From the NCBI GenBank assembly GCA_017466525.1, contig JAFTTY010000033.1, positions 1-61,758 on the forward strand: 61,758 nt of DNA, in the 5' to 3' direction. Under the pieces are notes generated by a model. That model was not told the DNA's origin. It made no database searches and saw nothing but the letters and a program-made list of their open reading frames with translations. Below are positions 1 through 61,758 of this stretch, one piece after another; the stretch's first letter is position 1; each line of letters opens with the position of its first letter. The stretch is from Alphaproteobacteria bacterium. GTDB lineage: Bacteria; Pseudomonadota; Alphaproteobacteria; Rs-D84. The translations under genes and the position numbers were made by a program.

Positions 1-1
1 G

Positions 2-1339
2 GATGCGGTTGCACAAAAAATTCATGAGGCGTTACCGTATGAATATTCGCTGGCAGATGCGATAGAGCTGGTTAATTCGTCAAAGCATTTTATTAGATTG
101 AAGAAATATGCAAGTGATGCACAACGTAAAATAATCCGTGATGCAAAATTAGAGGGTTTGGAAATCGAAAAAATACAAACAAGAAAATATCCAAAACGCA
201 GATTGTTCGCACATGTTGTTGGTTTCGTTGGTGAAGATGGGCATGGACTGGAAGGTGCGGAACGTGTGTATGATGATTACTTGACGGAAAATAAAGATCC
301 GTTGCGTTTGTCTGTTGATTCGCGAATCCAGGCGGTGTTCTATGAACAATTGTCATATGCGATGCAAAAATATAGCACCAAGGCAGCGATGGTTATGTTG
401 ATGAATTCACGTACTGGTGAAATTATTGCGATGGTGTCTTTGCCGGATTATGATCCCGAAAATTTGCGCGCAGACCCTGTGCAGAACAGGTTGTTTAAAC
501 CAATGCGCAGTGTGTTTGAATTGGGGTCTATCTTTAAGATATTTAATACTGCCTTGGCGTTGGAAAATGGTATCGAACCAACCAAAGAATATTATGTCGC
601 AAAACCATTCCCAATATACGATAAACATGGCCGGGTCGCAAAGTATATCAAGGATATTCGCAGTTTTAAACCGCCACGCCCCAGTATCAACGTCGAAGAA
701 ATTATGATGCATTCTTGTAACGTGGGCAGTGCGCAGATTGCGTTGGAATTGCCGGATGGGGCACAGAAAGAATTCTTTGAACGGTTGCATATGGACAAGG
801 CATTAAACCTGGAATTTGGACGTACAGAAAATAGTATTCCACAACGAAAATGGGGGCCTGTTGAACGTGCAACAGTCGCGTTTGGTCAGGGGTATGCCGT
901 GACGCCAATGCATCTGATGTTGGCGGTAAATGCGGTGACGAATGGTGGAATTTATATTTATCCAACCTTGCAAAAAAGAAGTGTTGGTGTTGTGCGTGGT
1001 GAACGTGTCTTGGCAGACGAGATATCTGCAAAATTGCGCCCAATTATGTTGCGCGTTGCCGAAGAAACCAGTGGTAAAAAGGCGCGTGTCGCGGGTATTG
1101 AAATCGGGGGTAAAACATCAACCGCAGAAAAATATACAAATGGAAAAATTGATAATAAACGTAATGTGACCGCGTTCGTTGGTGTGTTCCCAGCACGTGC
1201 ACCACAGTATACTATTTTGGTTGTTTTAGATGAACCCCAGGGAACAAAGGAATCGTGGGGATGGCGTACGGCGGCATGGAATGCGGTGCCGACAACGGGA
1301 AAAATTCTTGATAGTATACTGCCATTGCTATTTGAATAA
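2..1339 (+). CDS. ftsI: FtsI / PBP3 septal peptidoglycan transpeptidase (5' truncated by window edge)
   Basis: Division-specific penicillin-binding protein that cross-links septal peptidoglycan in the periplasm. The reading frame is open from base 2, so the N-terminal anchor and the start lie outside the window; an in-frame TTG at 98 is internal. The three transpeptidase motifs are visible: SxxK as SIFK (nucleotides 527-538, nucleophile Ser), SxN as SCN (713-721) and KTGT-like KTST (1112-1123). The stretch AHVVGFVGEDGHGLEGAE just after the break matches the FtsI dimerisation/pedestal region rather than PBP2. The stop is followed after about 65 bp by recJ, so the gene is not followed here by the rest of a division/cell-wall cluster. 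Confidence 0.93.
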   Translation, partial: DAVAQKIHEALPYEYSLADAIELVNSSKHFIRLKKYASDAQRKIIRDAKLEGLEIEKIQTRKYPKRRLFAHVVGFVGEDGHGLEGAERVYDDYLTENKDPLRLSVDSRIQAVFYEQLSYAMQKYSTKAAMVMLMNSRTGEIIAMVSLPDYDPENLRADPVQNRLFKPMRSVFELGSIFKIFNTALALENGIEPTKEYYVAKPFPIYDKHGRVAKYIKDIRSFKPPRPSINVEEIMMHSCNVGSAQIALELPDGAQKEFFERLHMDKALNLEFGRTENSIPQRKWGPVERATVAFGQGYAVTPMHLMLAVNAVTNGGIYIYPTLQKRSVGVVRGERVLADEISAKLRPIMLRVAEETSGKKARVAGIEIGGKTSTAEKYTNGKIDNKRNVTAFVGVFPARAPQYTILVVLDEPQGTKESWGWRTAAWNAVPTTGKILDSILPLLFE

Positions 1340-1405
1340 TTTTCGATTATAATACTCTTGATAATAAAAAAAGAGTAGAAGTTGAGAAAGATAGTAGAGA
1401 AGTCC

Positions 1406-3112
1406 ATGCTGGGAAAGGCATGGGTGGTGGCGCATGATAGTTTTGATAAATCGGATGACTTGCTAAAAAATATATTGGCGGGTCGTGGTGTTGAAACGGA
1501 TGCGGATATAAAAAAATTTATTAATCCCAGTATCAAAGAATACATGCCTGATCCGTTTGTTTTGCGTGGTATGGATTGTGCGTCAAAAATTATTGCAGAT
1601 GCAATTGTGGCAAAGAAAAAAATCGCAATATATGGTGATTATGATGTTGATGGAATTACGTCAACCGCGGTGTTTGTAAAATACCTGCGCGAATTAGGGG
1701 TGGATGTTGTGTGGCATTTGCCTACGCGTGAAGGTGAAGGTTATGGTTTAAACAATGACGCAATAGAAGAAATTGTTCAGCGTGGCGCAAATCTGCTGAT
1801 TACGGTTGATTGTGGTATTAGTGGCGTGGAAGAGGTTGTATACGCACGCGGACGCGGGTTGCAGGTTGTTGTGACTGATCACCATTCGCCGGATGCTGTA
1901 TTGCCAGATGCAGACGCAATTGTTAATCCGAAACAACCAGGCGATACGTCGGGATTGTCTTATTTGGCGGGTGTTGGCGTTGCATTTTTAACCATTGTTG
2001 CGGTTAATCGTGAATTAAAATCGCGTGGGTTGGGTTTGGATAATTCTGCGCTGATGAACAATATGGATTTGGTCGCGTTGGGAACAATTTGCGATACAAT
2101 GCCACTGGTTGGGTTAAATCGTGCGTTTGTTTCAACGGGTTTGAAAGTTTTGGGATTACGTCAGAACCTGGGGCTGCGTGTGTTGATGGATTTGGCCGGA
2201 ATTAAAAAGCCGTCTGTGTATGCAGCAGGCTTTGCGTTGGGACCACGATTGAATGCCGCAGGACGTTTGGATTCTGCGTTGCCTGCGCTGGATTTGTTGC
2301 TGACGGATAATCCGTTGATTGCCCATGATTTGGCAGAAAAACTGCATAAAATGAACCAGGACCGAATCGATATTCAAAATGCGATTATGTTGCGTGCAAC
2401 GGAAATGGCAGAAAAATGTTGTGCGTCTGGTCGGTGCAGTTTGTTTGTCTGTGGTGAAAATTGGCATGGCGGTGTTATGGGGATTATCGCAGGACGTTTG
2501 AAGGATACATATAACCTGCCGTCATGTGTCGCAACCAAGGCAGATGGTGTTATTAACGGATCTGGCCGTTCGATTGCCGGTGTTGATTTAGGTAAAATTG
2601 TTCATGATGCATTGGCCCAAGGAATCTTGTCTGAGGGGGGCGGACATGCCGCCGCCGCTGGATTTTCGTTGCCAGCGGAAAATGAAGATGCGTTTTGTAA
2701 ATTCTTGGAACAGGCCGTCGCGCAACAATTAAATGGTTCGGTTCCTGCACCAGAGGTGACCGTTGATGCAGAAATGGATGCAGGTGGTGCGAATATGCGT
2801 CTTGTAAAACGTTTGGCGGCATTGGAACCGTTTGGTCAGGGAAATCCAGAACCAACATTGGTTTTGCATGGCGGTGTTTTAAAATTTGCAACAACGATGG
2901 GTAATGGTTCGCATCTGCGTGGCGCAATTACAACCAGCAGTGGAAACCAGTTATCTTTTGTTGGGTTTAATTTGGTGGGTACGCCGGTTGGTGATTTTTT
3001 ACTAGACGATGCGAATACAAATACTAAAATAACAATGTTGGGCAGATTAAAAGAAAATGAATATAACGGCCGTGTTAGCGCACAATTCTTTTTGGAAGAT
3101 ATGGTCGTATAA
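1406..3112 (+). CDS. recJ: Single-stranded-DNA-specific exonuclease RecJ
   Basis: 5'-3' single-strand DNA exonuclease of recombination and mismatch/base-excision repair. DHH-family motifs are intact: GDYDVDG (motif I), VTDHHSP (motif III, the DHH), PRLNAAGR, and the DHHA1 motif GGGHAAAAGFSL, followed by an OB-like C-terminal region ending in the last 100 residues. Length (about 568 aa) is normal for RecJ. I chose the ATG at 1406 (MLGKAW...), which matches where RecJ homology begins; a TTG at 1382 would add eight residues. Only 15 bp separate its stop from a second DHH gene, suggesting co-transcription. Confidence 0.95.
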   Translation: MLGKAWVVAHDSFDKSDDLLKNILAGRGVETDADIKKFINPSIKEYMPDPFVLRGMDCASKIIADAIVAKKKIAIYGDYDVDGITSTAVFVKYLRELGVDVVWHLPTREGEGYGLNNDAIEEIVQRGANLLITVDCGISGVEEVVYARGRGLQVVVTDHHSPDAVLPDADAIVNPKQPGDTSGLSYLAGVGVAFLTIVAVNRELKSRGLGLDNSALMNNMDLVALGTICDTMPLVGLNRAFVSTGLKVLGLRQNLGLRVLMDLAGIKKPSVYAAGFALGPRLNAAGRLDSALPALDLLLTDNPLIAHDLAEKLHKMNQDRIDIQNAIMLRATEMAEKCCASGRCSLFVCGENWHGGVMGIIAGRLKDTYNLPSCVATKADGVINGSGRSIAGVDLGKIVHDALAQGILSEGGGHAAAAGFSLPAENEDAFCKFLEQAVAQQLNGSVPAPEVTVDAEMDAGGANMRLVKRLAALEPFGQGNPEPTLVLHGGVLKFATTMGNGSHLRGAITTSSGNQLSFVGFNLVGTPVGDFLLDDANTNTKITMLGRLKENEYNGRVSAQFFLEDMVV

Positions 3113-3127
3113 AGTGATGATAAAGTT

Positions 3128-4084
3128 ATGGAACAGAATATAAATGAATTTTTTAATCGTGTAAAAAGCGCAAAGTCAATTGTAATTATGGGACATAAAA
3201 ACCCGGATGGCGATTCGTTATGCAGTGTGTTGGCGTTGGCGCATTTAATAGAAGAAAATTTTGGTGTGCGGCCTGTCTGTGTGTATGACGGAAATATTCC
3301 TGATTGTTTGGATTTAATACCACTTAGAACGCGTATTAAATTTTATGAACGTATTGATTTGTCGCAATCGTTCGACTTGGCAATTGTTATGGATTATGGC
3401 AGTTTGGTGAATATCGGTGGCCCAAAAACAATTCTGGACAAGGCACAGTTTGTTATAGAAATTGACCACCATATTAATGAAAATACAATTGGCGATTTGT
3501 GTTTAAATGATGATAAGGCGCCTGCGACAGCGGTACTGGTGTATAAAATTATGCGCATGGGAAATTTGAAAATGGATGCCGATGTGGCAGATTTGTTGGC
3601 ACTGGGTATTCTGACAGATACAGGTAATTTCAAATTTGTGCGTACGGGTGATGCGTTGCGTATTATGGCGGACTTGGTTGATGGTGGGGTTAATATTCGT
3701 GGGTTGATTGAATCGATGAATAATAAACCGCGCAAGGCCGTTCAATTAGAGGCGCGTACTGCCGGCAATGCAGAATTCTTTTATCATGGGCGTTTGGCAT
3801 TGGCAACGATTGTGAAAAAAGATTATAAAAATCTGGATGGGCGTGGCGAAATGGTATTAAGTTTGTTGGGGCAGATACAGGGTGTTGATTATATCGTCTT
3901 GTTAAAAGAACAAAAACCAGAACAAATTGGTGTTTCGATTCGCAGTCGCAGAAAGCCGATTGACCATGTTGCCGTTGCGTTGGGTGGCGGTGGGCATGAA
4001 CGTGCCGCCGGTGCAGTTGTGCGTGATAGTTTGGAAAATGTACGTGCGCGCATCTTGGATTTGTTTAAGGAGGAGTTAAAATGA
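3128..4084 (+). CDS. DHH/DHHA1 phosphoesterase, NrnA-like (oligoribonuclease / pAp phosphatase)
   Basis: Predicted cytoplasmic metal-dependent phosphoesterase that degrades nano-RNA and may dephosphorylate pAp. Motifs in order: GHKNPDGDS (motif I, residues about 22-30), VMDYG (motif II), IDHH (motif III, about residue 117), DTGNF, and the C-terminal DHHA1 motif GGGGHERAAGAV. Length 318 aa is standard for NrnA. It lies between recJ and lolA and overlaps lolA by four bases (ATGA), so translation is probably coupled. NrnA-type enzymes can also hydrolyse pApA, the breakdown product of c-di-AMP, which is notable because this window also encodes a c-di-AMP synthase; that link is inference. Confidence 0.87.
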   Translation: MEQNINEFFNRVKSAKSIVIMGHKNPDGDSLCSVLALAHLIEENFGVRPVCVYDGNIPDCLDLIPLRTRIKFYERIDLSQSFDLAIVMDYGSLVNIGGPKTILDKAQFVIEIDHHINENTIGDLCLNDDKAPATAVLVYKIMRMGNLKMDADVADLLALGILTDTGNFKFVRTGDALRIMADLVDGGVNIRGLIESMNNKPRKAVQLEARTAGNAEFFYHGRLALATIVKKDYKNLDGRGEMVLSLLGQIQGVDYIVLLKEQKPEQIGVSIRSRRKPIDHVAVALGGGGHERAAGAVVRDSLENVRARILDLFKEELK

Positions 4085-4698
4085 TGAGAAAAATTTTTGT
4101 CGCCTTGTTCGCTGCTGTTGTTTGTGCAAATGCAAATGCAGCTGTGGATACAAAGTTGGTCAGCAATGCAGAAAAATATCTGAATTCAATTACGGGGTTA
4201 ACAGGGACATTCGTTCAGACTGCAAATGGAAATCAACAGGCAGGTGATTTTTCAATGTTGCGTCCAGGGCGTGTGCGTTTGGACTATGACAATATGCCGA
4301 TACAGTTAATTTCAGATGGTCAAGATTTGTATTTCTTTGATAAGTCACTTGATCAAATTACAACGGTACCTTTGACCAGTACGCCGGCCGGCATTTTAAT
4401 TCGTAAAAATGTTGATCTGGTAAATGCTGATATTAATGTGGTTGAAACGGTTGATTATAAAAATTCATTCGCGTTAAAGATGAATTTGCGTGGACAAGAA
4501 GGCTTGGGCAATATGACGGTTGTGTTCGATAAAAAACCAATAAAATTAAATTCGTGGACGGTTGTTGACGCAACGGGTGCGACCACAGATGTTGCATTTC
4601 GTGGACTAAAAGAAAAAACAAAGTTTGGTAAAGATTTCTTTCAAATTCAAAGACACAAAACGGTTAGCACCAGCGGTGGTGATGATTATTACGATTAA
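4081..4698 (+). CDS. lolA: Outer-membrane lipoprotein carrier protein LolA
   Basis: Periplasmic chaperone that carries lipoproteins from LolCDE to the outer membrane. A clear signal peptide (MMRKIFVALFAAVVCANANA, cleaved before AVDTKL) precedes a LolA-type half-barrel: GTFVQT, GDFSMLRPGRVRLDY, LISDGQDLYFFDKSLDQIT and TPAGILI are the family hallmarks. 205 aa is the usual length. The start overlaps the end of the upstream DHH gene; the tandem ATGATG leaves the exact initiator ambiguous by one codon. tatB follows two bases after the stop. Confidence 0.92.
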   Translation: MMRKIFVALFAAVVCANANAAVDTKLVSNAEKYLNSITGLTGTFVQTANGNQQAGDFSMLRPGRVRLDYDNMPIQLISDGQDLYFFDKSLDQITTVPLTSTPAGILIRKNVDLVNADINVVETVDYKNSFALKMNLRGQEGLGNMTVVFDKKPIKLNSWTVVDATGATTDVAFRGLKEKTKFGKDFFQIQRHKTVSTSGGDDYYD

Positions 4699-4700
4699 AA

Positions 4701-4997
4701 ATGTTTGGGATAAGTTGGGCTGAATTTTTTGTCATATTGTTGGTTGCGGTGTTGGTTATTCCGGCGCGTATGTGGCCAGATGTTGCGCGTTTTTTGGCGC
4801 GTGCAGTGAATTATATTCGTCGTATTATGTGGAAAATCACAGATGTCACTGAAAGTGTAAAGCAGCAAATTGATTTGGAAAAGCCAATAGATGATATTAT
4901 TAAAACAACAACAGATGACGTGTTAGATGGCTTTTCAACAGTATTGCCAAAGAAAAAAACTGTAAGAAAAACATCAAAGAAAAAGGTGTCAAAATGA
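4701..4997 (+). CDS. tatB: Twin-arginine translocase subunit TatB
   Basis: Tat export component that with TatC binds twin-arginine signal peptides at the inner membrane. It begins MFGISWAEFFVILLVAVLVI, the single N-terminal transmembrane helix with the Glu characteristic of TatB, then a Pro hinge (IPARMWPDVAR) and an amphipathic helix, and ends in a Lys-rich tail. 98 aa is short but acceptable. It is coupled to tatC by a 4-base ATGA overlap. No tatA is visible in the window; it must be elsewhere, or this protein serves both roles. Confidence 0.88.
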   Translation: MFGISWAEFFVILLVAVLVIPARMWPDVARFLARAVNYIRRIMWKITDVTESVKQQIDLEKPIDDIIKTTTDDVLDGFSTVLPKKKTVRKTSKKKVSK

Positions 4998-5707
4998 AAA
5001 AAATGACACTGATGCAGCATTTTTCAGAATTGCGTCGTCGTGTGTTGTGGGTGGCGTTGATTTTTGCAGTTGCGTTTGTTGGTGGTTGGTATGTCGCACC
5101 ATACTTACAGGAATTTTTTACCGCGCCATTGTTGGATGTTTGGCCAGACGGGACATTGTTGTATACAGGTCTGGCAGATGGATTGATGATTCAGTTTTCA
5201 TTGGCGACATTGTTTTCCTTGATTGTCACACTGCCGGCATTGCTGTGGCATGTTTGGGCGTTTGTTGCACCTGGGTTAAAGAAAAATGAACGCAGATTTA
5301 TTTGGCCTCTTTTGATTTTGTCGCCGTTATTGTTTTTGGTTGGGGCGGGATTTGCATTTTATGTTTTGTTCCCAATCGCATTTAAATTTTTTGTTGAATT
5401 AAATCAGACGTCGCCTGTGCCGGCGGTTTTGTTGCCAGCAGTACGTGATTATTTAACGTTTGCAATTGGACTGTTGAAAGTTTTTGGTATTGCGTTTCAA
5501 TTGCCGTTGGTTTTGGTTTTATTAAACCGTATTGGTGTATTGCCGCGTCGTGCGGTTGTGCGTATGCGTCGGTATGCGATAATTGGGATTGTCATTGTGG
5601 CGGCGATATTAACGCCACCAGATGTTGTGTCACAAATATTGTTGGCGTTGCCAATGTGGGCTTTGTTTGAAATTAGTATATTGTTTATGCGACGTGATAA
5701 CGCGTAA
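4994..5707 (+). CDS. tatC: Sec-independent translocase subunit TatC
   Basis: Six-helix inner-membrane receptor of the twin-arginine pathway. The N-terminus MTLMQHFSELRRRVLW carries the conserved HxxELRxR signature, and the loop FVAPGLKKNERRF contains the FxxPGLxxxE motif. The helices and total length (237 aa) match TatC. It overlaps tatB by four bases; the next gene, an NlpD-like envelope protein, starts 43 bp later. Cell-wall amidases are typical Tat substrates, which makes that neighbour meaningful. Confidence 0.95.
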   Translation: MKKMTLMQHFSELRRRVLWVALIFAVAFVGGWYVAPYLQEFFTAPLLDVWPDGTLLYTGLADGLMIQFSLATLFSLIVTLPALLWHVWAFVAPGLKKNERRFIWPLLILSPLLFLVGAGFAFYVLFPIAFKFFVELNQTSPVPAVLLPAVRDYLTFAIGLLKVFGIAFQLPLVLVLLNRIGVLPRRAVVRMRRYAIIGIVIVAAILTPPDVVSQILLALPMWALFEISILFMRRDNA

Positions 5708-5749
5708 AAGTGTTTGGTTTCAGTATGCATTTTGTGATATAATTTATAT

Positions 5750-7156
5750 GTGAAAAAAATCATTCTGATTTTTACAGGTGTTTTGTTTACGCAAACTGCG
5801 TGTGATTTGCAACCGAAAATTTCATCTTTGCCAGATTCTGTGGGGGATTTTATTAGTGATAGATATCCTGCATTGTTGGCGGATCCATACGCACAACCGG
5901 AAATTTATAATTCAGCGGTGACTGACTATGGTGTCTATGCGTCACCCGAACTGTATGGTACGGATACAAACGATGAATATGTTATGTATGCGTCAATTGA
6001 TGATTATGTTGTGCCACCCCAGAATGAAGAGAGTATGATTGATGCAGGGTCAGAAATTGTTGTCGCAGAACCGCAAGAGGATATTGGGCCAGAAGATGAC
6101 TATCTGGTTGTGCCAATGTATGGCAATGCAAATGTTCAGCCAAAAGAAAATATTTTGGTCGTCAAAGCAGGTGATACATTGTATAAACTGGCAAAGGAAA
6201 ATAATACAACTGTTGAAGATTTGGCGCGCTTGAACAGTTTGTCTGCACCGTATGCCTTGGCGATTGGACAGCAGTTGCGTATCGCGGGCGAAATCCCAGC
6301 AGTAAAACCAGATGTTTTGACGGTTAATAAGCCAAGTGCAGGTGTTCAAACGGTTACGCGTGTGCCAGTTCAAGAAATCGTTGTCGCGCCAGGTGACACG
6401 TTGTATTCGTTGTCGCGTAAATATTCCGTGCCGGTGAATGATTTGGCGTTGATGAATGATTTGCGCGCGCCGTTCGCTTTGTCTGTTGGGCAAAAGGTTC
6501 GTGTGCCAAATTTGGCAACGGTAACGCCAACAAGTGTTGCAAAGGCGGAAACAAAATCGGTATCTGTTCCTGCAAAAACAACGCTGGTGGTAAAAAAAGA
6601 AACACCAAAGGTTGGTTCGACAGTTGTTGCAAAAAATACAACGGTTAAAACAACAGAAAAAAAGCCTGTTGATAAGAAAAGTGTAAAAGTTGTAGAAAAT
6701 AAAAAAGTACAAAAGCAAGAAACAAAAAAGATTTCGTCTGACCCGACAAAGAAGTTGCCGAAAATTACAAAACGGTCATCTGCAAAATTTACGTGGCCGG
6801 TTCGTGGTAAAATTTTATCGAACTATGGTGCAAAGTCGAATGGTTTGTTTAATGATGGTATAAATATTTCGGCAACGCGCGGTACGGCGGTCAAGGCAGC
6901 AGAAAATGGTGTCGTTGCGTATGCAGGGAACGAAGTAAAGGGTATGGGGAATCTGATTATTATTCAGCATTCTGATGGATTTATGACGGTTTATGCGCAT
7001 ATGGATTCTATGTCTGTGCGACGTGGTGTGCGTGTAAATGTCGGACAAAAAATTGGTACGGTTGGAAAAACAGGCAAGGTGGATACGCCACAGTTGCATT
7101 TTGAAATCCGCAAGGGGACGCGTGCGTATAACCCAACGACGTACCTAAAGAAATGA
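5750..7156 (+). CDS. NlpD-like LysM/LytM (M23) protein, probable amidase activator
   Basis: Envelope protein starting at GTG 5750 with a signal sequence ending FTQTAC, a weak lipobox. Two LysM peptidoglycan-binding domains lie at about residues 133-178 and 209-255 (both contain the VxxGDTLYxL motif), then a Lys/Thr-rich linker and a C-terminal M23/LytM domain (about 345-466). The Zn-binding residues are degenerate: the usual HxxxD is NDGIN and the HLHFE motif is QLHFE, as in E. coli NlpD, so it should activate an amidase rather than cut peptidoglycan itself. It follows tatC by 43 bp and is followed at 15 bp by a large gene with a good ribosome-binding site, so tatBC, nlpD-like and that gene may form one operon. 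Confidence 0.85.
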   Translation: MKKIILIFTGVLFTQTACDLQPKISSLPDSVGDFISDRYPALLADPYAQPEIYNSAVTDYGVYASPELYGTDTNDEYVMYASIDDYVVPPQNEESMIDAGSEIVVAEPQEDIGPEDDYLVVPMYGNANVQPKENILVVKAGDTLYKLAKENNTTVEDLARLNSLSAPYALAIGQQLRIAGEIPAVKPDVLTVNKPSAGVQTVTRVPVQEIVVAPGDTLYSLSRKYSVPVNDLALMNDLRAPFALSVGQKVRVPNLATVTPTSVAKAETKSVSVPAKTTLVVKKETPKVGSTVVAKNTTVKTTEKKPVDKKSVKVVENKKVQKQETKKISSDPTKKLPKITKRSSAKFTWPVRGKILSNYGAKSNGLFNDGINISATRGTAVKAAENGVVAYAGNEVKGMGNLIIIQHSDGFMTVYAHMDSMSVRRGVRVNVGQKIGTVGKTGKVDTPQLHFEIRKGTRAYNPTTYLKK

Positions 7157-7171
7157 AAAAGGAGAAAGTAA

Positions 7172-10100
7172 ATGGCACAAAATCTTACAGTAGAAACAAT
7201 GCGTAAGCGGATGTCGCAGTGGCCAAAAATTGTTGCGCAATTTGGGAAAGAAGCGGAACAAACTAAAAATTGGCATAAAAAGCAGGTGGAATTGATTGCC
7301 AAATATGCCCAAGGCGAAGTGCAATTAGATGGGACCACTGAGGCAAACGATACATTTTGCGATTTTGTTAAGCTGTTTGGGACCAAGGAAGGTAGTGAAG
7401 AATTAATCCCAGAAGCGTCTGAGGCAATAGCGCGTTTGTGGGCGTCATTGGATGAACGTGGTGTTGAAAATGACGAGGGGAATAATGATGTCGATGACTA
7501 TGAAAAGCGGGAATTTGTTGAAGAAATTGAACGTTTGAGACAGCGCAGCCCAAATTCTGATATGAATCAGTATGAGATGGATCGTATCGCAGCAGATGTG
7601 TATCTGGATATGGGGTTGATTACCCAAGATGAACACAATAAGTCATCTGTTGCTGAAACAATAGAAGTATTGAATTCGGTGCCAGAATTAACAGAGTCAC
7701 AACAGATTGATTTTTCGGAACGCTTTGTTGATAAAATTATCAATAACGAAGAACTGTTTGAATATGTGCCACCAAAAACATTGGCAAATGCATATCTGGG
7801 GACTAAAAAGAAAATTGAAGATGGGGCAGGTGATGAAAATGTATTGCGAACACGACTGGCAAAATTGTCGCAACGTATGGATTTGTTGTCGTCACAACTG
7901 AAAGATCAAGTTGGTTATTATTATGTTGATACAACAAATATTGCAGATGTGTATGATGGATATAATTTTATGTTGGATACACGTCGTGCAGATTTGGACG
8001 AACAAAAAGATGCACCAAAAATTCAACTGATTGATGAAAACAAGGCGGCATTGGAAAAACTGATAACAGAATATGATGAACAATGGCGTTTGGGAAAATT
8101 AGAGCCAGAAGATGCCGCGAAACTGTCAAAGCGCTGGGATGATTTGTATGCGCGCGTTGGCAAGGCAAACGTGTCAGAAGATGTGTTAAAGTTGGCGCAG
8201 AAATATAAATTCTTGGATAAAGATAATAACCCAATCCCACAGTTCTTGGATTCAAAGGGTAAAGAAACAATTGACTATGTTGATGGTGGTAAATTAAATC
8301 CAGATGGGCGTCTGGCACGCGTAATTGATTTGGCACGTCACGATGTTGTGATGCAAAATGTTGGCGATGTTGATTCTAAAATTGAAGACGACACTTTGGA
8401 ACAAGAATTGAATGATCGCATACCATTTAAACTGTTTGAAATTGATACTGCAGATAAGGTTGTTCAGGGTGCCTTGGAAAATCCAGAACAGTTTACAGAC
8501 CAAAAATATTTGAATGATTTTGTTGCCAAGTTAGGTCAGGAAGGCGGTGAAATTTCAGATAACGGTTATGAAGCCGCAATGGACCAGCAGGTTAATAAGA
8601 CTGCTGGGTTCTTGGGACGAATAAAGTCAAAGTTGGGTAAGGGCGCTAAAAAGATTGGAAACTTTTTCAGCAAGGCGTTTAAACCAATTTCTGATATTGA
8701 TAAACGCGCCAAGGATCGTGTTGAAAAAAGTAACGTTGATAAGCGCAAAAAGCGTATAGAATTCTTTACGCGTATATTAAAGGGTTTTGGCAGTGCGTTT
8801 TTGTATAGTGCGGCTTTGACAGTTGTTGCAACTGCGGCGGCGACTATGGCAGGTGTTAGTTTGGCGGTCGGTGTTGCCGCAGTTGGTGTTGTTGCAGCGA
8901 TTGGAATTTCTGCCTATCAGATTTATAAATGGAAAAAAGCACAAGAAGCAGCAGGTAAACCATCTGATGTTAAGACGATGCTGAAAGACAAGCAAATGCT
9001 GACAACGCTTGGCACATCTGGTTTGGCCGCGGTTGGTTTGGTTTTTGGGGCAGCGGCAATGCCGATGGCTGCAATGGCGTGCGGGTATGGTGCGCTGGCG
9101 TTGGGGTCGGGCAGTAATGCGGTGCAGATGTATAAAGATGGCGTCGCATCCGGAATGAAAAAGAAAGAGGCCATTGCATGGTCATTGGCAAATATTGTTG
9201 CGGTCGTTGGTGGCGGTTTCGCAGGCCGCGCGACTGCAAATGCGGGGATTCAGGCATTTAATGAGGCAAATCCCAATAATGAAATATTCCAAAACAAACA
9301 TGTTGAACAGGGTGTTAGACATGTAGAATCAACGGAACAACATACTGTATATACCCAAGATGCCTTAGATAATGCAGAGCGTATATGTAAGTATTGGTAT
9401 GCCGATGATCCGCAGCTGTTGCAGGAACGTGTGGATATGATTAATGCATATAATGCAGAACATGGGACAAATATTGACCCGTATCGTGCAATTATGATTA
9501 ATGCAGATGCAGGGAATATCGTCCCAAGCAACCATGCAACCCATGTTGATGGTGGTGGAATTCGTTATGCACATGGAAATTATAACGTAATCAATACAGA
9601 TGTCTGGTTGTCAGAGCACGGATTTTCACCATCAGATGGCAATATTGTTAAAAATATGTTCGCAGGTGGACAGGTTGACCCGCGTGCAATTGATTTGGCA
9701 ATGCGTATGGATGGAATGATTTCTGCAACGAACGAGGTCGGCGTCGTCAGTCACGGTGATGCACCGCACTATGATGGTGTCTTAGACCAGAATACAGTTG
9801 ATAGAAATGGTACGCCTGTATTTAATACTTACGCTGACGGTGAAAATGTATTTACAACAGAGACTGTGACGACTGTTAATGAAGTCCCGTATGATATTGA
9901 ATCATTTACACCGGTCGATGTGCCGTGGACAATGGGAATGTATGGCGTGCATTATCCGCGTACGGTTGCAGATATAGATATTTTAAAAGATAGAATTGGT
10001 GCCAAGGCGGATAGAATTATTGAGTATCGCAAGAAAACATATATTGACCCGACCCCAGTGCCACCAGTACCACCGAAACCACCGGTACCACCTGTGCCAC

Positions 10101-10750
10101 CAAAGCCAGATCCAAAGGAAGATGATGATCAAGAAATCGATGATTTGTTGTTGGATGAATATAAAATCATTCATGGACGTAGCGCAACCCCAAGCGAGGC
10201 AACGATGCGTGCGTATGCCGATATGGTGCGTGCAGACTTTGCTGATGAAAAGCCAGAGGTTCAAGCGCGTGGCTTTAAGCAATATATGTGGGATAGAATG
10301 TCTAATTTCTATGAGAGCCTAGATAGTCGCATAAATGCCGCAGGTATTAAAAAGGGCAAGGAACTGAAAACTGCCGAAGGGAATGCAATAAATGAAACGC
10401 GTCAGGATATTTGGAAATCTAATGCAGATATTCATGGTATGACATTGCAGAACTTTCAAGAGGCGATGAATGTTTCAACGGCGAATGATCATTCGGGTGG
10501 TGTTTTACGTGTGACGCAAGATCCGCGTAAAGGACCCGTTGTGCATAAGCGCAAGGATAAAAAGTTTGGTCAGGCGGCAGAAATCTTGAAGAAAAAAGGA
10601 TCGGATGCACGTGATCGTTGGTTGGACAGGGAACAGCCAAAGTATGACGAATATTTGCGTTTGAAAAAAATTGCGCAAAAGCGTCCGTTGACGGCAGAAG
10701 AAATCCAACGTCTGAAATTTATCACAGGTTTTGGACAGGGGCATAATTAA
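7172..10750 (+). CDS. Large protein of unknown function (1192 aa) with central membrane segments and Pro-rich linker
   Basis: I do not recognise a family. Preceded by a strong ribosome-binding site (AAGGAGAAAG). There is no signal peptide. Residues 1-500 are highly charged and mostly helical; about 500-540 are basic (KSKLGKGAKKIGNFFSKAFK). Three Ala/Gly/Val-rich hydrophobic stretches follow (about 540-590, 610-650, 668-690). A soluble region is followed at about 957-980 by a PPVPPKP repeat, an acidic patch (KEDDDQEIDD) and a charged C-terminal domain. The layout (soluble head, membrane core, Pro-rich arm) could suit a membrane-inserted structural protein or a secreted effector; neither is shown. 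It ends with a strong terminator and probably belongs to the tatBC/nlpD transcription unit. Confidence 0.8.
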   Translation: MAQNLTVETMRKRMSQWPKIVAQFGKEAEQTKNWHKKQVELIAKYAQGEVQLDGTTEANDTFCDFVKLFGTKEGSEELIPEASEAIARLWASLDERGVENDEGNNDVDDYEKREFVEEIERLRQRSPNSDMNQYEMDRIAADVYLDMGLITQDEHNKSSVAETIEVLNSVPELTESQQIDFSERFVDKIINNEELFEYVPPKTLANAYLGTKKKIEDGAGDENVLRTRLAKLSQRMDLLSSQLKDQVGYYYVDTTNIADVYDGYNFMLDTRRADLDEQKDAPKIQLIDENKAALEKLITEYDEQWRLGKLEPEDAAKLSKRWDDLYARVGKANVSEDVLKLAQKYKFLDKDNNPIPQFLDSKGKETIDYVDGGKLNPDGRLARVIDLARHDVVMQNVGDVDSKIEDDTLEQELNDRIPFKLFEIDTADKVVQGALENPEQFTDQKYLNDFVAKLGQEGGEISDNGYEAAMDQQVNKTAGFLGRIKSKLGKGAKKIGNFFSKAFKPISDIDKRAKDRVEKSNVDKRKKRIEFFTRILKGFGSAFLYSAALTVVATAAATMAGVSLAVGVAAVGVVAAIGISAYQIYKWKKAQEAAGKPSDVKTMLKDKQMLTTLGTSGLAAVGLVFGAAAMPMAAMACGYGALALGSGSNAVQMYKDGVASGMKKKEAIAWSLANIVAVVGGGFAGRATANAGIQAFNEANPNNEIFQNKHVEQGVRHVESTEQHTVYTQDALDNAERICKYWYADDPQLLQERVDMINAYNAEHGTNIDPYRAIMINADAGNIVPSNHATHVDGGGIRYAHGNYNVINTDVWLSEHGFSPSDGNIVKNMFAGGQVDPRAIDLAMRMDGMISATNEVGVVSHGDAPHYDGVLDQNTVDRNGTPVFNTYADGENVFTTETVTTVNEVPYDIESFTPVDVPWTMGMYGVHYPRTVADIDILKDRIGAKADRIIEYRKKTYIDPTPVPPVPPKPPVPPVPPKPDPKEDDDQEIDDLLLDEYKIIHGRSATPSEATMRAYADMVRADFADEKPEVQARGFKQYMWDRMSNFYESLDSRINAAGIKKGKELKTAEGNAINETRQDIWKSNADIHGMTLQNFQEAMNVSTANDHSGGVLRVTQDPRKGPVVHKRKDKKFGQAAEILKKKGSDARDRWLDREQPKYDEYLRLKKIAQKRPLTAEEIQRLKFITGFGQGHN

Positions 10751-10773
10751 TCTGTTGTTTAAAAAAAATATGG

Positions 10774-10805
10774 GAAACGTCGTGTATACGGCGTTTCTTT
10801 TTTGT
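10774..10805 (+). terminator. Intrinsic terminator after the 1192-aa gene
   Basis: A 9-bp stem (GAAACGTCG pairing with CGGCGTTTC, one G-U) with a short loop is followed by a run of T. It closes the transcription unit that begins upstream of recJ or tatB. Confidence 0.85.
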
Positions 10806-10869
10806 GAATAGTGTCAAATCAGATTTTTGTTTTGTGTGTGTTAGACTAATGCATAAAAGGAGTTGTTAA

Positions 10870-12072
10870 ATGAAGAATTTTATAATTATTTTATGTTCGA
10901 TTTTAGCGGTTTTATTAATTGTTTGGTTGGTTGTGCATTTTAATCGCCCAATAATTCCAGGGGCGGAGTATCAGGCGTCTGTGCGTGATGAAAAAATTAA
11001 AATTTATGATGTTGATGATTTGGAAAAACAGGCCGCTGTGATTATTCCGGTTGGTGGTTTTGGTTATATTCGTGGTGGTGCAGAAACAGAACAAACAATG
11101 GAACGAAACGAATCTGCATTTGATATGGTGGATATTTATCCGCGTGTTTTAATGGGGGTTGCAGAACCTGATTTGCGTACGTCGATATTAGGCACAGATA
11201 TTGCGTTGCCTGTGATTGTGGCACCTGCGGCGGCACATGGGTTGGCGCATATATCGGCCGAGGCCGGTACTGCCCGTGGCGTGGCAGAAAGTGGCACAAT
11301 TATGTCGGTTAGTAATTATGCCAGTTCAACATTGGCAGAAATTGCCCAGGCAGGGCAAGGCGCGCCACAATGGTTTCAATTATATCTTAGTAAAGATGAT
11401 GAATTTAATAAGAAGATTATAAAACAGGCAGAAAAATTGGGGTACCGTGCAATTATATTGACTGTTGATGCGCCGGTTGGGGGGAATCGGACGTCTGATG
11501 CGCGAAACGATTTCAAGTTTCCGCTGGAATTACCAAATGTCGCCAAAAAAAGTATTAAGACCAAGGGGCAGGGGATAAATACGATATTTTCTGCTGCGCA
11601 AAACGAATTGACACCATATGATGTTATGCGGGTCAAGGCGATGACAAAGTTGCCTGTCATTGTAAAGGGAATACAGCATCCTGATGATGCAGATGTTGCA
11701 ATTTGGGCGGGTGCGGATGCGATATGGGTGTCTAATCATGGTGGACGGCAATTGGACGGCGCGCCGTCGTCGTTTGAGGTTTTGCCAGAAATTGCAAAGC
11801 GTGTAAATAAACGTGTGCCGATTATTTTTGATAGTGGAATTCGTCGCGGTCAGCATGTATTCAAAGCAATTGCCAGTGGCGCAGATGTTGTTGCAATTGG
11901 TCGCCCTGTGATATATGCGTTGGCATTGGGGGGCAGTCAGGGTGTTGTGTCGTTGTTTGATTATTTAAAGGCGGACTTGGCACGTGTCATGATATTGGCC
12001 GGCGCCTATAATGTTGAGGATATCAAACAAATAAAGCTGCGTCCACGGTGCGATTTTTATTCTTCGCATTGA
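10870..12072 (+). CDS. FMN-dependent alpha-hydroxy-acid oxidase (lactate oxidase type) with N-terminal membrane anchor
   Basis: Flavoenzyme that oxidises L-lactate or a similar 2-hydroxy acid. The TIM-barrel core resembles lactate oxidase of Gram-positive bacteria: APAAAHGLAH, WFQLYLSKDD, DAPVGGNR, VKGIQHPDDAD, SNHGGRQLDG (catalytic His and substrate Arg) and FDSGIRRG (FMN phosphate). Unlike soluble oxidases it carries an extra N-terminal hydrophobic helix (FIIILCSILAVLLIVWLVV, residues 4-22), so it is probably anchored in the inner membrane. A ribosome-binding site (AAGGAG) precedes it. Its 3' end overlaps the convergent protease gene by 16 bp. Oxidase versus quinone-linked dehydrogenase cannot be decided from sequence. 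Confidence 0.88.
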   Translation: MKNFIIILCSILAVLLIVWLVVHFNRPIIPGAEYQASVRDEKIKIYDVDDLEKQAAVIIPVGGFGYIRGGAETEQTMERNESAFDMVDIYPRVLMGVAEPDLRTSILGTDIALPVIVAPAAAHGLAHISAEAGTARGVAESGTIMSVSNYASSTLAEIAQAGQGAPQWFQLYLSKDDEFNKKIIKQAEKLGYRAIILTVDAPVGGNRTSDARNDFKFPLELPNVAKKSIKTKGQGINTIFSAAQNELTPYDVMRVKAMTKLPVIVKGIQHPDDADVAIWAGADAIWVSNHGGRQLDGAPSSFEVLPEIAKRVNKRVPIIFDSGIRRGQHVFKAIASGADVVAIGRPVIYALALGGSQGVVSLFDYLKADLARVMILAGAYNVEDIKQIKLRPRCDFYSSH

Positions 12073-13112
12073 AAATTACTCATATATTCTAACAGCATGG
12101 TTTGGGGATCTGGTTCTGTTTGAATTGGTTCTGGTTCTGTTTGGATTGGTTCTGGTTCAGTAGTTGTTGCTTGAACCGGTTCTGTTGGTGTTGCTTGAAC
12201 AGGTGTTGGTTCTGTTGGTGTTGTTTGAACAGGTGTTGATTCTGTTGGGGTTGGCTGAACTGGTGAAGATTGTATCAACTTTTTTAGAATTGCATAAAAA
12301 TTATTAGTGTTTAATGCGTTTGCACCAACGTTGTTGTTTTTATTTAGAATATTTTGTGGCCCAGAATTGTTTAATGCAACAAGTGTGTTGCCGCGTAATA
12401 ATGGTGCGCCAGAATCGCCACCTGCAGAATCGCAATTTGTTTGTACCATTTTTTTTGATTCTGGGTGTTTGCGTAGAATGTTGCAAGTTTGTACCTTAAA
12501 CTTGTCGTTATCTTCTAATAATGGTTCCAATCCTTGGGCCTTTAATGCCTGGTTAAGATGTTTGTTTATGCATTCGACATATTGTTGTGCGCCCTTGCGT
12601 TTGCATGCGGCGCCGTGTTTCTTGGTCGTTTCTGCCATGGTTCGTTTTAGGTGGGGTATTTCGCTGTTTGATATTATGCGTAGTGCGCCAAATCCACCAC
12701 GTGATACGCGGCCAGTTGTTGTTTGTGTGGCAACGGATTTAAAATGGGGATTTTTTACATCTGAACGAAAGAAGGCCCAATCTTGTCCGCTGAATGTTGA
12801 TGATGATTTTGGTGTGGCCATAAGTTTTACTTTTACGCCAGTATGCATTTTTGTGCCGTCAAAAAAATCAATAGAGCATGAGTTTTGCGTGCAGTGAACG
12901 GCGCAGTGTTGATTAGTTATTACGATATCTTCGGCAACAAAGCCACCGGTGCAGGCGCTGCCACCGATGTCAAATCGAACGACGCCCCAGTATTCTGGAT
13001 CGTCTAATGAACTATATCTGCGGTTGTCGCTGGTGCCGATATTGCCACCATATCCCGCCCAAGAAGATACAGGTATTAAAATTAATAAAAATGCAAATGC
13101 TATATGTTTCAT
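12057..13112 (-). CDS. Secreted trypsin-like serine protease with Pro/Thr-rich repeat tail
   Basis: Signal peptide (MKHIAFAFLLILIPVSSWA) followed by an S1-family fold. The triad is recognisable: His in TNQHC (about residue 68), Asp in QDWAFF (about 110) and Ser in GGDSGAPLL (about 233); paired cysteines are present. After the catalytic domain comes a low-complexity tail of PTPTEP/PVQTTP and EPIQTEP repeats, then a short hydrophobic/acidic end with a Cys (MLLEYMSNFQCEE). It overlaps its upstream partner gene by four bases, so the two are translationally coupled. Substrate unknown; export and protease chemistry are well supported. Confidence 0.87.
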   Translation of the reverse strand: MKHIAFAFLLILIPVSSWAGYGGNIGTSDNRRYSSLDDPEYWGVVRFDIGGSACTGGFVAEDIVITNQHCAVHCTQNSCSIDFFDGTKMHTGVKVKLMATPKSSSTFSGQDWAFFRSDVKNPHFKSVATQTTTGRVSRGGFGALRIISNSEIPHLKRTMAETTKKHGAACKRKGAQQYVECINKHLNQALKAQGLEPLLEDNDKFKVQTCNILRKHPESKKMVQTNCDSAGGDSGAPLLRGNTLVALNNSGPQNILNKNNNVGANALNTNNFYAILKKLIQSSPVQPTPTESTPVQTTPTEPTPVQATPTEPVQATTTEPEPIQTEPEPIQTEPDPQTMLLEYMSNFQCEE

Positions 13113-14038
13113 TGTTCCAGGGCCTTTTTACAGTTTTGGGCAATTGTTTGTATGTCTTTTGTGTCGCCGTATGCCATTGCGTTGAATACAGTCGCAACCC
13201 CAGAAGCGCCTGTTGATAAGCCAGCGAATATGTTTGCAGTTGTGTTCAGATTTTTTTCTTTGCTTTTCCCAGAATCTGTGTTGTTTTTGCGGACGTTTTC
13301 ACTGTTCGCCATCGCTGATGTTATTGTGCCGACGGTGCCGGTGCCAATGTTGATTGCCGATGAAATCATAGATGTTTTGTTCTTGCTGGTCAGGCTTTTA
13401 ACGTCGTCGGGGTTTAATTCGGAACATGTATCAATTATTTTTTTTAATTTTGTGTATGTTTCATTATCGTGTGAAACCATGGCTTGGCCCATAAATGGTG
13501 TCAGCGCCCTTGTTGCAGTCAAACATTCATTTATTATTTCAGACAGGTCGGTTGATTTGTTTTTATTGCTGTTCGCCAATACGGTGCCAGCAACCGCCGT
13601 TGCAGTGTTTGTCGCCATTAAGCCGGTGCGCAGATTGCCGTATTGTTTTGACTTTTCTGTTAATGATTTTTTTTGAGCGCAGATAGAGTTATATTCTTTG
13701 ATTGCATCTTCGGCCGCGGCCATATCCTTTAACAGTCTGATGAATTCTTCATCACTCATGTTTTCAATGTTGTTTAAACGTTTTTCTAGTTCGTCGACCT
13801 GTTCATCAATTTTAGATTTGCTGATACCGAAATATAGTGCTGCACCGCCCGCAACCGTTCCGACGCCTGTGACCACAGTATTAGTGACGGTCCCTGTTTT
13901 TAATGCGGATATTTTGTCAAAGACAGGTATACATGCTGTGCGCGCATTCTGTAACGCGATGTATAGTTCAGGCTGGTTCGCAACGGCTGTCGTTGCAATC
14001 GTTATAATGAAGGTAAAAATGGGAATAAATTTTTTCAT
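13109..14038 (-). CDS. Secreted protein of unknown function, operon partner of the serine protease
   Basis: 309 aa with a signal peptide (cleavage near ATTAVA/NQPELY) and no recognised domain. A Gly/Val/Ala-rich segment (about 53-72) is followed by a coiled-coil region (KIDEQVDELEKRLNNIENMSDEEF), four cysteines spread over the mature part, then two further Gly/Thr/Ala-rich stretches that could insert into membrane. Overlaps the protease start by four bases. No clear Shine-Dalgarno precedes the ATG. Possible roles as substrate, inhibitor or anchor of the protease are inference only. Confidence 0.75.
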   Translation of the reverse strand: MKKFIPIFTFIITIATTAVANQPELYIALQNARTACIPVFDKISALKTGTVTNTVVTGVGTVAGGAALYFGISKSKIDEQVDELEKRLNNIENMSDEEFIRLLKDMAAAEDAIKEYNSICAQKKSLTEKSKQYGNLRTGLMATNTATAVAGTVLANSNKNKSTDLSEIINECLTATRALTPFMGQAMVSHDNETYTKLKKIIDTCSELNPDDVKSLTSKNKTSMISSAINIGTGTVGTITSAMANSENVRKNNTDSGKSKEKNLNTTANIFAGLSTGASGVATVFNAMAYGDTKDIQTIAQNCKKALEQ

Positions 14039-14103
14039 TTTTTATGTTTGTCTGATTTGGGAATATTATACCATATTTTTCGTGATAGAAAAAGTTTAAA
14101 AAA

Positions 14104-14131
14104 CTTGCATTTATCAGAAAATTGTCTATAA
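14104..14131 (+). promoter_or_regulatory. Promoter of tRNA-Lys
   Basis: TTGCAT (-35) and TATAAT (-10) separated by 16 bp, ending about 30 bp before the mature tRNA-Lys 5' end. Confidence 0.75.
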
Positions 14132-14161
14132 TTAGCCCCGTCTGTGAATAAAAGCAGTTCT

Positions 14162-14237
14162 GGATGCGTAGCTCAGTTGGTAGAGCAACTGACTCTTAAT
14201 CAGTGGGTCCAGGGTTCGAGTCCCTGCGCGTCCACCA
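14162..14237 (+). tRNA. tRNA-Lys (anticodon CTT)
   Basis: Complete 76-nt cloverleaf. The acceptor stem GGATGCG pairs with CGCGTCC, the D-arm contains AGCTCAGTTGGTAGAGC, the anticodon loop is CTCTTAA giving CUU, and the T-arm holds GGTTCGAGTCC. CCA is encoded. A promoter lies upstream and a terminator directly downstream, so it is an independent unit. Confidence 0.97.
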
Positions 14238-14244
14238 AAATAAA

Positions 14245-14272
14245 AAGGTCACGAATGTGGCCTTTTTTATTT
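14245..14272 (+). terminator. Terminator of tRNA-Lys
   Basis: Stem AAGGTCAC/GTGGCCTT with loop GAAT followed by T-rich sequence, eight bases after the encoded CCA. Confidence 0.8.
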
Positions 14273-14329
14273 TGTGTTGTGGTTGATTGGTTGGATTCGC
14301 TGTAAGACAGGATTCCTGCCGTATACATC

Positions 14330-14343
14330 AGGGATTCATACCT
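14330..14343 (+). promoter_or_regulatory. Shared upstream element AGGGATTCATACCT (copy 1)
   Basis: 14-bp element 84 bp before the beta-barrel gene; a 13/14 match lies at 16147 before a lipoprotein gene. It contains a GATTC (GANTC) site, and two more GATTC sites occur within the preceding 40 bp. Function inferred as a promoter-proximal regulator site. Confidence 0.4.
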
Positions 14344-14426
14344 ATGTAAATCTTAAAAAAGACCTGATAGAATTATATTGTTTACATTAAACTTTTACAT
14401 AAACAAAAACACAAAAAGGAGAAGAA

Positions 14427-15044
14427 ATGAAAAAGTTAGCAATATCAACACTGGCAGTGCTGATTGCATGTCCTGCATTCGCAGGTATTAATCACCCAGA
14501 CCAGGGCAGCAGCTGGCAGATGTGGGGTCTGGACCCATATATTGGCCTGAGAGGAGGTATGAGTTATTCTAATTTGAATTATAAGTATGATGGCAATAAA
14601 GAATCTATGACAGATTATATCTTCCAGGGTCGTGCAGCGTTAGGTTTGGAAGTTTGTGATACTGTTCGTTCTGAAATCGAATGGACATATTTTGGCAAAT
14701 TGTCTGATGCTGAAAACTTTGGTGCAGGTATTGGTGGTATTGATGTAGAAGCCAAAATGCAAACCTTGTTGTGGAATTCTTATTGGGAATTCGGCGGTTA
14801 TAAAATTGTTCGCCCATTCGCGGGTATCGGTGCCGGTATTGCAATGACAGATGTTAAACGTCATGGGGATCTGGTGCCGCGTCATAGTGAAAGCAAAACG
14901 CGTTTTTCTGCGATGGGTACATTGGGTGTAACGTTTGATATGGAACGTTTTGCAGTTGATTTGGCTGCGCGTTATACCTATGTCGATATTCAATCAGGGT
15001 TGCATAACTTTGGTGGTGATATCGGTATCAGATTTATGTTCTAA
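14427..15044 (+). CDS. Outer-membrane beta-barrel protein (porin-like, Omp25/OmpA-barrel type)
   Basis: 205 aa with a clean signal peptide (MKKLAISTLAVLIACPAFA) and alternating aromatic/hydrophobic strands typical of an 8-stranded barrel; begins its mature part with DPYIGLRGGMSYSN and ends in ...GGDIGIRFMF with a terminal Phe, the BAM recognition signature. Strong ribosome-binding site AAGGAGAAG and a strong terminator suggest high expression as a single gene. Likely structural or adhesin role at the outer membrane; no specific function can be given. Confidence 0.85.
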   Translation: MKKLAISTLAVLIACPAFAGINHPDQGSSWQMWGLDPYIGLRGGMSYSNLNYKYDGNKESMTDYIFQGRAALGLEVCDTVRSEIEWTYFGKLSDAENFGAGIGGIDVEAKMQTLLWNSYWEFGGYKIVRPFAGIGAGIAMTDVKRHGDLVPRHSESKTRFSAMGTLGVTFDMERFAVDLAARYTYVDIQSGLHNFGGDIGIRFMF

Positions 15045-15051
15045 AAAAATA

Positions 15052-15076
15052 TACGCCCCGCATGGGGCGTTTTTTT
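15052..15076 (+). terminator. Terminator of the beta-barrel gene
   Basis: Stem ACGCCCC/GGGGCGT with a 3-nt loop followed by seven T. Confidence 0.88.
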
Positions 15077-15203
15077 ATTGACCAGAAAAAAATAAAAAAT
15101 TAGAATGCGGTGGTTTTTGAAAGTATAAAGTAAACAACGTGCAGTGCCATTCACATAAGTCCAGTTGATGGCACTGTTTTTTTGTAAACATAGGAGAAAG
15201 AGT

Positions 15204-15665
15204 ATGAGCAGTACACAACATATGCCACCGCAAAATTTTAAAGAAGCTTTAATTAGTGCAATTCCGAATTGTACGACAATGGTCTTGGGGATGATGACAA
15301 TGAATTTGTGGATTTATGGTCATTTGACGTGGATGAATTTCTGGGGGGCGTTATTGCCAATATATGCGACCGCATTTTGTTTGGATTTCTTCTTTATAGG
15401 GCCATTGGTGTTGCGGGTGTTGGGGCGTGTGAATAAATTAAAGTATATGCCACTGTTGCGTGTTGGTTTGATGGCCATGATATTAACAGCGTTGGCGCCG
15501 GTAATTGAAACAGGGTATGCGCCTGATTTTGCCAACTATTTATTAGCGTTGCCACGTAACTATATTGTTGCATTGATTTTGCAAGTTTTTGTCGCCTATC
15601 GATTCGGTTCGTATGTTTTGGCGCGGTACAGGTTGGTGAAATCCAGTGTAAATGTTGCAAAATAA
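15204..15665 (+). CDS. Four-helix inner-membrane protein, DUF2798-like
   Basis: 153 aa from the ATG at 15204, which has AGGAGAAAG in front; an in-frame ATG at 15165 lacks a ribosome-binding site. Four hydrophobic helices form two similar halves: NCTTMVLGMMTMNLWIYG with FWGALLPIYATAFCLDFFFIGPL, then LLRVGLMAMILTALAPVIE with YIVALILQVFVAYRFG. The pattern of an MxxGM...N helix followed by a helix ending in D-x-F-x-x-x-P resembles DUF2798 proteins of Gram-positive gut bacteria. Function unknown. The family assignment is from pattern memory, moderate confidence. Confidence 0.65.
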   Translation: MSSTQHMPPQNFKEALISAIPNCTTMVLGMMTMNLWIYGHLTWMNFWGALLPIYATAFCLDFFFIGPLVLRVLGRVNKLKYMPLLRVGLMAMILTALAPVIETGYAPDFANYLLALPRNYIVALILQVFVAYRFGSYVLARYRLVKSSVNVAK

Positions 15666-15666
15666 A

Positions 15667-15689
15667 AACGGCCCCAAAACGGGGCTGTT
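15667..15689. terminator. Bidirectional terminator
   Basis: Stem ACGGCCCC/GGGGCTGT between two convergent genes, with A-rich and T-rich flanks usable in both directions. Confidence 0.7.
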
Positions 15690-15692
15690 TCT

Positions 15693-16049
15693 TTATGATA
15701 ATGTCGCAAGTGCAAGTTTGTTTAAAAAGCCTTCTTCGATTGCGCTAAGCAGTGAATTTAGACCTTCGTTTGTTTCATCGTCATTTTGTAGTTCTTCTAG
15801 ATGACTGATGATTGTTTCACATGATTTGACCAGATTTGTGTCGATAAATTTTGGGTTTAAAATATTTGGTTTAAATACTTTTTTATTGTCGTTTGCCATG
15901 AAATATGTTTCTGCAATCGAATCGACCCATGCATCGATATCTTCGGCCAGTCTGTCGAATAACAGATGTTTTGAATAGTCGTCTGTTGACCAGTGATTTA
16001 TTTTGCATGCATATTTAAATGCGATTAAGTGTTGTATTAATTCGTACAT
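15693..16049 (-). CDS. Small helical protein, possibly ferritin/Dps-like fold
   Basis: 118 aa starting MYELIQHLIAFKYACKINHWSTDDYSKHLLFDRLAEDIDAW; the ATG at 16049 is preceded by GGGAGG at ideal spacing. The start resembles the first helices of four-helix-bundle proteins (His-Trp-x-T motif, then HxxFDxLxEDIDxxxDxxAE), reminiscent of Dps ferroxidase residues, but I cannot confirm iron ligands in later helices. Middle is polar, the end again helical. Single gene, convergent with the DUF2798-like gene. Confidence 0.7.
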   Translation of the reverse strand: MYELIQHLIAFKYACKINHWSTDDYSKHLLFDRLAEDIDAWVDSIAETYFMANDNKKVFKPNILNPKFIDTNLVKSCETIISHLEELQNDDETNEGLNSLLSAIEEGFLNKLALATLS

Positions 16050-16146
16050 GTTTTCCTCCCTTTGATATAAAAATATCATGTTGTGTTTTTGTTTGGTATA
16101 GGCGTGTATTCAAAATGCGCTATACGCCAGATTTGTTCGTATTCCT

Positions 16147-16160
16147 AGGGATTCAAACCT
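16147..16160 (+). promoter_or_regulatory. Shared upstream element AGGGATTCAAACCT (copy 2)
   Basis: Differs from the copy at 14330 at one base. It lies 19 bp upstream of TATAGT (16180-16185), a plausible -10 hexamer, where a -35 would be expected but no consensus -35 is seen. It contains a GANTC site. Confidence 0.4.
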
Positions 16161-16228
16161 GGGGCAAAGTGTAAAAAAATATAGTAAAGTGTTTATCGTA
16201 ACCACAAAAACAAAAAGGAGACCTTAAT

Positions 16229-16792
16229 ATGAAAAACTTAACCAAAAAAATGTTCATGTTCGCATCTATGTTGGGTGCAGCTGTGCTGTTGTCAGGATGT
16301 ATGTTGGAATGTCCAAATAAAAAAGCAGCCAGACATCATAACAAGACACATACACAACGTGTTCAACCAGTTGAAGTTGTTGAATCAGATACAATTGTTG
16401 TGTATCAGACATATGAAGACGCAGATGTTAATCATGTTTATGCAAAAATGTATACACATAGCAGCCGTGGTGGCGAATCAAAAATGGGACATATTAAATT
16501 TAAAGATACAGACAATGGTTTGAAAATGACTGTTGATTTAAAAGATATGCGCCCAGGTGTGCAATATAATGTGAAATTGTATCAGTGCGGTTCATGTTAT
16601 AACGATGCAAAATGTTGCACAAATGAACATAAAATGAATATTCAGTTGCCAATGTTGCAAACAGGTATGAGTGGCCGTTTAAACCAGACTTATATGATTC
16701 AGGGGTTAAGTGCTGCACAATTGGATGGCGCAAATATCTATCTGGAACGCGATGGCGGATACAAGGCTGGTTGGGGTAAATTAGAAAAATAA
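16229..16792 (+). CDS. Lipoprotein with a SodC-like domain lacking the metal histidines
   Basis: 187 aa with a lipobox LLSGC, so probably anchored to a membrane. The mature domain reads like Cu,Zn-superoxide dismutase: GHIKFKDTDNGLKMTVDLKDMRPGVQYNVKLYQCGSC aligns with the strand G-x-V-x-F...GL...L-x-x-L-x-P-G-x-H-G-F-H-I-H-E-x-G-x-C, and LDGANIYLERDGGYKAGWG with the C-terminal strands. The HxH copper ligands are replaced (YNVKLYQ), so it should not be an active dismutase. Cysteines are abundant (CGSC, CC). Strong ribosome-binding site AAAGGAG. The SodC relation is by eye; secretion and lipidation are firm. Confidence 0.75.
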   Translation: MKNLTKKMFMFASMLGAAVLLSGCMLECPNKKAARHHNKTHTQRVQPVEVVESDTIVVYQTYEDADVNHVYAKMYTHSSRGGESKMGHIKFKDTDNGLKMTVDLKDMRPGVQYNVKLYQCGSCYNDAKCCTNEHKMNIQLPMLQTGMSGRLNQTYMIQGLSAAQLDGANIYLERDGGYKAGWGKLEK

Positions 16793-16812
16793 TACTTCTG
16801 ACCAATTATATA

Positions 16813-16843
16813 AAACCCCCGAAAATTCGGGGGTGTTTTTTTC
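16813..16843 (+). terminator. Terminator of the SodC-like lipoprotein gene
   Basis: Stem ACCCCCGAA/TTCGGGGGT followed by seven T. Confidence 0.88.
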
Positions 16844-16886
16844 TTTAAGAATAAAATCCCATGTGTTATGGTTTCGATAAAAGAAA

Positions 16887-18422
16887 ATGAAACTGGTACA
16901 TGGGATTTTACTGGGGTGTTTAAGCGTTTCATCTGTGTACGCAGATGAATATAATTTTGATGTAACAGGTGGGGTTATTGTTCTAAGTAATGATTCTGCG
17001 ATTGCAAGGGGTGTTAACTTTGTCCCAGAATCTGTCAAAGTGACCGAATCGATTCGAATTGATAATTATGGTGTGATTAAATCAGATCTTTATCTGTGTG
17101 ACGGTTGTCTGTTGCATATGAAAAATGCAGGTGTCTTTGTTGGTGATGTGCATTTCGGTGTGAATTCAAAATTAATTCAGGTCATAAATAATACAGGTGA
17201 TATGAATGAAATTAGCGGCGTGTCGAATTTTAATGTGTTGGTGGAAAATGCAGATGTGTTGTCTTTGGACACAATCGTGAATTTCGCAGAACGTGCAGAT
17301 AAAATAATATTGAAGAATTCTGTGTTAAAAATAGATAGTCCTGTTAATTTTAATAAGGACATTGAATTGCACGGCGAAATTGATTTGATTGCAGATGATT
17401 TGTCGCGCTTTTATGATGTTCCGATTCTGACAAATATTTCTGGTGATGGTTCTGTGCGTGTTGTTAATAATAATCCAGATATTTTGTATGCAGATATGGC
17501 GTTTGTTGATAATGGGGCATTGTATGTTCGGCGTGTTCGCGAAACGGATTATGTAAAGATTTTCAAAGATGATACCGGTAAATTTTTGAATGCGTTACGT
17601 TATACTAATCCAAACGATTCGTTAATTACAGAATTAGATCGTGCGTCAGATATGCATTCGTTTAGGTCTGTAATGAATAAATCTGTTCGGTTTAATCCAG
17701 AAATTTTAGTGCGACCGTTAAATGTTTTGCATATGTTTGATAGATTAGAGACAAATGCATCAGAAAACGCATTTGATTTTAGGCCGTTTGTAATTTGGAC
17801 AGACGATTTTTCTTTGTATGGTGTGAATGTTGGGTTGCGCGGGCATATTCTGACGGGGCTGGATGTGTGGGGTGGTTTGCGTGTGGGTGTCTTGGATTAT
17901 GATAGTGATTTAGATACGTTTTCTGGTCGGACTTTGGGTGCGAATTTAGGCGCAAAGTATACAATGAAAAATAATTTGTTTGTGCGTGCCAATCTGGGTG
18001 CAGACGTTATGGATGTCGACGTTGGTAACGTCTTGTATGAAAATGTAATTTATATGAATCCGCGTAGTGCATCGGGCGTTCTGTCGATTGATATTGGTTA
18101 TATTTATAATCTGGAAAACGATATTTATGTTGAACCATTTGTTGGCGTTAAATCTGATTGGTGGTGTGTGGAAAATGTATCTGAATTTAATGCCGATATA
18201 ATTGCAGGAATCGGGGCAGGGTATGCGTTTTCCATGCTAGGGTTGCGTTATGATTATTCTGTTCGTGGTGTTGTGATGACAGATGGTGAAGTTGGTGTGT
18301 CTGGCCGTGTTGGGTTTTGGTCAGAATTTGATGCATTTGGCGGTGACGTACAAATATCTGCCGTTCAAATGGATGATATTATGAATTATAAAGTTGCATT
18401 AAATGCACGTATGTGGTTCTAG
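16887..18422 (+). CDS. Autotransporter-type protein (short passenger plus C-terminal beta-barrel)
   Basis: 511 aa with a signal peptide (MKLVHGILLGCLSVSSVYA). Residues about 20-230 form a repetitive beta-rich passenger with Asn/Asp/Val strands; about 250-511 look like an autotransporter barrel: GVNVGLRGHILTGLDVWGGLRVGV, GANLGAKYTM, GYIYNLENDIYVEPFVGVK, GIGAGYAFSMLGLRYDYS, and a terminal ...LNARMWF ending in Trp-Phe. The cysteines are confined to the early passenger (CDGC) apart from one in the barrel. The gene ends four bases inside the convergent miaB. Passenger function unknown. Confidence 0.8.
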   Translation: MKLVHGILLGCLSVSSVYADEYNFDVTGGVIVLSNDSAIARGVNFVPESVKVTESIRIDNYGVIKSDLYLCDGCLLHMKNAGVFVGDVHFGVNSKLIQVINNTGDMNEISGVSNFNVLVENADVLSLDTIVNFAERADKIILKNSVLKIDSPVNFNKDIELHGEIDLIADDLSRFYDVPILTNISGDGSVRVVNNNPDILYADMAFVDNGALYVRRVRETDYVKIFKDDTGKFLNALRYTNPNDSLITELDRASDMHSFRSVMNKSVRFNPEILVRPLNVLHMFDRLETNASENAFDFRPFVIWTDDFSLYGVNVGLRGHILTGLDVWGGLRVGVLDYDSDLDTFSGRTLGANLGAKYTMKNNLFVRANLGADVMDVDVGNVLYENVIYMNPRSASGVLSIDIGYIYNLENDIYVEPFVGVKSDWWCVENVSEFNADIIAGIGAGYAFSMLGLRYDYSVRGVVMTDGEVGVSGRVGFWSEFDAFGGDVQISAVQMDDIMNYKVALNARMWF

Positions 18423-19714
18423 GCGAATTTGCCGCGCAGGGACGCCTTGTTCGCAGCGGTGATGGTTATGTGTGCCAATTTTGGTGCGTTATCACATGCA
18501 GGAACAATACATTGTTGCATGAATGGTGTGCGATATACCAAATGTTTGCCGGTTTTATCTGTGCCTTCGAATAAACATTCTAATGTTTTATCGATGCAGG
18601 ATTCGTTAAAATCGCGTTGAACCTCGTTTAAAAAGGTGTCCAGTTTTGCCAAACGGGCGGCCTTTATATTTTCTGGTATTTGATCAGGCATTATTGCAGC
18701 GGCCGTGTGTGGGCGTGGCGAATATTTAAATGAATATGAATTTATGTATCTGATGTCTGATGCAATTTTCATTGTTTGTTCGAAGTCTTCGTCTGTTTCG
18801 CCTGGAAATCCAACAATGAAATCAGATGAAATTTGAATGTCTGGGCGTGCGATTTTTAGTTTATGAATTATGTCGGTGTATAATTCTAAACTGTATGGAC
18901 GGTTCATGCGCGTCAGAACATTTTGTGAGCCGCTTTGGATTGGCATGTTTAAAAATGGAAGTAATTTTGGTTCCGTTGCAAACATGGAAATCAGGTCGTC
19001 TGTCATTTCTGTTGGATAGCTGGATGTAAAGCGTATACGCATGATTTCTGGGATTTTTGCGGCCTCGCGTATCAGGTCGGACAAACGATATGTTTTTCCG
19101 TTTTCGTCTGTGTATTTATAACCGTTTACATTTTGCCCCAGGAAACAAATTTCAACTGCGCCGGTTTTTGCAGCGTGAATTGTGTCGCGCAGACAGTCGT
19201 CGAATGGACGTGATAATTCGCGGCCACGTGTATATGGTACAATGCAATACGTGCAACAATGGTTGCAGCCTTCTTGGATTGGTATATATGCAACCAGTGG
19301 TGATTTTTCCATCTGGGGTAATTCATCGAATTTTTCCAGGCCACCTAAATCAATATTTAATAATTTAGTGTCGGGATTTTTTAGAATTTCGGGCAGTTTA
19401 TGATAAGACTGTGGCCCCAGAACAAAGTTTAAATCTGGAATGCGACGAAATGCATCTGCACCAGATTCGCGTGCGACACACCCAACAATTCCGAACAGGG
19501 CCGATGGCTTTTTTGCGCGTCTGATACGCCCCAGTGCAGAAAAGACTTTATCTGTTGCCTTGGCACGAACAGCACAGGTGTTTAGTATGATGATGTCGGC
19601 GTCTGAAACATCGTCTGTACGCACGAAATCGTGGTGTTCCAGCATTGCGGCAATTCGCCAACCGTCGTAAACGTTCATCTGACAACCAAAGGTTTGGATA
19701 AAGAATTTTTTCAT
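18419..19714 (-). CDS. miaB: tRNA-2-methylthio-N6-isopentenyladenosine(37) synthase MiaB
   Basis: Radical-SAM methylthiotransferase acting on i6A37 of tRNAs reading UNN codons. Three domains are visible: N-terminal UPF0004 with its cluster cysteines (TFGCQMN, NTCAVR, GCVAR), the radical-SAM core with CxxxCxxC as CNHCCTYC around residue 153, and a C-terminal TRAM domain (ECLFEGTDKTGKHLVYRT). 431 aa is normal. Two very small genes and gatB lie upstream on the same strand with short gaps. Confidence 0.95.
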   Translation of the reverse strand: MKKFFIQTFGCQMNVYDGWRIAAMLEHHDFVRTDDVSDADIIILNTCAVRAKATDKVFSALGRIRRAKKPSALFGIVGCVARESGADAFRRIPDLNFVLGPQSYHKLPEILKNPDTKLLNIDLGGLEKFDELPQMEKSPLVAYIPIQEGCNHCCTYCIVPYTRGRELSRPFDDCLRDTIHAAKTGAVEICFLGQNVNGYKYTDENGKTYRLSDLIREAAKIPEIMRIRFTSSYPTEMTDDLISMFATEPKLLPFLNMPIQSGSQNVLTRMNRPYSLELYTDIIHKLKIARPDIQISSDFIVGFPGETDEDFEQTMKIASDIRYINSYSFKYSPRPHTAAAIMPDQIPENIKAARLAKLDTFLNEVQRDFNESCIDKTLECLFEGTDKTGKHLVYRTPFMQQCIVPACDNAPKLAHITITAANKASLRGKFA

Positions 19715-19717
19715 TTT

Positions 19718-19891
19718 TTATTTGTTTTTTGTTCGTATGCTTCGAATGTTTTGTTTTATATGTTGCTGTGTGGCGTTGAATGCATGGCGTGCATGATACG
19801 CACGGTGTTTTTGTTCGCGCATGTTTATCTTTGCCATGGATTCAAAATGTGCCATTTCACGTAATGTTCGTATAAGGTCTTTTTCTGTCAT
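19718..19891 (-). CDS. Small basic protein of unknown function (57 aa)
   Basis: Open frame MTEKDLIRTLREMAHFESM... to ...IRTKNK, stop three bases before the miaB start, 18 bp after the preceding small gene. It is rich in His, Arg, Ala and Gln and predicted helical. No clear ribosome-binding site precedes the ATG, so translational coupling would be needed. Supported mainly by its exact fit between neighbours and a coding-like composition. Confidence 0.45.
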   Translation of the reverse strand: MTEKDLIRTLREMAHFESMAKINMREQKHRAYHARHAFNATQQHIKQNIRSIRTKNK

Positions 19892-19909
19892 TTGTGCAAT
19901 TACACTGTT

Positions 19910-20122
19910 TTATTTATTTCTTTTGTTAGAGTTAATCAGTTTGTGTTTGCGTGTCTTTTGGGCCTTTGTAAATGCCTGTTGTGCGCGTTCTATTTTTGAT
20001 TTGCCCATTGGTCGAACCACCGGTGTAACAGGTACATCGATTCCAACTTCGCCGAATTCAATGCCGGTGATGCAGTTGTTTTTTGTTATGCCGATTACTT
20101 TTATTATTTCTTTTTTTGCCAT
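19910..20122 (-). CDS. Small protein of unknown function (70 aa)
   Basis: MAKKEIIKVIGITKNNCITG... with a good ribosome-binding site (AAGGAGAT, seven bases before ATG). The first half is beta-like with VP/TP residues, the second a basic helix (KSKIERAQQAFTKAQKTRKHK). It lies 32 bp after gatB and before the 57-aa gene and miaB. Family unknown; a nucleic-acid-binding role is only suggested by the basic tail. Confidence 0.65.
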   Translation of the reverse strand: MAKKEIIKVIGITKNNCITGIEFGEVGIDVPVTPVVRPMGKSKIERAQQAFTKAQKTRKHKLINSNKRNK

Positions 20123-20154
20123 TTTTTATCTCCTTGGTTTAATTTTACTTTAAT

Positions 20155-21675
20155 TTAGGCTAATTTTTTGCGTAAAATTTCATTCACAACGGCTGGGTTT
20201 GCCTGACCCTTGGATGCTTTCATAACATTGCCGACAAAGAATCCAAGCAGACCAACCTTGCCAGATTTATATTGTTCAACCTGGGATGGGTTGGCGGCGA
20301 TAACTTCGTCGACAATCTTTTCAATTGCGCCGGTGTCGGTCATTTGTTTCATGCCGAATTTATCTGCGATTTCACGTGGTGTGCCGCCTTCGCCATCTAA
20401 CATTTTGATAAAGATTTCTTTGGCCTGTTTCCCGTTTACAGTGTTGTCAGAAATCATATCAACCAATTCATAAATGTCGCCCGGTGTAATTATGCGCATG
20501 TCATCAACGATGCCGCTTTTTTCATTTTTTACATCCCAATTTTCAGGGTGTGCAAACAGTTCGCTGATTAACCAGTTCGCAATTGATTTCGCATGTTTTG
20601 CATTTCCGTTTACAGCGGTATCGAACCAACGTGAAATTTCTGTTGTTTCTGTTAAACGTGCCGCGTCATAGTCAGACAGCCCGAATTCGTGCGTATAGCG
20701 CGCGCGTGTTGCAGATGGTAATTCCGGCATTGTGCGACGGATGCGTTCAATTGTTTCATCAGAAATTTCCAGTGGTAATAAATCTGGATCTGGGAAATAA
20801 CGATAGTCTAATGCGTCTTCTTTGCTGCGCATAACAGTTGTTGTGCCTTCGCCTTGGTTAAAGTGCATTGTGTCTTGTGAAATGGTTCCGCCGTTTTCAT
20901 AGATTTCGATTTGGCGTCGTGCCTCGTACTCAATGGCGGTTTTAATGAATTTAAATGATACCATGTTTTTTGTTTCGGTACGTGTGCGGAAATTTTTGTC
21001 GCCAACAGGACGTACGGAAACGTTTACGTCTGCACGCATGGATCCTTCTTCCATGTTCGCCTTTGATACGCCCAGGGCGCGTGCAATTTCACGAATTTCG
21101 CGCAGATAGCGTTCGGCCTCGTCCGGGGATGAGATGTAAGAACGGTTTTCTGGATCCTTGGTGTCCAGGTATGTCACGATTTCCAACAAGCCGACACTGG
21201 TGCGGTTATAATCCGCAAATGATTTTGTTGGGTGTACGTCGTGTTTTAATTTCCCGGCGTCTTGTTCCAAATGGGCGCGTTCAATTAAAATCTTTTTGGG
21301 TGCGCCATCATCGCCCATAATTTCAACCCAGCCACGTCCAACAATTGGAGGTTCGTCCGCAGGCTGTGAAATCTGATAGCCTTGGGGCAGGTCAGGGTAA
21401 AAATACTGTTTGCGTGCAAAACGGCTGATGCGGGAAATTTCAGCGTTCAGTCCCAAACCCATTTTGATAACCTGTTCAACGCAGTGTTCGTTTAATACAG
21501 GCAACATACCTGGCATTGCGACATCGACCATTGAAACCTGGGTGTTTGGTGAAACAGACGGATTATAATCCGCAGATGCGCCACTAAAAACCTTGGACTT
21601 TGATAATACCTGAATGTGTGTTTCAAGTCCGATTACCAATTCCCAATCACATGTTTTGCCTTTTATTATAAACAT
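20155..21675 (-). CDS. gatB: Asp/Glu-tRNA(Asn/Gln) amidotransferase subunit B
   Basis: tRNA-binding and kinase subunit of GatCAB, which converts Glu-tRNA(Gln) or Asp-tRNA(Asn) to the amide form. Begins WELVIGLETHIQVLSKSKVFSGA; PGMLPVLNE, DLPQGYQISQ, the GatB signature RADVNVSVRP and DYRYFPDPDLLPLE are all visible, then the helical and YqeY tail domains ending KGQANPAVVNEILRKKL. 506 aa is typical. Separated from gatA and gatC by tRNA-Phe on the opposite strand; together they imply an indirect route to Gln-tRNA(Gln) and/or Asn-tRNA(Asn). Confidence 0.95.
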   Translation of the reverse strand: MFIIKGKTCDWELVIGLETHIQVLSKSKVFSGASADYNPSVSPNTQVSMVDVAMPGMLPVLNEHCVEQVIKMGLGLNAEISRISRFARKQYFYPDLPQGYQISQPADEPPIVGRGWVEIMGDDGAPKKILIERAHLEQDAGKLKHDVHPTKSFADYNRTSVGLLEIVTYLDTKDPENRSYISSPDEAERYLREIREIARALGVSKANMEEGSMRADVNVSVRPVGDKNFRTRTETKNMVSFKFIKTAIEYEARRQIEIYENGGTISQDTMHFNQGEGTTTVMRSKEDALDYRYFPDPDLLPLEISDETIERIRRTMPELPSATRARYTHEFGLSDYDAARLTETTEISRWFDTAVNGNAKHAKSIANWLISELFAHPENWDVKNEKSGIVDDMRIITPGDIYELVDMISDNTVNGKQAKEIFIKMLDGEGGTPREIADKFGMKQMTDTGAIEKIVDEVIAANPSQVEQYKSGKVGLLGFFVGNVMKASKGQANPAVVNEILRKKLA

Positions 21676-21688
21676 TTGTCTTTTTCCC

Positions 21689-21717
21689 TTGCTTTTTTAT
21701 TTTTTGTATCTTATTAT
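21689..21717 (+). promoter_or_regulatory. Promoter of tRNA-Phe
   Basis: TTGCTT and TATTAT with a 17-bp spacer, ending 12 bp before the tRNA 5' end. Confidence 0.65.
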
Positions 21718-21729
21718 TGTCCTCGCGTT

Positions 21730-21805
21730 GGCTAGGTAGCTCAGTTGGTAGAGCAAGGGACTGAAAATCCCTGTGTCGGCGGTTCGATTCCGTCCCTAGC
21801 CACCA
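21730..21805 (+). tRNA. tRNA-Phe (anticodon GAA)
   Basis: 76-nt cloverleaf: acceptor GGCTAGG/CCTAGCC, D-arm AGCTCAGTTGGTAGAGC, anticodon stem GGGA with loop CTGAAAA giving GAA, T-arm GGTTCGATTCC, encoded CCA. Its own promoter and terminator isolate it between gatA and gatB, which are on the opposite strand. Confidence 0.97.
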
Positions 21806-21816
21806 TCTCCTTTCTT

Positions 21817-21840
21817 TCGACCGCTGCGGTCGATTTTTTA
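21817..21840 (+). terminator. Terminator of tRNA-Phe
   Basis: Stem TCGACCG/CGGTCGA with loop CTG followed by six T. Confidence 0.8.
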
Positions 21841-21873
21841 TTTGCAAAGGAGATGGTGTGATTTGTCATTCTT

Positions 21874-23340
21874 TTATTTCCCCATAATTACTGTTGGGCG
21901 GTTGTCAATGTTGGCAGCGGTTTCAATATGCTTTGCCAATTGTAAAACACGCATGTCGTCAAAGCGTGCGCCCACAACCTGCATGCCTAATGGCAGACCG
22001 TTTGTGGCAAGACCGCATGGTACACTGCACGCAGGTACGCCTGCCAGATTCATTGCAACGGTAAATAAATCCAATGCATAGTATTCCAATGGTTTTAAGT
22101 CTGATGACAATGGCATTGCAGTACCAGCAGATGATGGACATACGATTAAATCACATTGTTCAAAAGCGGTGTTGAAACTGTCTGCAATCATGCGACGAAC
22201 ACGGGCGGCCTGCATGAAATATACGTCATATGATTCGCTGCTTAATACCGCGGTGCCGATAATCATACGGCGTTGTACTTCGTCACCAAAACCGGCGGCG
22301 CGTGTCTTTTTAAAGGTGTCATAAATATCTTTGCCTTCGACGCGCAGACCATAACGCATACCGTCGTATCGGGCCAGGTTTGATGATGCCTCGGCCGGGG
22401 CAATGATGTAATATGCCGCCAATGCGTCCAAGATATTTGGGATTGATACTTCGACAATTTCTGCGCCCATTGATTTTAAGTCAGCGATTCGTTTTTCAAA
22501 CAGGTTTTTCATGTCGTCTGAAATTTCAACGTTTGCAAATTCTTTGATTACGCCAACACGTAATTTTTTGCCGTTGCCCAAGATTGGTTGAATTGTACCG
22601 GTGCATGAAAAATTGTTTTCACAACTGGTGGATTCGCGTTCGTCGTGGCCCGCCATAACATTTAATAATAAACCGGCATCATCAACAGTGCGTGCGATTG
22701 GTCCGGGTGTGTCCAGACTGGACGCAAATGCAACACAGCCCCATCGTGAACACAGACCGTATGTTGGTTTCATTCCAACCAGACCTGTGATTGCCGCCGG
22801 AAAACGAATTGAGCCACCAGTGTCGGTTCCAGTTGCGGCGATTGCCAAACCGCCAGCCACGGCAGATGTTGAGCCACCAGACGAACCACCCGCGGTTAAT
22901 TTGCGTTCCATTTGCCATGGATTAATTGGCGCGCCAAAGAAACTGGTTTTGCTGAATGTGCCCATTGCAAATTCATCCAGGTTCGCCTTGCCCAATAATA
23001 CTGTGCCAGCATCAATGAATTTTTGTGAAATGGTCGATTCGTATTCTGGAACAAAATTTTCCAGCATGCGTGATGCCGCAGTCGTGCGAATGCCACGTGT
23101 TGCAAATAAATCTTTCATTGCGATTGGCGCGCCGTCCAAGAATTTTGCATCACCTGCGGCGCGACGCGCATCAGATGCAGCAGCATCAGCAAGCGCACGT
23201 TCGGGTGTTGTGGTGATATAGCAATTTAAATCTGTGCCATATTTTTCAATGCGGTCCAGATAGGTGCGTGTTAATTCCACAGCGGAAAATTCACGGTTGT
23301 TTAGTTTTTCTAGTGCTTCGGTTAATGTTAAGTTTATCAT
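21874..23340 (-). CDS. gatA: Asp/Glu-tRNA(Asn/Gln) amidotransferase subunit A
   Basis: Amidase-signature glutaminase that supplies ammonia to GatB. The Ser-cisSer-Lys triad is present: Lys in IAMKDLF (about residue 74), cis-Ser in GGSSGGS and nucleophile Ser in DTGGSIRFPAA. 488 aa is standard. Its start overlaps by four bases the end of a 171-aa gene, itself preceded by a 143-aa gene and gatC, so gatC-orf-orf-gatA is one coupled unit. Confidence 0.95.
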   Translation of the reverse strand: MINLTLTEALEKLNNREFSAVELTRTYLDRIEKYGTDLNCYITTTPERALADAAASDARRAAGDAKFLDGAPIAMKDLFATRGIRTTAASRMLENFVPEYESTISQKFIDAGTVLLGKANLDEFAMGTFSKTSFFGAPINPWQMERKLTAGGSSGGSTSAVAGGLAIAATGTDTGGSIRFPAAITGLVGMKPTYGLCSRWGCVAFASSLDTPGPIARTVDDAGLLLNVMAGHDERESTSCENNFSCTGTIQPILGNGKKLRVGVIKEFANVEISDDMKNLFEKRIADLKSMGAEIVEVSIPNILDALAAYYIIAPAEASSNLARYDGMRYGLRVEGKDIYDTFKKTRAAGFGDEVQRRMIIGTAVLSSESYDVYFMQAARVRRMIADSFNTAFEQCDLIVCPSSAGTAMPLSSDLKPLEYYALDLFTVAMNLAGVPACSVPCGLATNGLPLGMQVVGARFDDMRVLQLAKHIETAANIDNRPTVIMGK

Positions 23341-23852
23341 GGCTTATTTTTATGTTGGTTTTGTCTGATTGCTTTGATTTGTTTTTGTTTTTGAATGATT
23401 TCAATTTCTTTTAATGCAATTTTCGTTTGAATATCTTTGATTTGTTGCTTTAAATCAGATATTTCTTTTTGGCAATTTTTAATATTTTTGTTTGCTGATG
23501 CAATTATGTATGATTTTTTGCCAAGTGTTAATTTACGCTTTGCCAAAACCTGTTTGATTTTTTCAACGGCAAAAAGATTTAAGCCCAATGTGATTAAATC
23601 TTGTTCTGTAAAGTCCAAGAAAACAGCATGATTTTTATCAATAAAGTTGTTTAATGTTTCTTGTATGTGGGCAATTGTAATTTTTCCGACATTGTGAATC
23701 TTTGGATATACATTGTCCGGAATGTTTATAATATGCATGAATAAATCACCGCGTTTTCCAATCGTGTCGGCTGTTTCTAAGACAGAACAAATGCCACGGT
23801 TGTTAAAACCAATGTTTCTGATTGGTGTAAATAACACATCTTGTATCGTCAT
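23337..23852 (-). CDS. Unknown protein with RpoA-C-terminal-like helix-hairpin-helix domain and coiled coil
   Basis: 171 aa. Residues about 5-70 resemble the alpha-CTD of RNA polymerase: LFTPIRNIGFNNRGICSVLE corresponds to L-x-P-V-x-x-L-x-L-x-x-R-x-x-N-x-L, followed by TIGKRGDL and IHNVGKITIAHIQETL, the LGxxS/T-type hairpin. From about 115 a coiled coil runs to the basic Gln/Lys-rich end (KEISDLKQQIKDIQTKIALK). It overlaps the gatA start by four bases. Likely binds DNA or RNA polymerase partners; that is inference from fold resemblance. Nothing similar is part of a canonical gat operon. Confidence 0.7.
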   Translation of the reverse strand: MTIQDVLFTPIRNIGFNNRGICSVLETADTIGKRGDLFMHIINIPDNVYPKIHNVGKITIAHIQETLNNFIDKNHAVFLDFTEQDLITLGLNLFAVEKIKQVLAKRKLTLGKKSYIIASANKNIKNCQKEISDLKQQIKDIQTKIALKEIEIIQKQKQIKAIRQNQHKNKP

Positions 23853-23861
23853 GTTTATAAC

Positions 23862-24293
23862 CTATTTTTGTTTACCATAATGTTGTGGGTATAAAATTTT
23901 ACCCAAAACCTCACGCATGTTTTTATCAATGCATTTACCGTTGCGAAAGTTTCTGTGACATATTTTATATTTTTTTTCTTCGGTCATTTCTTTGTTGTCG
24001 CATGCGGTGCATTTTGGCATGTTGTCAAAGTAGAATAAGTTTTCTATATCAATTGAACCGTACATGTAGTTTTGAAAAGGGGGGCGGCCAAATTGAACGG
24101 CTGTCTTGTGTTCCAATGACATTGTTTGAATGCATGACTTTTCATCAATGCTTGCCTTGGAAAATGCGTCGATGATTTGTTGTGCCTGGGCAGGTGTGAC
24201 ATTCCCAAGTTCACCAATGTATTGCGCAAAGTCGTCACAACAATCGCGTAAAATAATATTTACAGGTATGTTCTTTTTTTGTTTTTTTGTCAT
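23862..24293 (-). CDS. Cys-rich small protein of unknown function inside the gatC-gatA operon
   Basis: 143 aa from the ATG at 24293; the GGAGAT at the gatC stop serves as its ribosome-binding site, so an upstream in-frame ATG at 24305 is less likely. Contains DCCDDF, CTACDNKE and CHRNFRNGKCIDK, which together could form a metal-binding site. No recognised family. It ends 10 bp before the RpoA-CTD-like gene. Confidence 0.7.
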   Translation of the reverse strand: MTKKQKKNIPVNIILRDCCDDFAQYIGELGNVTPAQAQQIIDAFSKASIDEKSCIQTMSLEHKTAVQFGRPPFQNYMYGSIDIENLFYFDNMPKCTACDNKEMTEEKKYKICHRNFRNGKCIDKNMREVLGKILYPQHYGKQK

Positions 24294-24294
24294 T

Positions 24295-24591
24295 TTAATC
24301 TCCATCCATTACTTTTGGTACTGCGAAATAGCCACGTGATGTGCCGGCGTTGTCGGGTGCATTCGCCAAAACCAAGTCGCGAATGTTGCCATCTGTGACG
24401 ACATCTGTGCGGCGTGGCAATTTATGTTCCGCAGGATTTAACATTGGTTCGACCCCAGTTGTATCGATTTGTTGCAGTTTGTCCAACCATTCAATAACAG
24501 AATCGATGTTCATCTGGGCTAATTTTTCATCAGGTACCTCGATTTTAATCAAGTCTGCGAATTTTTGTAATTGTTGCTTGCTAAATGCCAT
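24295..24591 (-). CDS. gatC: Asp/Glu-tRNA(Asn/Gln) amidotransferase subunit C
   Basis: Small stabilising subunit of GatCAB: MAFSKQQLQKFADLIKIEVP, LDKLQQIDTTGVEPMLNP, RTDVVTDGNIRDLVLANAPDN and the C-terminal GYFAVPKVMD are characteristic. I start at ATG 24591 (98 aa, AGGAT upstream); a longer frame from 24630 has no homology. Divergent from ruvX, only 38 bp away. First gene of the gatC-orf-orf-gatA unit. Confidence 0.92.
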   Translation of the reverse strand: MAFSKQQLQKFADLIKIEVPDEKLAQMNIDSVIEWLDKLQQIDTTGVEPMLNPAEHKLPRRTDVVTDGNIRDLVLANAPDNAGTSRGYFAVPKVMDGD

Positions 24592-24629
24592 TTCTAATCC
24601 TATATTTAAAGAGTAAAAGGAATTATACA

Positions 24630-25082
24630 ATGATTTTGCCAGATTTCAAGGCTTTTCCGCGTGTGGGACGCATTGTTGGTATTGATTGGGGAATGCGTCG
24701 TGTTGGGGTTGCGGTATCTGACCCAGAACGAAATTTTGTTTTTGTGCGCGATGTGCTGAACTTTGCGCGTGGTGATACAACGCATGCGGCGCGTGTCGCG
24801 CGTCTGGTCGCAGAAGAGGGGGGCGTCGGCATTGTTGTTGGATTGCCGATTCGAAATGATGGTACGGAATCAGAAACAACAAAAATGGTGCGTGATTTTG
24901 TGGCGGATTTAGAACGTGAAACAAATTTGCCAATTTGCATGATAGAAGAAAATTTGACGTCAATGGCGGCCCAGGAATCAATGGGGCGTGTGCGTGTGCG
25001 GGATATAAAGGAAAAACTGGATTCTGAATCCGCGCGTGTGATATTGGAAAATGCGATTGCATTAATAAACCGGGCAATTTAA
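24630..25082 (+). CDS. ruvX: Putative pre-16S rRNA nuclease / RuvX (YqgF)
   Basis: RNase H-like nuclease trimming the 5' end of 16S rRNA, historically annotated as Holliday-junction resolvase. Begins GRIVGIDWGMRRVGVAVSDP (first catalytic Asp), continues GIVVGLPIRNDGTES, then MIEENLTSMAAQ and ends LDSESARVILENAI with the last acidic residues. 150 aa from ATG 24630 (AAGGA upstream). The terminator overlaps its final codons. Confidence 0.9.
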   Translation: MILPDFKAFPRVGRIVGIDWGMRRVGVAVSDPERNFVFVRDVLNFARGDTTHAARVARLVAEEGGVGIVVGLPIRNDGTESETTKMVRDFVADLERETNLPICMIEENLTSMAAQESMGRVRVRDIKEKLDSESARVILENAIALINRAI

Positions 25083-25097
25083 AAAGCCCGGTTTTTA
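25068..25097 (+). terminator. Terminator overlapping the ruvX stop codon
   Basis: Stem AACCGGGC/GCCCGGTT spans the last ruvX codons and is followed by T5. Confidence 0.8.
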
Positions 25098-25113
25098 TGT
25101 GTATAGCGCGATT

Positions 25114-26157
25114 TTAATCTTCGCGTTTGTCGGGAATGTTGCCGTCCGTGGATAGCAATACTGCAATCCAGCGTGTGGAATCAAATTGTGCGCATATGAT
25201 ATATGTTGCCACCAGTAATGGTACGCTGAAAAACATTCCTGCAATGCCCCAAATCATGCCCCATACAACCAAGTTTATTAATATTGCCAATGTAGACAGA
25301 TTTAAAGTCTTGCCGGTCAATTTTGGTTCGATTATGTTCCCGAATAATATTTGTAAGCCAATTAAACCAATGGCGGTTAATATTGGTTGCTGTAATGATG
25401 GTGCGGTCACCAAGGTATATAAAATGGGCAAACCGCATGCAACAATCGCACCAATTGTTGGGATGTAGCTGGTGACAAATACAATAAATGCCCATACGCC
25501 TGCAAATTGTACATCCAGTGCATATAACCACAAGAATGATGCAATGCCGGTAACCGCAGAAATGGCGGTTTTTACAAATAAATATTTCTTCATGTTGGTG
25601 TCAATGCTGTCCAGAATATAGCGGAACTTTTTTGATTGGCGTTTGTTTGGGAACATCGCAGAAAACTTTTTGTTAAACGTGCTTTGTTCGACAAACATAA
25701 ATATCATATAGATTAACACCATGCCCATTGATGTGACCAGTCCTGCAACAGATGCGCCGATGTTGGTCGCTATTTTGGTTATGTTTGGTATCATCGTTGC
25801 ATCAAACTTTATCCCAAAAGATTCGGATGCATAATGCCCCAAAGATGTTAACTTTTCTTGGATCGCGGGTAGTGCCGCAATCAGTTCAGAAAACATTGGT
25901 TGTATTTGTGTTATAAATAAAACAATTGCAAAAACAACTGTTGCCAGGGCGGAGATGTCGGCGATGGCGCTGAATATAAAAGAACAAATCTTTTGTCGCT
26001 TTGTTGTTGGGTTTTTGCATGGAAAAACACGGCGATAATAATCAGATATTGCGTTCATCAAATACCATAAAAACGCAGCGATTAATAAAGGTATTAATAT
26101 AGAACGTGCAATCCATAAAAAGAATACAAGTCCTGCGAAAAGTATTGCGCCATTCAT
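25114..26157 (-). CDS. AI-2E family transporter (PerM/YdiK/TqsA type permease)
   Basis: 348-aa inner-membrane protein with about seven or eight helices. The N-terminal pair of helices (ILFAGLVFFLWIARSILIPLLIAAFLWYLMN), a long soluble stretch with SLGHYASESFG, then helices GIASFLWLYALDVQFAGVWAFIVFVTSYIPTIGAIVAC and the conserved FGNIIEPKLTGKTLNLSTLAILINLVVWGMIWGIAGMFFSVPL identify the family. ATG 26157 has AAAGGA upstream. Substrate unknown; members export small molecules or drive Na+/H+ exchange. Confidence 0.9.
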   Translation of the reverse strand: MNGAILFAGLVFFLWIARSILIPLLIAAFLWYLMNAISDYYRRVFPCKNPTTKRQKICSFIFSAIADISALATVVFAIVLFITQIQPMFSELIAALPAIQEKLTSLGHYASESFGIKFDATMIPNITKIATNIGASVAGLVTSMGMVLIYMIFMFVEQSTFNKKFSAMFPNKRQSKKFRYILDSIDTNMKKYLFVKTAISAVTGIASFLWLYALDVQFAGVWAFIVFVTSYIPTIGAIVACGLPILYTLVTAPSLQQPILTAIGLIGLQILFGNIIEPKLTGKTLNLSTLAILINLVVWGMIWGIAGMFFSVPLLVATYIICAQFDSTRWIAVLLSTDGNIPDKRED

Positions 26158-26182
26158 TGTGGTGTCCTTTGGCTGAGCGTCA

Positions 26183-26212
26183 ATAAAACGTGCGTATAGC
26201 ACGTTTTATTTA
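26183..26212 (-). terminator. Terminator of the suf-linked membrane-protein gene
   Basis: Palindrome ATAAAACGTGC/GCACGTTTTAT with a short loop at the stop of the 311-aa gene, separating it from the permease gene. Confidence 0.65.
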
Positions 26213-27145
26213 TTGTTGTGTTTGTGTAACTTCAATGTCTGAAATGTTTATTTGGACATTCTGTTGTACGGGTTGCTGTACAGGTGGCACCATTGCGCGA
26301 AAGCAAATTAACAATGCCACTAATACAATATTTGTTGCGATAATGGTGTTCGAATATGATTTGCCAATGTTTTTTAAGAAATTTGATGTGCCGACCTGTA
26401 ATGCCCATATGCCAAATATCAATGCCAATATAAACGTTAAAAGTGCAGAGTTTAATCCCATAAATAGGATGCTTGCCAATGTTATAAATACAAATGTTGC
26501 GATGGTGTTTGTTTTAGACGATAAGATCCAATCTTGTACGCGGTTGTACCATTTGCATTTAATTTGCAGAGATGTTTTTTTTGCGTTGTCTTCTTTGAAT
26601 ATATACCCCGGTGTCCATAATGCAGATAGGCCGAATGGCATACTTAATATTATTTTCCATCCAGGAATCCCCAGTTCGCGCGCACGCAGATATTTTGCGT
26701 ATACGCCACAAAGTAACATGCCGATCATATATAAGCAAACAATTGCAGCCAGCATGCCAATAAGAATCATGGCGATGGATTTTTGTGCCTCCATTATAAC
26801 CAGGTAAAGCATGATTTGCTGGGCGTTTTTAAATATGAAATATGCAGAAATTGAAAATGCCACAGCAGCAATAATGGTTTGTGCATTTATAATGCTGATA
26901 AATGAACGTTGATCCATTTTGAATTTGGGGATTCTTTTAAACATAAAATATATGCATGTTGATATAACAAGCGTTAGTAAAACAGCCAATAAAGTGGTCG
27001 ACGGTGCCTGTAACTTTAATATGCCACCCGTAATCCAAGTGTATAAAAATGTTGTTATAAACAGTCCAAGGAAAGAAATGCCCGCGAATTTAAGAGGCGA
27101 CCATAACAGCCATGTGGATAGTTTTGGTGTTTTATTTGTGTTCAT
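26210..27145 (-). CDS. Polytopic membrane protein of unknown function
   Basis: 311 aa with about eight hydrophobic helices grouped in pairs (FAGISFLGLFITTFLYTWI, TLLAVLLTLVISTCIYFMF, TIIAAVAFSISAYFIF, IAMILIGMLAAIVCLYMIGMLLCGVYA, IATFVFITLASILFMG, ALLTFILALIFGIWALQ, TIIATNIVLVALLICF) and a Pro/Gln-rich C-terminal tail (VPPVQQPVQQNVQ). The region YLRARELGIPGWKIILSMPFG is the most conserved-looking loop. It lies 26 bp after sufC on the same strand; an Fe-S-linked role is unproven. Confidence 0.75.
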   Translation of the reverse strand: MNTNKTPKLSTWLLWSPLKFAGISFLGLFITTFLYTWITGGILKLQAPSTTLLAVLLTLVISTCIYFMFKRIPKFKMDQRSFISIINAQTIIAAVAFSISAYFIFKNAQQIMLYLVIMEAQKSIAMILIGMLAAIVCLYMIGMLLCGVYAKYLRARELGIPGWKIILSMPFGLSALWTPGYIFKEDNAKKTSLQIKCKWYNRVQDWILSSKTNTIATFVFITLASILFMGLNSALLTFILALIFGIWALQVGTSNFLKNIGKSYSNTIIATNIVLVALLICFRAMVPPVQQPVQQNVQINISDIEVTQTQQ

Positions 27146-27171
27146 GTTTCGTCCTTTGTTTAAACTGGTTA

Positions 27172-27849
27172 TTATTCTATCACATTTTTACCATTTGATA
27201 AAGAAGTTGTGCCCGTTATTTGCAACATTTTTGTAAAAGCAGGCTGATGACTGATTATTAAAAAAGTTGTGTCGATCATATCTTTTATAGTGTCTGCGAT
27301 TAGTTGCTGCGTCTGTGTATCTGCGCCAGAATCAGGTTCGTCTAAGATCGCAAATTTTGGCTTCGTTAATATTAATTGTAACAACATAAGGCGTTTGCGT
27401 TCGCCGCCGGAAAAACCGACATTAATACTGCGATTTAGCCATTCTTTTGGAATGTTTAATTGTTCGCGGGCCAATTCCAGTTTTTGCAGAAATTCGCCCA
27501 TGGATAAATCTTGGCCTGATTGAAAATGTGTGTGTGCGATGCATGAATGTTTTAGAAAACTAAGTACGCTGAGGCCGGGAATTTCGGGTACGTGTTGTGC
27601 GCCCAAGAATATGCCCATCAGTGCGCGTGTGGTGGCGTTTTCATTTGTTATGTCGGTGTTATTAAAGATTATTTGTCCGTGCGTGATTGCGTATTCTGGA
27701 TCGCCGGCAATTGTTTTAACCAGGGTTGATTTCCCACTGCCGTTGTGGCCGGTCAACAGGTGACGTGCGCCCTGGGTTATATTCAGGTTAATATCTTTTA
27801 ATAATTCCTTGTCCCCAAAATTTACAGACAGATTTTGTATTTTTAGCAT
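27172..27849 (-). CDS. sufC: Fe-S cluster assembly ATPase SufC
   Basis: ABC-type ATPase energising the SufBCD scaffold. Walker A GHNGSGKST (about residue 36), Q-loop region GIFLGAQHVPEIPG, signature GFSGGERKRLMLLQ, Walker B FAILDEPDSGAD and switch His in ISHQ are all intact. 225 aa. Starts three bases after sufB. No sufD, sufS or sufU lies nearby. Confidence 0.95.
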   Translation of the reverse strand: MLKIQNLSVNFGDKELLKDINLNITQGARHLLTGHNGSGKSTLVKTIAGDPEYAITHGQIIFNNTDITNENATTRALMGIFLGAQHVPEIPGLSVLSFLKHSCIAHTHFQSGQDLSMGEFLQKLELAREQLNIPKEWLNRSINVGFSGGERKRLMLLQLILTKPKFAILDEPDSGADTQTQQLIADTIKDMIDTTFLIISHQPAFTKMLQITGTTSLSNGKNVIE

Positions 27850-27852
27850 TGA

Positions 27853-29181
27853 TTAATCCTTTGATAATGCCATTTGTATTAATTGTTTTGATTCAACCAA
27901 AAATTCCATTGGCAGGCGCGACAATACTGGTGTCGCAGCGGCGCCGATAATCAGGGCAATTGCGGCATCTGTTTCAATGCCCGCTTGATTTAAGTATTGT
28001 AATGTTGCGGCGTCAATGGTGCCGGTTGTTGCCTCGTGCGATTGGGTGTTGTTGTTGCCAGCGTGGATAATGCGTGGCAGGGTATTTGCAATTGCGTTGT
28101 TGCCAATCAGGCGGCTGTCGCATTTTGAAGCGTTTTTACAGTCGTTTCCACTGAATGATACCAGGCTGCGAAATGTTTGTGTTGAATAATCTGTTGCAAC
28201 GCCATATGACACAATGTTTGATGTTGTGTTGTTGCCCAGGTGTATCATTTTCGTGCCGGTGTCTGCCATTTGGCCACCACGTGTAATGGATAGTGAATAA
28301 AAGTCGCTATACGCATTGTTTCCGCGTAAAATTGTTGATGGATACTTCCAGGTTAGGGCGGATCCGACCTCCATCTGGGTCCATAGTAATTTTGCTTTTT
28401 CGTCGCAACGTCCGCGCTTGGTTACAAAGTTTAAGATGCCACCTTGGTTTTGTTGTCCGTCAAAGTCGCCCGCGAACCAGTTTTGCACGGTTGCGTATTT
28501 TACAGTTGCATTATCATGTACGATGATTTCAACGACGCCGCTGTGTAATTGATGGTTTGGTCTGCGTGGGGCGCTGCATCCTTCCATATATGTTAATTGG
28601 GCGCCTGTGTCTGCAATGATAAGTGTGCGTTCAAACTGGCCAATTTTTGCGGTTTCAATTCTAAAATAACTGGCCAAGTCAATTGGGCATTTTGTGTCCT
28701 TGGGGATATAAACAAATGTACCGTCTGAAAAAACGCAGGCATTTAGTGCGGCGAAAAAATTGTCTGTGGATGGTACGACAGTGCCCAGGTATTTTTTTAC
28801 AATGTCGGGATGTTGCTTAACCGCGTCTGAAAATGGCAAAAATATTATCCCCAGACGTTTTAGTTCGGCGGTATATGATGTGTGAACAGAACGGCTATCG
28901 ATAACAGTGTCTGTTGCCATACCCATTAGTGCCTTTTTCTCGCTTTCTGGCAGTCCCATTTTGTCGTATACAGATTCCAAATCAGAATTATCAATGGGTG
29001 TTGGTTCGTTATAATAATTTAGATTGTCATAGTCGATTGGTTCGTAATCAACCGTACCCCAATGTGGTTCTGACATTTTTTCCCATGCCTTGTATGCGTC
29101 CAGACGCCATTGTAGCAACCAATCTGGTTCATCGCGCAGGGCGGATATTTCACGTATAAGATTCTCAGATAATTTGGGCAT
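27853..29181 (-). CDS. sufB: Fe-S cluster assembly scaffold SufB
   Basis: Scaffold on which clusters are built. N-terminal WLLQWRLDAYKAWEKMSEP, then DSRSVHTSYTAELKRLGIIF, ERTLIIADTGAQLTYMEGCSAP, SAL-type GSALTWKYPSTILRGNNAYSDFYS and the C-terminal SHEATTGTIDAATLQYLNQAGI are typical. 442 aa, slightly shorter than E. coli SufB. It begins directly after an anchored protein of unknown function and precedes sufC, forming a minimal sufBC pair. Confidence 0.95.
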   Translation of the reverse strand: MPKLSENLIREISALRDEPDWLLQWRLDAYKAWEKMSEPHWGTVDYEPIDYDNLNYYNEPTPIDNSDLESVYDKMGLPESEKKALMGMATDTVIDSRSVHTSYTAELKRLGIIFLPFSDAVKQHPDIVKKYLGTVVPSTDNFFAALNACVFSDGTFVYIPKDTKCPIDLASYFRIETAKIGQFERTLIIADTGAQLTYMEGCSAPRRPNHQLHSGVVEIIVHDNATVKYATVQNWFAGDFDGQQNQGGILNFVTKRGRCDEKAKLLWTQMEVGSALTWKYPSTILRGNNAYSDFYSLSITRGGQMADTGTKMIHLGNNTTSNIVSYGVATDYSTQTFRSLVSFSGNDCKNASKCDSRLIGNNAIANTLPRIIHAGNNNTQSHEATTGTIDAATLQYLNQAGIETDAAIALIIGAAATPVLSRLPMEFLVESKQLIQMALSKD

Positions 29182-29730
29182 TTATTTTTGTGATTGTTGT
29201 GCGGCCAATTGCTTTGCCTGGGCGAAAAATGTCAATGATTGTCCCAGCAGGCCGTCTGTAAAGGTTGATGATAGTAGTCCGTCTGGTTCGGTTATTGTCA
29301 GGTGGTGCAGGAAATTGTCGGCGCGACGCATGTAATTGTCGATGTTGCGCGCCACCTCTGTGTCTAATTTAATGCAACGACGCAGTTTTTCCAATGCGAA
29401 TGGGTTTTTTGCATATTCGTCCATGATGCCACCAAGTGCGCGCCACAACGGGTGTTCTGGGGTGTTGCGCGGCATAATGTCGATGGCGGCCATGATTGGA
29501 ATCAGGCTTTGCAGTAAATCTTGGTAAATCATTTCTGCGTTTTCCGCAATGGCGTTTGTGGCGTATTTGTTTTTTAGGACAGATTGTAATTTAACAATCA
29601 GGTTGTATTGGTGATCCAGGGTTTTGTTCATGTTGGTAATGCGCGCATTTGTTTTTTGTATAAAATACAGGCATAGACCTGATATCGCGATAATCGTTCC
29701 AAAAAGTACAAAAATAATAATGTTTTCCAT
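29182..29730 (-). CDS. Membrane-anchored protein of unknown function upstream of sufB
   Basis: 182 aa from ATG 29730 (GGGGAAAAAC upstream). One N-terminal helix (IIIFVLFGTIIAISGLCLYFI) then a helical cytoplasmic or periplasmic domain with DIMPRNTPEHPLWRALGGIMDEYAKNPFALEKLRRCIKLD as the best-defined block. Its stop abuts the sufB start, so the three genes are co-transcribed. Not recognised; SufB-adjacent context is the only clue. Confidence 0.72.
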   Translation of the reverse strand: MENIIIFVLFGTIIAISGLCLYFIQKTNARITNMNKTLDHQYNLIVKLQSVLKNKYATNAIAENAEMIYQDLLQSLIPIMAAIDIMPRNTPEHPLWRALGGIMDEYAKNPFALEKLRRCIKLDTEVARNIDNYMRRADNFLHHLTITEPDGLLSSTFTDGLLGQSLTFFAQAKQLAAQQSQK

Positions 29731-29845
29731 GTTTTTCCCCTGAATTTTTGTGTGTTTTCGTGGATAGTATAACATACTTTTTGCGATTCGCGCGATTTTA
29801 TGTTGGGTAAATAAAAAATAGGTTGATTTATGTGTGTTTTAGGTC

Positions 29846-29874
29846 TTGCACAGATTCGGTCAAATTGTTATAAT
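29846..29874 (+). promoter_or_regulatory. Promoter of the TcpQ-like/PilN operon with internal GANTC
   Basis: TTGCAC and TATAAT with 17-bp spacing. A GATTC (29853-29857) sits right after the -35. The 17-bp block GGTCTTGCACAGATTCG recurs with two changes at the dnaN promoter (56606). Confidence 0.75.
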
Positions 29875-29916
29875 AATTATTAAATAAGGAATTAATATAG
29901 GAAAAGGAAGACGTCA

Positions 29917-30870
29917 ATGTTCCGCAAAATTCTAATTGTTGCGATGTTTGCAACCGCTGCTGGCTACTGCTTTGCGGCTGAAACTATGCCCCAAGTTGTG
30001 ACATCCGAAGTGTTCTATGAACAAGAAAACATTACTGATGGTGGCGAATACGAACAGGTTGAAACAACCCAGGTTGATACACTAGATACGTTTGCAGGGT
30101 ATCAAGAGGTGCCTGCATGGCCGTTGGCAGGATCTGATGCAGACGTAGAAGTTTCGTGCGAGAGTGGTGTTTGTTCTAAGAAAAAACAAGATGACAACAT
30201 TCGCATTGTTTCTAAAATCGGTGCAGATTTAGTTGTTGAAAATAATTTTAACCTGGGGGCGCGTGGCGAATTCGCAGGTTGGTCTGGTGGTGCGAACTTG
30301 TTGCATGGAACACAAATTCCGGTTGGGTTTGATGATGAATGTAATACTCATTCGGAAATGCCGTTGTTGCATCGTGAGGTCTTAGAGGATGATGGTGGTA
30401 ATGTTTTGACTGTTTCGCGCAGTGGTCGTAAAAACTGTGGTAAATATGCAGATGGTTATGAAGCGTTCGCAGAACGTAACGATATGAAAATTGAAACAGA
30501 GCAGGGTGTTGTTGAAGATGCGTCAAACGGTGGTGTGACAATTACAGAGACAGAAGAGACAGAAATTATGGTTGCGACATCCGCAGATGCAGAAGCGCCA
30601 AAGGTCTTGACAGATCAGGTTCGTTCATGGGTTGTTGCAAACGGTCAAACGTTGCGTGAAGTTTTGCAATCTTGGTGTGATAAAGAGGGTTGGGATTTGG
30701 TTTGGACAACCCCACGTGAATATCCGATAGAAGCCAGTGCTGTATTCAAGGGGCGTTTTGTTGATGTTGCGTCTGCGCTGGTGCGTAATTTTGGGCGTGC
30801 GACACCAATCCCATATGCAAAGTTCTATAAAGGTAATAGAGTGTTGGTAATATCAACAACCGAAGAATAA
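29917..30870 (+). CDS. TcpQ-domain secreted protein (type IVb pilus assembly partner of the secretin)
   Basis: 317 aa with a signal peptide (cleavage near YCFA/AETMP). The middle is acidic and Thr/Glu-rich without a recognised domain. The C-terminal 80 residues fit the TcpQ/PilL-C domain that docks with secretins: WVVANGQTLREVLQSWCDKEGW, LVWTTPREYPIEASAVFKGRFVDVASALVRNFG, FYKGNRVLVIST. A good -35/-10 with a GANTC lies 40 bp before the AGGAAG site. It precedes the secretin gene by about 40 bp, the expected pairing. Confidence 0.82.
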   Translation: MFRKILIVAMFATAAGYCFAAETMPQVVTSEVFYEQENITDGGEYEQVETTQVDTLDTFAGYQEVPAWPLAGSDADVEVSCESGVCSKKKQDDNIRIVSKIGADLVVENNFNLGARGEFAGWSGGANLLHGTQIPVGFDDECNTHSEMPLLHREVLEDDGGNVLTVSRSGRKNCGKYADGYEAFAERNDMKIETEQGVVEDASNGGVTITETEETEIMVATSADAEAPKVLTDQVRSWVVANGQTLREVLQSWCDKEGWDLVWTTPREYPIEASAVFKGRFVDVASALVRNFGRATPIPYAKFYKGNRVLVISTTEE

Positions 30871-30910
30871 TAAGTTTTTGTTAAAAATAGATGCCGTAGG
30901 AGAATATATT

Positions 30911-32539
30911 ATGACAAATCCATTAAAACTTTTAATTGTATGCAGTTTGGTCTGTGCCACTGTTGCAGGGTGTGCCAGAAAGGAATCTGCAAAAGTTGCG
31001 GCGTCTGTTGATCAGGATTTTATTAATGCATATGATGCGTTTGAAATGGCAAAAAATCCGCGTGCCAAGGTGGCCAGTGGTGACACTGTGTCTATGTCCG
31101 AAGGTGTGTGGTTGGGTAATAAATCGATGGTGTTAGAACATCGTAACAATTTGCCGTCAAAATTTGAGACAGATACAGGTGTAACGATTTTGTTGGACGA
31201 GCCGGTGTCTTTGCAGGTTTTGGCAAATGATATTTATGCGATTACAGGTATCCCTGTGAAAATTGATGGCCAAGTTTCCGCAGATAAATTAAAAAAACAG
31301 GTTAATGTCGCATATACGGGAAAGTTATCGGGACTGTTGGGGCAGGTTGCGACTGATTTGGATTTGTTGTGGTATTATGACAAGAGTTCTATTGTTTTTT
31401 ATGAAACAGAAACCAAGACATTTACATTATATGCACTGGGGACAGAGGTTGCATATCAAACGTCTGTATCAACGGATGATGCGAATGAAGTATCGTTGGA
31501 ATCTACATTAAAAGAATGGGACGAGGTTGAAAGTGCAATTTCTTCTATAATTGGTAAAAGTGATAATGCAGAGTTTACTGTATCGCGCAGTTTGGGAACA
31601 ATAACTGTGACTGCGTCGCCATCTGTGTTGGCCCGTGTCGGTGAATATATTGAACGTCAGAACAAGCGTTTAAGCCAGTTGGTGACAATTGATGTAAAGG
31701 TTTTGCAGGTTTCGATTTCGAATGATTCGGCTTTTGGCTTGAATTTGGCTGCTGCGATTAATTCTACGTCTGGGTTGAATATTGTTGCAAATCCAAAGAA
31801 TAACCTGGCGACGACAGAGGCAAGTTCGATGAATATTGCAGTTCTGTCGAATTCTGTGTCTGCATTAACGGGCGCAACACACCTGGAAAATGGTTCTGTT
31901 GTTGAAGGTGCGTATACAAATGATCAGATTATGAATGGGTCTTTGGCAGGTGCCGCAGGCAGTAATGCCTTGATTGAGGCCTTGGCCAAACAGGGTAAAG
32001 TATCCTTGGTGACAAATGTTGGTGTGACAACGCGTTCAAATCGTGTCGCGCCGGTCAGCAATACGCGAACAACAGGTTATATCAAACGATTCGAATCCCG
32101 TAACTTTACGACGGTTGAATCAAGTACTGTTGACCAGGATGATTTGGAAACTGGTTTCACGATGCAGCTGCTGCCAAATGTCTTAGAAAATGGACGTATT
32201 TTGTTGTTGTTCCGTATGTCTGTTCGTGAATTGTTGCGTATGTCAACGCAGACGATTGGTGAAGTGACCCTGCAATTGCCAGAGGTTGAAGAACGCAGTT
32301 TCATGCAGGAAGTTATTATGGAATCTGGGCAGATGTTGGTTGTATCTGGATTTGAAAAGCAGAAAGGTGCAGATACGCGTTATGGTTTAGGTGATCCTGA
32401 CTTTATGGCATTGTCGGGTTCGCGCGAAACATCCGCCAGTCGTGAGGTTTTGGTCGTTATCTTGACACCACAAGTTTTGGTCAGCCCAATGGATGTTGAA
32501 CGTGGTATTCAACAACACTGGGGTGCGCCGTTGAATTAA
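30911..32539 (+). CDS. PilN-family type IVb pilus outer-membrane secretin (lipoprotein)
   Basis: 542 aa from ATG 30911 (AGGAG upstream). The lipobox VAGC gives an outer-membrane lipoprotein. Residues about 80-180 carry an N0-like domain (TILLDEPVSLQVLANDIYAITGIPVKI; LLGQVATDLDLLWYYD), then a secretin N domain (ISSIIGKSDNAEFTVSRSLGTITVTASPSVLARVGEYIERQN) and the secretin core ending VEERSFMQEVIMESGQMLVVSGF and REVLVVILTPQVLV. It forms the multimeric pore for a type IVb pilus; a prepilin gene is at 52235, but no assembly ATPase is in the window. Confidence 0.88.
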   Translation: MTNPLKLLIVCSLVCATVAGCARKESAKVAASVDQDFINAYDAFEMAKNPRAKVASGDTVSMSEGVWLGNKSMVLEHRNNLPSKFETDTGVTILLDEPVSLQVLANDIYAITGIPVKIDGQVSADKLKKQVNVAYTGKLSGLLGQVATDLDLLWYYDKSSIVFYETETKTFTLYALGTEVAYQTSVSTDDANEVSLESTLKEWDEVESAISSIIGKSDNAEFTVSRSLGTITVTASPSVLARVGEYIERQNKRLSQLVTIDVKVLQVSISNDSAFGLNLAAAINSTSGLNIVANPKNNLATTEASSMNIAVLSNSVSALTGATHLENGSVVEGAYTNDQIMNGSLAGAAGSNALIEALAKQGKVSLVTNVGVTTRSNRVAPVSNTRTTGYIKRFESRNFTTVESSTVDQDDLETGFTMQLLPNVLENGRILLLFRMSVRELLRMSTQTIGEVTLQLPEVEERSFMQEVIMESGQMLVVSGFEKQKGADTRYGLGDPDFMALSGSRETSASREVLVVILTPQVLVSPMDVERGIQQHWGAPLN

Positions 32540-32541
32540 AA

Positions 32542-32575
32542 AAATATTCATGATTTTTTAATCGTGAATATTTAA
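32542..32575 (+). terminator. Hairpin after the secretin gene, possible terminator
   Basis: Stem AAATATTCA/TGAATATTT with inner GATT/AATC; AT-rich and lacking a long T run, so a weak terminator. Confidence 0.45.
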
Positions 32576-32689
32576 TATCTTGCAACTGTATGTATATGTT
32601 TTGTATAGTGGTTGCACAGATGTAGGACAAGGAACATGACGATAGAACATATTTATATGTTTTTGGTGTGTTTTTTGTAAAAGGGAAGT

Positions 32690-33055
32690 ATGTATAAATT
32701 GATTGCTTTTGTATGTGCATTGTTTATGTGCGTGGTTGGCACAACTGCTGTGCATGCAAATTTAGCGTCGCGTGGATATGTCGATCAAATTGTAGATGCG
32801 TTGGCGGCAAAGCAATCAGATTGGAACCAAACAGATACGACACAGCCTGATTATATTAAAAATAAACCTGATGTTTATACCAAGGCAGAGGTTGACGCAT
32901 TGGTTACAAATCAGGTTGATGCCTATACCAAGGCAGAGGTTGATACATTATTAAACAACAAGGCCAATACGAACGATGTTCGCTTTACAACAATACCAAC
33001 ATCGGCACCAAGTGGACCGCCACCATCTGGTCAGGTGTTTATATGGTTTAATTAA
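32690..33055 (+). CDS. Small secreted protein with YTKAEVD repeats
   Basis: 121 aa with a signal peptide ending AVHA/NLASRG. After SDWNQTDTTQPDYIKNKP come two copies of D-x-YTKAEVD-x-L separated by TNQV, then a short polar tail and PSGPPPSG. The same motifs are frequent in phage tail-fibre and trimeric-adhesin stalks, so it may trimerise. A ribosome-binding site (AAGGGAAG) precedes it, and it ends at a bidirectional terminator. No phage genes are near; function unknown. Confidence 0.7.
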   Translation: MYKLIAFVCALFMCVVGTTAVHANLASRGYVDQIVDALAAKQSDWNQTDTTQPDYIKNKPDVYTKAEVDALVTNQVDAYTKAEVDTLLNNKANTNDVRFTTIPTSAPSGPPPSGQVFIWFN

Positions 33056-33056
33056 A

Positions 33057-33082
33057 AAAAAACACCATTTGGTGTTTTTTTT
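33057..33082. terminator. Bidirectional terminator between the repeat-protein gene and uvrD
   Basis: Stem AACACC/GGTGTT flanked by A8 and T8, so it works on both strands. Confidence 0.85.
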
Positions 33083-33088
33083 GTTTGA

Positions 33089-35143
33089 TTATCCGATTAG
33101 TTTTATGAAGTCGCGGGCAACTTTTTTGATGCCTTTATTTTTAAAGGCAATGGTTAAAATCGTGCCGTTGTCTTCGATGACAACGCCGCTGCCCAGTTCG
33201 TTGTGCGATACCAGTTTGCCAACAGTTGTTTCAGATTTTCTTGTTGGTTTTTGTGCGTAATGCGGTTGTGGCGATGGTGTGTGATATGTTGGACGTGGTG
33301 TTGTGCCACCCTGAAAATCTAGGAATCGATTGTCCATTTCTGTAATAAAGCGACTGGGTGGGTTATATTGACGTGTGCCAAATATAACACGTGACATCGC
33401 GTTTGATATTATACAGCGTTTACGTGCGCGTGTGATTGCAACGTATGCCAGACGACGTTCTTCTTCGATTGCGCCTTCGTTAATGGCCTTGTCGTTTGGG
33501 AAAATGCCTTCTTCCCAGGCAGGTAAAAATACTGTATCAAATTCCAGGCCCTTGGCGGCGTGGATTGTCATAATACTGACTGTATTATTATTTTGTATGT
33601 TTTCGTCATCATTATCGTCGGTCATCATCAAGGATGCCTGTTCCAAGAATTCAGAAAGTGTGTCATATTTTGATATGACAGATGTTATTAATTCGCGAAT
33701 GTTGGTCAGGCGTTCGGTGGCATCGGCGTCCTTGGAATCTTGCCACATTTTTAGATAGCCGGTGCGTTCCAACAATTTCTGTGCCGCGTCACGTGGTGAC
33801 ATTGATGGCCATTCAAAATCAAAGGCCGATAAAAATTCGTCGGCAGATGCGCGCAGTTTTGGTGATAACTTTGCGTTACGTAATCCTGACATCAGGGTTG
33901 TGCCGGATGTGCGAATTGTTTCAATTGTTTTGGGACCAAAACCGCGGCGGGGTTTTGCAATTACGCGCAGGAAAGATATATCATCAAATGGGTGGACCAA
34001 TAGGCGCAGGTATGCAATGGCGTCACGAATTTCCATTCGGTCATAGAACTTGGTCGCGCCAATTAATTTATATGGTATGCCACGCGATGCAAATTCTTCT
34101 TCGAATATTCGGGACAGGCTGCCTGCGCGAATTAAAAGGGCGAATTTAGAAAAATCATTTGTGTCGTTGCGTAAAATTGCATTCGCGATAATGTTTGCTT
34201 CGTCCCGGTCCGTTGGCAGGGTCAGGGCGTATATCGGTTCGCCATTTGTGTCTGTGTCACAGGCGTGTAAATCCTTGCCCAGGCGGCCACGATTGTGGCG
34301 TATTAGCGAGTTGGCACCGCCAAGTATGTTCGGTGTGCTGCGATAATTTGTTTCCAGGCGGATTATTTGTGCGTCTTTGAATGTTTTGTCGAAATTTAAA
34401 ATGTGTTTGATTTCGGCACCGCGCCATGAATAAATTGATTGGTCGTCGTCGCCAACACAACAGATGTTAGGGCAATTTATATCACGTGTCAGCAGTCCCA
34501 GAAATTCCATTTGGGCGTTGTTGGTGTCCTGAAATTCATCAACCAAGATATATTTGAATTGATTTTGATAGCGCGACAAAATGTCTGGATTTTTATCAAA
34601 TAATTCCAGTACTTTTAATATTATATCGCCAAAGTCAACCGCGTTTAGACGGGCAAGTTCCTTGTTATATGCAGTGAACAATTTGTCGGTGTTTTTCAGG
34701 GCAATCAGGCCTTTGTCCTTTATCGCAGAAAATTCATCAACGTATTCGCCGGGTGTTTTTGTGGATGTTGTTAATAATGATTTGATTACAGATTTTTGAT
34801 CGTCTTCGCCAAATATAATGAAATCACGGCGCAGGCCAGCGCGTTCGGCATTGCTGCGCAAAATTCGCAGGCAGATTGAATGAAATGTTCCGCACCATAC
34901 GTCGCCAGAATACCAGGCGCCATCAGAAAACGTGGCCAGACGATTTTTCATTTCGTTCGCGGCCTTGTTTGTAAAGGTTAGGGCCAACACCTGCCATGGC
35001 AGGGCCAATTGATTATTTAGAATATAGGCGATTCGTGTGGTTAATACCCGGGTCTTGCCGGTGCCGGCACCAGATAGAACGAGTAATGGTCCGTTCGTAG
35101 TTTCGACCGCCAGGCGCTGTTCGTTGTTAAGATTTTCTAGCAT
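33089..35143 (-). CDS. uvrD: UvrD/PcrA-type DNA helicase
   Basis: 3'-5' superfamily-1 helicase of nucleotide-excision and mismatch repair. Motif Q/I LNNEQRLAVE and SGAGTGKT, motif II LVDEFQDTN, GDDDQSIYSWRGA, ETNYRST, and motif VI VAITRARKRC are all present; the C-terminal tail has the RNA-polymerase/DNA-binding Tudor-like end (GKLVSHNELGSGVVIEDNGTILTIAFKNKGIKKVARDF). Start at ATG 35143 (MLENLNNEQ); a longer frame from 35230 would run through the promoter region. Divergent from dnaQ. Confidence 0.95.
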   Translation of the reverse strand: MLENLNNEQRLAVETTNGPLLVLSGAGTGKTRVLTTRIAYILNNQLALPWQVLALTFTNKAANEMKNRLATFSDGAWYSGDVWCGTFHSICLRILRSNAERAGLRRDFIIFGEDDQKSVIKSLLTTSTKTPGEYVDEFSAIKDKGLIALKNTDKLFTAYNKELARLNAVDFGDIILKVLELFDKNPDILSRYQNQFKYILVDEFQDTNNAQMEFLGLLTRDINCPNICCVGDDDQSIYSWRGAEIKHILNFDKTFKDAQIIRLETNYRSTPNILGGANSLIRHNRGRLGKDLHACDTDTNGEPIYALTLPTDRDEANIIANAILRNDTNDFSKFALLIRAGSLSRIFEEEFASRGIPYKLIGATKFYDRMEIRDAIAYLRLLVHPFDDISFLRVIAKPRRGFGPKTIETIRTSGTTLMSGLRNAKLSPKLRASADEFLSAFDFEWPSMSPRDAAQKLLERTGYLKMWQDSKDADATERLTNIRELITSVISKYDTLSEFLEQASLMMTDDNDDENIQNNNTVSIMTIHAAKGLEFDTVFLPAWEEGIFPNDKAINEGAIEEERRLAYVAITRARKRCIISNAMSRVIFGTRQYNPPSRFITEMDNRFLDFQGGTTPRPTYHTPSPQPHYAQKPTRKSETTVGKLVSHNELGSGVVIEDNGTILTIAFKNKGIKKVARDFIKLIG

Positions 35144-35204
35144 TAAATTCACCGTTCTATTATAATACCACAAACGATTTTTATCAAGGGTATAGGGAAC
35201 AGAA

Positions 35205-35882
35205 ATGAAACGTGTTATCTGCTTTGACATTGAAACAACGGGGTTTGAATATTTGCGTGGTGACCGCTGTATCGAAATTGGTGCGGTTGAAATATTGGAC
35301 GGAAAAATAACAGATAATTCGTTTCATGAATATGTAAATCCAGATGGAAAAATTATTCCACCCGATTCGTATATGGTTCATAAAATTTCAAATGCATTTT
35401 TGGAAGATAAGCCAAAAATGGCAGATGTTGCGCCACGCTTTTTGGAATTTATTGGTGACAGTCCGATTGTTGCACATAATGGAATTGATTTTGACTTTCC
35501 GTTTATAAATCATGAATTGTCGATGCTGAATTTGCGACAGATTCCACGCGAACAACAACTGGATTCTATTGTTATTGCGCGCAATCGTGTTTTTGGACCA
35601 AAAAGTTATTCTTTGGACGCGCTGGCAAAGTGGTATGGTATTTCGTTGACCGCACGTGCAGATGCGCACGGGGCGTTAATTGACGCAGAAATTTTGGCCA
35701 AGGTTTATTTAGAGTTGGAAAATACTGCGCCGGCACCAGATGTGTCTGAAATTATCGAAAAACAACATGCTGCAATGTTGGCGCACCCTAAGGTGGGTGC
35801 GGGTTTCCCGTATAGAAAGTTTGATGTAAAGCCAGAAGAATTGGCGCATCACGATGAATTTATGAAGCATATAAAAAAATAA
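35205..35882 (+). CDS. dnaQ: DNA polymerase III epsilon subunit (3'-5' proofreading exonuclease)
   Basis: DEDDh exonuclease: FDIETTGFEY (Asp8, Glu10), HNGIDFDFPFINHEL (third Asp), and AHGALIDAEILAKVYLEL (His and last Asp). 225 aa is typical. Strong homology to the epsilon subunit of alphaproteobacteria. Located head-to-head with uvrD and followed by a bidirectional terminator shared with rpsT. Confidence 0.93.
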   Translation: MKRVICFDIETTGFEYLRGDRCIEIGAVEILDGKITDNSFHEYVNPDGKIIPPDSYMVHKISNAFLEDKPKMADVAPRFLEFIGDSPIVAHNGIDFDFPFINHELSMLNLRQIPREQQLDSIVIARNRVFGPKSYSLDALAKWYGISLTARADAHGALIDAEILAKVYLELENTAPAPDVSEIIEKQHAAMLAHPKVGAGFPYRKFDVKPEELAHHDEFMKHIKK

Positions 35883-35896
35883 AAAAGAAAAATATA

Positions 35897-35930
35897 AAAA
35901 CACCCCCAATTGGGGGTGTGTTTTTTTTCT
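35897..35930. terminator. Bidirectional terminator between dnaQ and rpsT
   Basis: Perfect stem CACCCCCAATTGGGGGTG flanked by A- and T-rich runs. Confidence 0.88.
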
Positions 35931-35942
35931 GAGATGACACAA

Positions 35943-36203
35943 TTATGCCATTTTAGAGAATTTTTTAGCCAAGCGTGAAATCTTGCGCGCTGCGCGTTTC
36001 TTTGGCATGATTTTGCCAGCAGATTGCATGATTTTGCTTTCTGCATTGCGCATAGCGGTTGTTGCAACGGCCTTGTCCCCAGATTCAATGGCGACCAATG
36101 CTTTCTTGGTTGCAGTTTTTACCGCACTGCGACGTGCAGTGTTGATTGCGTTTTTCTTGGCTGTGACCAAAATTCTTTTTTCAGATGACTTATGATTTGC
36201 CAC
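35943..36203 (-). CDS. rpsT: 30S ribosomal protein S20
   Basis: 86-aa Lys/Arg/Ala-rich protein: MANHKSSEKRILVTAKKNA, RRSAVKTATKKAL, AESKIMQSAGKIMPKKRAARKISRLAKKF, matching bS20. Binds 16S rRNA early in 30S assembly. AAGGAAA precedes the ATG. Single-gene unit with its own terminator. Confidence 0.96.
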   Translation of the reverse strand: MANHKSSEKRILVTAKKNAINTARRSAVKTATKKALVAIESGDKAVATTAMRNAESKIMQSAGKIMPKKRAARKISRLAKKFSKMA

Positions 36204-36276
36204 GTTATTTTCCTTTTATTTTCTTAAAGTTTTTGCTATTTTATAAAAAACAAACATAAAATCAAGGAAAAATAAC

Positions 36277-36864
36277 ATGGTGTACGTAATTGGTTTAATT
36301 ATTTCTTATTTATTGGGATCTGTCCCTATGGGTATTTTGCTAACTAAAATGATGGGCAAGGGCGATTTGCGTAAGGTTGGCAGTGGTAATATCGGCGCAA
36401 CAAATGTTATGCGTGTTGGTGGATTGCGTATGGCGGGGTTGGTTTGGTTGTTGGATATGGCCAAGGCAATAGTGGCTGTGTTTTTAGGGAAATGGATTGG
36501 GGGTGATGCGTTCGGTGCCTGGTGTGGTTTTGCTGCGATTGTTGGGCATTGCTATCCAGTATGGTTGGGATTTAAGGGCGGAAAGGGGATTTCATCTTTG
36601 TTTGGTGTAATCTTGGCAATAAGTCCGATGACATTTGCTGTGTGTGGTGTGGAATGGTTGTTGGTTGCATTGTCCAGTGGAATTTCGTCGCTGGGCGCGG
36701 TTGTAGTGTTCTGTTTGTTGCCGATTTTGGGGTTCGCAATCAGTGTAAACGTTGGGTGGGCGTTCTTGGCAATTGGTATGTTGTGCATGTGGCGACATCG
36801 CGAGAATATTAAAAGATTGCTTGGTGGGGCAGAGTCTAAGATTGAATGGAAATGGAAAAAATAA
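36277..36864 (+). CDS. plsY: Acyl-phosphate:glycerol-3-phosphate acyltransferase PlsY
   Basis: Five-helix inner-membrane enzyme making lysophosphatidate. Motifs: SYLLGSVPMGILL (motif 1), KVGSGNIGATNVMR (motif 2, G-S-G-N-x-G-A-T-N) and FKGGKGISSLFG (motif 3). 195 aa, normal. Start ATG 36277 after AAGGAAAAAT. Independent unit ending in a hairpin terminator. Confidence 0.95.
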   Translation: MVYVIGLIISYLLGSVPMGILLTKMMGKGDLRKVGSGNIGATNVMRVGGLRMAGLVWLLDMAKAIVAVFLGKWIGGDAFGAWCGFAAIVGHCYPVWLGFKGGKGISSLFGVILAISPMTFAVCGVEWLLVALSSGISSLGAVVVFCLLPILGFAISVNVGWAFLAIGMLCMWRHRENIKRLLGGAESKIEWKWKK

Positions 36865-36868
36865 AAAA

Positions 36869-36892
36869 AAGGGGTGATTGCCCCTGTTTTTA
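36869..36892 (+). terminator. Terminator of plsY
   Basis: Stem GGGG/CCCC (extended by AAA/TTT on the outside) followed by T5. Confidence 0.7.
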
Positions 36893-36895
36893 TTC

Positions 36896-36924
36896 TTGGA
36901 ATTTACTTAAAATTGTGATATAAT
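36896..36924 (+). promoter_or_regulatory. Promoter of the 318-aa secreted-protein gene
   Basis: TTGGAA and TATAAT with a 17-bp spacer, 33 bp before the start codon. Confidence 0.7.
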
Positions 36925-36957
36925 CCTTTCAAAGGTTCTTACAAGAAGGAAGAGAGT

Positions 36958-37914
36958 ATGAAAAAAATCGTATCTATTGTTGCATTGTGTATGGTTGCAC
37001 AGGCTGCAGTTGCGGCGCCAGCAGCTCGTGGGCGCGCAGGTCAAATTGCAAATCATCAAATGGGATCGCCACGTGGTGGTGCACCGATGATGGGGGCTAG
37101 ATCTGGTATGGCTAATACAGGTATGGCTGCGGGGGGTGAACGTGTTGCAGGTGTTGCAGCACCACAGCAAATTTCTGCAGGTACTGCGGGTGCAGGTACG
37201 CCTATGTTGGAAAGTAAGTCCAGCTTAAAGGTAGATGATAATACAGCTGACAGCGTCACGGCGGATCTGGCAATTGTTCCAGAAGAAATGATTGCAGCAG
37301 AAAAGAAGGATTTGCGTGAAAAGGAACGTAATGCATGTATTAGCAATAATATTGGTGTTGGTAATACTTTTGTTTGGGCGTCACGTTTCAGCAATGTTAA
37401 TAACTATTCTTCCATGATTGAAGATGTGGAAAGTCCAGAAAACAACGTTTGTTTTGTAAAGGTTGAAATGAAATCAACCGATTCGAAAATTAGTGTTGCA
37501 GACATCCCAGCAAAATATTTTGAAATGGGGCGTACAATTACATGTGGTAGTTGGGCAGATGAAGAAACGTTGCGTAAACGTATCTTGGATGCAAAGAAGT
37601 CTGCACGTACATGGGGAACTGTTGCCGGTGCCGTTGGTGGTGCAGCGGTTGGTGTCGGTGCCATGGAATTATTTGGTAATAAGCTGATTGGTGGTTCGGT
37701 CGAAGGTCAAAAGTCATTGAAGGGTGATGAATTGCTTCGTTCTCAGTTGGCAGTATTACAAAAGGATAATCCATCTGAATATGAAAGATTTATGCAGAAT
37801 CTGCGTATCGTAAAGACAGAATGTAGTAAACCAATTTGGTCAGATAAGAGTTCTGATTCAGAGGTTGATTCAATCTGTAGTAAATATGATGGTTTGTTCA
37901 GCATGGTGGATTAA
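36958..37914 (+). CDS. Secreted protein of unknown function with Gly/Ala-rich N-terminus
   Basis: 318 aa with a signal peptide (MKKIVSIVALCMVAQAAVA). Mature residues 20-85 are low-complexity Gly/Ala/Met (GAPMMGARSGMANTGMAAGG); 110-200 form a compact domain with two cysteine pairs (CISNN...CFVK, ITCGSW); a Gly/Ala/Val-rich stretch about 220-245 (WGTVAGAVGGAAVGVGAMELFG) could be membrane-interacting; the end has further cysteines. Own promoter, AAGGAAGAG ribosome-binding site and terminator. No family recognised. Confidence 0.75.
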   Translation: MKKIVSIVALCMVAQAAVAAPAARGRAGQIANHQMGSPRGGAPMMGARSGMANTGMAAGGERVAGVAAPQQISAGTAGAGTPMLESKSSLKVDDNTADSVTADLAIVPEEMIAAEKKDLREKERNACISNNIGVGNTFVWASRFSNVNNYSSMIEDVESPENNVCFVKVEMKSTDSKISVADIPAKYFEMGRTITCGSWADEETLRKRILDAKKSARTWGTVAGAVGGAAVGVGAMELFGNKLIGGSVEGQKSLKGDELLRSQLAVLQKDNPSEYERFMQNLRIVKTECSKPIWSDKSSDSEVDSICSKYDGLFSMVD

Positions 37915-37940
37915 TTTCACTGTGAATATAGACTTGAAGA

Positions 37941-37967
37941 TAAAGACCCGCAATTGCGGGTCTTTTT
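37941..37967 (+). terminator. Terminator of the 318-aa secreted-protein gene
   Basis: Perfect palindrome AAAGACCCGCAATTGCGGGT continuing to CTTT, then T-rich. Confidence 0.88.
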
Positions 37968-38014
37968 GTGAAATAGGGCTTTATTTATAGCGGGGATTTT
38001 TTTATTATATATGT

Positions 38015-39034
38015 ATGTCGGATTTGTTTAATAAATTGTTGATTATTCGTACGCCGGGGGTTGGACCGGTGCGTTATGCGAATTTAGTCCAAAATTGTGG
38101 TTCTGTTGCAGGGGCTGTCGATTTTTTGCAGCCAGGGTCAGAATTGCGAGATACAGTTATGCGCGAAATGGATTTGGCAATGTCAAAGGGTGTGCATTAT
38201 ATATGTGATGATGATGTGCGATATCCAGTCGGTTTAAAAAGAATAAAAAATCATCCGCCAATTTTAACCGTGCGTGGGAATTTAGATGTTTTACAAAGGT
38301 CAATGGTTGCAATTGTTGGAACCCGGCATGCAACAGCGACTGGTATGGGATTTGTTGCAGACCTGGCAGAGGAATTTGCAAAGAATAATACGTGTGTGGT
38401 ATCTGGTATGGCGATCGGAACAGATACGGCGGCGCATCGTGGCGCATTACGTGCAAGTAACGGTTCTACAATTGCGGTGCTGGCCGGCGGGGTTGATTAT
38501 GTTTGGCCGTTGGAAAACGAATCGTTGTATTGGGATATTGTTGCGCGTGGCGCCATAATTAGCGAGATGCCGGTCGGTTTTGTCCCGGTTGCGACAAATT
38601 TTATTCAACGTAATCGTTGGGTTGCAGGTTTGGCGGATAAGTTGATATTGGGCGAGGCTGATTTAAAGTCTGGTTCAATGGCAACTGCCCGATTCGCAAT
38701 TGATTTTGGACGCGATGTTTGGGCAATCCCATCGCACCCGGCAGATTCCCGGGGGTTGGGGCCAAATTCACTGATTCGTTCTGGGGATGCAAAGTTGTGT
38801 ATGGGTGTTTCAGATTTTTTCATTTCAAATAAAAAAGATAAGACACAGAAAAAAATCACAGAAAAAAATGATTCGGAATTTAATCTGATTGACGCATTGG
38901 GAACAATTCCTGTTTCGGAATCTGTATTGACAGACATTGTCAAAAAATCGATTTCGGAAATTAAGCGAGAGTTGGTCATCTTGGAATTGCAGGGTTTGGT
39001 TCGAAAAGTTGATGGTGGTTATGTTCGTGCGTGA
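38015..39034 (+). CDS. dprA: DNA-processing protein DprA (Smf)
   Basis: RecA loader on incoming single-stranded DNA in natural transformation. Rossmann-like core: YPVGLKRIKNHPPILTVRGN, VAIVGTRHATATGMGF, VVSGMAIGTDTAAHRGAL, TIAVLAGGVDYVWPLEN, NRWVAGLADKLILGEA and SGSMATARFAIDFGRDVWAIP; C-terminal winged helix (SVLTDIVKKSISEIKRELVILELQGLVRKVDGGYVR). 339 aa. Upstream SAM-like HhH shortened. With a type IVb pilus present, competence is conceivable but not shown. Confidence 0.93.
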   Translation: MSDLFNKLLIIRTPGVGPVRYANLVQNCGSVAGAVDFLQPGSELRDTVMREMDLAMSKGVHYICDDDVRYPVGLKRIKNHPPILTVRGNLDVLQRSMVAIVGTRHATATGMGFVADLAEEFAKNNTCVVSGMAIGTDTAAHRGALRASNGSTIAVLAGGVDYVWPLENESLYWDIVARGAIISEMPVGFVPVATNFIQRNRWVAGLADKLILGEADLKSGSMATARFAIDFGRDVWAIPSHPADSRGLGPNSLIRSGDAKLCMGVSDFFISNKKDKTQKKITEKNDSEFNLIDALGTIPVSESVLTDIVKKSISEIKRELVILELQGLVRKVDGGYVRA

Positions 39035-39044
39035 TTCTTTTGAT

Positions 39045-39065
39045 GTATATACAGTGTATATACAA
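39045..39065. promoter_or_regulatory. Two tandem TGTATATACA palindromes separated by one base
   Basis: The 10-bp self-complementary sequence occurs twice (39045-39054 and 39056-39065) with a single G between, 10 bp after the dprA stop. No T run follows, so it is not a terminator; it resembles a dimeric-repressor operator. Confidence 0.45.
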
Positions 39066-39448
39066 GGCGCAGAAATCAGGCAAAAAAACGAATCGTTGTC
39101 AAAAAATAAAAGTTGTTTTTTTGATGAAGATTTACTTGTAAACAGAAATATATCTTATAAATTATCTTACGTATCCAAAACCGATTGAGAGAAGAAAAAT
39201 CAATCAAAAATATTCGGGATTGGGGAATGAAAATCGAATTGATTTCTGGGAACCAAAAACGAATAAAAAAGTGGTGAAACTTGATACGGGAAGGACAGGG
39301 GACACCAGAAAGAAACGAGTGGTAAGAGAGTAGAGAGCAAAAACAAAAAACATCAATTTGCAGTGCAGATTGGCGTTTTGTGTGGGTGGTTTTTACAACC
39401 TTGTTTTAGGCAGGAAACTCTTTTAAGGGAAGGAAAGGAGAAAACGTC
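39066..39448. other. Non-coding dprA-dnaA spacer with purine-rich stretch
   Basis: No credible gene was found in this stretch. From about 39183 to 39360 the + strand is strikingly purine-rich. I see no TTATCCACA-type DnaA boxes and no clear -35/-10. A GAATC (GANTC) lies at 39091. The last 30 bp hold a strong ribosome-binding region (AAGGAAAGGAG) for dnaA. Could be a long leader RNA or an origin-type region; neither is shown. Confidence 0.5.
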
Positions 39449-40729
39449 ATGCAGACAGCGGCACAAACACAAATGACAAACTTGGAAACAATCAAGGGGG
39501 CCATTGCCGCAAAATTAGATTCTGCAACGTTCACATCTTGGATTGCGCCATTACAATTTGATGTTGTTGATTCTGTATTGGTATTGGCGGCGCAAAACCA
39601 GTTTTCAGCAGATTTTATTCGTAGTGTACATTCAAATGTTTTGGCGTCTGTGGCTGCGGAATTTGGTTTGGGTTTAGATATTGTTGTGCGTGGTAATATT
39701 GCACGCAAGTCTGCCCCAATTGCAAATGATAACAAAACACAGGTTTATGCGCCAATTGCAGTAAAAGAAACATCTGCGGTTGCATTTGATTCTTTTGTCA
39801 CATGTGATGAAAATATGTTTGTTGTGTCTGCGTGCAAAAAGTTGGCAGCAGGTGCGGTTCCATTTTCACCGCTGTTTATTTATGGTACGTCTGGTTGTGG
39901 TAAATCTTTGTTAGCAGATTGTATCCATGGTGCCACAGGTGCGCGTTCTGTTAAAATGTCTGGTGCACAGTTTGTTTCTGAATTTACACGCAGCTTGAAA
40001 GAACATAACGTTTTTGCATTCAAAGATTTCTGTCGTAATTGTGATACTTTTATTTTGGATGATGTGCAAAGTTTGTCCGGCAAAAAGGCATCGATGGATG
40101 AATTTATGCAATTGGTTATCGATTTGCGTAATGCGGGCAAGAATATTGTTTTGACATCAAATGTTGCGCCAAACAATTTGACAGGTTTTGACAGACGTGC
40201 CCAGTCTTTGTTGGCATCTGGTTTGGTTGCGGATGTTGTTGCGCCAAATGCACATGTAAAATCAGTTATGTTGAAACGTGCAGGTGTCAAGGCAGATGTT
40301 GCAGATGCGTTGGCTGGTCGTATTGCAAATGATGGTCACTTGGTTGCAGGTGTTGCTACAAAGGTTAAGGCATACGCGGATTTGATGGGCGCAGATGTTG
40401 ATATGGAAATTGCACAACGTTTGCTGGCTGATACATTGCAGACAAAAAAGACACCTGTTGCAATGGTAAAAGATATGTGTGAAAAATTGGCGGTATCATA
40501 TGATGCTGTATGCGGTAATGGTCGCAGTCGTAATTTGGTTTTGGCACGTCAAATCATGATGGTTGTTTTAAAGAATGCGACAAGTTTGTCTTTATCAGAA
40601 ATTGGAAATTTTGTCGGTGGTCGTGATCACGCAACAGTTTTGTATGCCATCAAACAGATTGAAAAAGCAAAACAAGCAGATTTGGTTTTGTTAGCGCAAA
40701 TTCAACAGTTTATCGCAGAATGCAAATAA
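39449..40729 (+). CDS. dnaA: Chromosomal replication initiator DnaA with substituted arginine finger
   Basis: 426 aa. Domain I (about 11-75), a short linker, AAA+ domain III (about 115-310) and DNA-binding domain IV (about 335-426). Walker A GTSGCGKS (146-153) and Walker B FILDDVQ (201-207) are present and domain IV has the signature GGRDHATVLYA. However box VII reads RAQSLLASGL: the first Arg (250) is kept but the position of the E. coli R285 arginine finger is Leu254, and the sensor II Arg position is Lys305. So ATP binding is likely but oligomer-stimulated hydrolysis may differ. Ribosome-binding site AAGGAAAGGAG. An alternative start at residue 9 is possible. Confidence 0.9.
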   Translation: MQTAAQTQMTNLETIKGAIAAKLDSATFTSWIAPLQFDVVDSVLVLAAQNQFSADFIRSVHSNVLASVAAEFGLGLDIVVRGNIARKSAPIANDNKTQVYAPIAVKETSAVAFDSFVTCDENMFVVSACKKLAAGAVPFSPLFIYGTSGCGKSLLADCIHGATGARSVKMSGAQFVSEFTRSLKEHNVFAFKDFCRNCDTFILDDVQSLSGKKASMDEFMQLVIDLRNAGKNIVLTSNVAPNNLTGFDRRAQSLLASGLVADVVAPNAHVKSVMLKRAGVKADVADALAGRIANDGHLVAGVATKVKAYADLMGADVDMEIAQRLLADTLQTKKTPVAMVKDMCEKLAVSYDAVCGNGRSRNLVLARQIMMVVLKNATSLSLSEIGNFVGGRDHATVLYAIKQIEKAKQADLVLLAQIQQFIAECK

Positions 40730-40737
40730 GATAAAAA

Positions 40738-40765
40738 GATAACCGCCAATTTGGCGGTTATTTTA
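40738..40765. terminator. Bidirectional terminator after dnaA
   Basis: Stem AACCGCCAA/TTGGCGGTT between convergent genes with A/T-rich flanks. Confidence 0.8.
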
Positions 40766-41236
40766 TTTCTGGTTGCTGTATACTTTGCGCAACAGTTGTT
40801 TGCGAATTTTTAATTGGTGTTGCAAATCGCGACGTGATGCGTGGTTTAAATGTTGCATATATGTTTTTTTATATCCGTCAAAGATGTGCAGCGTATGTGG
40901 ATATAGTTGGCATACGGGTTCGCCAGTATCTTTGTCCAGATATTCAATAATTGTTGTGGCGATTTTTTCACCGATGATGTGTTTTGAGCCACGATATACA
41001 GTTCCCATTTCATTTGCGGTGGGGTTTGGAAACATTGTGCATGTCAGCCAATCTGTGATTTCTTGGGTTTGTTGACCGTTCTTTTTGATTACAGCCAGTG
41101 GAGTTTCGCGACATAATTGAAATGCGTGTAATGGCATAAGAGATGAAAAACATATTGTATAAGTATTTTTCTTTTTATGGCTGATGTGATTTTCAGGAAT
41201 TGTTTTTGCGTGTATGTGTGTCTTGATTTTTTTCAT
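40763..41236 (-). CDS. Protein of unknown function (157 aa)
   Basis: Basic protein starting MKKIKTHIHAKTIPENHISHKKK, with central CTMFPNPTANEMGTVYRGSKHIIGEKIA and a basic C-terminus (YMQHLNHASRRDLQHQLKIRKQLLRKVY). No signal peptide or membrane helix. Upstream lies a 115-bp AT-rich gap with the parE terminator. No family recognised. Confidence 0.65.
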   Translation of the reverse strand: MKKIKTHIHAKTIPENHISHKKKNTYTICFSSLMPLHAFQLCRETPLAVIKKNGQQTQEITDWLTCTMFPNPTANEMGTVYRGSKHIIGEKIATTIIEYLDKDTGEPVCQLYPHTLHIFDGYKKTYMQHLNHASRRDLQHQLKIRKQLLRKVYSNQK

Positions 41237-41317
41237 TCCGTGTCCCCCGTATTTTTATATTATGATTTTCGTCACAATATAATGACATGGAATGTTTTTT
41301 TGTCAATGTGTTTGTAT

Positions 41318-41350
41318 AAAAAAATCAGGTGATTAACACCTGATTTTGTC
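41318..41350 (-). terminator. Terminator of parE
   Basis: Stem AAAATCAGGTG/CACCTGATTTT one base after the parE stop (minus-strand reading), followed by T-rich sequence. Confidence 0.85.
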
Positions 41351-43330
41351 TTATACGAACAAGTCTTTTACAAACTGGGCGTGTTCTGTGATGAATTTAA
41401 ATCTAAATTCTGGTTTTTTGCCCATCAGTTCAGAAACAATTGTACGTGTTTTTTCTGTGTCTTCGGCACCTTCTTCGGTGCGTGGTGGCAGGTCAACGCG
41501 TATCAGGCGACGTGTCTTTGGTGACATTGTTGTTTCTTTTAACTGATTTGGCATCATTTCACCAAGTCCTTTGAAGCGTGAAATTTCGACCTTTTTATTT
41601 TTGTATTTTGTGGCTTTTAAATTTTCAAGTTCTTCGTCCGTATCAACATAAATCGATTCGGTGCCATGTGTTAATTTGTACAATGGTGGACATGATAGGT
41701 ACAGGTGTCCACCGTAAATTAATTGGGGCATATATTGATAAAAGAACGCCATTAATAATGATGCTATATGACTGCCGTCAACGTCGGCATCGGTCATGAC
41801 GATAATTTTTTCATAGCGCAGTTTGTCTTCGTTCCAGTCTTTGGCAGTGCCAGCACCAATAATGTCAATCAGGTCATTCAGTTCGCGGTTGTTGCCAAAA
41901 CGTTCATCGGAATTAGAGAAAACATTTAAAACCTTTCCACGCAGGGGCATAATCGCCTGGGTTGCGCGGTCGCGCGCCTGTTTGGCGGTGCCGCCCGCTG
42001 ATTCGCCCTCTACAATAAACAATTCTGTGCCGGCAATTCCGTGTTTAGAACAGTCTGCCAATTTTGCGGGCATACGAATTCTTTTTGTCGGTGTTTTACG
42101 TGCAACGTCTTTGACCTGTTTTGTTTTTATGCGTGCGTTCGCCAAATTGATTACAAATTCTAATAATGCATTTGCGGTCTTTGGATCAGATGCCAAGAAC
42201 ATTTCCCATGGATCACGCAGGGCGTTTTCTGTGAAACGTGCAACCTCTGGGTTTGATAACTTTTCTTTGGTTTGGCCCAAGAATTGTGGCGTTTTATAGA
42301 ATACAGATACAATTGCCGCAACCGAATCGAATACGTCTTCGCCAATGATGGTCGATGCGGATTTATTGTTTACCTTTTCCCCGTATGCCTTTATGCCTTT
42401 GGTAATTGCAGACTTGAATCCGGTTTCATGGGTTCCGCCGTCGATTGTGGCGATTGTGTTACAATACGATGAAAAGAATCCGTCATCAGATGCTGCGCCA
42501 TTTTCGTCAGTTAAAAATGTTAATGCCCATTCAACGCGTCCGCTGTCATCAGGGAAATCAACCGCGCCACTAAAAATCTTGGGCAAGATGCGCGGTTTTG
42601 AATCTGTCTTTTCAGCTAAGAAATCAGCAACGCCATTTGGATAATAGAATGTCGTTGTGGCTGGGATGTTCATATCTTCGGTTAATAAATCCGAATTACA
42701 GCGCCAGTCTATTTTCACGCCGCGTGACAAGAATGCCTTGGCGCGTGCCATGCGATATATTTTTATAGGTTTGAATACAGCGTTTGCACCGAAAATTTCG
42801 TCGTCAATTGTGAATCTGATTTTCGTGCCGTGTGATTTGGTTGCGTCGCCACGTTGCATTGTGCTGGTTGGTTTGCCGCGTGAAAATGTCTGGCGCCAGT
42901 TATATCCATCGCGTGCAATGTCAACAATCATTTCAGACGACAGGGCATTTACAACCGCAGAACCCACGCCGTGCAGACCGCCACTGGTTTTATACACATT
43001 ATTATTAAACTTACCGCCAGAATGCAGTGTGGTTAAGATAACTTCCAGTGCGGATTTGCCTGGGTACTTTGGATGTTCGTCGACCGGGATACCGCGTCCG
43101 TCGTCGGTGATTTCAATTGTTTTTGCGTCAATCAGATTTACAGTGATTTTTTTTGCGAAACCAGCAACTGCTTCGTCGATTGAATTGTCCATAATTTCAA
43201 TCGGCAGGTGGTGCCATGCCTTTTCATCTGTGCCGCCGATATACATGCCGGGACGCAGGCGAACAGGTTCCAGTCCTTCCAGGACTTGGATATCTGATGC
43301 ATCGTATGTTTGTGTCTTTTTCTCTGTCAT
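41351..43330 (-). CDS. parE: DNA topoisomerase IV subunit B (ParE)
   Basis: ATPase/TOPRIM subunit decatenating sister chromosomes. GHKL motifs: EIMDNSIDEAVAG, DDGRGIP, GGLHGVGSAVVNALS. TOPRIM: ELFIVEGESAGGTAKQARDR, then PLRGKVLNVFS, MTDADVDGSHIASLL and RFKGLGEMMPNQL. QARDRATQAIMPLRGK favours ParE over GyrB; the usual EGDSAGG is EGESAGG, a conservative change. Start at ATG 43330 (659 aa); the longer TTG frame adds nonhomologous residues. No parC in the window. Confidence 0.9.
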   Translation of the reverse strand: MTEKKTQTYDASDIQVLEGLEPVRLRPGMYIGGTDEKAWHHLPIEIMDNSIDEAVAGFAKKITVNLIDAKTIEITDDGRGIPVDEHPKYPGKSALEVILTTLHSGGKFNNNVYKTSGGLHGVGSAVVNALSSEMIVDIARDGYNWRQTFSRGKPTSTMQRGDATKSHGTKIRFTIDDEIFGANAVFKPIKIYRMARAKAFLSRGVKIDWRCNSDLLTEDMNIPATTTFYYPNGVADFLAEKTDSKPRILPKIFSGAVDFPDDSGRVEWALTFLTDENGAASDDGFFSSYCNTIATIDGGTHETGFKSAITKGIKAYGEKVNNKSASTIIGEDVFDSVAAIVSVFYKTPQFLGQTKEKLSNPEVARFTENALRDPWEMFLASDPKTANALLEFVINLANARIKTKQVKDVARKTPTKRIRMPAKLADCSKHGIAGTELFIVEGESAGGTAKQARDRATQAIMPLRGKVLNVFSNSDERFGNNRELNDLIDIIGAGTAKDWNEDKLRYEKIIVMTDADVDGSHIASLLMAFFYQYMPQLIYGGHLYLSCPPLYKLTHGTESIYVDTDEELENLKATKYKNKKVEISRFKGLGEMMPNQLKETTMSPKTRRLIRVDLPPRTEEGAEDTEKTRTIVSELMGKKPEFRFKFITEHAQFVKDLFV

Positions 43331-43404
43331 AGTGTTGTTATTATTAGAACATTTTTCAATTTTTCGCAAGTCCAAAGAATTTATGCTTATTTATATTTAT
43401 GGGC

Positions 43405-43433
43405 TTGATATTTATAAAATGCTAAACTATATA
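43405..43433 (+). promoter_or_regulatory. Promoter of dnaJ
   Basis: TTGATA and TATATA with 17-bp spacing, 34 bp before the ATG. No CIRCE element is visible. Confidence 0.6.
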
Positions 43434-43466
43434 TCAGATAACTGAAAAAATAGATGGAATTATAAG

Positions 43467-44594
43467 ATGAATAAAAATCCGTACGAAGTCTTGGGTGTGG
43501 CGCGTGATGCGTCTGACGCAGATATTAAAAAGGCGTATCATAAATTGGTTATGAAATATCATCCAGATAGAAATCCTGATAATAAATATGCCGAAGAAAA
43601 GTTTAAAGAAGTAAATAATGCATTTGATATTTTAAAGGACCCGCAAAAGCGTGCGGCGTATGACCGATTTGGTGATGCGGCGTTCGCAAATGGCAACGGG
43701 GCAGGGGCCGGATTCGGTGGTGGTAATCCATTTGGTGATGGCGCGTTTCACTTTAATATGGGTGGCGGTGCCGGCATGGAAGATATTTTGCGTGAGGCCA
43801 TGCGTGGTTTCGGCTTTGGTGATTTTGGTGGCGCGCAACGTGGTACGGCCCAACGCGGTGGTCGCGACCTGTTGGACGAGGTGGTAATCGACCTGCGTGA
43901 TGCGTATTTTGGCAAAACACACACGGTAAAGTTTTCAAGTAACGTTGAATGTGAAAAATGCCATGGGCATGGAACAGATGATGGTCGGCCTGCGCCGGTT
44001 TGTTCGCGTTGTGGGGGCAGTGGTTATGTCCAATCGCGCCAGGGATTTTTTGTCACAGAAACACCGTGTCCGGAATGTAATGGACTGGGGCGCAAGATTG
44101 GTAAAAAGTGTTCTGAATGTGATGGTACGGGTACAATACATAAACAACGAACATTGGATGTAAAGATTCCAGCAGGCATCGAAGATGGTGCGCGTCTGCG
44201 CCTTGCCGGCCAGGGCGAGGCCGGCGCCAACGGCGCCCCGGCGGGTGACTTTTACTTGGATGTTAGAATTCGACCAGACAAACGTTTTGAACGTGCGGGC
44301 AATGATTTAATTATGCGTATGGATGTGCCGTTTACAACATTGGCCCTGGGGGGCGAGATAGAGGTTGAAACCATCGATGACAAGAAGTTGTCGGTCAAGG
44401 TGCCTGCCGGCACCCAGGTTGGGGAACGTCTGCGTGTGCGTGGACATGGAATGCCGTCGGCGCGTCGTGGTGGCGGTATGGGTGACCTGTATGTCGTTAT
44501 TTCGATAAAGATTCCAACCAGGTTGACGGAAAAACAAAAAAAGTTATTAAATGAATTTGCGGGGATTAAGTCGGAAAAGAAAGGCTGGTTTTAA
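43467..44594 (+). CDS. dnaJ: Chaperone DnaJ (Hsp40)
   Basis: DnaK co-chaperone. J domain residues 3-68 with HPD ([11 protein letters not shown]), a Gly/Phe-rich linker (about 75-125), four zinc repeats [32 protein letters not shown] (about 160-220), and C-terminal substrate-binding domains ending [17 protein letters not shown]. 375 aa, full length. dnaK is not in the window. Divergent from parE. Confidence 0.96.
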
Positions 44595-44603
44595 TAATAA
44601 TGT

Positions 44604-44632
44604 TTGAAATGCGTCAAAAAATGTGGTAGTAT
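44604..44632 (+). promoter_or_regulatory. Promoter of the VirB2-like gene
   Basis: TTGAAA and TAGTAT with a 17-bp spacer, 24 bp upstream of the ATG; the gene has AGAAAGGAG as ribosome-binding site. Confidence 0.7.
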
Positions 44633-44656
44633 ACACGTATCAGAAAGGAGTTTAAT

Positions 44657-44998
44657 ATGAAAAAAGTATTTGCATTTGCAGTGATTGGTGCGTTGGTTGC
44701 GGTGCCTGCGATGGCGGCGAGTTCGGTCGATTATAGTGCCATTTGTGGTTTGGTTGATCAGTTTGGTGGAATTATAAAAACGTTACGTACATTGGCGTTT
44801 GTCGGTGCGGCGTTTTATCTGGCAAAATGGGCATGGGATTTTATCTCTAAGGGTGAAGTTAAGCTAGATGAAGTAAAGGACAAGGGTGTTGGTATGTTGG
44901 TTGGCTTTACATTATTGTTTGCGGTTGGTGCAATTGCAACCGTGTTCATGAATATGGCTGGGCCAGGCGGTGCATTCAATTGCGCGATGAACTTCTAA
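44657..44998 (+). CDS. VirB2/TrbC-like pilin subunit
   Basis: 113 aa: signal peptide (MKKVFAFAVIGALVAVPAMA), then a short mature protein with two hydrophobic helices (IKTLRTLAFVGAAFYLAKWAWDFI and GMLVGFTLLFAVGAIATVFMNM) joined by a charged loop (KGEVKLDEVKDKG), the layout of type IV secretion pilins. Two cysteines (SAICGL, FNCAMNF) frame the mature protein. It is a single gene between its own promoter and terminator, not next to virB3/virB4 homologues. Confidence 0.7.
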   Translation: MKKVFAFAVIGALVAVPAMAASSVDYSAICGLVDQFGGIIKTLRTLAFVGAAFYLAKWAWDFISKGEVKLDEVKDKGVGMLVGFTLLFAVGAIATVFMNMAGPGGAFNCAMNF

Positions 44999-45019
44999 AT
45001 TTATTGTGTCTTTTTTATA

Positions 45020-45050
45020 AAAACGCGGATTCCCCGCGTTTTTATTTTTG
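45020..45050 (+). terminator. Terminator of the VirB2-like gene
   Basis: Stem AAACGCGG/CCGCGTTT followed by T5. Confidence 0.85.
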
Positions 45051-45092
45051 TATAAAAAGACGAAAAAAATCCAAAAAATATGAATTTAGTTG

Positions 45093-45121
45093 TTGGAAAA
45101 GATATGGAAATATGTTAAAAT
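45093..45121 (+). promoter_or_regulatory. Promoter of the Cys-rich secreted-protein gene
   Basis: TTGGAA and TAAAAT with a 17-bp spacer, about 70 bp before the start codon. Confidence 0.5.
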
Positions 45122-45189
45122 AATCAACAAGAATCATAATTAAACAGTGCCTGGTTTTTTATTAGGCATATAACCGGAGGGGATTTCTT

Positions 45190-46986
45190 ATGAAAAAATT
45201 AGTGTTCTTAACTGCGTGTGTTGGTGTGTTGGGATTGGTTATGCCGGATGTGATAAGTCCTGTATATGCGGAAGAACAACAGGTAGAAAGCCGTAATTCT
45301 GACGATGACGATACAATTATTGTTGGTGGCGTTGTATTTAACTGTAATACCAATAATGGTGGTACTCAGGTGGGTAACAACCAAGTTTTACAAATTCGTG
45401 GTGTTGGTACCTTTGATGAAGGTACTACGTCAAGTCATCAGGCGTATAAATGTGTTCACAGTAGGATTAATGATAAGTTTCAGAAGTTGGGTTATCCTAA
45501 ATTTTGTGAAGGAAGTTTGAAGTATACAACAATTCCAAATTCAGAAGTTTGTATAATGTGTGGAGGAACTGAGATTTGCAAAGGGAATAAAGCTTGTATT
45601 GGTGGTTGTTTAAAGATTAAATGTAACGATGGCTATAAGAGTAATGGAAAAACGTGTGTAAAAGATACAAGTCTTGAAATAGCGAAAGCTTGTAAAAAAC
45701 AGCGTGGTAGCTGGCTTGAAAGTAAGGGAGTATGCAGTTGTGGTGGGAATAGAAGCTGGGATCCAAAAACATATGAATGTAAGTGCCCAAATGATATGGA
45801 AGAAGTAAATGGTTTTTGTCAAAGAAAGCAAAATATAACCGTAACTCAAACGGTTACAAATTCTGCGAATAATGCTAATGCGGCGACTGCAACTTCTGGT
45901 GCGGCGGCAACGAATAATAATACAAATGAAAATACCAATGAAAATACCAATAAAAATGCAAATGGAAATACGGTTGGTGGATGTACAACTGCCAGTGTGC
46001 AGGGGGCCAGTGCTGTTCAAATGATTAATGGTCGCTGTGCCGCAACAGCCTGTAAGGACGGTTTTCATATGGTGTACAAGAATGGTCAACCGCAGGGTTG
46101 GTGTAAAGCTGGTGCCGCGGGTGGCGACAATAATGGCGGTGGCGACAATAATGGCGGCGGTGGCAATACCATTATTTATAATGATTATTCTGGCGGTGGT
46201 TCATCTGCTGTTACTGTGGTGTCAGGGCCAGATCCAGTGCGTGGCTATTGCAGTTCAACCACATGGAAACAGCGTACAACAGAAAATGGCAAAAGATGCT
46301 GTGATTTGCCAGAGGAAGATGGTTTGTATGATTCAAAAACAGATACATGTAATTGTACAGATACAACCAAGGAGTTCAAAATCCAAGATGGCAAGGGTAT
46401 ATGTGTCGTAAAAGAAACAAATGCAAATAAAGTAGCATGTCAGAACGCAGCAGCATCTGGGGCGGTTTGGAATGGTACTGCATGTACATGCCCAAATAAC
46501 CCATTGCATGAATTTAATGGAACGACATGTGCAGAACGCGCGGATATTACAAAATGTAAGGCTGTTGCTGGTGCAAAATGGGCGAATAATCAGTGTGTAT
46601 GTGATGGCAAAAATATGATACCTGATTATACTTTGAATAAGTGTGTCGTTGACCAAAATGCAGTTGCAGCCGAAGAAGCAGCAGCGCGTGCCGAATCCCG
46701 TGTAAAAATAATTGCTGCGGGTAAGGTATTGAACAGCATTTCAGAACAGTTCGAAACCAGTGTATGGAAGAACAAAGACGGTGGCTTTAACACTGCACGT
46801 TTGGCGTCTGATAGTATCGCGGGTGTTGTATTAGGTACAGCAGGTGGATTGATTACAAGTAATGTTATCAAAAAGAACCAGATTAAGGGTGGCTTTGAAG
46901 ACATTAAATGTACCATCAGTGGTCAGACGGTTGCAGACTGGGGTGATGACTGCCAGGTTGGAATTGGATTTGGTGGAAATTATTAA
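45190..46986 (+). CDS. Large secreted Cys-rich repeat protein of unknown function
   Basis: 598 aa with a signal peptide (cleaved near VYA/EEQQ). At least four modules share C-x(n)-G-x-W-x(n)-C-x-C and then a C-terminal Cys (CKKQRGSW...CSCGG; CQNAAASGAVW...CTCPN; CKAVAGAKW...CVCDG), like disulphide-rich EGF/TIL-style units. Low-complexity linkers separate them: an Asn/Thr/Glu stretch at about 238-255 and a Gly/Asn stretch at about 314-325. Near the C-terminus a hydrophobic helix (SIAGVVLGTAGGLITSNVI) precedes a Cys-containing end. Ribosome-binding site GGAGG. Likely a surface protein; its neighbours do not define a function. Confidence 0.8.
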   Translation: MKKLVFLTACVGVLGLVMPDVISPVYAEEQQVESRNSDDDDTIIVGGVVFNCNTNNGGTQVGNNQVLQIRGVGTFDEGTTSSHQAYKCVHSRINDKFQKLGYPKFCEGSLKYTTIPNSEVCIMCGGTEICKGNKACIGGCLKIKCNDGYKSNGKTCVKDTSLEIAKACKKQRGSWLESKGVCSCGGNRSWDPKTYECKCPNDMEEVNGFCQRKQNITVTQTVTNSANNANAATATSGAAATNNNTNENTNENTNKNANGNTVGGCTTASVQGASAVQMINGRCAATACKDGFHMVYKNGQPQGWCKAGAAGGDNNGGGDNNGGGGNTIIYNDYSGGGSSAVTVVSGPDPVRGYCSSTTWKQRTTENGKRCCDLPEEDGLYDSKTDTCNCTDTTKEFKIQDGKGICVVKETNANKVACQNAAASGAVWNGTACTCPNNPLHEFNGTTCAERADITKCKAVAGAKWANNQCVCDGKNMIPDYTLNKCVVDQNAVAAEEAAARAESRVKIIAAGKVLNSISEQFETSVWKNKDGGFNTARLASDSIAGVVLGTAGGLITSNVIKKNQIKGGFEDIKCTISGQTVADWGDDCQVGIGFGGNY

Positions 46987-46988
46987 TC

Positions 46989-47015
46989 AAACGCCCCATT
47001 CGGGGCGTTTTTTTA
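46989..47015 (+). terminator. Terminator of the Cys-rich protein gene
   Basis: Stem AACGCCCC/GGGGCGTT followed by T7. Confidence 0.88.
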
Positions 47016-47050
47016 GTTGTGGTTAAGATTCTGGAATATTAAAAACTCTT

Positions 47051-47169
47051 GTCACTCCTGCGACGGCAGGAGTAGGGCTATATAGTGAGAGCAACGCGAA
47101 CCAGAAAAATTATAAAATAGTGACGAATGTAAATTTAAAAGACCCTGTTCCTGCCTGCGCAGGAATGAC
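47051..47169. repeat. REP-like pair: two inverted copies of a 27-bp hairpin sequence
   Basis: Copy A (47051-47077) has an 8-bp stem ACTCCTGC/GCAGGAGT with a GACG loop. Copy B (47143-47169) is its reverse complement with few changes: stem TTCCTGC/GCAGGAA. A C-G pair in one is a T-A pair in the other, a compensatory change. About 65 bp of AT-rich sequence lies between. The layout resembles a BIME/REP doublet. Confidence 0.65.
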
Positions 47170-47201
47170 AAAACTCTTTGAGTTTTGTTTTTTTTTGGAA
47201 C

Positions 47202-48116
47202 TTAATTTTTTGCACGGGGGTGGGCGGTGGCATATATATTTGAAATTTCTGCCATGTTTACCTTGGTATATAATTGCGTGGTTGACAGGGATGAATGGCC
47301 CAATAATTCTTGCAGACTGCGCAGGTCGGCACCGCCACTTAATAATGCCGTCGCAAATGTATGACGCAGGGCGTGTGGGGTGACGTAGTCGGGTAATTGC
47401 AAATAATTGCGCAGGTTTTCAATAACCTTTTCTGCCATGCGTGACGACATTGGCAGACCGCGTACGCTGCGAAATAATTCGTCATTTGCGTCGTTGCCAA
47501 ATGGGCGCAGTTCAATGTATTTATCAATCGCAGTCCAGACCGCTGGTAATACTGGGACCAAACGTTCTTTGCCGCCTTTGCCAAGTATGCGTAATGCGTC
47601 AGGGTGGCCGTGTGTATCGTGGTTGCGCAGTGATAGGGCCTCTGATATACGCAGTCCACAACCAAACAGCAATACAACCAATGCCCAATCGCGTGCGGAT
47701 ATCCATGGTGCAGTTGTCGATGATGTGTCGCGTATTGCATCGTGCATGTGCTCAATATCAATTGGGTCGATTGCCTTGGACAGTTTGCGTGGAACCTTGG
47801 GCGATGAAATCAGGGCGATTGCATCGTTTTTTATGTCGTAATTTTTTGCCAAGAATTTATAAAATCCGCGCAGTGATGATAACGCGCGCGCCGTGGATTT
47901 GTGCGATAGGGCGCGACGTTGGCGATCAGCCAAGAAAGACCTAAAACAAATTGTGTCGGCACGTGACAAGTCGGATGGAAATGGTGTCGCGCCAATAAAT
48001 TTTTCATAAAACGTTATGAAATCATGAATGTCGTTTTCATATGCCATCACCGTATGGGCAGAATAATTTTTGGTCCGGGATAGATATTCTGTAAATTCGG
48101 TGATGGTGTTTTTCAT
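47202..48116 (-). CDS. Tyrosine recombinase XerC/XerD
   Basis: 304 aa site-specific recombinase that resolves chromosome dimers at dif. N-terminal SAM-like core-binding domain (EYLSRTKNYSAHTVMAYENDI), then the catalytic domain with all active residues: Arg in GCGLRISEAL, Lys in LGKGGKERLVP, His-x-x-Arg in HALRHTFAT, His in LLGHSSL and Tyr in TQLYTKV. Housekeeping length; probably XerC, but XerD cannot be excluded. Downstream of a SIMPL-domain gene by 10 bp. Confidence 0.9.
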   Translation of the reverse strand: MKNTITEFTEYLSRTKNYSAHTVMAYENDIHDFITFYEKFIGATPFPSDLSRADTICFRSFLADRQRRALSHKSTARALSSLRGFYKFLAKNYDIKNDAIALISSPKVPRKLSKAIDPIDIEHMHDAIRDTSSTTAPWISARDWALVVLLFGCGLRISEALSLRNHDTHGHPDALRILGKGGKERLVPVLPAVWTAIDKYIELRPFGNDANDELFRSVRGLPMSSRMAEKVIENLRNYLQLPDYVTPHALRHTFATALLSGGADLRSLQELLGHSSLSTTQLYTKVNMAEISNIYATAHPRAKN

Positions 48117-48126
48117 TTCGTTGTAT

Positions 48127-48858
48127 TTATTTTATTTCAAATGTTGCAGTTATAGATACGGAAACATCTGTGTCTGATGTGACCAGGGTGCCGCCTGCGT
48201 CAAATGATGCGTCCAACATTGTTGCCTTGGCACGCATTAGATTTGATACAGGGTATATGGATTCGCCAGAATCACTGCCGTATGAAACGGATAGCAATTT
48301 GCCTGCGCGCATTCCGTCTGCAGATGCCAGGGCATTTGCACGGGCGCGGGCATTTATAACCGCGGTTGTTAAACATTGTTCCATTATTGGTTTTAAGGTT
48401 TCTGGACTGGTGTACATGCGCAGATTTTCAGAATATACGTTTGGTGCGCCGGCAAAATTGCCCAGAATTGTTTCAATCGTTTCGATGTTGTTGGCAGAAA
48501 CCTCTATCCCAATTGTTGTTTCGATGCCCAGTGATACAGATTTTTGTTCGTCACGATTCCATTCTGTTTTTTCGTGTGATGTAAATTGTGTCGTTTGCAT
48601 TTCGACAGGCATTGATTTTAGCGCGTCTGTTATTTTTGCAACCTGGGTTGTAGCGCTGCGCATCGATTCAATCGCTGTTGGTGCCAATGTGGTCACGCGC
48701 AGGGTAATCGCAACCTTGTCCCGGGGGGCAGTTGTTAAACATTCGCCATTGACATTTATTGTGCGTGGTGTTTGTGGGCGTGATAGTGCATCAAATATCA
48801 ATGCCAAAACAGCCCCAGCCCCGATAACAGTGCCAATCCATACGAATGTTTTTTTCAT
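48127..48858 (-). CDS. SIMPL-domain (DUF541) protein with N-terminal anchor
   Basis: 243 aa. An N-terminal helix (FVWIGTVIGAGAVLALIFDAL) anchors or exports it. The SIMPL domain shows INVNGECLTTAPRDKVAITLRV, a helix with QVAKITDALKSM, then the C-terminal part with AVINARARANALASADGMRAGKLLSVSYGS typical of the family. Such proteins act in the periplasm with poorly known roles in stress tolerance. It lies 22 bp after trpS on the same strand. Confidence 0.85.
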   Translation of the reverse strand: MKKTFVWIGTVIGAGAVLALIFDALSRPQTPRTINVNGECLTTAPRDKVAITLRVTTLAPTAIESMRSATTQVAKITDALKSMPVEMQTTQFTSHEKTEWNRDEQKSVSLGIETTIGIEVSANNIETIETILGNFAGAPNVYSENLRMYTSPETLKPIMEQCLTTAVINARARANALASADGMRAGKLLSVSYGSDSGESIYPVSNLMRAKATMLDASFDAGGTLVTSDTDVSVSITATFEIK

Positions 48859-48880
48859 AATCTGTCCCCCTTTGTTTTTT

Positions 48881-49873
48881 TTAGCCTAACATTTTACGTT
48901 TTACGCGTGCCAATGTTTCTGATGCAATTGGGCGTGCGCGGTCTGCACCATGTTTCAGAATCGCGTCTATTTCAGCCGGGTTCGCCATCAAGCGTTCGTA
49001 TTCTGCGCGTGGGCCAGATAATACAGAATTTACTTTTTCAAACAGAATGTTTTTTGCTGTGCCATAACCCATGCCACCACGACGGAACATTTCTGCGAAT
49101 TCTGAAATTTCTGATTCGGATGCGAAATGTTTGTACAGTTGGAATATTGTCGATGTGTCTGGGTCTTTGGATTCTTCGGGTGTTTTGGAATCCGTAATGA
49201 TGCGCATGATTTTCTTTTTCAGTTCTTTTTCCGGCGCCATCAATGGAATGGTGTTATCGTAAGACTTGCTCATCTTTCTGCCGTCCAGACCAGGGATAAG
49301 ACCGGTTTCGTGACCAATCACAGGTGTTGGTAATTTAAATGTTTCGCCATATGTTTTGTTAAAATAGCCGGCAATGTCACGCGCAAATTCAACGTGTTGT
49401 TTTTGGTCGGCGCCAACAGGTACAATGTCTGAATTATACAATAATATGTCGGCAGTCATCAAAATCGGATATGTGTATAACCCCATGTTGATGCCTGCGT
49501 CAATATCATCACCGTTGGCAATGTTTTTATCCATTGCAGCCTTGTACGAATGGGCGCGATTCATCAGCCCCTTTGGTGTGATGTTCATCAATAATGAATT
49601 TAATTGATAAATTTCATCAATGTCTGATTGGCGGAATAATATCGCGTTTTCCAGGTTTAGCCCCAGTGCAATTAATAATGTAGCCGCTTGGTACGTATGT
49701 TCGCGGATTGTCTTTGGGTCATGTACACTGTTTAGTGCGTGTAAGTCAGCAATAAACATAAATGTTTTTTGTGTTTGTGATGCAGTAATCGCAGGTTTTA
49801 ATGCTGCGATATAGTTGCCAAAATGTGGCATGCCTGTCGGTTGAATCCCGGTTAAAACAATTTTGTTTGACAT
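48881..49873 (-). CDS. trpS: Tryptophanyl-tRNA synthetase
   Basis: Class I synthetase: HIGH-type motif PTGMPHFGNY and KMSKS (GRKMSKSYDNTIPL). GADQKQHVEFARDIA and the C-terminal helical region are typical. 330 aa, full length. First gene of a minus-strand run trpS, SIMPL, xerC. Confidence 0.95.
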   Translation of the reverse strand: MSNKIVLTGIQPTGMPHFGNYIAALKPAITASQTQKTFMFIADLHALNSVHDPKTIREHTYQAATLLIALGLNLENAILFRQSDIDEIYQLNSLLMNITPKGLMNRAHSYKAAMDKNIANGDDIDAGINMGLYTYPILMTADILLYNSDIVPVGADQKQHVEFARDIAGYFNKTYGETFKLPTPVIGHETGLIPGLDGRKMSKSYDNTIPLMAPEKELKKKIMRIITDSKTPEESKDPDTSTIFQLYKHFASESEISEFAEMFRRGGMGYGTAKNILFEKVNSVLSGPRAEYERLMANPAEIDAILKHGADRARPIASETLARVKRKMLG

Positions 49874-50116
49874 AGTAAATAACCTTTTAATCTTTTGTGT
49901 ATTAGTTTAGTAATTTTATTATGAAAATGAAAGCCCAAATTTATAGCCGGGCAGGGCGTGAAAAAATACCTAGGCGGCAATGCGCCAACAATTACAATTT
50001 GTAAATATGAAATATATTTTATGCATGTTTGCCATTATAAGTGTGTAAAAATAATTTGCAATATAAAAATGAAATCCGGCAAAAAAGTGCCGGATTTTGT
50101 GCGTATAGAATGTTTT
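49874..50116. other. Intergenic region upstream of trpS, no confident gene
   Basis: AT-rich except for a GC-richer patch around 49945-49990. A 27-codon frame starts at 49921 (+), too short and without clear ribosome-binding site to call. The pgsA terminator (50070-50100) is at the right end. Confidence 0.4.
50070..50100 (-). terminator. Terminator of pgsA
   Basis: Stem AAATCCGGC/GCCGGATTT; on the minus strand it is followed by T-rich sequence downstream of the pgsA stop. Confidence 0.85.
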
Positions 50117-50719
50117 TTATTTTTTTATCTGTTTTAATTTTTCTGCAAATGTAAATGTGTATTGTGTTGCAGACCAAATAGATGCAGTCAATGATAACCA
50201 TGTGCCCCAAATGCCAATTTGCGGCAGTACGTAAATCAACATCATTAAGAAGCGGCTTTCCGTTGTAGGGGTAATAAGTGTACCAATTGCAAAGATTAAC
50301 AAGAATGCAGCAATTGAAATCATCTGTAATGTTGTTTTAATTTTGCCCATGGAAAATCGTGCCTTGGGTACTGGCATTTCGATTTTCTGGGTGCCCAAGA
50401 ATTCGCGCAGGCCACTGATATATAATTCGCGTGCAATCATGATGATGACAGGGACGACGATAAACCATACTGGCATCATTACGCACAACATGATTAATGT
50501 GTTAACAACTAATAATTTGTCGCCAATGTGATCCATTACGCCACCAATCTTGGTGCAAACATTATATTTGCGTGCCAAATATCCATCAAACCAATCAGAT
50601 ATTGCCGCCAGTGTGTACAATATAAATGTTGTCCAATACATTTGAAACATTAATGTTGGTATAATCGCAAATGCTGCAAAAATGCGGAATGCAGACAAAA
50701 AGTTTACAAAAAATTTCAT
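50117..50719 (-). CDS. pgsA: CDP-diacylglycerol-glycerol-3-phosphate 3-phosphatidyltransferase
   Basis: Inner-membrane enzyme starting phosphatidylglycerol and cardiolipin synthesis. The CDP-alcohol phosphotransferase motif is complete: DGYLARKYNVCTKIGGVMD followed by HIGD, with all conserved Asp, Ala-Arg and Gly residues. Several helices; 200 aa. An AAGGAGAC ribosome-binding site precedes the ATG. It follows uvrC by 37 bp on the same strand. Confidence 0.93.
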   Translation of the reverse strand: MKFFVNFLSAFRIFAAFAIIPTLMFQMYWTTFILYTLAAISDWFDGYLARKYNVCTKIGGVMDHIGDKLLVVNTLIMLCVMMPVWFIVVPVIIMIARELYISGLREFLGTQKIEMPVPKARFSMGKIKTTLQMISIAAFLLIFAIGTLITPTTESRFLMMLIYVLPQIGIWGTWLSLTASIWSATQYTFTFAEKLKQIKK

Positions 50720-50756
50720 ATGTGTCTCCTTTATTTACATATTCAATATGTGTGTA

Positions 50757-52184
50757 TTATATCACTTCTGAATGAAAATGGGCATATATTTTTTCTGAGG
50801 CATTTTTCCCAAGCCCAGGAACATGTTTCAGCGCGTTTAAATCTGCGTCCATAATTGCGCGTACGGAACCAAAATGTTGCAACAGTGCCCGTTTGCGCGT
50901 TGGGCCGATACCATCTATTTCGTCCAGGACAGATGCCGTCATTTGTTTTGCGCGTACGTTGCGGTGGTATGTAATTACGAATCTGTGTGCTTCGTCCCGG
51001 ACGGTGCGCAGCATTAAAAATAGTTGACTGTCCTTTGGCAGGTCGCGAGATATTGTGCCGTCGGGTAAAATAAAGTGTTCGTCGCCGTTTCGGACTTCGC
51101 CCTTGGTGACACCCATAACAGGAATCCCGTTTGAGTTGCGTTTGGCGATTCGCCATTGTGCGATTCCACCATCGACGATTATTAAATCAAGTTTTGGCCC
51201 GCGTTCAGTTGCGCGTTTTACAAATTCTGCCATCATTGCAATGTCGTTGCCGGCGCGTGATTTGTCTTGTAATTTAAAGTGTCTGTATCCTGCTTTTATA
51301 AAACCATTGTGCCCAAATGTTATCATTGCGCCAACTGGTTGTTTGCCGAACAGGTGTGAATTGTCAAAAACGCCGACTGTTTTGACATTTATGCCAATCC
51401 ATTTTTCAAGTTCTGATACGTTTTTGTGCCAATCGATATTTGTTGTGTGTGTTGGCTTGCGCTGTATGCCGCGATTTGATGTGTGGGTTAGTGCGCTGAT
51501 TTTATCGCGTGTTATGGCAGCGTTTTCAAAGTCCATTTCTGATGAAAATTTTTTCATTTGTTCTGTTAAGTCTGCGACAATGGGCGTGCTGTCCCCGGTC
51601 AGGATTTTTCGTGCGGTGCGTACGCTTTTGTTATAATCTTCGACGTTAGGATTGCAACATGGTGCGCTGCAACGTCCAATTTGATGTAACAGGCATGGGC
51701 GTGCACGGTTTCGCATCTGGGTGTCTGTACATGTTCTGATTTGGCATACCTTTTGAATTGTTTTAATGGTTTCGTTCAGTGCAGATACTGATGGATATGG
51801 GCCATATACATCGCGACGTTGTGAAATTTTGCCACGAAATTTTAGCAGGCGTGGAAATTGTCCAGCGGTTAATGCCAACATTGGATACATCTTGCCATCG
51901 GTCAGCATGATGTTGTATTTTGGTTTTTGTGTTTTTATTAATTCTTGTTCACGTATTAGTGCGTCCGATTCGGTCGGTACGGTTTCCCAGTCAACGCGTG
52001 TGACCAGGGTGCGCATAACTTGTTTATGTAATTCCAATTTTGGAATATCTAAATATTGACGCAGGCGATTGGATATATTTTTGGCCTTGCCCACGTATAA
52101 TAGGTTGTTGTCGGCGTCGTACATCTTATAGACACCGGGTGCATTTGGGGCGTTGGCAATTAAATCAGAAAATTGAATATTCAT
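50757..52184 (-). CDS. uvrC: UvrABC nuclease subunit UvrC, compact form
   Basis: 475 aa versus about 600 in most bacteria. The GIY-YIG nuclease (APGVYKMYDADNNLLYVGKAKN), the cysteine region (CLLHQIGRCSAPC), the UVR helix (FSSEMDFENAAITRDKI), the RNase H-like nuclease (FDNSHLFG, IIVDGG, DEAHRF) and the final double HhH (LDEIDGIGPTRKRALLQHFGS; HVPGLGKNASEKI) are all present. About 120 residues usually lying between UVR and the RNase H-like domain are missing and replaced by a short linker. Both incision sites should work. Confidence 0.92.
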   Translation of the reverse strand: MNIQFSDLIANAPNAPGVYKMYDADNNLLYVGKAKNISNRLRQYLDIPKLELHKQVMRTLVTRVDWETVPTESDALIREQELIKTQKPKYNIMLTDGKMYPMLALTAGQFPRLLKFRGKISQRRDVYGPYPSVSALNETIKTIQKVCQIRTCTDTQMRNRARPCLLHQIGRCSAPCCNPNVEDYNKSVRTARKILTGDSTPIVADLTEQMKKFSSEMDFENAAITRDKISALTHTSNRGIQRKPTHTTNIDWHKNVSELEKWIGINVKTVGVFDNSHLFGKQPVGAMITFGHNGFIKAGYRHFKLQDKSRAGNDIAMMAEFVKRATERGPKLDLIIVDGGIAQWRIAKRNSNGIPVMGVTKGEVRNGDEHFILPDGTISRDLPKDSQLFLMLRTVRDEAHRFVITYHRNVRAKQMTASVLDEIDGIGPTRKRALLQHFGSVRAIMDADLNALKHVPGLGKNASEKIYAHFHSEVI

Positions 52185-52234
52185 AATGTTTATGATAGAA
52201 TAAGATTATGTAAATAGCAAATAGAGGTTAAAGT

Positions 52235-52699
52235 ATGAGACAAGAATCTGGTCGTTCAATTATTGAAATGTTGGGTGTTTTGGCAATTATGGGTGTTATT
52301 ACAGTCGGTGCAATCGCGATGATTTCACGTGCAATGCGTACCCAAAAACTGAATATGGTGAATGATGAAGTTATGCAAATAGTGACCATGGTGCGTAATA
52401 TTCACGGTGAATATGATGATTTTTCAAATATGAATGGAACGACGATTTTTGGTGCAATTGGTATGTCTAACAAGAATCCGTATGGTGGGTTGTATGAATT
52501 GGCGGTTGATTCTGCAAATCCGCGTCAATTTATTGTGACAATTAATGGATTGGGCAAAACAGAATGCGAATCGTTGTTGGCAAAAGGGTGGACAGATTCG
52601 GTCGGTTATCAAAAGTCTAATGGACAAGAAGGTGGTGCAACAGGAAGTTGCAGCAGTTCGGGTACAAATAATGTTGTCTATATTGTTTATGGTGAATAA
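52235..52699 (+). CDS. Type IV prepilin-like protein (PilS/type IVb pilin style)
   Basis: 154 aa with a short positive leader and a prepilin cleavage site: QESG^RSIIEMLGVLAIMGVITVG, where Glu at +5 and the hydrophobic helix fit a class III/IVb pilin. Two cysteines (TECESL; GSCSSS) near the C-terminus could form the D-region disulphide. Consistent with the TcpQ-like/PilN-secretin operon at 29.9-32.5 kb, though 20 kb away. The ribosome-binding site is weak (AGAGGTTAAAGT). Confidence 0.85.
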   Translation: MRQESGRSIIEMLGVLAIMGVITVGAIAMISRAMRTQKLNMVNDEVMQIVTMVRNIHGEYDDFSNMNGTTIFGAIGMSNKNPYGGLYELAVDSANPRQFIVTINGLGKTECESLLAKGWTDSVGYQKSNGQEGGATGSCSSSGTNNVVYIVYGE

Positions 52700-52734
52700 A
52701 TAACGGCTGAATTAATGCCAAGCGGGGTTGTGTA

Positions 52735-53706
52735 ATGGCAGACTTTATTCATGTTTCAAAGGTAGAAGACGGAACGCGCTTGTTGCGGTGGTTCCTGCGA
52801 CAGTTTCCGTCGATGCCCCAGCGTGAGTTTTATAAACTGTGTCGTGGTGGGCAAATTCGTGTGAATTCAAAACGTGTGCGCGGTCAAGAGATTTTGCGTG
52901 CTGGTGACGCGGTGCGTATTCCGCCAACAATTTTAAACTATACGACACCGCGTGCAAAAAAGACTGAAAGTGGAGATGTTTTTTCATTGTCGGATTTAGA
53001 GGCCTTGCGTCGTTGCATTATTCATGATGACGAAGATATAGTTGTCTTTAATAAGCCGGCTGGGCTGGCTGTGCAGGGCGGGACAGGAATTCGAAAGTCT
53101 GTGGATAAGATGGCGGCGGCTTTATTCCCGTATTCTAAGATTTCGCTGGTGCATCGTTTGGATAAAGAAACAAGTGGTTTGTTGGTTGTTGCAAAAACTC
53201 AAAAAGCGGCACAGATTTTGTCTGAACAGTTTCAAAATAAAACAGCGCACAAGGAATATTTGGCCCTATTAAATGGTAACGTGTCACAACGTCGTGGTGT
53301 TATTGATAATTATATGTTAAAGGGGCAGGTTTTTGATGAACCAAAACGTTTGAACAATGGAACGGGGCCACGTCCCCAGCGTGCAATCACAGATTATGAA
53401 GTCTTGGGTCAGGCGTGTGATTGTGTGTCGTGGGTTTGTTTTAAGCCAAAAACAGGTCGTACGCATCAGTTAAGATTGCATAGTGCATTTTGTTTGAATG
53501 CGCCAATCGTAGGTGACGGGTTGTATGGTGGGCGTCGTGTTTCTGATGGTATGTTGGCATCAATGATAGAAACAAATAACTTGTTTCTGTTCGCTTATCG
53601 ATTAACATTCCAGCACCCACGAACAGGAAAAATGTTAACGTTGCGGGCGATGGTGCCGGATTTTATGCAACCTGTTATTAAGTTTTTGGAATTGAAACTG
53701 CCATGA
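52735..53706 (+). CDS. RluC/RluD-family 23S rRNA pseudouridine synthase
   Basis: 323 aa. S4-like N-terminal domain (RLLRWFLRQFPSMPQREFYKLCRGGQIRVNSKRVRG), then the RsuA/RluA core with catalytic Asp in SLVHRLDKETSGLLVVAK, KEYLALLNG and GRTHQLRLHSAF. The pattern is closest to RluC, which modifies 23S rRNA positions 955, 2504 and 2580 in E. coli, but target cannot be fixed by eye. Overlaps the next gene by four bases. Confidence 0.9.
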   Translation: MADFIHVSKVEDGTRLLRWFLRQFPSMPQREFYKLCRGGQIRVNSKRVRGQEILRAGDAVRIPPTILNYTTPRAKKTESGDVFSLSDLEALRRCIIHDDEDIVVFNKPAGLAVQGGTGIRKSVDKMAAALFPYSKISLVHRLDKETSGLLVVAKTQKAAQILSEQFQNKTAHKEYLALLNGNVSQRRGVIDNYMLKGQVFDEPKRLNNGTGPRPQRAITDYEVLGQACDCVSWVCFKPKTGRTHQLRLHSAFCLNAPIVGDGLYGGRRVSDGMLASMIETNNLFLFAYRLTFQHPRTGKMLTLRAMVPDFMQPVIKFLELKLP

Positions 53707-55778
53707 GGATAAGAAAAAACAGATTTTGGTCGATACTAAGGTTTGTTGGTCTGATTATTATTGGACTGGCGGTTGCGTTGTTTGTGGCGTTAAGTCGTGT
53801 TAATCTGGAAACGCTGCGTGGAAATATTTTGACTATATTGCGTGATTCAACGGGTATGCCTGTGGAAATTGATGGCGCGGTGTCGTGGAAGTTTTCAATG
53901 CGTCCCAGAATAGAATTAAATCAGGTGCGAATCGCAAATGCAGCGTGGGCAAAAAATAAATATGCATTTAGTGCAGAAAAAATAGACGTTCGTTTAAATT
54001 TGATTTCTTTGTTTCGTGACAGGCCAACTATTCAAAATGTGCGTGTGCATAATGCGGAAATAAATATAGAACGAAATTCATCTGGCCAATATTCTGTTGA
54101 AAAATTAGCGCAGACAGAAAGTGTTCCAGAACAGGGAAATGTGGTTAAAGAACCCGAAAAATACCCGTTCAAAGACGCAGGGCTTGGTGGTGTTCAGATT
54201 TTGAATTTAAAGATTAATTTTCTGGGTGATAAATATTCGTTGGCTGGCTTTAATATTCGGTTGATGCCAAATAAAAATGAACGTGAATATTCGGGATGGA
54301 TTAAGCCAGATACAGATGTAATTCCGTTTATTATTTCGATGGGTGAATATAATTCGACACGAAAAATTTATCCTGTGCGTGTTGCGCTGTCTACGGGTGG
54401 TGATGCATTGATTGCGGACCTGGCACTAGAAGGAACCAGTAAATTACCAATTGATTTTATCGTTCGGGGGGATGTTCCTGATGCAAATATATTTGGTAAG
54501 ATGTTTGGTATTAACTTATCCGATGTGCCTACGTTACGATTAAATGTTGCAGGTGGTTTAGAGCATAAAAAGATTTCTTTGCGTAAATCATCTATATCGG
54601 TTCGTGGAACAGAATTTACGCTGTCTGGTGATTATGACTGGGGAAAAAGTGAGCCGGTATTAAACGCGCAAATTTATTCGCCTGGGGTTAATTTGGTTAC
54701 AATGTTCCCTGATTTTTATGCTAAAAAACGTGACAAGTCAGGACGTAAGTTAAATGTTTTTAAAGATATACCATTGTTTGGTGATTTGATGCTGGGGCGT
54801 GTGGCAAACATTAGAATCAAGTTAGATAACTTAATTGTTTATCGTGATATGAATATTCGCAATATTGATTTGCGATTTCAGTTGAAAAATAATGTTGCGC
54901 GCCTTGATGGTGATGTTGTGTTTGCCGGTGGTGGTGTTGATTTGGGAATTGATGCAGATATAGATGATTCTGGGCGGTTGTGGTTGCGTGCTGCAGCGCA
55001 GGCAGAAAATGTCGAAGTTGGACAAATATTGAAAGAAATCAGAAAAACAGAATTTTTGTCTGATTTGCCTGTTAATGTTGATTTGTTTGTTTTGGCAAAT
55101 GGACGTGATTTGTCAGAAGTTATGCAGACGATTACTGGGCCTGTTCAGGTTTATTCTGTGGGGACGGGATATGCGCATTCTGCGCTGGTGGCATATATGT
55201 ATGGTACGGATTTTTTAACATCCCTGCGTCATGGGATTCAGGATTTGTTTCGTACGGAAAAAAAGCATAATCAGATAAAGATTTCGTGTATGGCATTGAA
55301 TGCGAAATTGCGTGATGGTGTGTTTGAAACACAAAATGGGTTCGCCATAGAAACAAATGCGATTAATATTCGTCTGGGGGGCAGTTTGAACTTAGGTGAT
55401 GAAGAAATGAAATTGTCTTTGACAACCGTTCCTGTTCGTGGTTTAAAACTGTCGTTGACAGGTAATGTTGTGAATTCAATTGAGTTGACAGGCAGTTTGG
55501 CGCGTCCTAATATTAAGATAAGTGGGGCAGCAGTTGCAGGCAAGGTTGCGTCGGCAACAGGCTTGGGATTGTTATTGGCACCATTTACGGGCGGCATTGG
55601 TTTGGTTGCAGGTGCGGGGGTTGGACTGATTGCGGGCGATTTGTTGGAAAATTGGCTGGCAGATGTTCATCCGTGCGAAACGGCGATGGATCGCGGTGCG
55701 CCAACATTTCGTGATGACCCGGAATGGTTGGGGGTGCCTGTAAAGGATTTGATGAAAGATGTTTTAGAAAATAAATAA
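53703..55778 (+). CDS. AsmA-family inner-membrane protein
   Basis: 691 aa. An N-terminal helix (SILRFVGLIIIGLAVALFVAL) precedes the AsmA domain: NLETLRGNILTILRDSTGMPVEIDGAVSWKFSMRPRIELNQVRIANAAWA, and a long beta-rich periplasmic bridge. C-terminal AsmA_2-like region (LRDGVFETQNGFAIETNAINIRLGGSLNLGDEEMKL) and a Gly-rich hydrophobic end. Implicated in moving phospholipids to the outer membrane. Coupled upstream to the pseudouridine synthase, and followed by cdaA 14 bp later. Confidence 0.88.
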   Translation: MRIRKNRFWSILRFVGLIIIGLAVALFVALSRVNLETLRGNILTILRDSTGMPVEIDGAVSWKFSMRPRIELNQVRIANAAWAKNKYAFSAEKIDVRLNLISLFRDRPTIQNVRVHNAEINIERNSSGQYSVEKLAQTESVPEQGNVVKEPEKYPFKDAGLGGVQILNLKINFLGDKYSLAGFNIRLMPNKNEREYSGWIKPDTDVIPFIISMGEYNSTRKIYPVRVALSTGGDALIADLALEGTSKLPIDFIVRGDVPDANIFGKMFGINLSDVPTLRLNVAGGLEHKKISLRKSSISVRGTEFTLSGDYDWGKSEPVLNAQIYSPGVNLVTMFPDFYAKKRDKSGRKLNVFKDIPLFGDLMLGRVANIRIKLDNLIVYRDMNIRNIDLRFQLKNNVARLDGDVVFAGGGVDLGIDADIDDSGRLWLRAAAQAENVEVGQILKEIRKTEFLSDLPVNVDLFVLANGRDLSEVMQTITGPVQVYSVGTGYAHSALVAYMYGTDFLTSLRHGIQDLFRTEKKHNQIKISCMALNAKLRDGVFETQNGFAIETNAINIRLGGSLNLGDEEMKLSLTTVPVRGLKLSLTGNVVNSIELTGSLARPNIKISGAAVAGKVASATGLGLLLAPFTGGIGLVAGAGVGLIAGDLLENWLADVHPCETAMDRGAPTFRDDPEWLGVPVKDLMKDVLENK

Positions 55779-55792
55779 AAAAAGGTGAATAT

Positions 55793-56551
55793 ATGTTTAG
55801 TTGGATTAGTCTTATTCAGGTTTTTGTTATAGTTTTGTGTATATGGTTGTTTTATTCGACGTTTATTAAAAATACACAGTCTGAAAAATTGGTGCGTGGT
55901 TTGTTGGGCCTGGGGGCGTTGTGGGTATTTAGTTTTCTGTTGTCGTGGGCGCATTTAGATTTGCTGGCGACGTTTTTGCATTATACAGCATTGTTCTTGT
56001 CGTTAAGTTTAATTGTGGTTTTTCAACCAGAATTGCGAAAATTTGTAGCGTTGCTGGGTAATGTTGAAGGATGGCGTCGTATGTTCAAGCGTGGCGGTGT
56101 GAAAACGAAAGATACGCGTGCATTGGACGCGATTGTGTCGGCGGTTGAATATATGTCTGCGAAACGTACAGGGGCACTGATTGTATTTTCGAATTTGCTG
56201 AACGATAGTGCGATTGATAAAAAAGGTGTTGCAATAGATGCCAGAATTTCCAGTGAATTATTGTTGACGATATTCTTTAATAAAACACCATTGCATGACG
56301 GGGCAGTTATTATTGAAAATGAACGTATTGCGTATGCAGGTGGGATTTTGCCGTTGTCGCAAAATAATTTGAATTGGAAATATGGAACGCGTCATCGTGC
56401 AGCATTGGGGTTAAGTGAGGTTTCGTCAGCCGTTGTACTGGTTGTATCTGAAGAAAGTGGTGATATCTCAATCGCTGAAAAAGGGAAGTTTACAAAGTAT
56501 GATGATATAAAGAAGTTGCGTGCAAGATTGGAAAAAGTAATGGTAAAATAA
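55793..56551 (+). CDS. cdaA: Diadenylate cyclase CdaA (c-di-AMP synthase)
   Basis: 252 aa. Three N-terminal helices (LIQVFVIVLCIWLFYSTFI; GLLGLGALWVFSFLLSW; FLHYTALFLSLSLIVVFQPE) and then a DAC domain with both catalytic motifs, DGA (PLHDGAVII) and RHR (GTRHRAALGLSE), plus ALIVFSN and VVSEESGDISIAEKG. It makes c-di-AMP from two ATP. Usual partners cdaR and glmM are absent; it follows an AsmA-family gene by 14 bp. In alphaproteobacteria this enzyme is uncommon. The assignment itself is firm. Confidence 0.93.
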   Translation: MFSWISLIQVFVIVLCIWLFYSTFIKNTQSEKLVRGLLGLGALWVFSFLLSWAHLDLLATFLHYTALFLSLSLIVVFQPELRKFVALLGNVEGWRRMFKRGGVKTKDTRALDAIVSAVEYMSAKRTGALIVFSNLLNDSAIDKKGVAIDARISSELLLTIFFNKTPLHDGAVIIENERIAYAGGILPLSQNNLNWKYGTRHRAALGLSEVSSAVVLVVSEESGDISIAEKGKFTKYDDIKKLRARLEKVMVK

Positions 56552-56554
56552 AAA

Positions 56555-56581
56555 AGTCCCCGATGCCGGGGGCTTTTTTTG
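56555..56581 (+). terminator. Terminator of cdaA
   Basis: Stem AGTCCCC/GGGGGCT followed by T7. Confidence 0.88.
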
Positions 56582-56609
56582 ATTTTTTGTTTTTATTATG
56601 TATTTGGTC

Positions 56610-56639
56610 TTGCACCGAATCGCTGTTTTTTGGTAAAGT
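56610..56639 (+). promoter_or_regulatory. Promoter of dnaN with internal GANTC
   Basis: TTGCAC and TAAAGT with an 18-bp spacer, about 57 bp before the ATG. GAATC (56617-56621) lies just after the -35 in the same position as in the TcpQ-operon promoter. Confidence 0.65.
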
Positions 56640-56695
56640 TATGACAAAAGAGTGTAGGAACACATATACACAGATAAAGGAAACAGGAGCGTATT

Positions 56696-57814
56696 ATGGA
56701 ATTTTCAGTATTTCGTCAGGTCTTGATACGTGCGCTGGGACATATGCAGTCCATCGTAGAAAAGCGCGCAACACTGCCGATATTGATGAATGTTAAGATA
56801 GAGGTTGCAGACGATTTAATCTTGTCGGCAACAAATGTTGATTTGGAATTGGTTGAACATGTTGCTGCTGATATTACATTGGGTGGCAAGGTGACTGTGC
56901 CTGTTCAGATGTTGTATGATATTGTTCGTAAATTGCCAGACGATGCAGAAATTTCTTTTAAGCAGTCGGGCGATCAATTGGTTGTTTCCAGTGGGCGTGC
57001 GGTTTTCCGTTTGCCAACATTGCCGGCGGAAAATTTCCCGGCCATGGCGGGTAGTAATCTGACGACCAAGTTTCAGATGACAACAGGTGACTTGGCACAT
57101 TTGATTAATCAGACGAAATTTGCAATTCCAACAGATGATGTGCGTTATCATTTGGGGGGAATTTATTTCCATATCGCAGATGATTCTGGTGAAAAGAAAC
57201 TGACGGCGGTTGCCACAGACGCCCAGCGTTTGGCGCTATGTGCAATACCGGCACCGGCGGGCAGTGCAGAAATGCCATCTGTGATTTTACCACGTCGTGT
57301 AATTGGCGAATTGTCAAAGTTGCTGGAAGATGCAAATGTAGACGATGTTATGGTTGAATTGTCTGATACCAAGGCACGTTTCACAGTTGGCGCCGCAACA
57401 TTGACCAGCAAGTTGGTTGATGCGCAATATCCAAACTATCGTGTTGTGATTCCAAATGGCAATGACAAGATTGCAATCCTGGACAGAAAACAGTTTATTA
57501 ATGCGGTTGACTTGGTGTCTGTTGCCAGTGTTGACAAGACAAAGTCTGTTCAATTGACATTCAGTATGAATAAATTGGTTATTAATGCGTCCAGTCCAGA
57601 TGCAGGTACCGCAACCCAGGAATTAGACATTGAATATAATGGTGACAGTTCATTCACGGTTGTCTTTAATGTAAAATTCTTGTTGGATGTCGCGGGTCAG
57701 GTCGAAGGTGAAAAGTTCCAGATGGAAATGCAGGATCCATTGGCACCGACCAAGATTAATTCAACGGACAAGAATACAGATGCGTTATATGTATTGATGC
57801 CAATGCGCATGTAA
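56696..57814 (+). CDS. dnaN: DNA polymerase III beta sliding clamp
   Basis: 372 aa, three repeated clamp domains. MEFSVFRQVLIRALGHMQSIVEKRATLPILMN, IELVEHVAADI, KLPDDAEI, FAIPTDDVRYHLGGIYF, ATDAQRLALC and LDRKQFINAVDLVSVASVDKTKSVQL, ending in the clamp-typical ALYVLMPMRM. The ribosome-binding site (ACAGGAG) is good. Immediately after the stop starts the first of two near-identical non-coding modules. Confidence 0.96.
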   Translation: MEFSVFRQVLIRALGHMQSIVEKRATLPILMNVKIEVADDLILSATNVDLELVEHVAADITLGGKVTVPVQMLYDIVRKLPDDAEISFKQSGDQLVVSSGRAVFRLPTLPAENFPAMAGSNLTTKFQMTTGDLAHLINQTKFAIPTDDVRYHLGGIYFHIADDSGEKKLTAVATDAQRLALCAIPAPAGSAEMPSVILPRRVIGELSKLLEDANVDDVMVELSDTKARFTVGAATLTSKLVDAQYPNYRVVIPNGNDKIAILDRKQFINAVDLVSVASVDKTKSVQLTFSMNKLVINASSPDAGTATQELDIEYNGDSSFTVVFNVKFLLDVAGQVEGEKFQMEMQDPLAPTKINSTDKNTDALYVLMPMRM

Positions 57815-58002
57815 AAAATAAAAAATTAAATATAATAATTCATCTAAAAACAAATCGGGAATCTCATGTAGCGTCTGTACACTACTATTCCCGCTTTGCT
57901 TTTATCTAAATCATTCTATTTAATTTTCGCATGGCAAGGGGTGTGGTGGCGCCGGCTCATGTAGCGTCTGTACATTACGCCGGTGTTTTTGGTTGTATCT
58001 AA
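57815..58002 (+). repeat. Twin-hairpin non-coding module, copy 1 (after dnaN)
   Basis: 188 bp starting at the base after the dnaN stop. Two hairpins: the first stem CGGGAAT/ATTCCCG (57855-57893), the second stem CGCCGGC/GCCGGTG (about 57949-57984). Both enclose CTCATGTAGCGTCTGTACA followed by (C/T)TAC, itself folding as GTAG/CTAC. The second hairpin is followed by a T run. It is about 95% identical to the module at 59322. Likely a structured RNA or a tandem terminator. Confidence 0.7.
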
Positions 58003-58090
58003 CTCATTCTATTTATTTGTTTTTTTGTCTGGGGGTGGGGCAATAAATTGTGGCATAGAATAAAAAATCCCGCCGTCTGGCGGAGTCTGG

Positions 58091-58118
58091 TTGCAATTTG
58101 GATTTTTTATGGTATTAT
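58091..58118 (+). promoter_or_regulatory. Promoter of ppa
   Basis: TTGCAA and TATTAT with a 16-bp spacer, 30 bp before the start codon. Just upstream is a CCGCC/GGCGG hairpin (58070-58083). Confidence 0.55.
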
Positions 58119-58147
58119 TTTGTCAATAATTAGTTAAGAGGTTTTTT

Positions 58148-58693
58148 ATGACACTTGAAAAATTGGCACCAGGTAAATTGCCGCCTAAAAAAATGAATGC
58201 GATTATTGAAATTCCTGAAAATGGGCATGTAAAATATGAAATTGATAAAGAAACTGGCCTGTTAAAGGTAGACAGAATTTTGCACGCGCCAATGGCGTAT
58301 CCAGCGAACTATGGTTATTTCCCGGGAACCTTGGGTGATGATGGCGACCCGTTGGATTGTGTGGTTGTTTGTAATGCGCCGCTGCGTCCAGGTGTTTTGA
58401 TTGAGGTTCGGCCAATCGGTGCATTGTTGATGGAAGATCAGGCAGGTGGTGATGAAAAAATCATCTGTGTGCCACGTGATAAAATTGATCCGTATTATGA
58501 AAAAATAGAATTTATCGAACAATTGCCAGAAATTCTGCGTTCTAAAATTGAATACTTTTTCTTGCATTATAAGGATTTGCAGTCAAATGCCTGGTCGCGT
58601 GTAAAGGGGTGGGCAGATAGAGAGACGGCAGATAAATTAATTATGGACAGTATTGATAGATATTGGGCGCGTAAACGTGAAGAAGGACAATAA
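58148..58693 (+). CDS. ppa: Inorganic pyrophosphatase (family I)
   Basis: 181 aa. Hydrolyses PPi to drive biosynthesis. The signature DDGDPLDCVVV holds the metal-binding Asp residues; APMAYPANYGYFPGTLGDDGDP and IEYFFLHYKDLQ are typical. Start ATG 58148 with GAGG upstream. It lies between the two twin-hairpin modules together with efp. Confidence 0.96.
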   Translation: MTLEKLAPGKLPPKKMNAIIEIPENGHVKYEIDKETGLLKVDRILHAPMAYPANYGYFPGTLGDDGDPLDCVVVCNAPLRPGVLIEVRPIGALLMEDQAGGDEKIICVPRDKIDPYYEKIEFIEQLPEILRSKIEYFFLHYKDLQSNAWSRVKGWADRETADKLIMDSIDRYWARKREEGQ

Positions 58694-58758
58694 GTCCTTG
58701 CGTTGTGCAGTCTTATCCGTATAATCATTATCGGTTTTTAAAGAAAAGAGGTAAATAA

Positions 58759-59328
58759 ATGGCATCTTATATTGCAAATGATATGCGTGTTGGTTGGGTG
58801 ATTTCGCATAATGGTAAACGTTATTCTGTTACATCTATTACCAAGGTTAAGCCGGGCAAGGGTGGCGCGTTTGTTCAGGCGGACCTGCGTGATATTGATT
58901 CTGGGAACAAGGGTGGTGACCGTTGGCGTGCAGAAGATAAAGTTGAAAAGTTGATGGTCGAAGATTTTGATTGCCAATATCTGTATGCAGATGGTACAGA
59001 TGCCTTCTTTATGAATTTGTCTGATTATGAACAGTTTACAATGCCAGTAGATTCATTGGGTGAAGCGATGAAATTCTTGGCGCCGGAAATGACGGTAAAG
59101 GCAAACTTTGTTGAAGGTCAGCCTGTATCAATTTCTTTGCCAAAGACAGTTGTTGCGGTTGTTGAAGAAACAGAACCTGCGTTAAAAGGTCAGACTGTTT
59201 CGGGCAGTGGTGGTAAACCTGCAATCTTGGACAATGGTGTTCGTGTTCAGGTTCCTGTGTTTATCGAACAAGGCGAAAAGATTGTTGTGAATACTGAGAC
59301 CTTGGAATACGTCGAACGCGCAAAATAA
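58759..59328 (+). CDS. efp: Translation elongation factor P
   Basis: 189 aa. Relieves ribosome stalling at polyproline. KOW-like domain I with KPGKGGAFVQADLRD (the Lys in PGKGG is the usual modification site), OB domain II with YLYADGTDAFFMNLSDYEQ, and domain III ending in GEKIVVNTETLEYVERAK. Ribosome-binding site AAAGAGG. Its stop codon is inside the second twin-hairpin module. Confidence 0.95.
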   Translation: MASYIANDMRVGWVISHNGKRYSVTSITKVKPGKGGAFVQADLRDIDSGNKGGDRWRAEDKVEKLMVEDFDCQYLYADGTDAFFMNLSDYEQFTMPVDSLGEAMKFLAPEMTVKANFVEGQPVSISLPKTVVAVVEETEPALKGQTVSGSGGKPAILDNGVRVQVPVFIEQGEKIVVNTETLEYVERAK

Positions 59329-59510
59329 AAAATTAAATATAATAATTCATCTAAAAACAAATCGGGAATCTCATGTAGCGTCTGTACACTACGATTCCCG
59401 CTTTGTTTTTATCTAAATCATTCTATTTAATTTTTCCCATGGCAAGGGGTGTGGTGGCGTCGGCTCATGTAGCGTCTGTACACTACGCCGGTGTTTTTGG
59501 TTGTATCTAA
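59322..59510 (+). repeat. Twin-hairpin non-coding module, copy 2 (after efp)
   Basis: Near-identical to 57815-58002. The first hairpin differs only at an unpaired base next to the inner CTAC. In the second hairpin the outer stem reads CGTCGGC/GCCGGTG (C to T makes U-G instead of C-G) and the inner GTAG/CTAC replaces GTAG/TTAC. The module begins seven bases before the efp stop ends and sits between efp and the convergent fba gene. Confidence 0.7.
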
Positions 59511-59517
59511 TTTATTT

Positions 59518-60462
59518 TTATAATTTATTTTCGCTGCCCATTATGTCTTTGATTTCATCCAGGCATATTTGTGTCATTGTTTGGCGGGCGCGATTTAGAT
59601 AATCACGTGGGTTGAAGTTCGATGGATTTTCTGACAGGGATTTGCGTACTGCGGCGGTAAAGCCCAGACGCAGGTCGCTGTCTACATTAATTTTGCAAAT
59701 ATTCATTTTTGTTGCGCGGCGCAGTTGTATTGTGTCGATGCCACGTGTGCCGGACATTTTGCCACCGAATTCATTTATAGTTGTGACCAGTTTTTGTGGT
59801 ATGTTTGATGCACCGTGTAATACCAATGGAAATCCGGGCAGGCGTTGTGCAACGTCGGCCAATATGTCAAATCTTAATTCTTCGTTGTCGGATTTGCGTT
59901 TATAGGCGCCGTGGCTGGTGCCGATGGCGATGGCCAGGGAATCGATGTCGGTTGCGTTTACAAATTTTTCTACGTCACCTGGGTTGGTGTAAGATGATGT
60001 TTCGCCAAATGTATTTTCGTCTTCGATGCCGGCCAGGGTGCCAAGTTCAGCCTCTACGGATACATTGTGTTTGTGGGCAAATTCAGCGACTTGTTGGCTA
60101 AGTTTAATATTTTCGTCAAAGGGCAGTTTGCTGGCATCAATCATGACAGATGAAAAGCCTAATTCGATTGCGTGTTTGCATGCTTCAAAACTGCCACCAT
60201 GGTCCAGGTGTAGTGCGACTTGATTTTTTGTGTTTATATTTGCGCCGCGCATCATGCCGATTAACATGTCGTCACCCATGTATTTTAGGGCAGATTCTGA
60301 TACGGCTAAAATTACGGGGCTGTTTGCCAGGCGGGCAGCGTCCAGAATGGCGGTCAGTGTTTCCATGTTATAGAAGTTAAATGCAGGTATTGCATAACCG
60401 CCGGTAATTGCGTCGGCAAACATTTGTTTTGTGTTTACTAATCCCATGTCTGAATACGTCAT
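59518..60462 (-). CDS. Class II fructose-bisphosphate aldolase (FbaA/GatY-type)
   Basis: 314 aa Zn-dependent aldolase. ALHLDHGGSFEACKHAIELGFSSVMIDAS holds the metal His and catalytic Asp; GTLAGIEDENT, GTSHGAYK (second His) and LVLHGASNIPQK (third His), and KMNICKINVDSDLRLGFTAAVRK (phosphate binding) follow. Substrate is fructose-1,6-bisphosphate or tagatose-1,6-bisphosphate, not resolved. AAGGAAGGC precedes ATG 60462. Single gene, convergent with efp; its stop lies seven bases after module copy 2. Confidence 0.9.
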   Translation of the reverse strand: MTYSDMGLVNTKQMFADAITGGYAIPAFNFYNMETLTAILDAARLANSPVILAVSESALKYMGDDMLIGMMRGANINTKNQVALHLDHGGSFEACKHAIELGFSSVMIDASKLPFDENIKLSQQVAEFAHKHNVSVEAELGTLAGIEDENTFGETSSYTNPGDVEKFVNATDIDSLAIAIGTSHGAYKRKSDNEELRFDILADVAQRLPGFPLVLHGASNIPQKLVTTINEFGGKMSGTRGIDTIQLRRATKMNICKINVDSDLRLGFTAAVRKSLSENPSNFNPRDYLNRARQTMTQICLDEIKDIMGSENKL

Positions 60463-60624
60463 AATGCCTTCCTTTATTATTGCTTATGTGTGAAATTATA
60501 ACATATTTTGTGTGGATGACAGCAGAAAAATTTTAATCGACCGCTTGACAATGAATGAATTTGTGCAACAATTAAATACGAATCGGGGGTGTGATAGAGA
60601 AAGCAGTTATACAAAGGATAAAAA

Positions 60625-60954
60625 ATGAAAAAAGCTTTGTTTGCATTGATGGGCTTGGTTGTGTTGGCTGGTTGCTCTTCATACTATGATTATTACAAGG
60701 GTGGTGTTCGTTACACCCAAGATGGCGATGATTGTGTGTTCTATTCTGCAGAACGTGGTCGTCGTTATTCTGATGATATTCGTTCATTGAATATGGATAA
60801 AAAGATCGTGTATCGCAATACAATGTGTCGTGATTTGTATGTTCGTGATAATGCGGGTGCGACATCGCGTACTGCACGTCAGGTTTTGGCACCTGCGGCG
60901 ACAAAATCATGTGGTTGCGCAAACGGTTGTAAAAAATATGTTTTTGTAAAATAA
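60625..60954 (+). CDS. Small lipoprotein of unknown function
   Basis: 109 aa; lipobox VLAGC gives a lipidated Cys at about residue 17. The mature part is Tyr/Arg-rich (YYDYYKGGVRYTQDGDDC) and has several cysteines including CGCANGCKKY near the end. A TTGACA sequence 80 bp upstream may be the -35. Single gene with a downstream bidirectional terminator. Confidence 0.75.
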   Translation: MKKALFALMGLVVLAGCSSYYDYYKGGVRYTQDGDDCVFYSAERGRRYSDDIRSLNMDKKIVYRNTMCRDLYVRDNAGATSRTARQVLAPAATKSCGCANGCKKYVFVK

Positions 60955-60973
60955 TTTGCAATCGGTAAAAATA

Positions 60974-61008
60974 AAATCCCCACATTTTTTTGTGGGGGTT
61001 ATTTTTTA
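60974..61008. terminator. Bidirectional terminator
   Basis: Stem AATCCCCACA/TGTGGGGGTT with a T6 loop between the lipoprotein gene and the convergent ribbon-helix-helix gene, overlapping the latter's last codons. Confidence 0.8.
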
Positions 61009-61223
61009 TCTTCGATATTGGCCAGTGAAAATAATACAGATGATATCAAAGATTGATATGGTACATGTTGCTGGTCGGCCAGTTCTTTTATCTTGTCCAG
61101 AATAGGGCGCGGAATGCGCATGTTGATGACACAGTCCGATTTGTTAAACGCCTTGTATGCGGCGTATTCTTTTAGCAATGTTTCGATGTTCATTATGAAC
61201 AATTGCTGCATCACGTTTGGCAT
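60999..61223 (-). CDS. Ribbon-helix-helix (BrnA/CopG-like) protein, orphan
   Basis: 74 aa from ATG 61223 with AGGAG seven bases upstream (a TTG two codons earlier is less likely). The C-terminal half fits BrnA-type antitoxin/CopG regulators: CVINMRIPRPILDKIKELADQQHVPYQSLISSVL, i.e. beta strand INMRIP then two helices. BrnA antitoxins follow a brnT toxin gene; none is adjacent here. Probably a DNA-binding regulator acting alone or a leftover antitoxin. Confidence 0.75.
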   Translation of the reverse strand: MPNVMQQLFIMNIETLLKEYAAYKAFNKSDCVINMRIPRPILDKIKELADQQHVPYQSLISSVLFSLANIEDKK

Positions 61224-61437
61224 ATGCAATCTCCTATACAGTGTGCAATACGTTGGTAATTACAATGAACTATACCAATGTAAATACAATTGTCAATACA
61301 AATATGTTTACAGGTGTAATGGCGTGTGTATTGCGGTTTGTGTTGTTGTTTGTATTGTGTGTATTTGGGTTTGATTTTTGTGTTTTGTATGTATAAAATT
61401 GACGTATGTATTTGTATTAATTGGAAAGGGAAATATT

Positions 61438-61758
61438 ATGATTAAAAAGATATTGTCGTTTTTTGTCTTGTGTGCGTTGATGGTTTTGCCGGCACGTGCA
61501 GAATTAAAGGTTGATATTGTTGCAGGTGGTGCGGATCCGATTTCAATCGCTGTGCAAAAGTTTGAGGTTGCAGGCGATGTTCGTTCCAAAGATGCATCGA
61601 TGATGAGAGAGGTGGTAGAATCTGATTTAAAACGTACGGGCCTGTTTCGTATCGTTAATCATGATGCGTTTCCAGAGTATGTTAAAATGCATGCGATGCC
61701 GAACTTTAAATATTGGCAGGCGATAAAGACCCAGGTCTTGGTTCAGACCAAATTAACA
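61438..61758 (+). CDS. tolB: Tol-Pal system protein TolB (3' truncated by window edge)
   Basis: First 107 residues only. A signal peptide (MIKKILSFFVLCALMVLPARA) is followed by ELKVDIVAGGADPISIAVQKF and VVESDLKRTGLFRIVNHDAF, the typical TolB N-terminal domain. Periplasmic partner of Pal and TolA in outer-membrane constriction at division. GGAAAGGGA precedes the ATG. Upstream tolQ, tolR and tolA are not directly adjacent; a ribbon-helix-helix gene on the opposite strand intervenes. Confidence 0.9.
   Translation, partial: MIKKILSFFVLCALMVLPARAELKVDIVAGGADPISIAVQKFEVAGDVRSKDASMMREVVESDLKRTGLFRIVNHDAFPEYVKMHAMPNFKYWQAIKTQVLVQTKLT

Follow-up and report, generated by a model that had tools for sequence, protein, structure and literature searches.

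The window analysed here is a 61,758-nucleotide stretch of an alphaproteobacterial genome, and two of its genes are followed by the same hairpin module. The first gene is a 372-aa ORF on the + strand (56696..57814) ending in MPMRM, which we take to be dnaN from reading its C-terminus. The second is a 189-aa ORF on the + strand (58759..59328), encoding elongation factor P (efp), whose orthologue is present in 57 of 59 relatives. Between them lies a 181-aa ORF at 58148, presumably inorganic pyrophosphatase-like, and a minus-strand site resembling an intrinsic terminator is found at 58069-58084, between this ORF and dnaN. The efp module is followed by a convergent 314-aa ORF (59518-60462), which lies 8 nt past the module and is presumably fructose-bisphosphate aldolase-like. 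An Rfam cmscan of the window returned only two tRNAs, and the hairpin matched no family above the gathering score.

The original prediction described a duplicated block of about 188 bp behind dnaN and efp, with twin hairpins in each copy. The duplication is real: positions 57815-58015 and 59322-59520 align with 191 identities in 202 columns and 4 gap positions, and the first ~188 bp are six substitutions and one indel apart. The efp block, placed over the stop codon, does overlap it, but actually starts in the last efp codon and the stop (AAATAA); these bases pair with the right arm in many related copies. The 19-mer CTCATGTAGCGTCTGTACA occurs at 57863, 57956, 59370 and 59464, all on the + strand, giving four copies of the inner core, two per block. 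Both blocks do hold two hairpins. However, the first is only the core of an element of about 105 nt, in which two further paired blocks (an A/T-rich outer helix and a middle helix) surround the core; the second is real, but short, and of the left arm it retains the inner part alone. The large hairpin folds on the + strand with z of -6 to -9 against shuffles.

Behind dnaN, the full element (109 nt, 57821..57929) docks on the + strand gene, scores 98.5 bits on the + strand with the covariance model described below, and folds better on the minus strand. Its apex core CTCATGTAGCGTCTGTACACT (57863..57883, +) was delimited by pattern match and column conservation. A tail or linker follows (57930..57944, +), which together with the preceding bases forms GCATGGCAAGGGG; this motif recurs behind many elements, and 49 of 175 right flanks have CAAGG in their first 60 nt. 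The short second unit (57945..58015, +) consists of the inner left arm, the core and a right-arm remnant (TATCTAACTCATTCTATTTA), and was recognised by a partial model match (57950-57985, 30.1 bits) and by its fold. Behind efp, the full element (109 nt, 59328..59436) scores 105.1 bits on the + strand, and again the minus strand folds better. Its short second unit (59453..59510, +) was recognised by a partial model match (59458-59493, 31.5 bits) and by alignment to the dnaN copy.

A genome-wide search for the internal 19-mer and a covariance model had been suggested with the original prediction, and both were carried out. In the element's own 0.94-Mb genome, the 19-mer core has 12 matches at up to 3 mismatches, and the reversed-pattern control has none. 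At up to 1 mismatch the core was found in 15 of 59 relatives, every one in the same genus. Searching the exact core against 84,980 species genomes yielded 113 stretches, nearly all titled as Alphaproteobacteria MAGs from animal guts; one was Candidatus Enterousia. No match to the core was found in the IMG/VR viral contigs. The covariance model was built from 35 diverse copies; within the genus it matched 88 of 115 species, and within the family 11 of 13 genera. There are up to 39 matches per genome, and the sites are fewer, as the palindrome also matches the reverse strand; the near-complete genome G096 has 17 distinct sites. Copy number ranges from 1 to 30 or more across genomes, and 27 of the 115 genus genomes have no element. 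In the other genera the arms differ but the design is retained, with a TCRTGTA-N-TACACT type of apex. In the order beyond the family, matches were found in two genomes only, G035 (three) and G049 (one), both from other families, and the element may thus predate the family. A literature search on this hairpin family found no description. The stop-codon-docked hairpin repeats are a new, undescribed and large family.

The full unit is an imperfect hairpin of about 105 nt. Its A/T-rich outer helix (AAATAAATT/AATTTATTT or another matching pair) is followed by a second helix, by ATCT facing ATCT and by a middle helix that varies, whereas the apex is nearly invariant. Short units stand in tandem behind the full unit at a spacing of ~80-105 bp, many with the tail CCCAGTGCAAGGGG, and some units are hybrids whose left and right arms come from different types. 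Covariation was examined with RNAalifold on a MAFFT alignment of the 35 sequences. Compensatory changes, on both sides of the pair, were found in 32 of 36 pairs, a level reached by 0 of 500 shuffles; pairing was 93.3% versus 67.4% in shuffled alignments, and the covariation score 0.647 versus 0.174. Sliding the alignment by 1-3 columns abolished the covariation. Selection on the folded structure is therefore strongly supported by covariation, and a mere pair of recently duplicated copies without covariation, which would have spoken against the original prediction, is not what was found. Within the apex core, C/T in column 1 covaries with A/G in column 20 (C..A 118 and T..G 53 of 218), which might reflect a non-Watson-Crick contact, C.A and U.G being alike in shape.

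The elements dock at stop codons. Where the upstream gene is clear (about 110 arrays), the apex follows the stop by 30-53 nt on the sense strand, which puts the start of the 5' arm at the stop, and the element is always on the strand of the upstream gene. All 17 sites of G096 are at gene 3' ends; the distance to the stop is -12 to +6 nt for 16 of them, and the remaining one is inside the end of an ORF. An ungapped test of outer-arm extension showed that the outer helix extends to the stop in 46 of 100 elements. Before the stop, 174 paired bases were observed versus 42 expected using the codons of other genes, an excess partly accounted for by ORFs that run into elements. The host genes, many of them housekeeping genes, include efp, dnaN, dnaA, rpsM, rpsR, rpoA, groEL, ftsK and leuS, as well as addB, yebC, trxB, secB, carD, clpA-like, fabF-like and outer-membrane protein genes; the names of efp, dnaN, rpoA and the outer-membrane proteins are presumed from reading. 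The open frame through the efp copy raised the possibility of SECIS-like readthrough; this was rejected because an in-frame stop comes early in the dnaN copy.

Sites with and without an element are sharply distinct, also inside operons, and the rpsM-rpsK spacer is the cleanest case. When empty, it reads TAA, 7-9 nt and GGTAGAGATTAACAC; when filled, it reads TAA, the ~105-nt element and AATAAGGTAGAG. Of 20 species of the genus that were compared, 8 have the filled form. At these junctions the element replaces the 7-9 nt spacer, and no target-site duplication was resolved; the outer arms, which in a conventional MITE would be constant terminal inverted repeats, vary between copies. Orthologues at the rpsM site also show compensatory change in place (AGCG/CGCT, AACG/CGTT, GATG/CATC). 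In species without the element behind efp, an ordinary terminator lies directly behind the gene; in several species with it, an ordinary terminator follows the element.

Comparison of the two strands showed that the bottom strand, opposite to the gene, folds far better. It is more stable in 35 of 35 diverse elements and in 158 of 191 genus copies (DNA and RNA parameters), and in 23 of 23 elements from other genomes, mostly of other genera (DNA parameters). The alignment fold by RNAalifold is -49.3 kcal/mol for the bottom strand versus -33.1 kcal/mol for the top. In the window, the RNA energies are -46.0 (minus) versus -31.8 kcal/mol (plus) for the efp element, and -42.4 (minus) versus -23.3 kcal/mol (plus) for the dnaN element. 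The ratio of G.U to A.C is 95:25 on the bottom strand and 26:29 on the top strand (16:16 in its middle stems). The facing ATCT/ATCT becomes AGAT/AGAT on the bottom strand, a tandem G.A step in which the near-invariant TC/TC mismatch turns into GA/GA. An earlier reading of no RNA or single-stranded DNA polarity, based on the similar G.U and A.C counts of the top strand, was overturned by folding the complement. It is therefore the fold of this opposite strand that has been preserved, which disfavours both a sense 3'UTR RNA and a terminator. The proposed selection on RNA structure thus holds for the folded structure, but the + strand is the poorer-folding one, and a small RNA or regulator-binding RNA on the + strand is disfavoured because the preserved pairing is that of the bottom strand. 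Hairpins behind genes can be misread as 3'UTR RNAs or terminators unless both strands are tested. Promoter-like sites (10/12 or better) on the bottom strand showed no enrichment, with one in 175 right flanks versus 21 on the top strand; this makes single-stranded DNA more likely than RNA.

The elements are also oriented to replication. GC skew is positive on the strand of the element at 131 of 131 loci tested across species; these loci overlap and share ancestry, and do not represent 131 independent events. In G096 (contigs C1, 489 kb; C2, 370 kb; C3, 40 kb), all 17 sites are on the minus strand at C2:14-221 kb and C3:37 kb, which belong to one chromosome arm. GC skew in this arm is strongly negative, and GC3 skew has the same sign in genes of both strands, so the skew is replicational. 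With 150 leading and 72 lagging genes in C2:0-240 kb, strand-blind placement has P = 0.002, and the absence of elements from the other strongly skewed stretch of G096 has P = 0.0004; both values are simple binomials that ignore gene function and shared ancestry. About 95 of the ~115 cross-species arrays map to genes in the same arm and strand of G096. G103 is one contig of 1 Mb that shows two ordinary arms; its three elements all lie in one of them, on the leading strand. About 440 kb of G096 (C1:180-489 kb, C2:240-370 kb) is almost without GC skew, against ~460 kb with strong skew. G103, of the same genus, has two ordinary arms, and the notion of a second chromosome arm that is never skewed was dropped on this ground.

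Copies appear to spread within genomes. Middle stems are at least 90% identical in 14.6% of within-genome pairs from different genes, versus 1.9% of pairs between genomes. A nearest neighbour from the same genome is five times commoner than expected, and one from the same gene site 2.7 times commoner, so within-genome copying and site inheritance both occur. The search for a mobilising enzyme identified none. Y1 transposases (PF01797) were found in 2 of 115 genus genomes, and in none of the element's own genome, G096 or the element-rich genomes. Tyrosine recombinases (PF00589) number just two in the own genome, both of Xer size. No integron integrase (IntI) was found in it, an absence that is not absolute in a genome 93% complete. 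Of the G096 proteins picked by reverse transcriptase or HUH motifs, the eight examined with Pfam were ordinary enzymes, transporters or a regulator, and neither protein type was confirmed among them.

Covariation, bottom-strand polarity, docking at stops, strand and arm bias, empty and filled sites and within-genome copies together suggest a mobile or copied DNA hairpin. Rather than a transcription terminator, the element is probably mobile DNA of a new type that resembles integron sites. The mobile repeat among the original options fits best, given the clean empty and filled sites, the near-identical copies within genomes and the arrays. We put at close to an even chance the fuller reading that these are non-autonomous palindromic DNA elements, which act as a folded single strand and spread within the genome behind the stops of genes co-directional with the replication fork. 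The acting form would be the strand opposite to the upstream gene, which is the leading-strand template. A recombinase or a replication or repair process might recognise the bottom-strand hairpin through its near-invariant apex and facing GA/GA steps. Copies would then settle just behind the stops of genes running with the fork, where docking may limit gene damage. Copies in the leading-strand orientation may be the survivors because their recognised strand does not lie on the lagging-strand template, an explanation also proposed for attC. Several points count against mobile DNA: recurrence at the same genes and the compensatory change at rpsM also fit a functional host element; mutation with hairpin-templated repair could yield arm complementarity without selection; no target-site duplication was resolved; and the enzyme searches above identified no mobilising enzyme.

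The two RNA readings differ in the strand that they use. A structured antisense RNA, transcribed from the bottom strand by its own promoter or by read-through and acting in trans or on the mRNA 3' end, seems rather unlikely. The G.U excess of the bottom strand (95:25) and the near-invariant tandem G.A step look RNA-like, and a convergent downstream gene is present at about half of the sites (60 of 146 arrays). However, promoter-like sites on that strand are limited to the single right flank noted above, and no read-through is expected at the other half, where the downstream gene is co-directional. A sense 3'UTR hairpin (REP-like), protecting or processing the upstream mRNA within operons too, is less plausible again. 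The element is always sense and at the stop codon, it stands behind rpsM, rpsR, rpoA, groEL, efp and dnaN, and a stable RNA hairpin would form; but the sense strand folds worse without a G.U excess over A.C (26:29; middle stems 16:16), and an RNA function leaves unexplained both the confinement to one arm and the absence from lagging-strand genes.

That confinement in G096 and the strand lock to replication (131/131) would suit a cis-acting DNA site for chromosome organisation or replication, related to gyrase or the fork and kept by selection in one arm, as would the recurrence at the same genes and the location of orthologous sites mostly in the same arm across species. This is nevertheless quite improbable: 27 of 115 otherwise similar genomes lack the element, copy number varies from 1 to 30 or more, and the other strongly skewed stretch of G096 has none. 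A lineage-specific transcription terminator, one of the original options in its tandem form, is very hard to sustain. Hairpins at gene ends, T-rich right flanks and the 60 arrays of 146 between convergent genes would agree with it, but no + strand intrinsic terminator was called in 57600-59700, which includes both blocks. The outermost helix is A/T-rich, unlike a GC-rich hairpin with an immediate T run; the element sits between co-transcribed ribosomal genes (rpsM-rpsK); and canonical terminators stand after it in several species and in its place in empty alleles.

Among known systems, the element would work most like an integron attC site, but is not one by the box and integrase tests. Both are imperfect hairpins (here ~105 nt) whose structure is conserved more than the sequence, located behind the stop codon of a same-strand gene, with a bottom strand that folds. 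In sedentary chromosomal integrons, it is the leading-strand template that carries the attC bottom strands (PMC5371416), and the orientation of the element to replication matches this. However, the hairpin base has no GTTRRRY/RYYYAAC boxes and no AAC/GTT pair, and its A/T-rich outer arms vary (AAATAAATT/AATTTATTT among them). The apex is conserved, whereas the terminal structure of attC is variable, and the elements are scattered behind core genes at dispersed loci without a cassette array or attI. It is conceivable but doubtful that this is a dispersed counterpart of the integron, related or analogous to it, that does without an integrase: core genes would carry attC-like bottom-strand hairpins at their stops, copied from gene to gene along one arm by a single-strand DNA process with a putative new enzyme.

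REP/REPIN (RAYT) sequences are likewise palindromic, intergenic, clustered and often touching stops, and GTAG is present in many element apices. REPs are 20-40 bp long with GTAG at one end (PMC3733652), unlike the ~105-nt element, where GTAG is apical and not conserved across subfamilies. Its arms covary, its orientation is fixed, and element-rich genomes lack a Y1 transposase. The element is not a REP by size, tag and transposase. The pneumococcal BOX, Rickettsia palindromic and Neisseria Correia elements are also dispersed palindromes of ~100 bp in modular arrays, and some modular palindromic repeats apparently have no dedicated transposase (PMC3733652, PMC2229807). Rickettsia palindromic elements have CGTC at one end, whereas the ends here are A/T-rich and variable. 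To our knowledge, BOX, Rickettsia and Correia repeats have not been described as locked to stops, gene sense and the leading strand. The CS-6 motif of ssoA single-strand origins in rolling-circle plasmids resembles TAGCGT, which is contained in the loop of the main subfamily. This reading was rejected because the motif is missing from many subfamilies (GTAACTT, GTATCAT, GTACC and others); the element is also chromosomal and dispersed.

Small palindromic repeats are usually thought to settle harmlessly and to face either way. The hundreds of copies in this bacterial family follow exact rules: a start at the stop codon, an orientation with both the gene and the leading strand and, in the best genome, a place in one chromosome arm. 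They offer a stringent test of ideas on the movement and survival of single-stranded DNA hairpins, and perhaps on their action at replication forks.

Two minor observations were made at individual sites. A 223-aa ORF (L241:16744-17474, minus) enters an element for ~45 nt and ends at the TAG of its apex CATGTAG; the element apparently provides a new C-terminus, or the gene is frameshifted. Upstream of rpsK, a conserved block of ~35 nt (GGTAGAGATTAACACGATAGTTAATTGAAGACATC) is present in the 20 genus species compared, and is a candidate ribosomal-protein leader or regulatory site.
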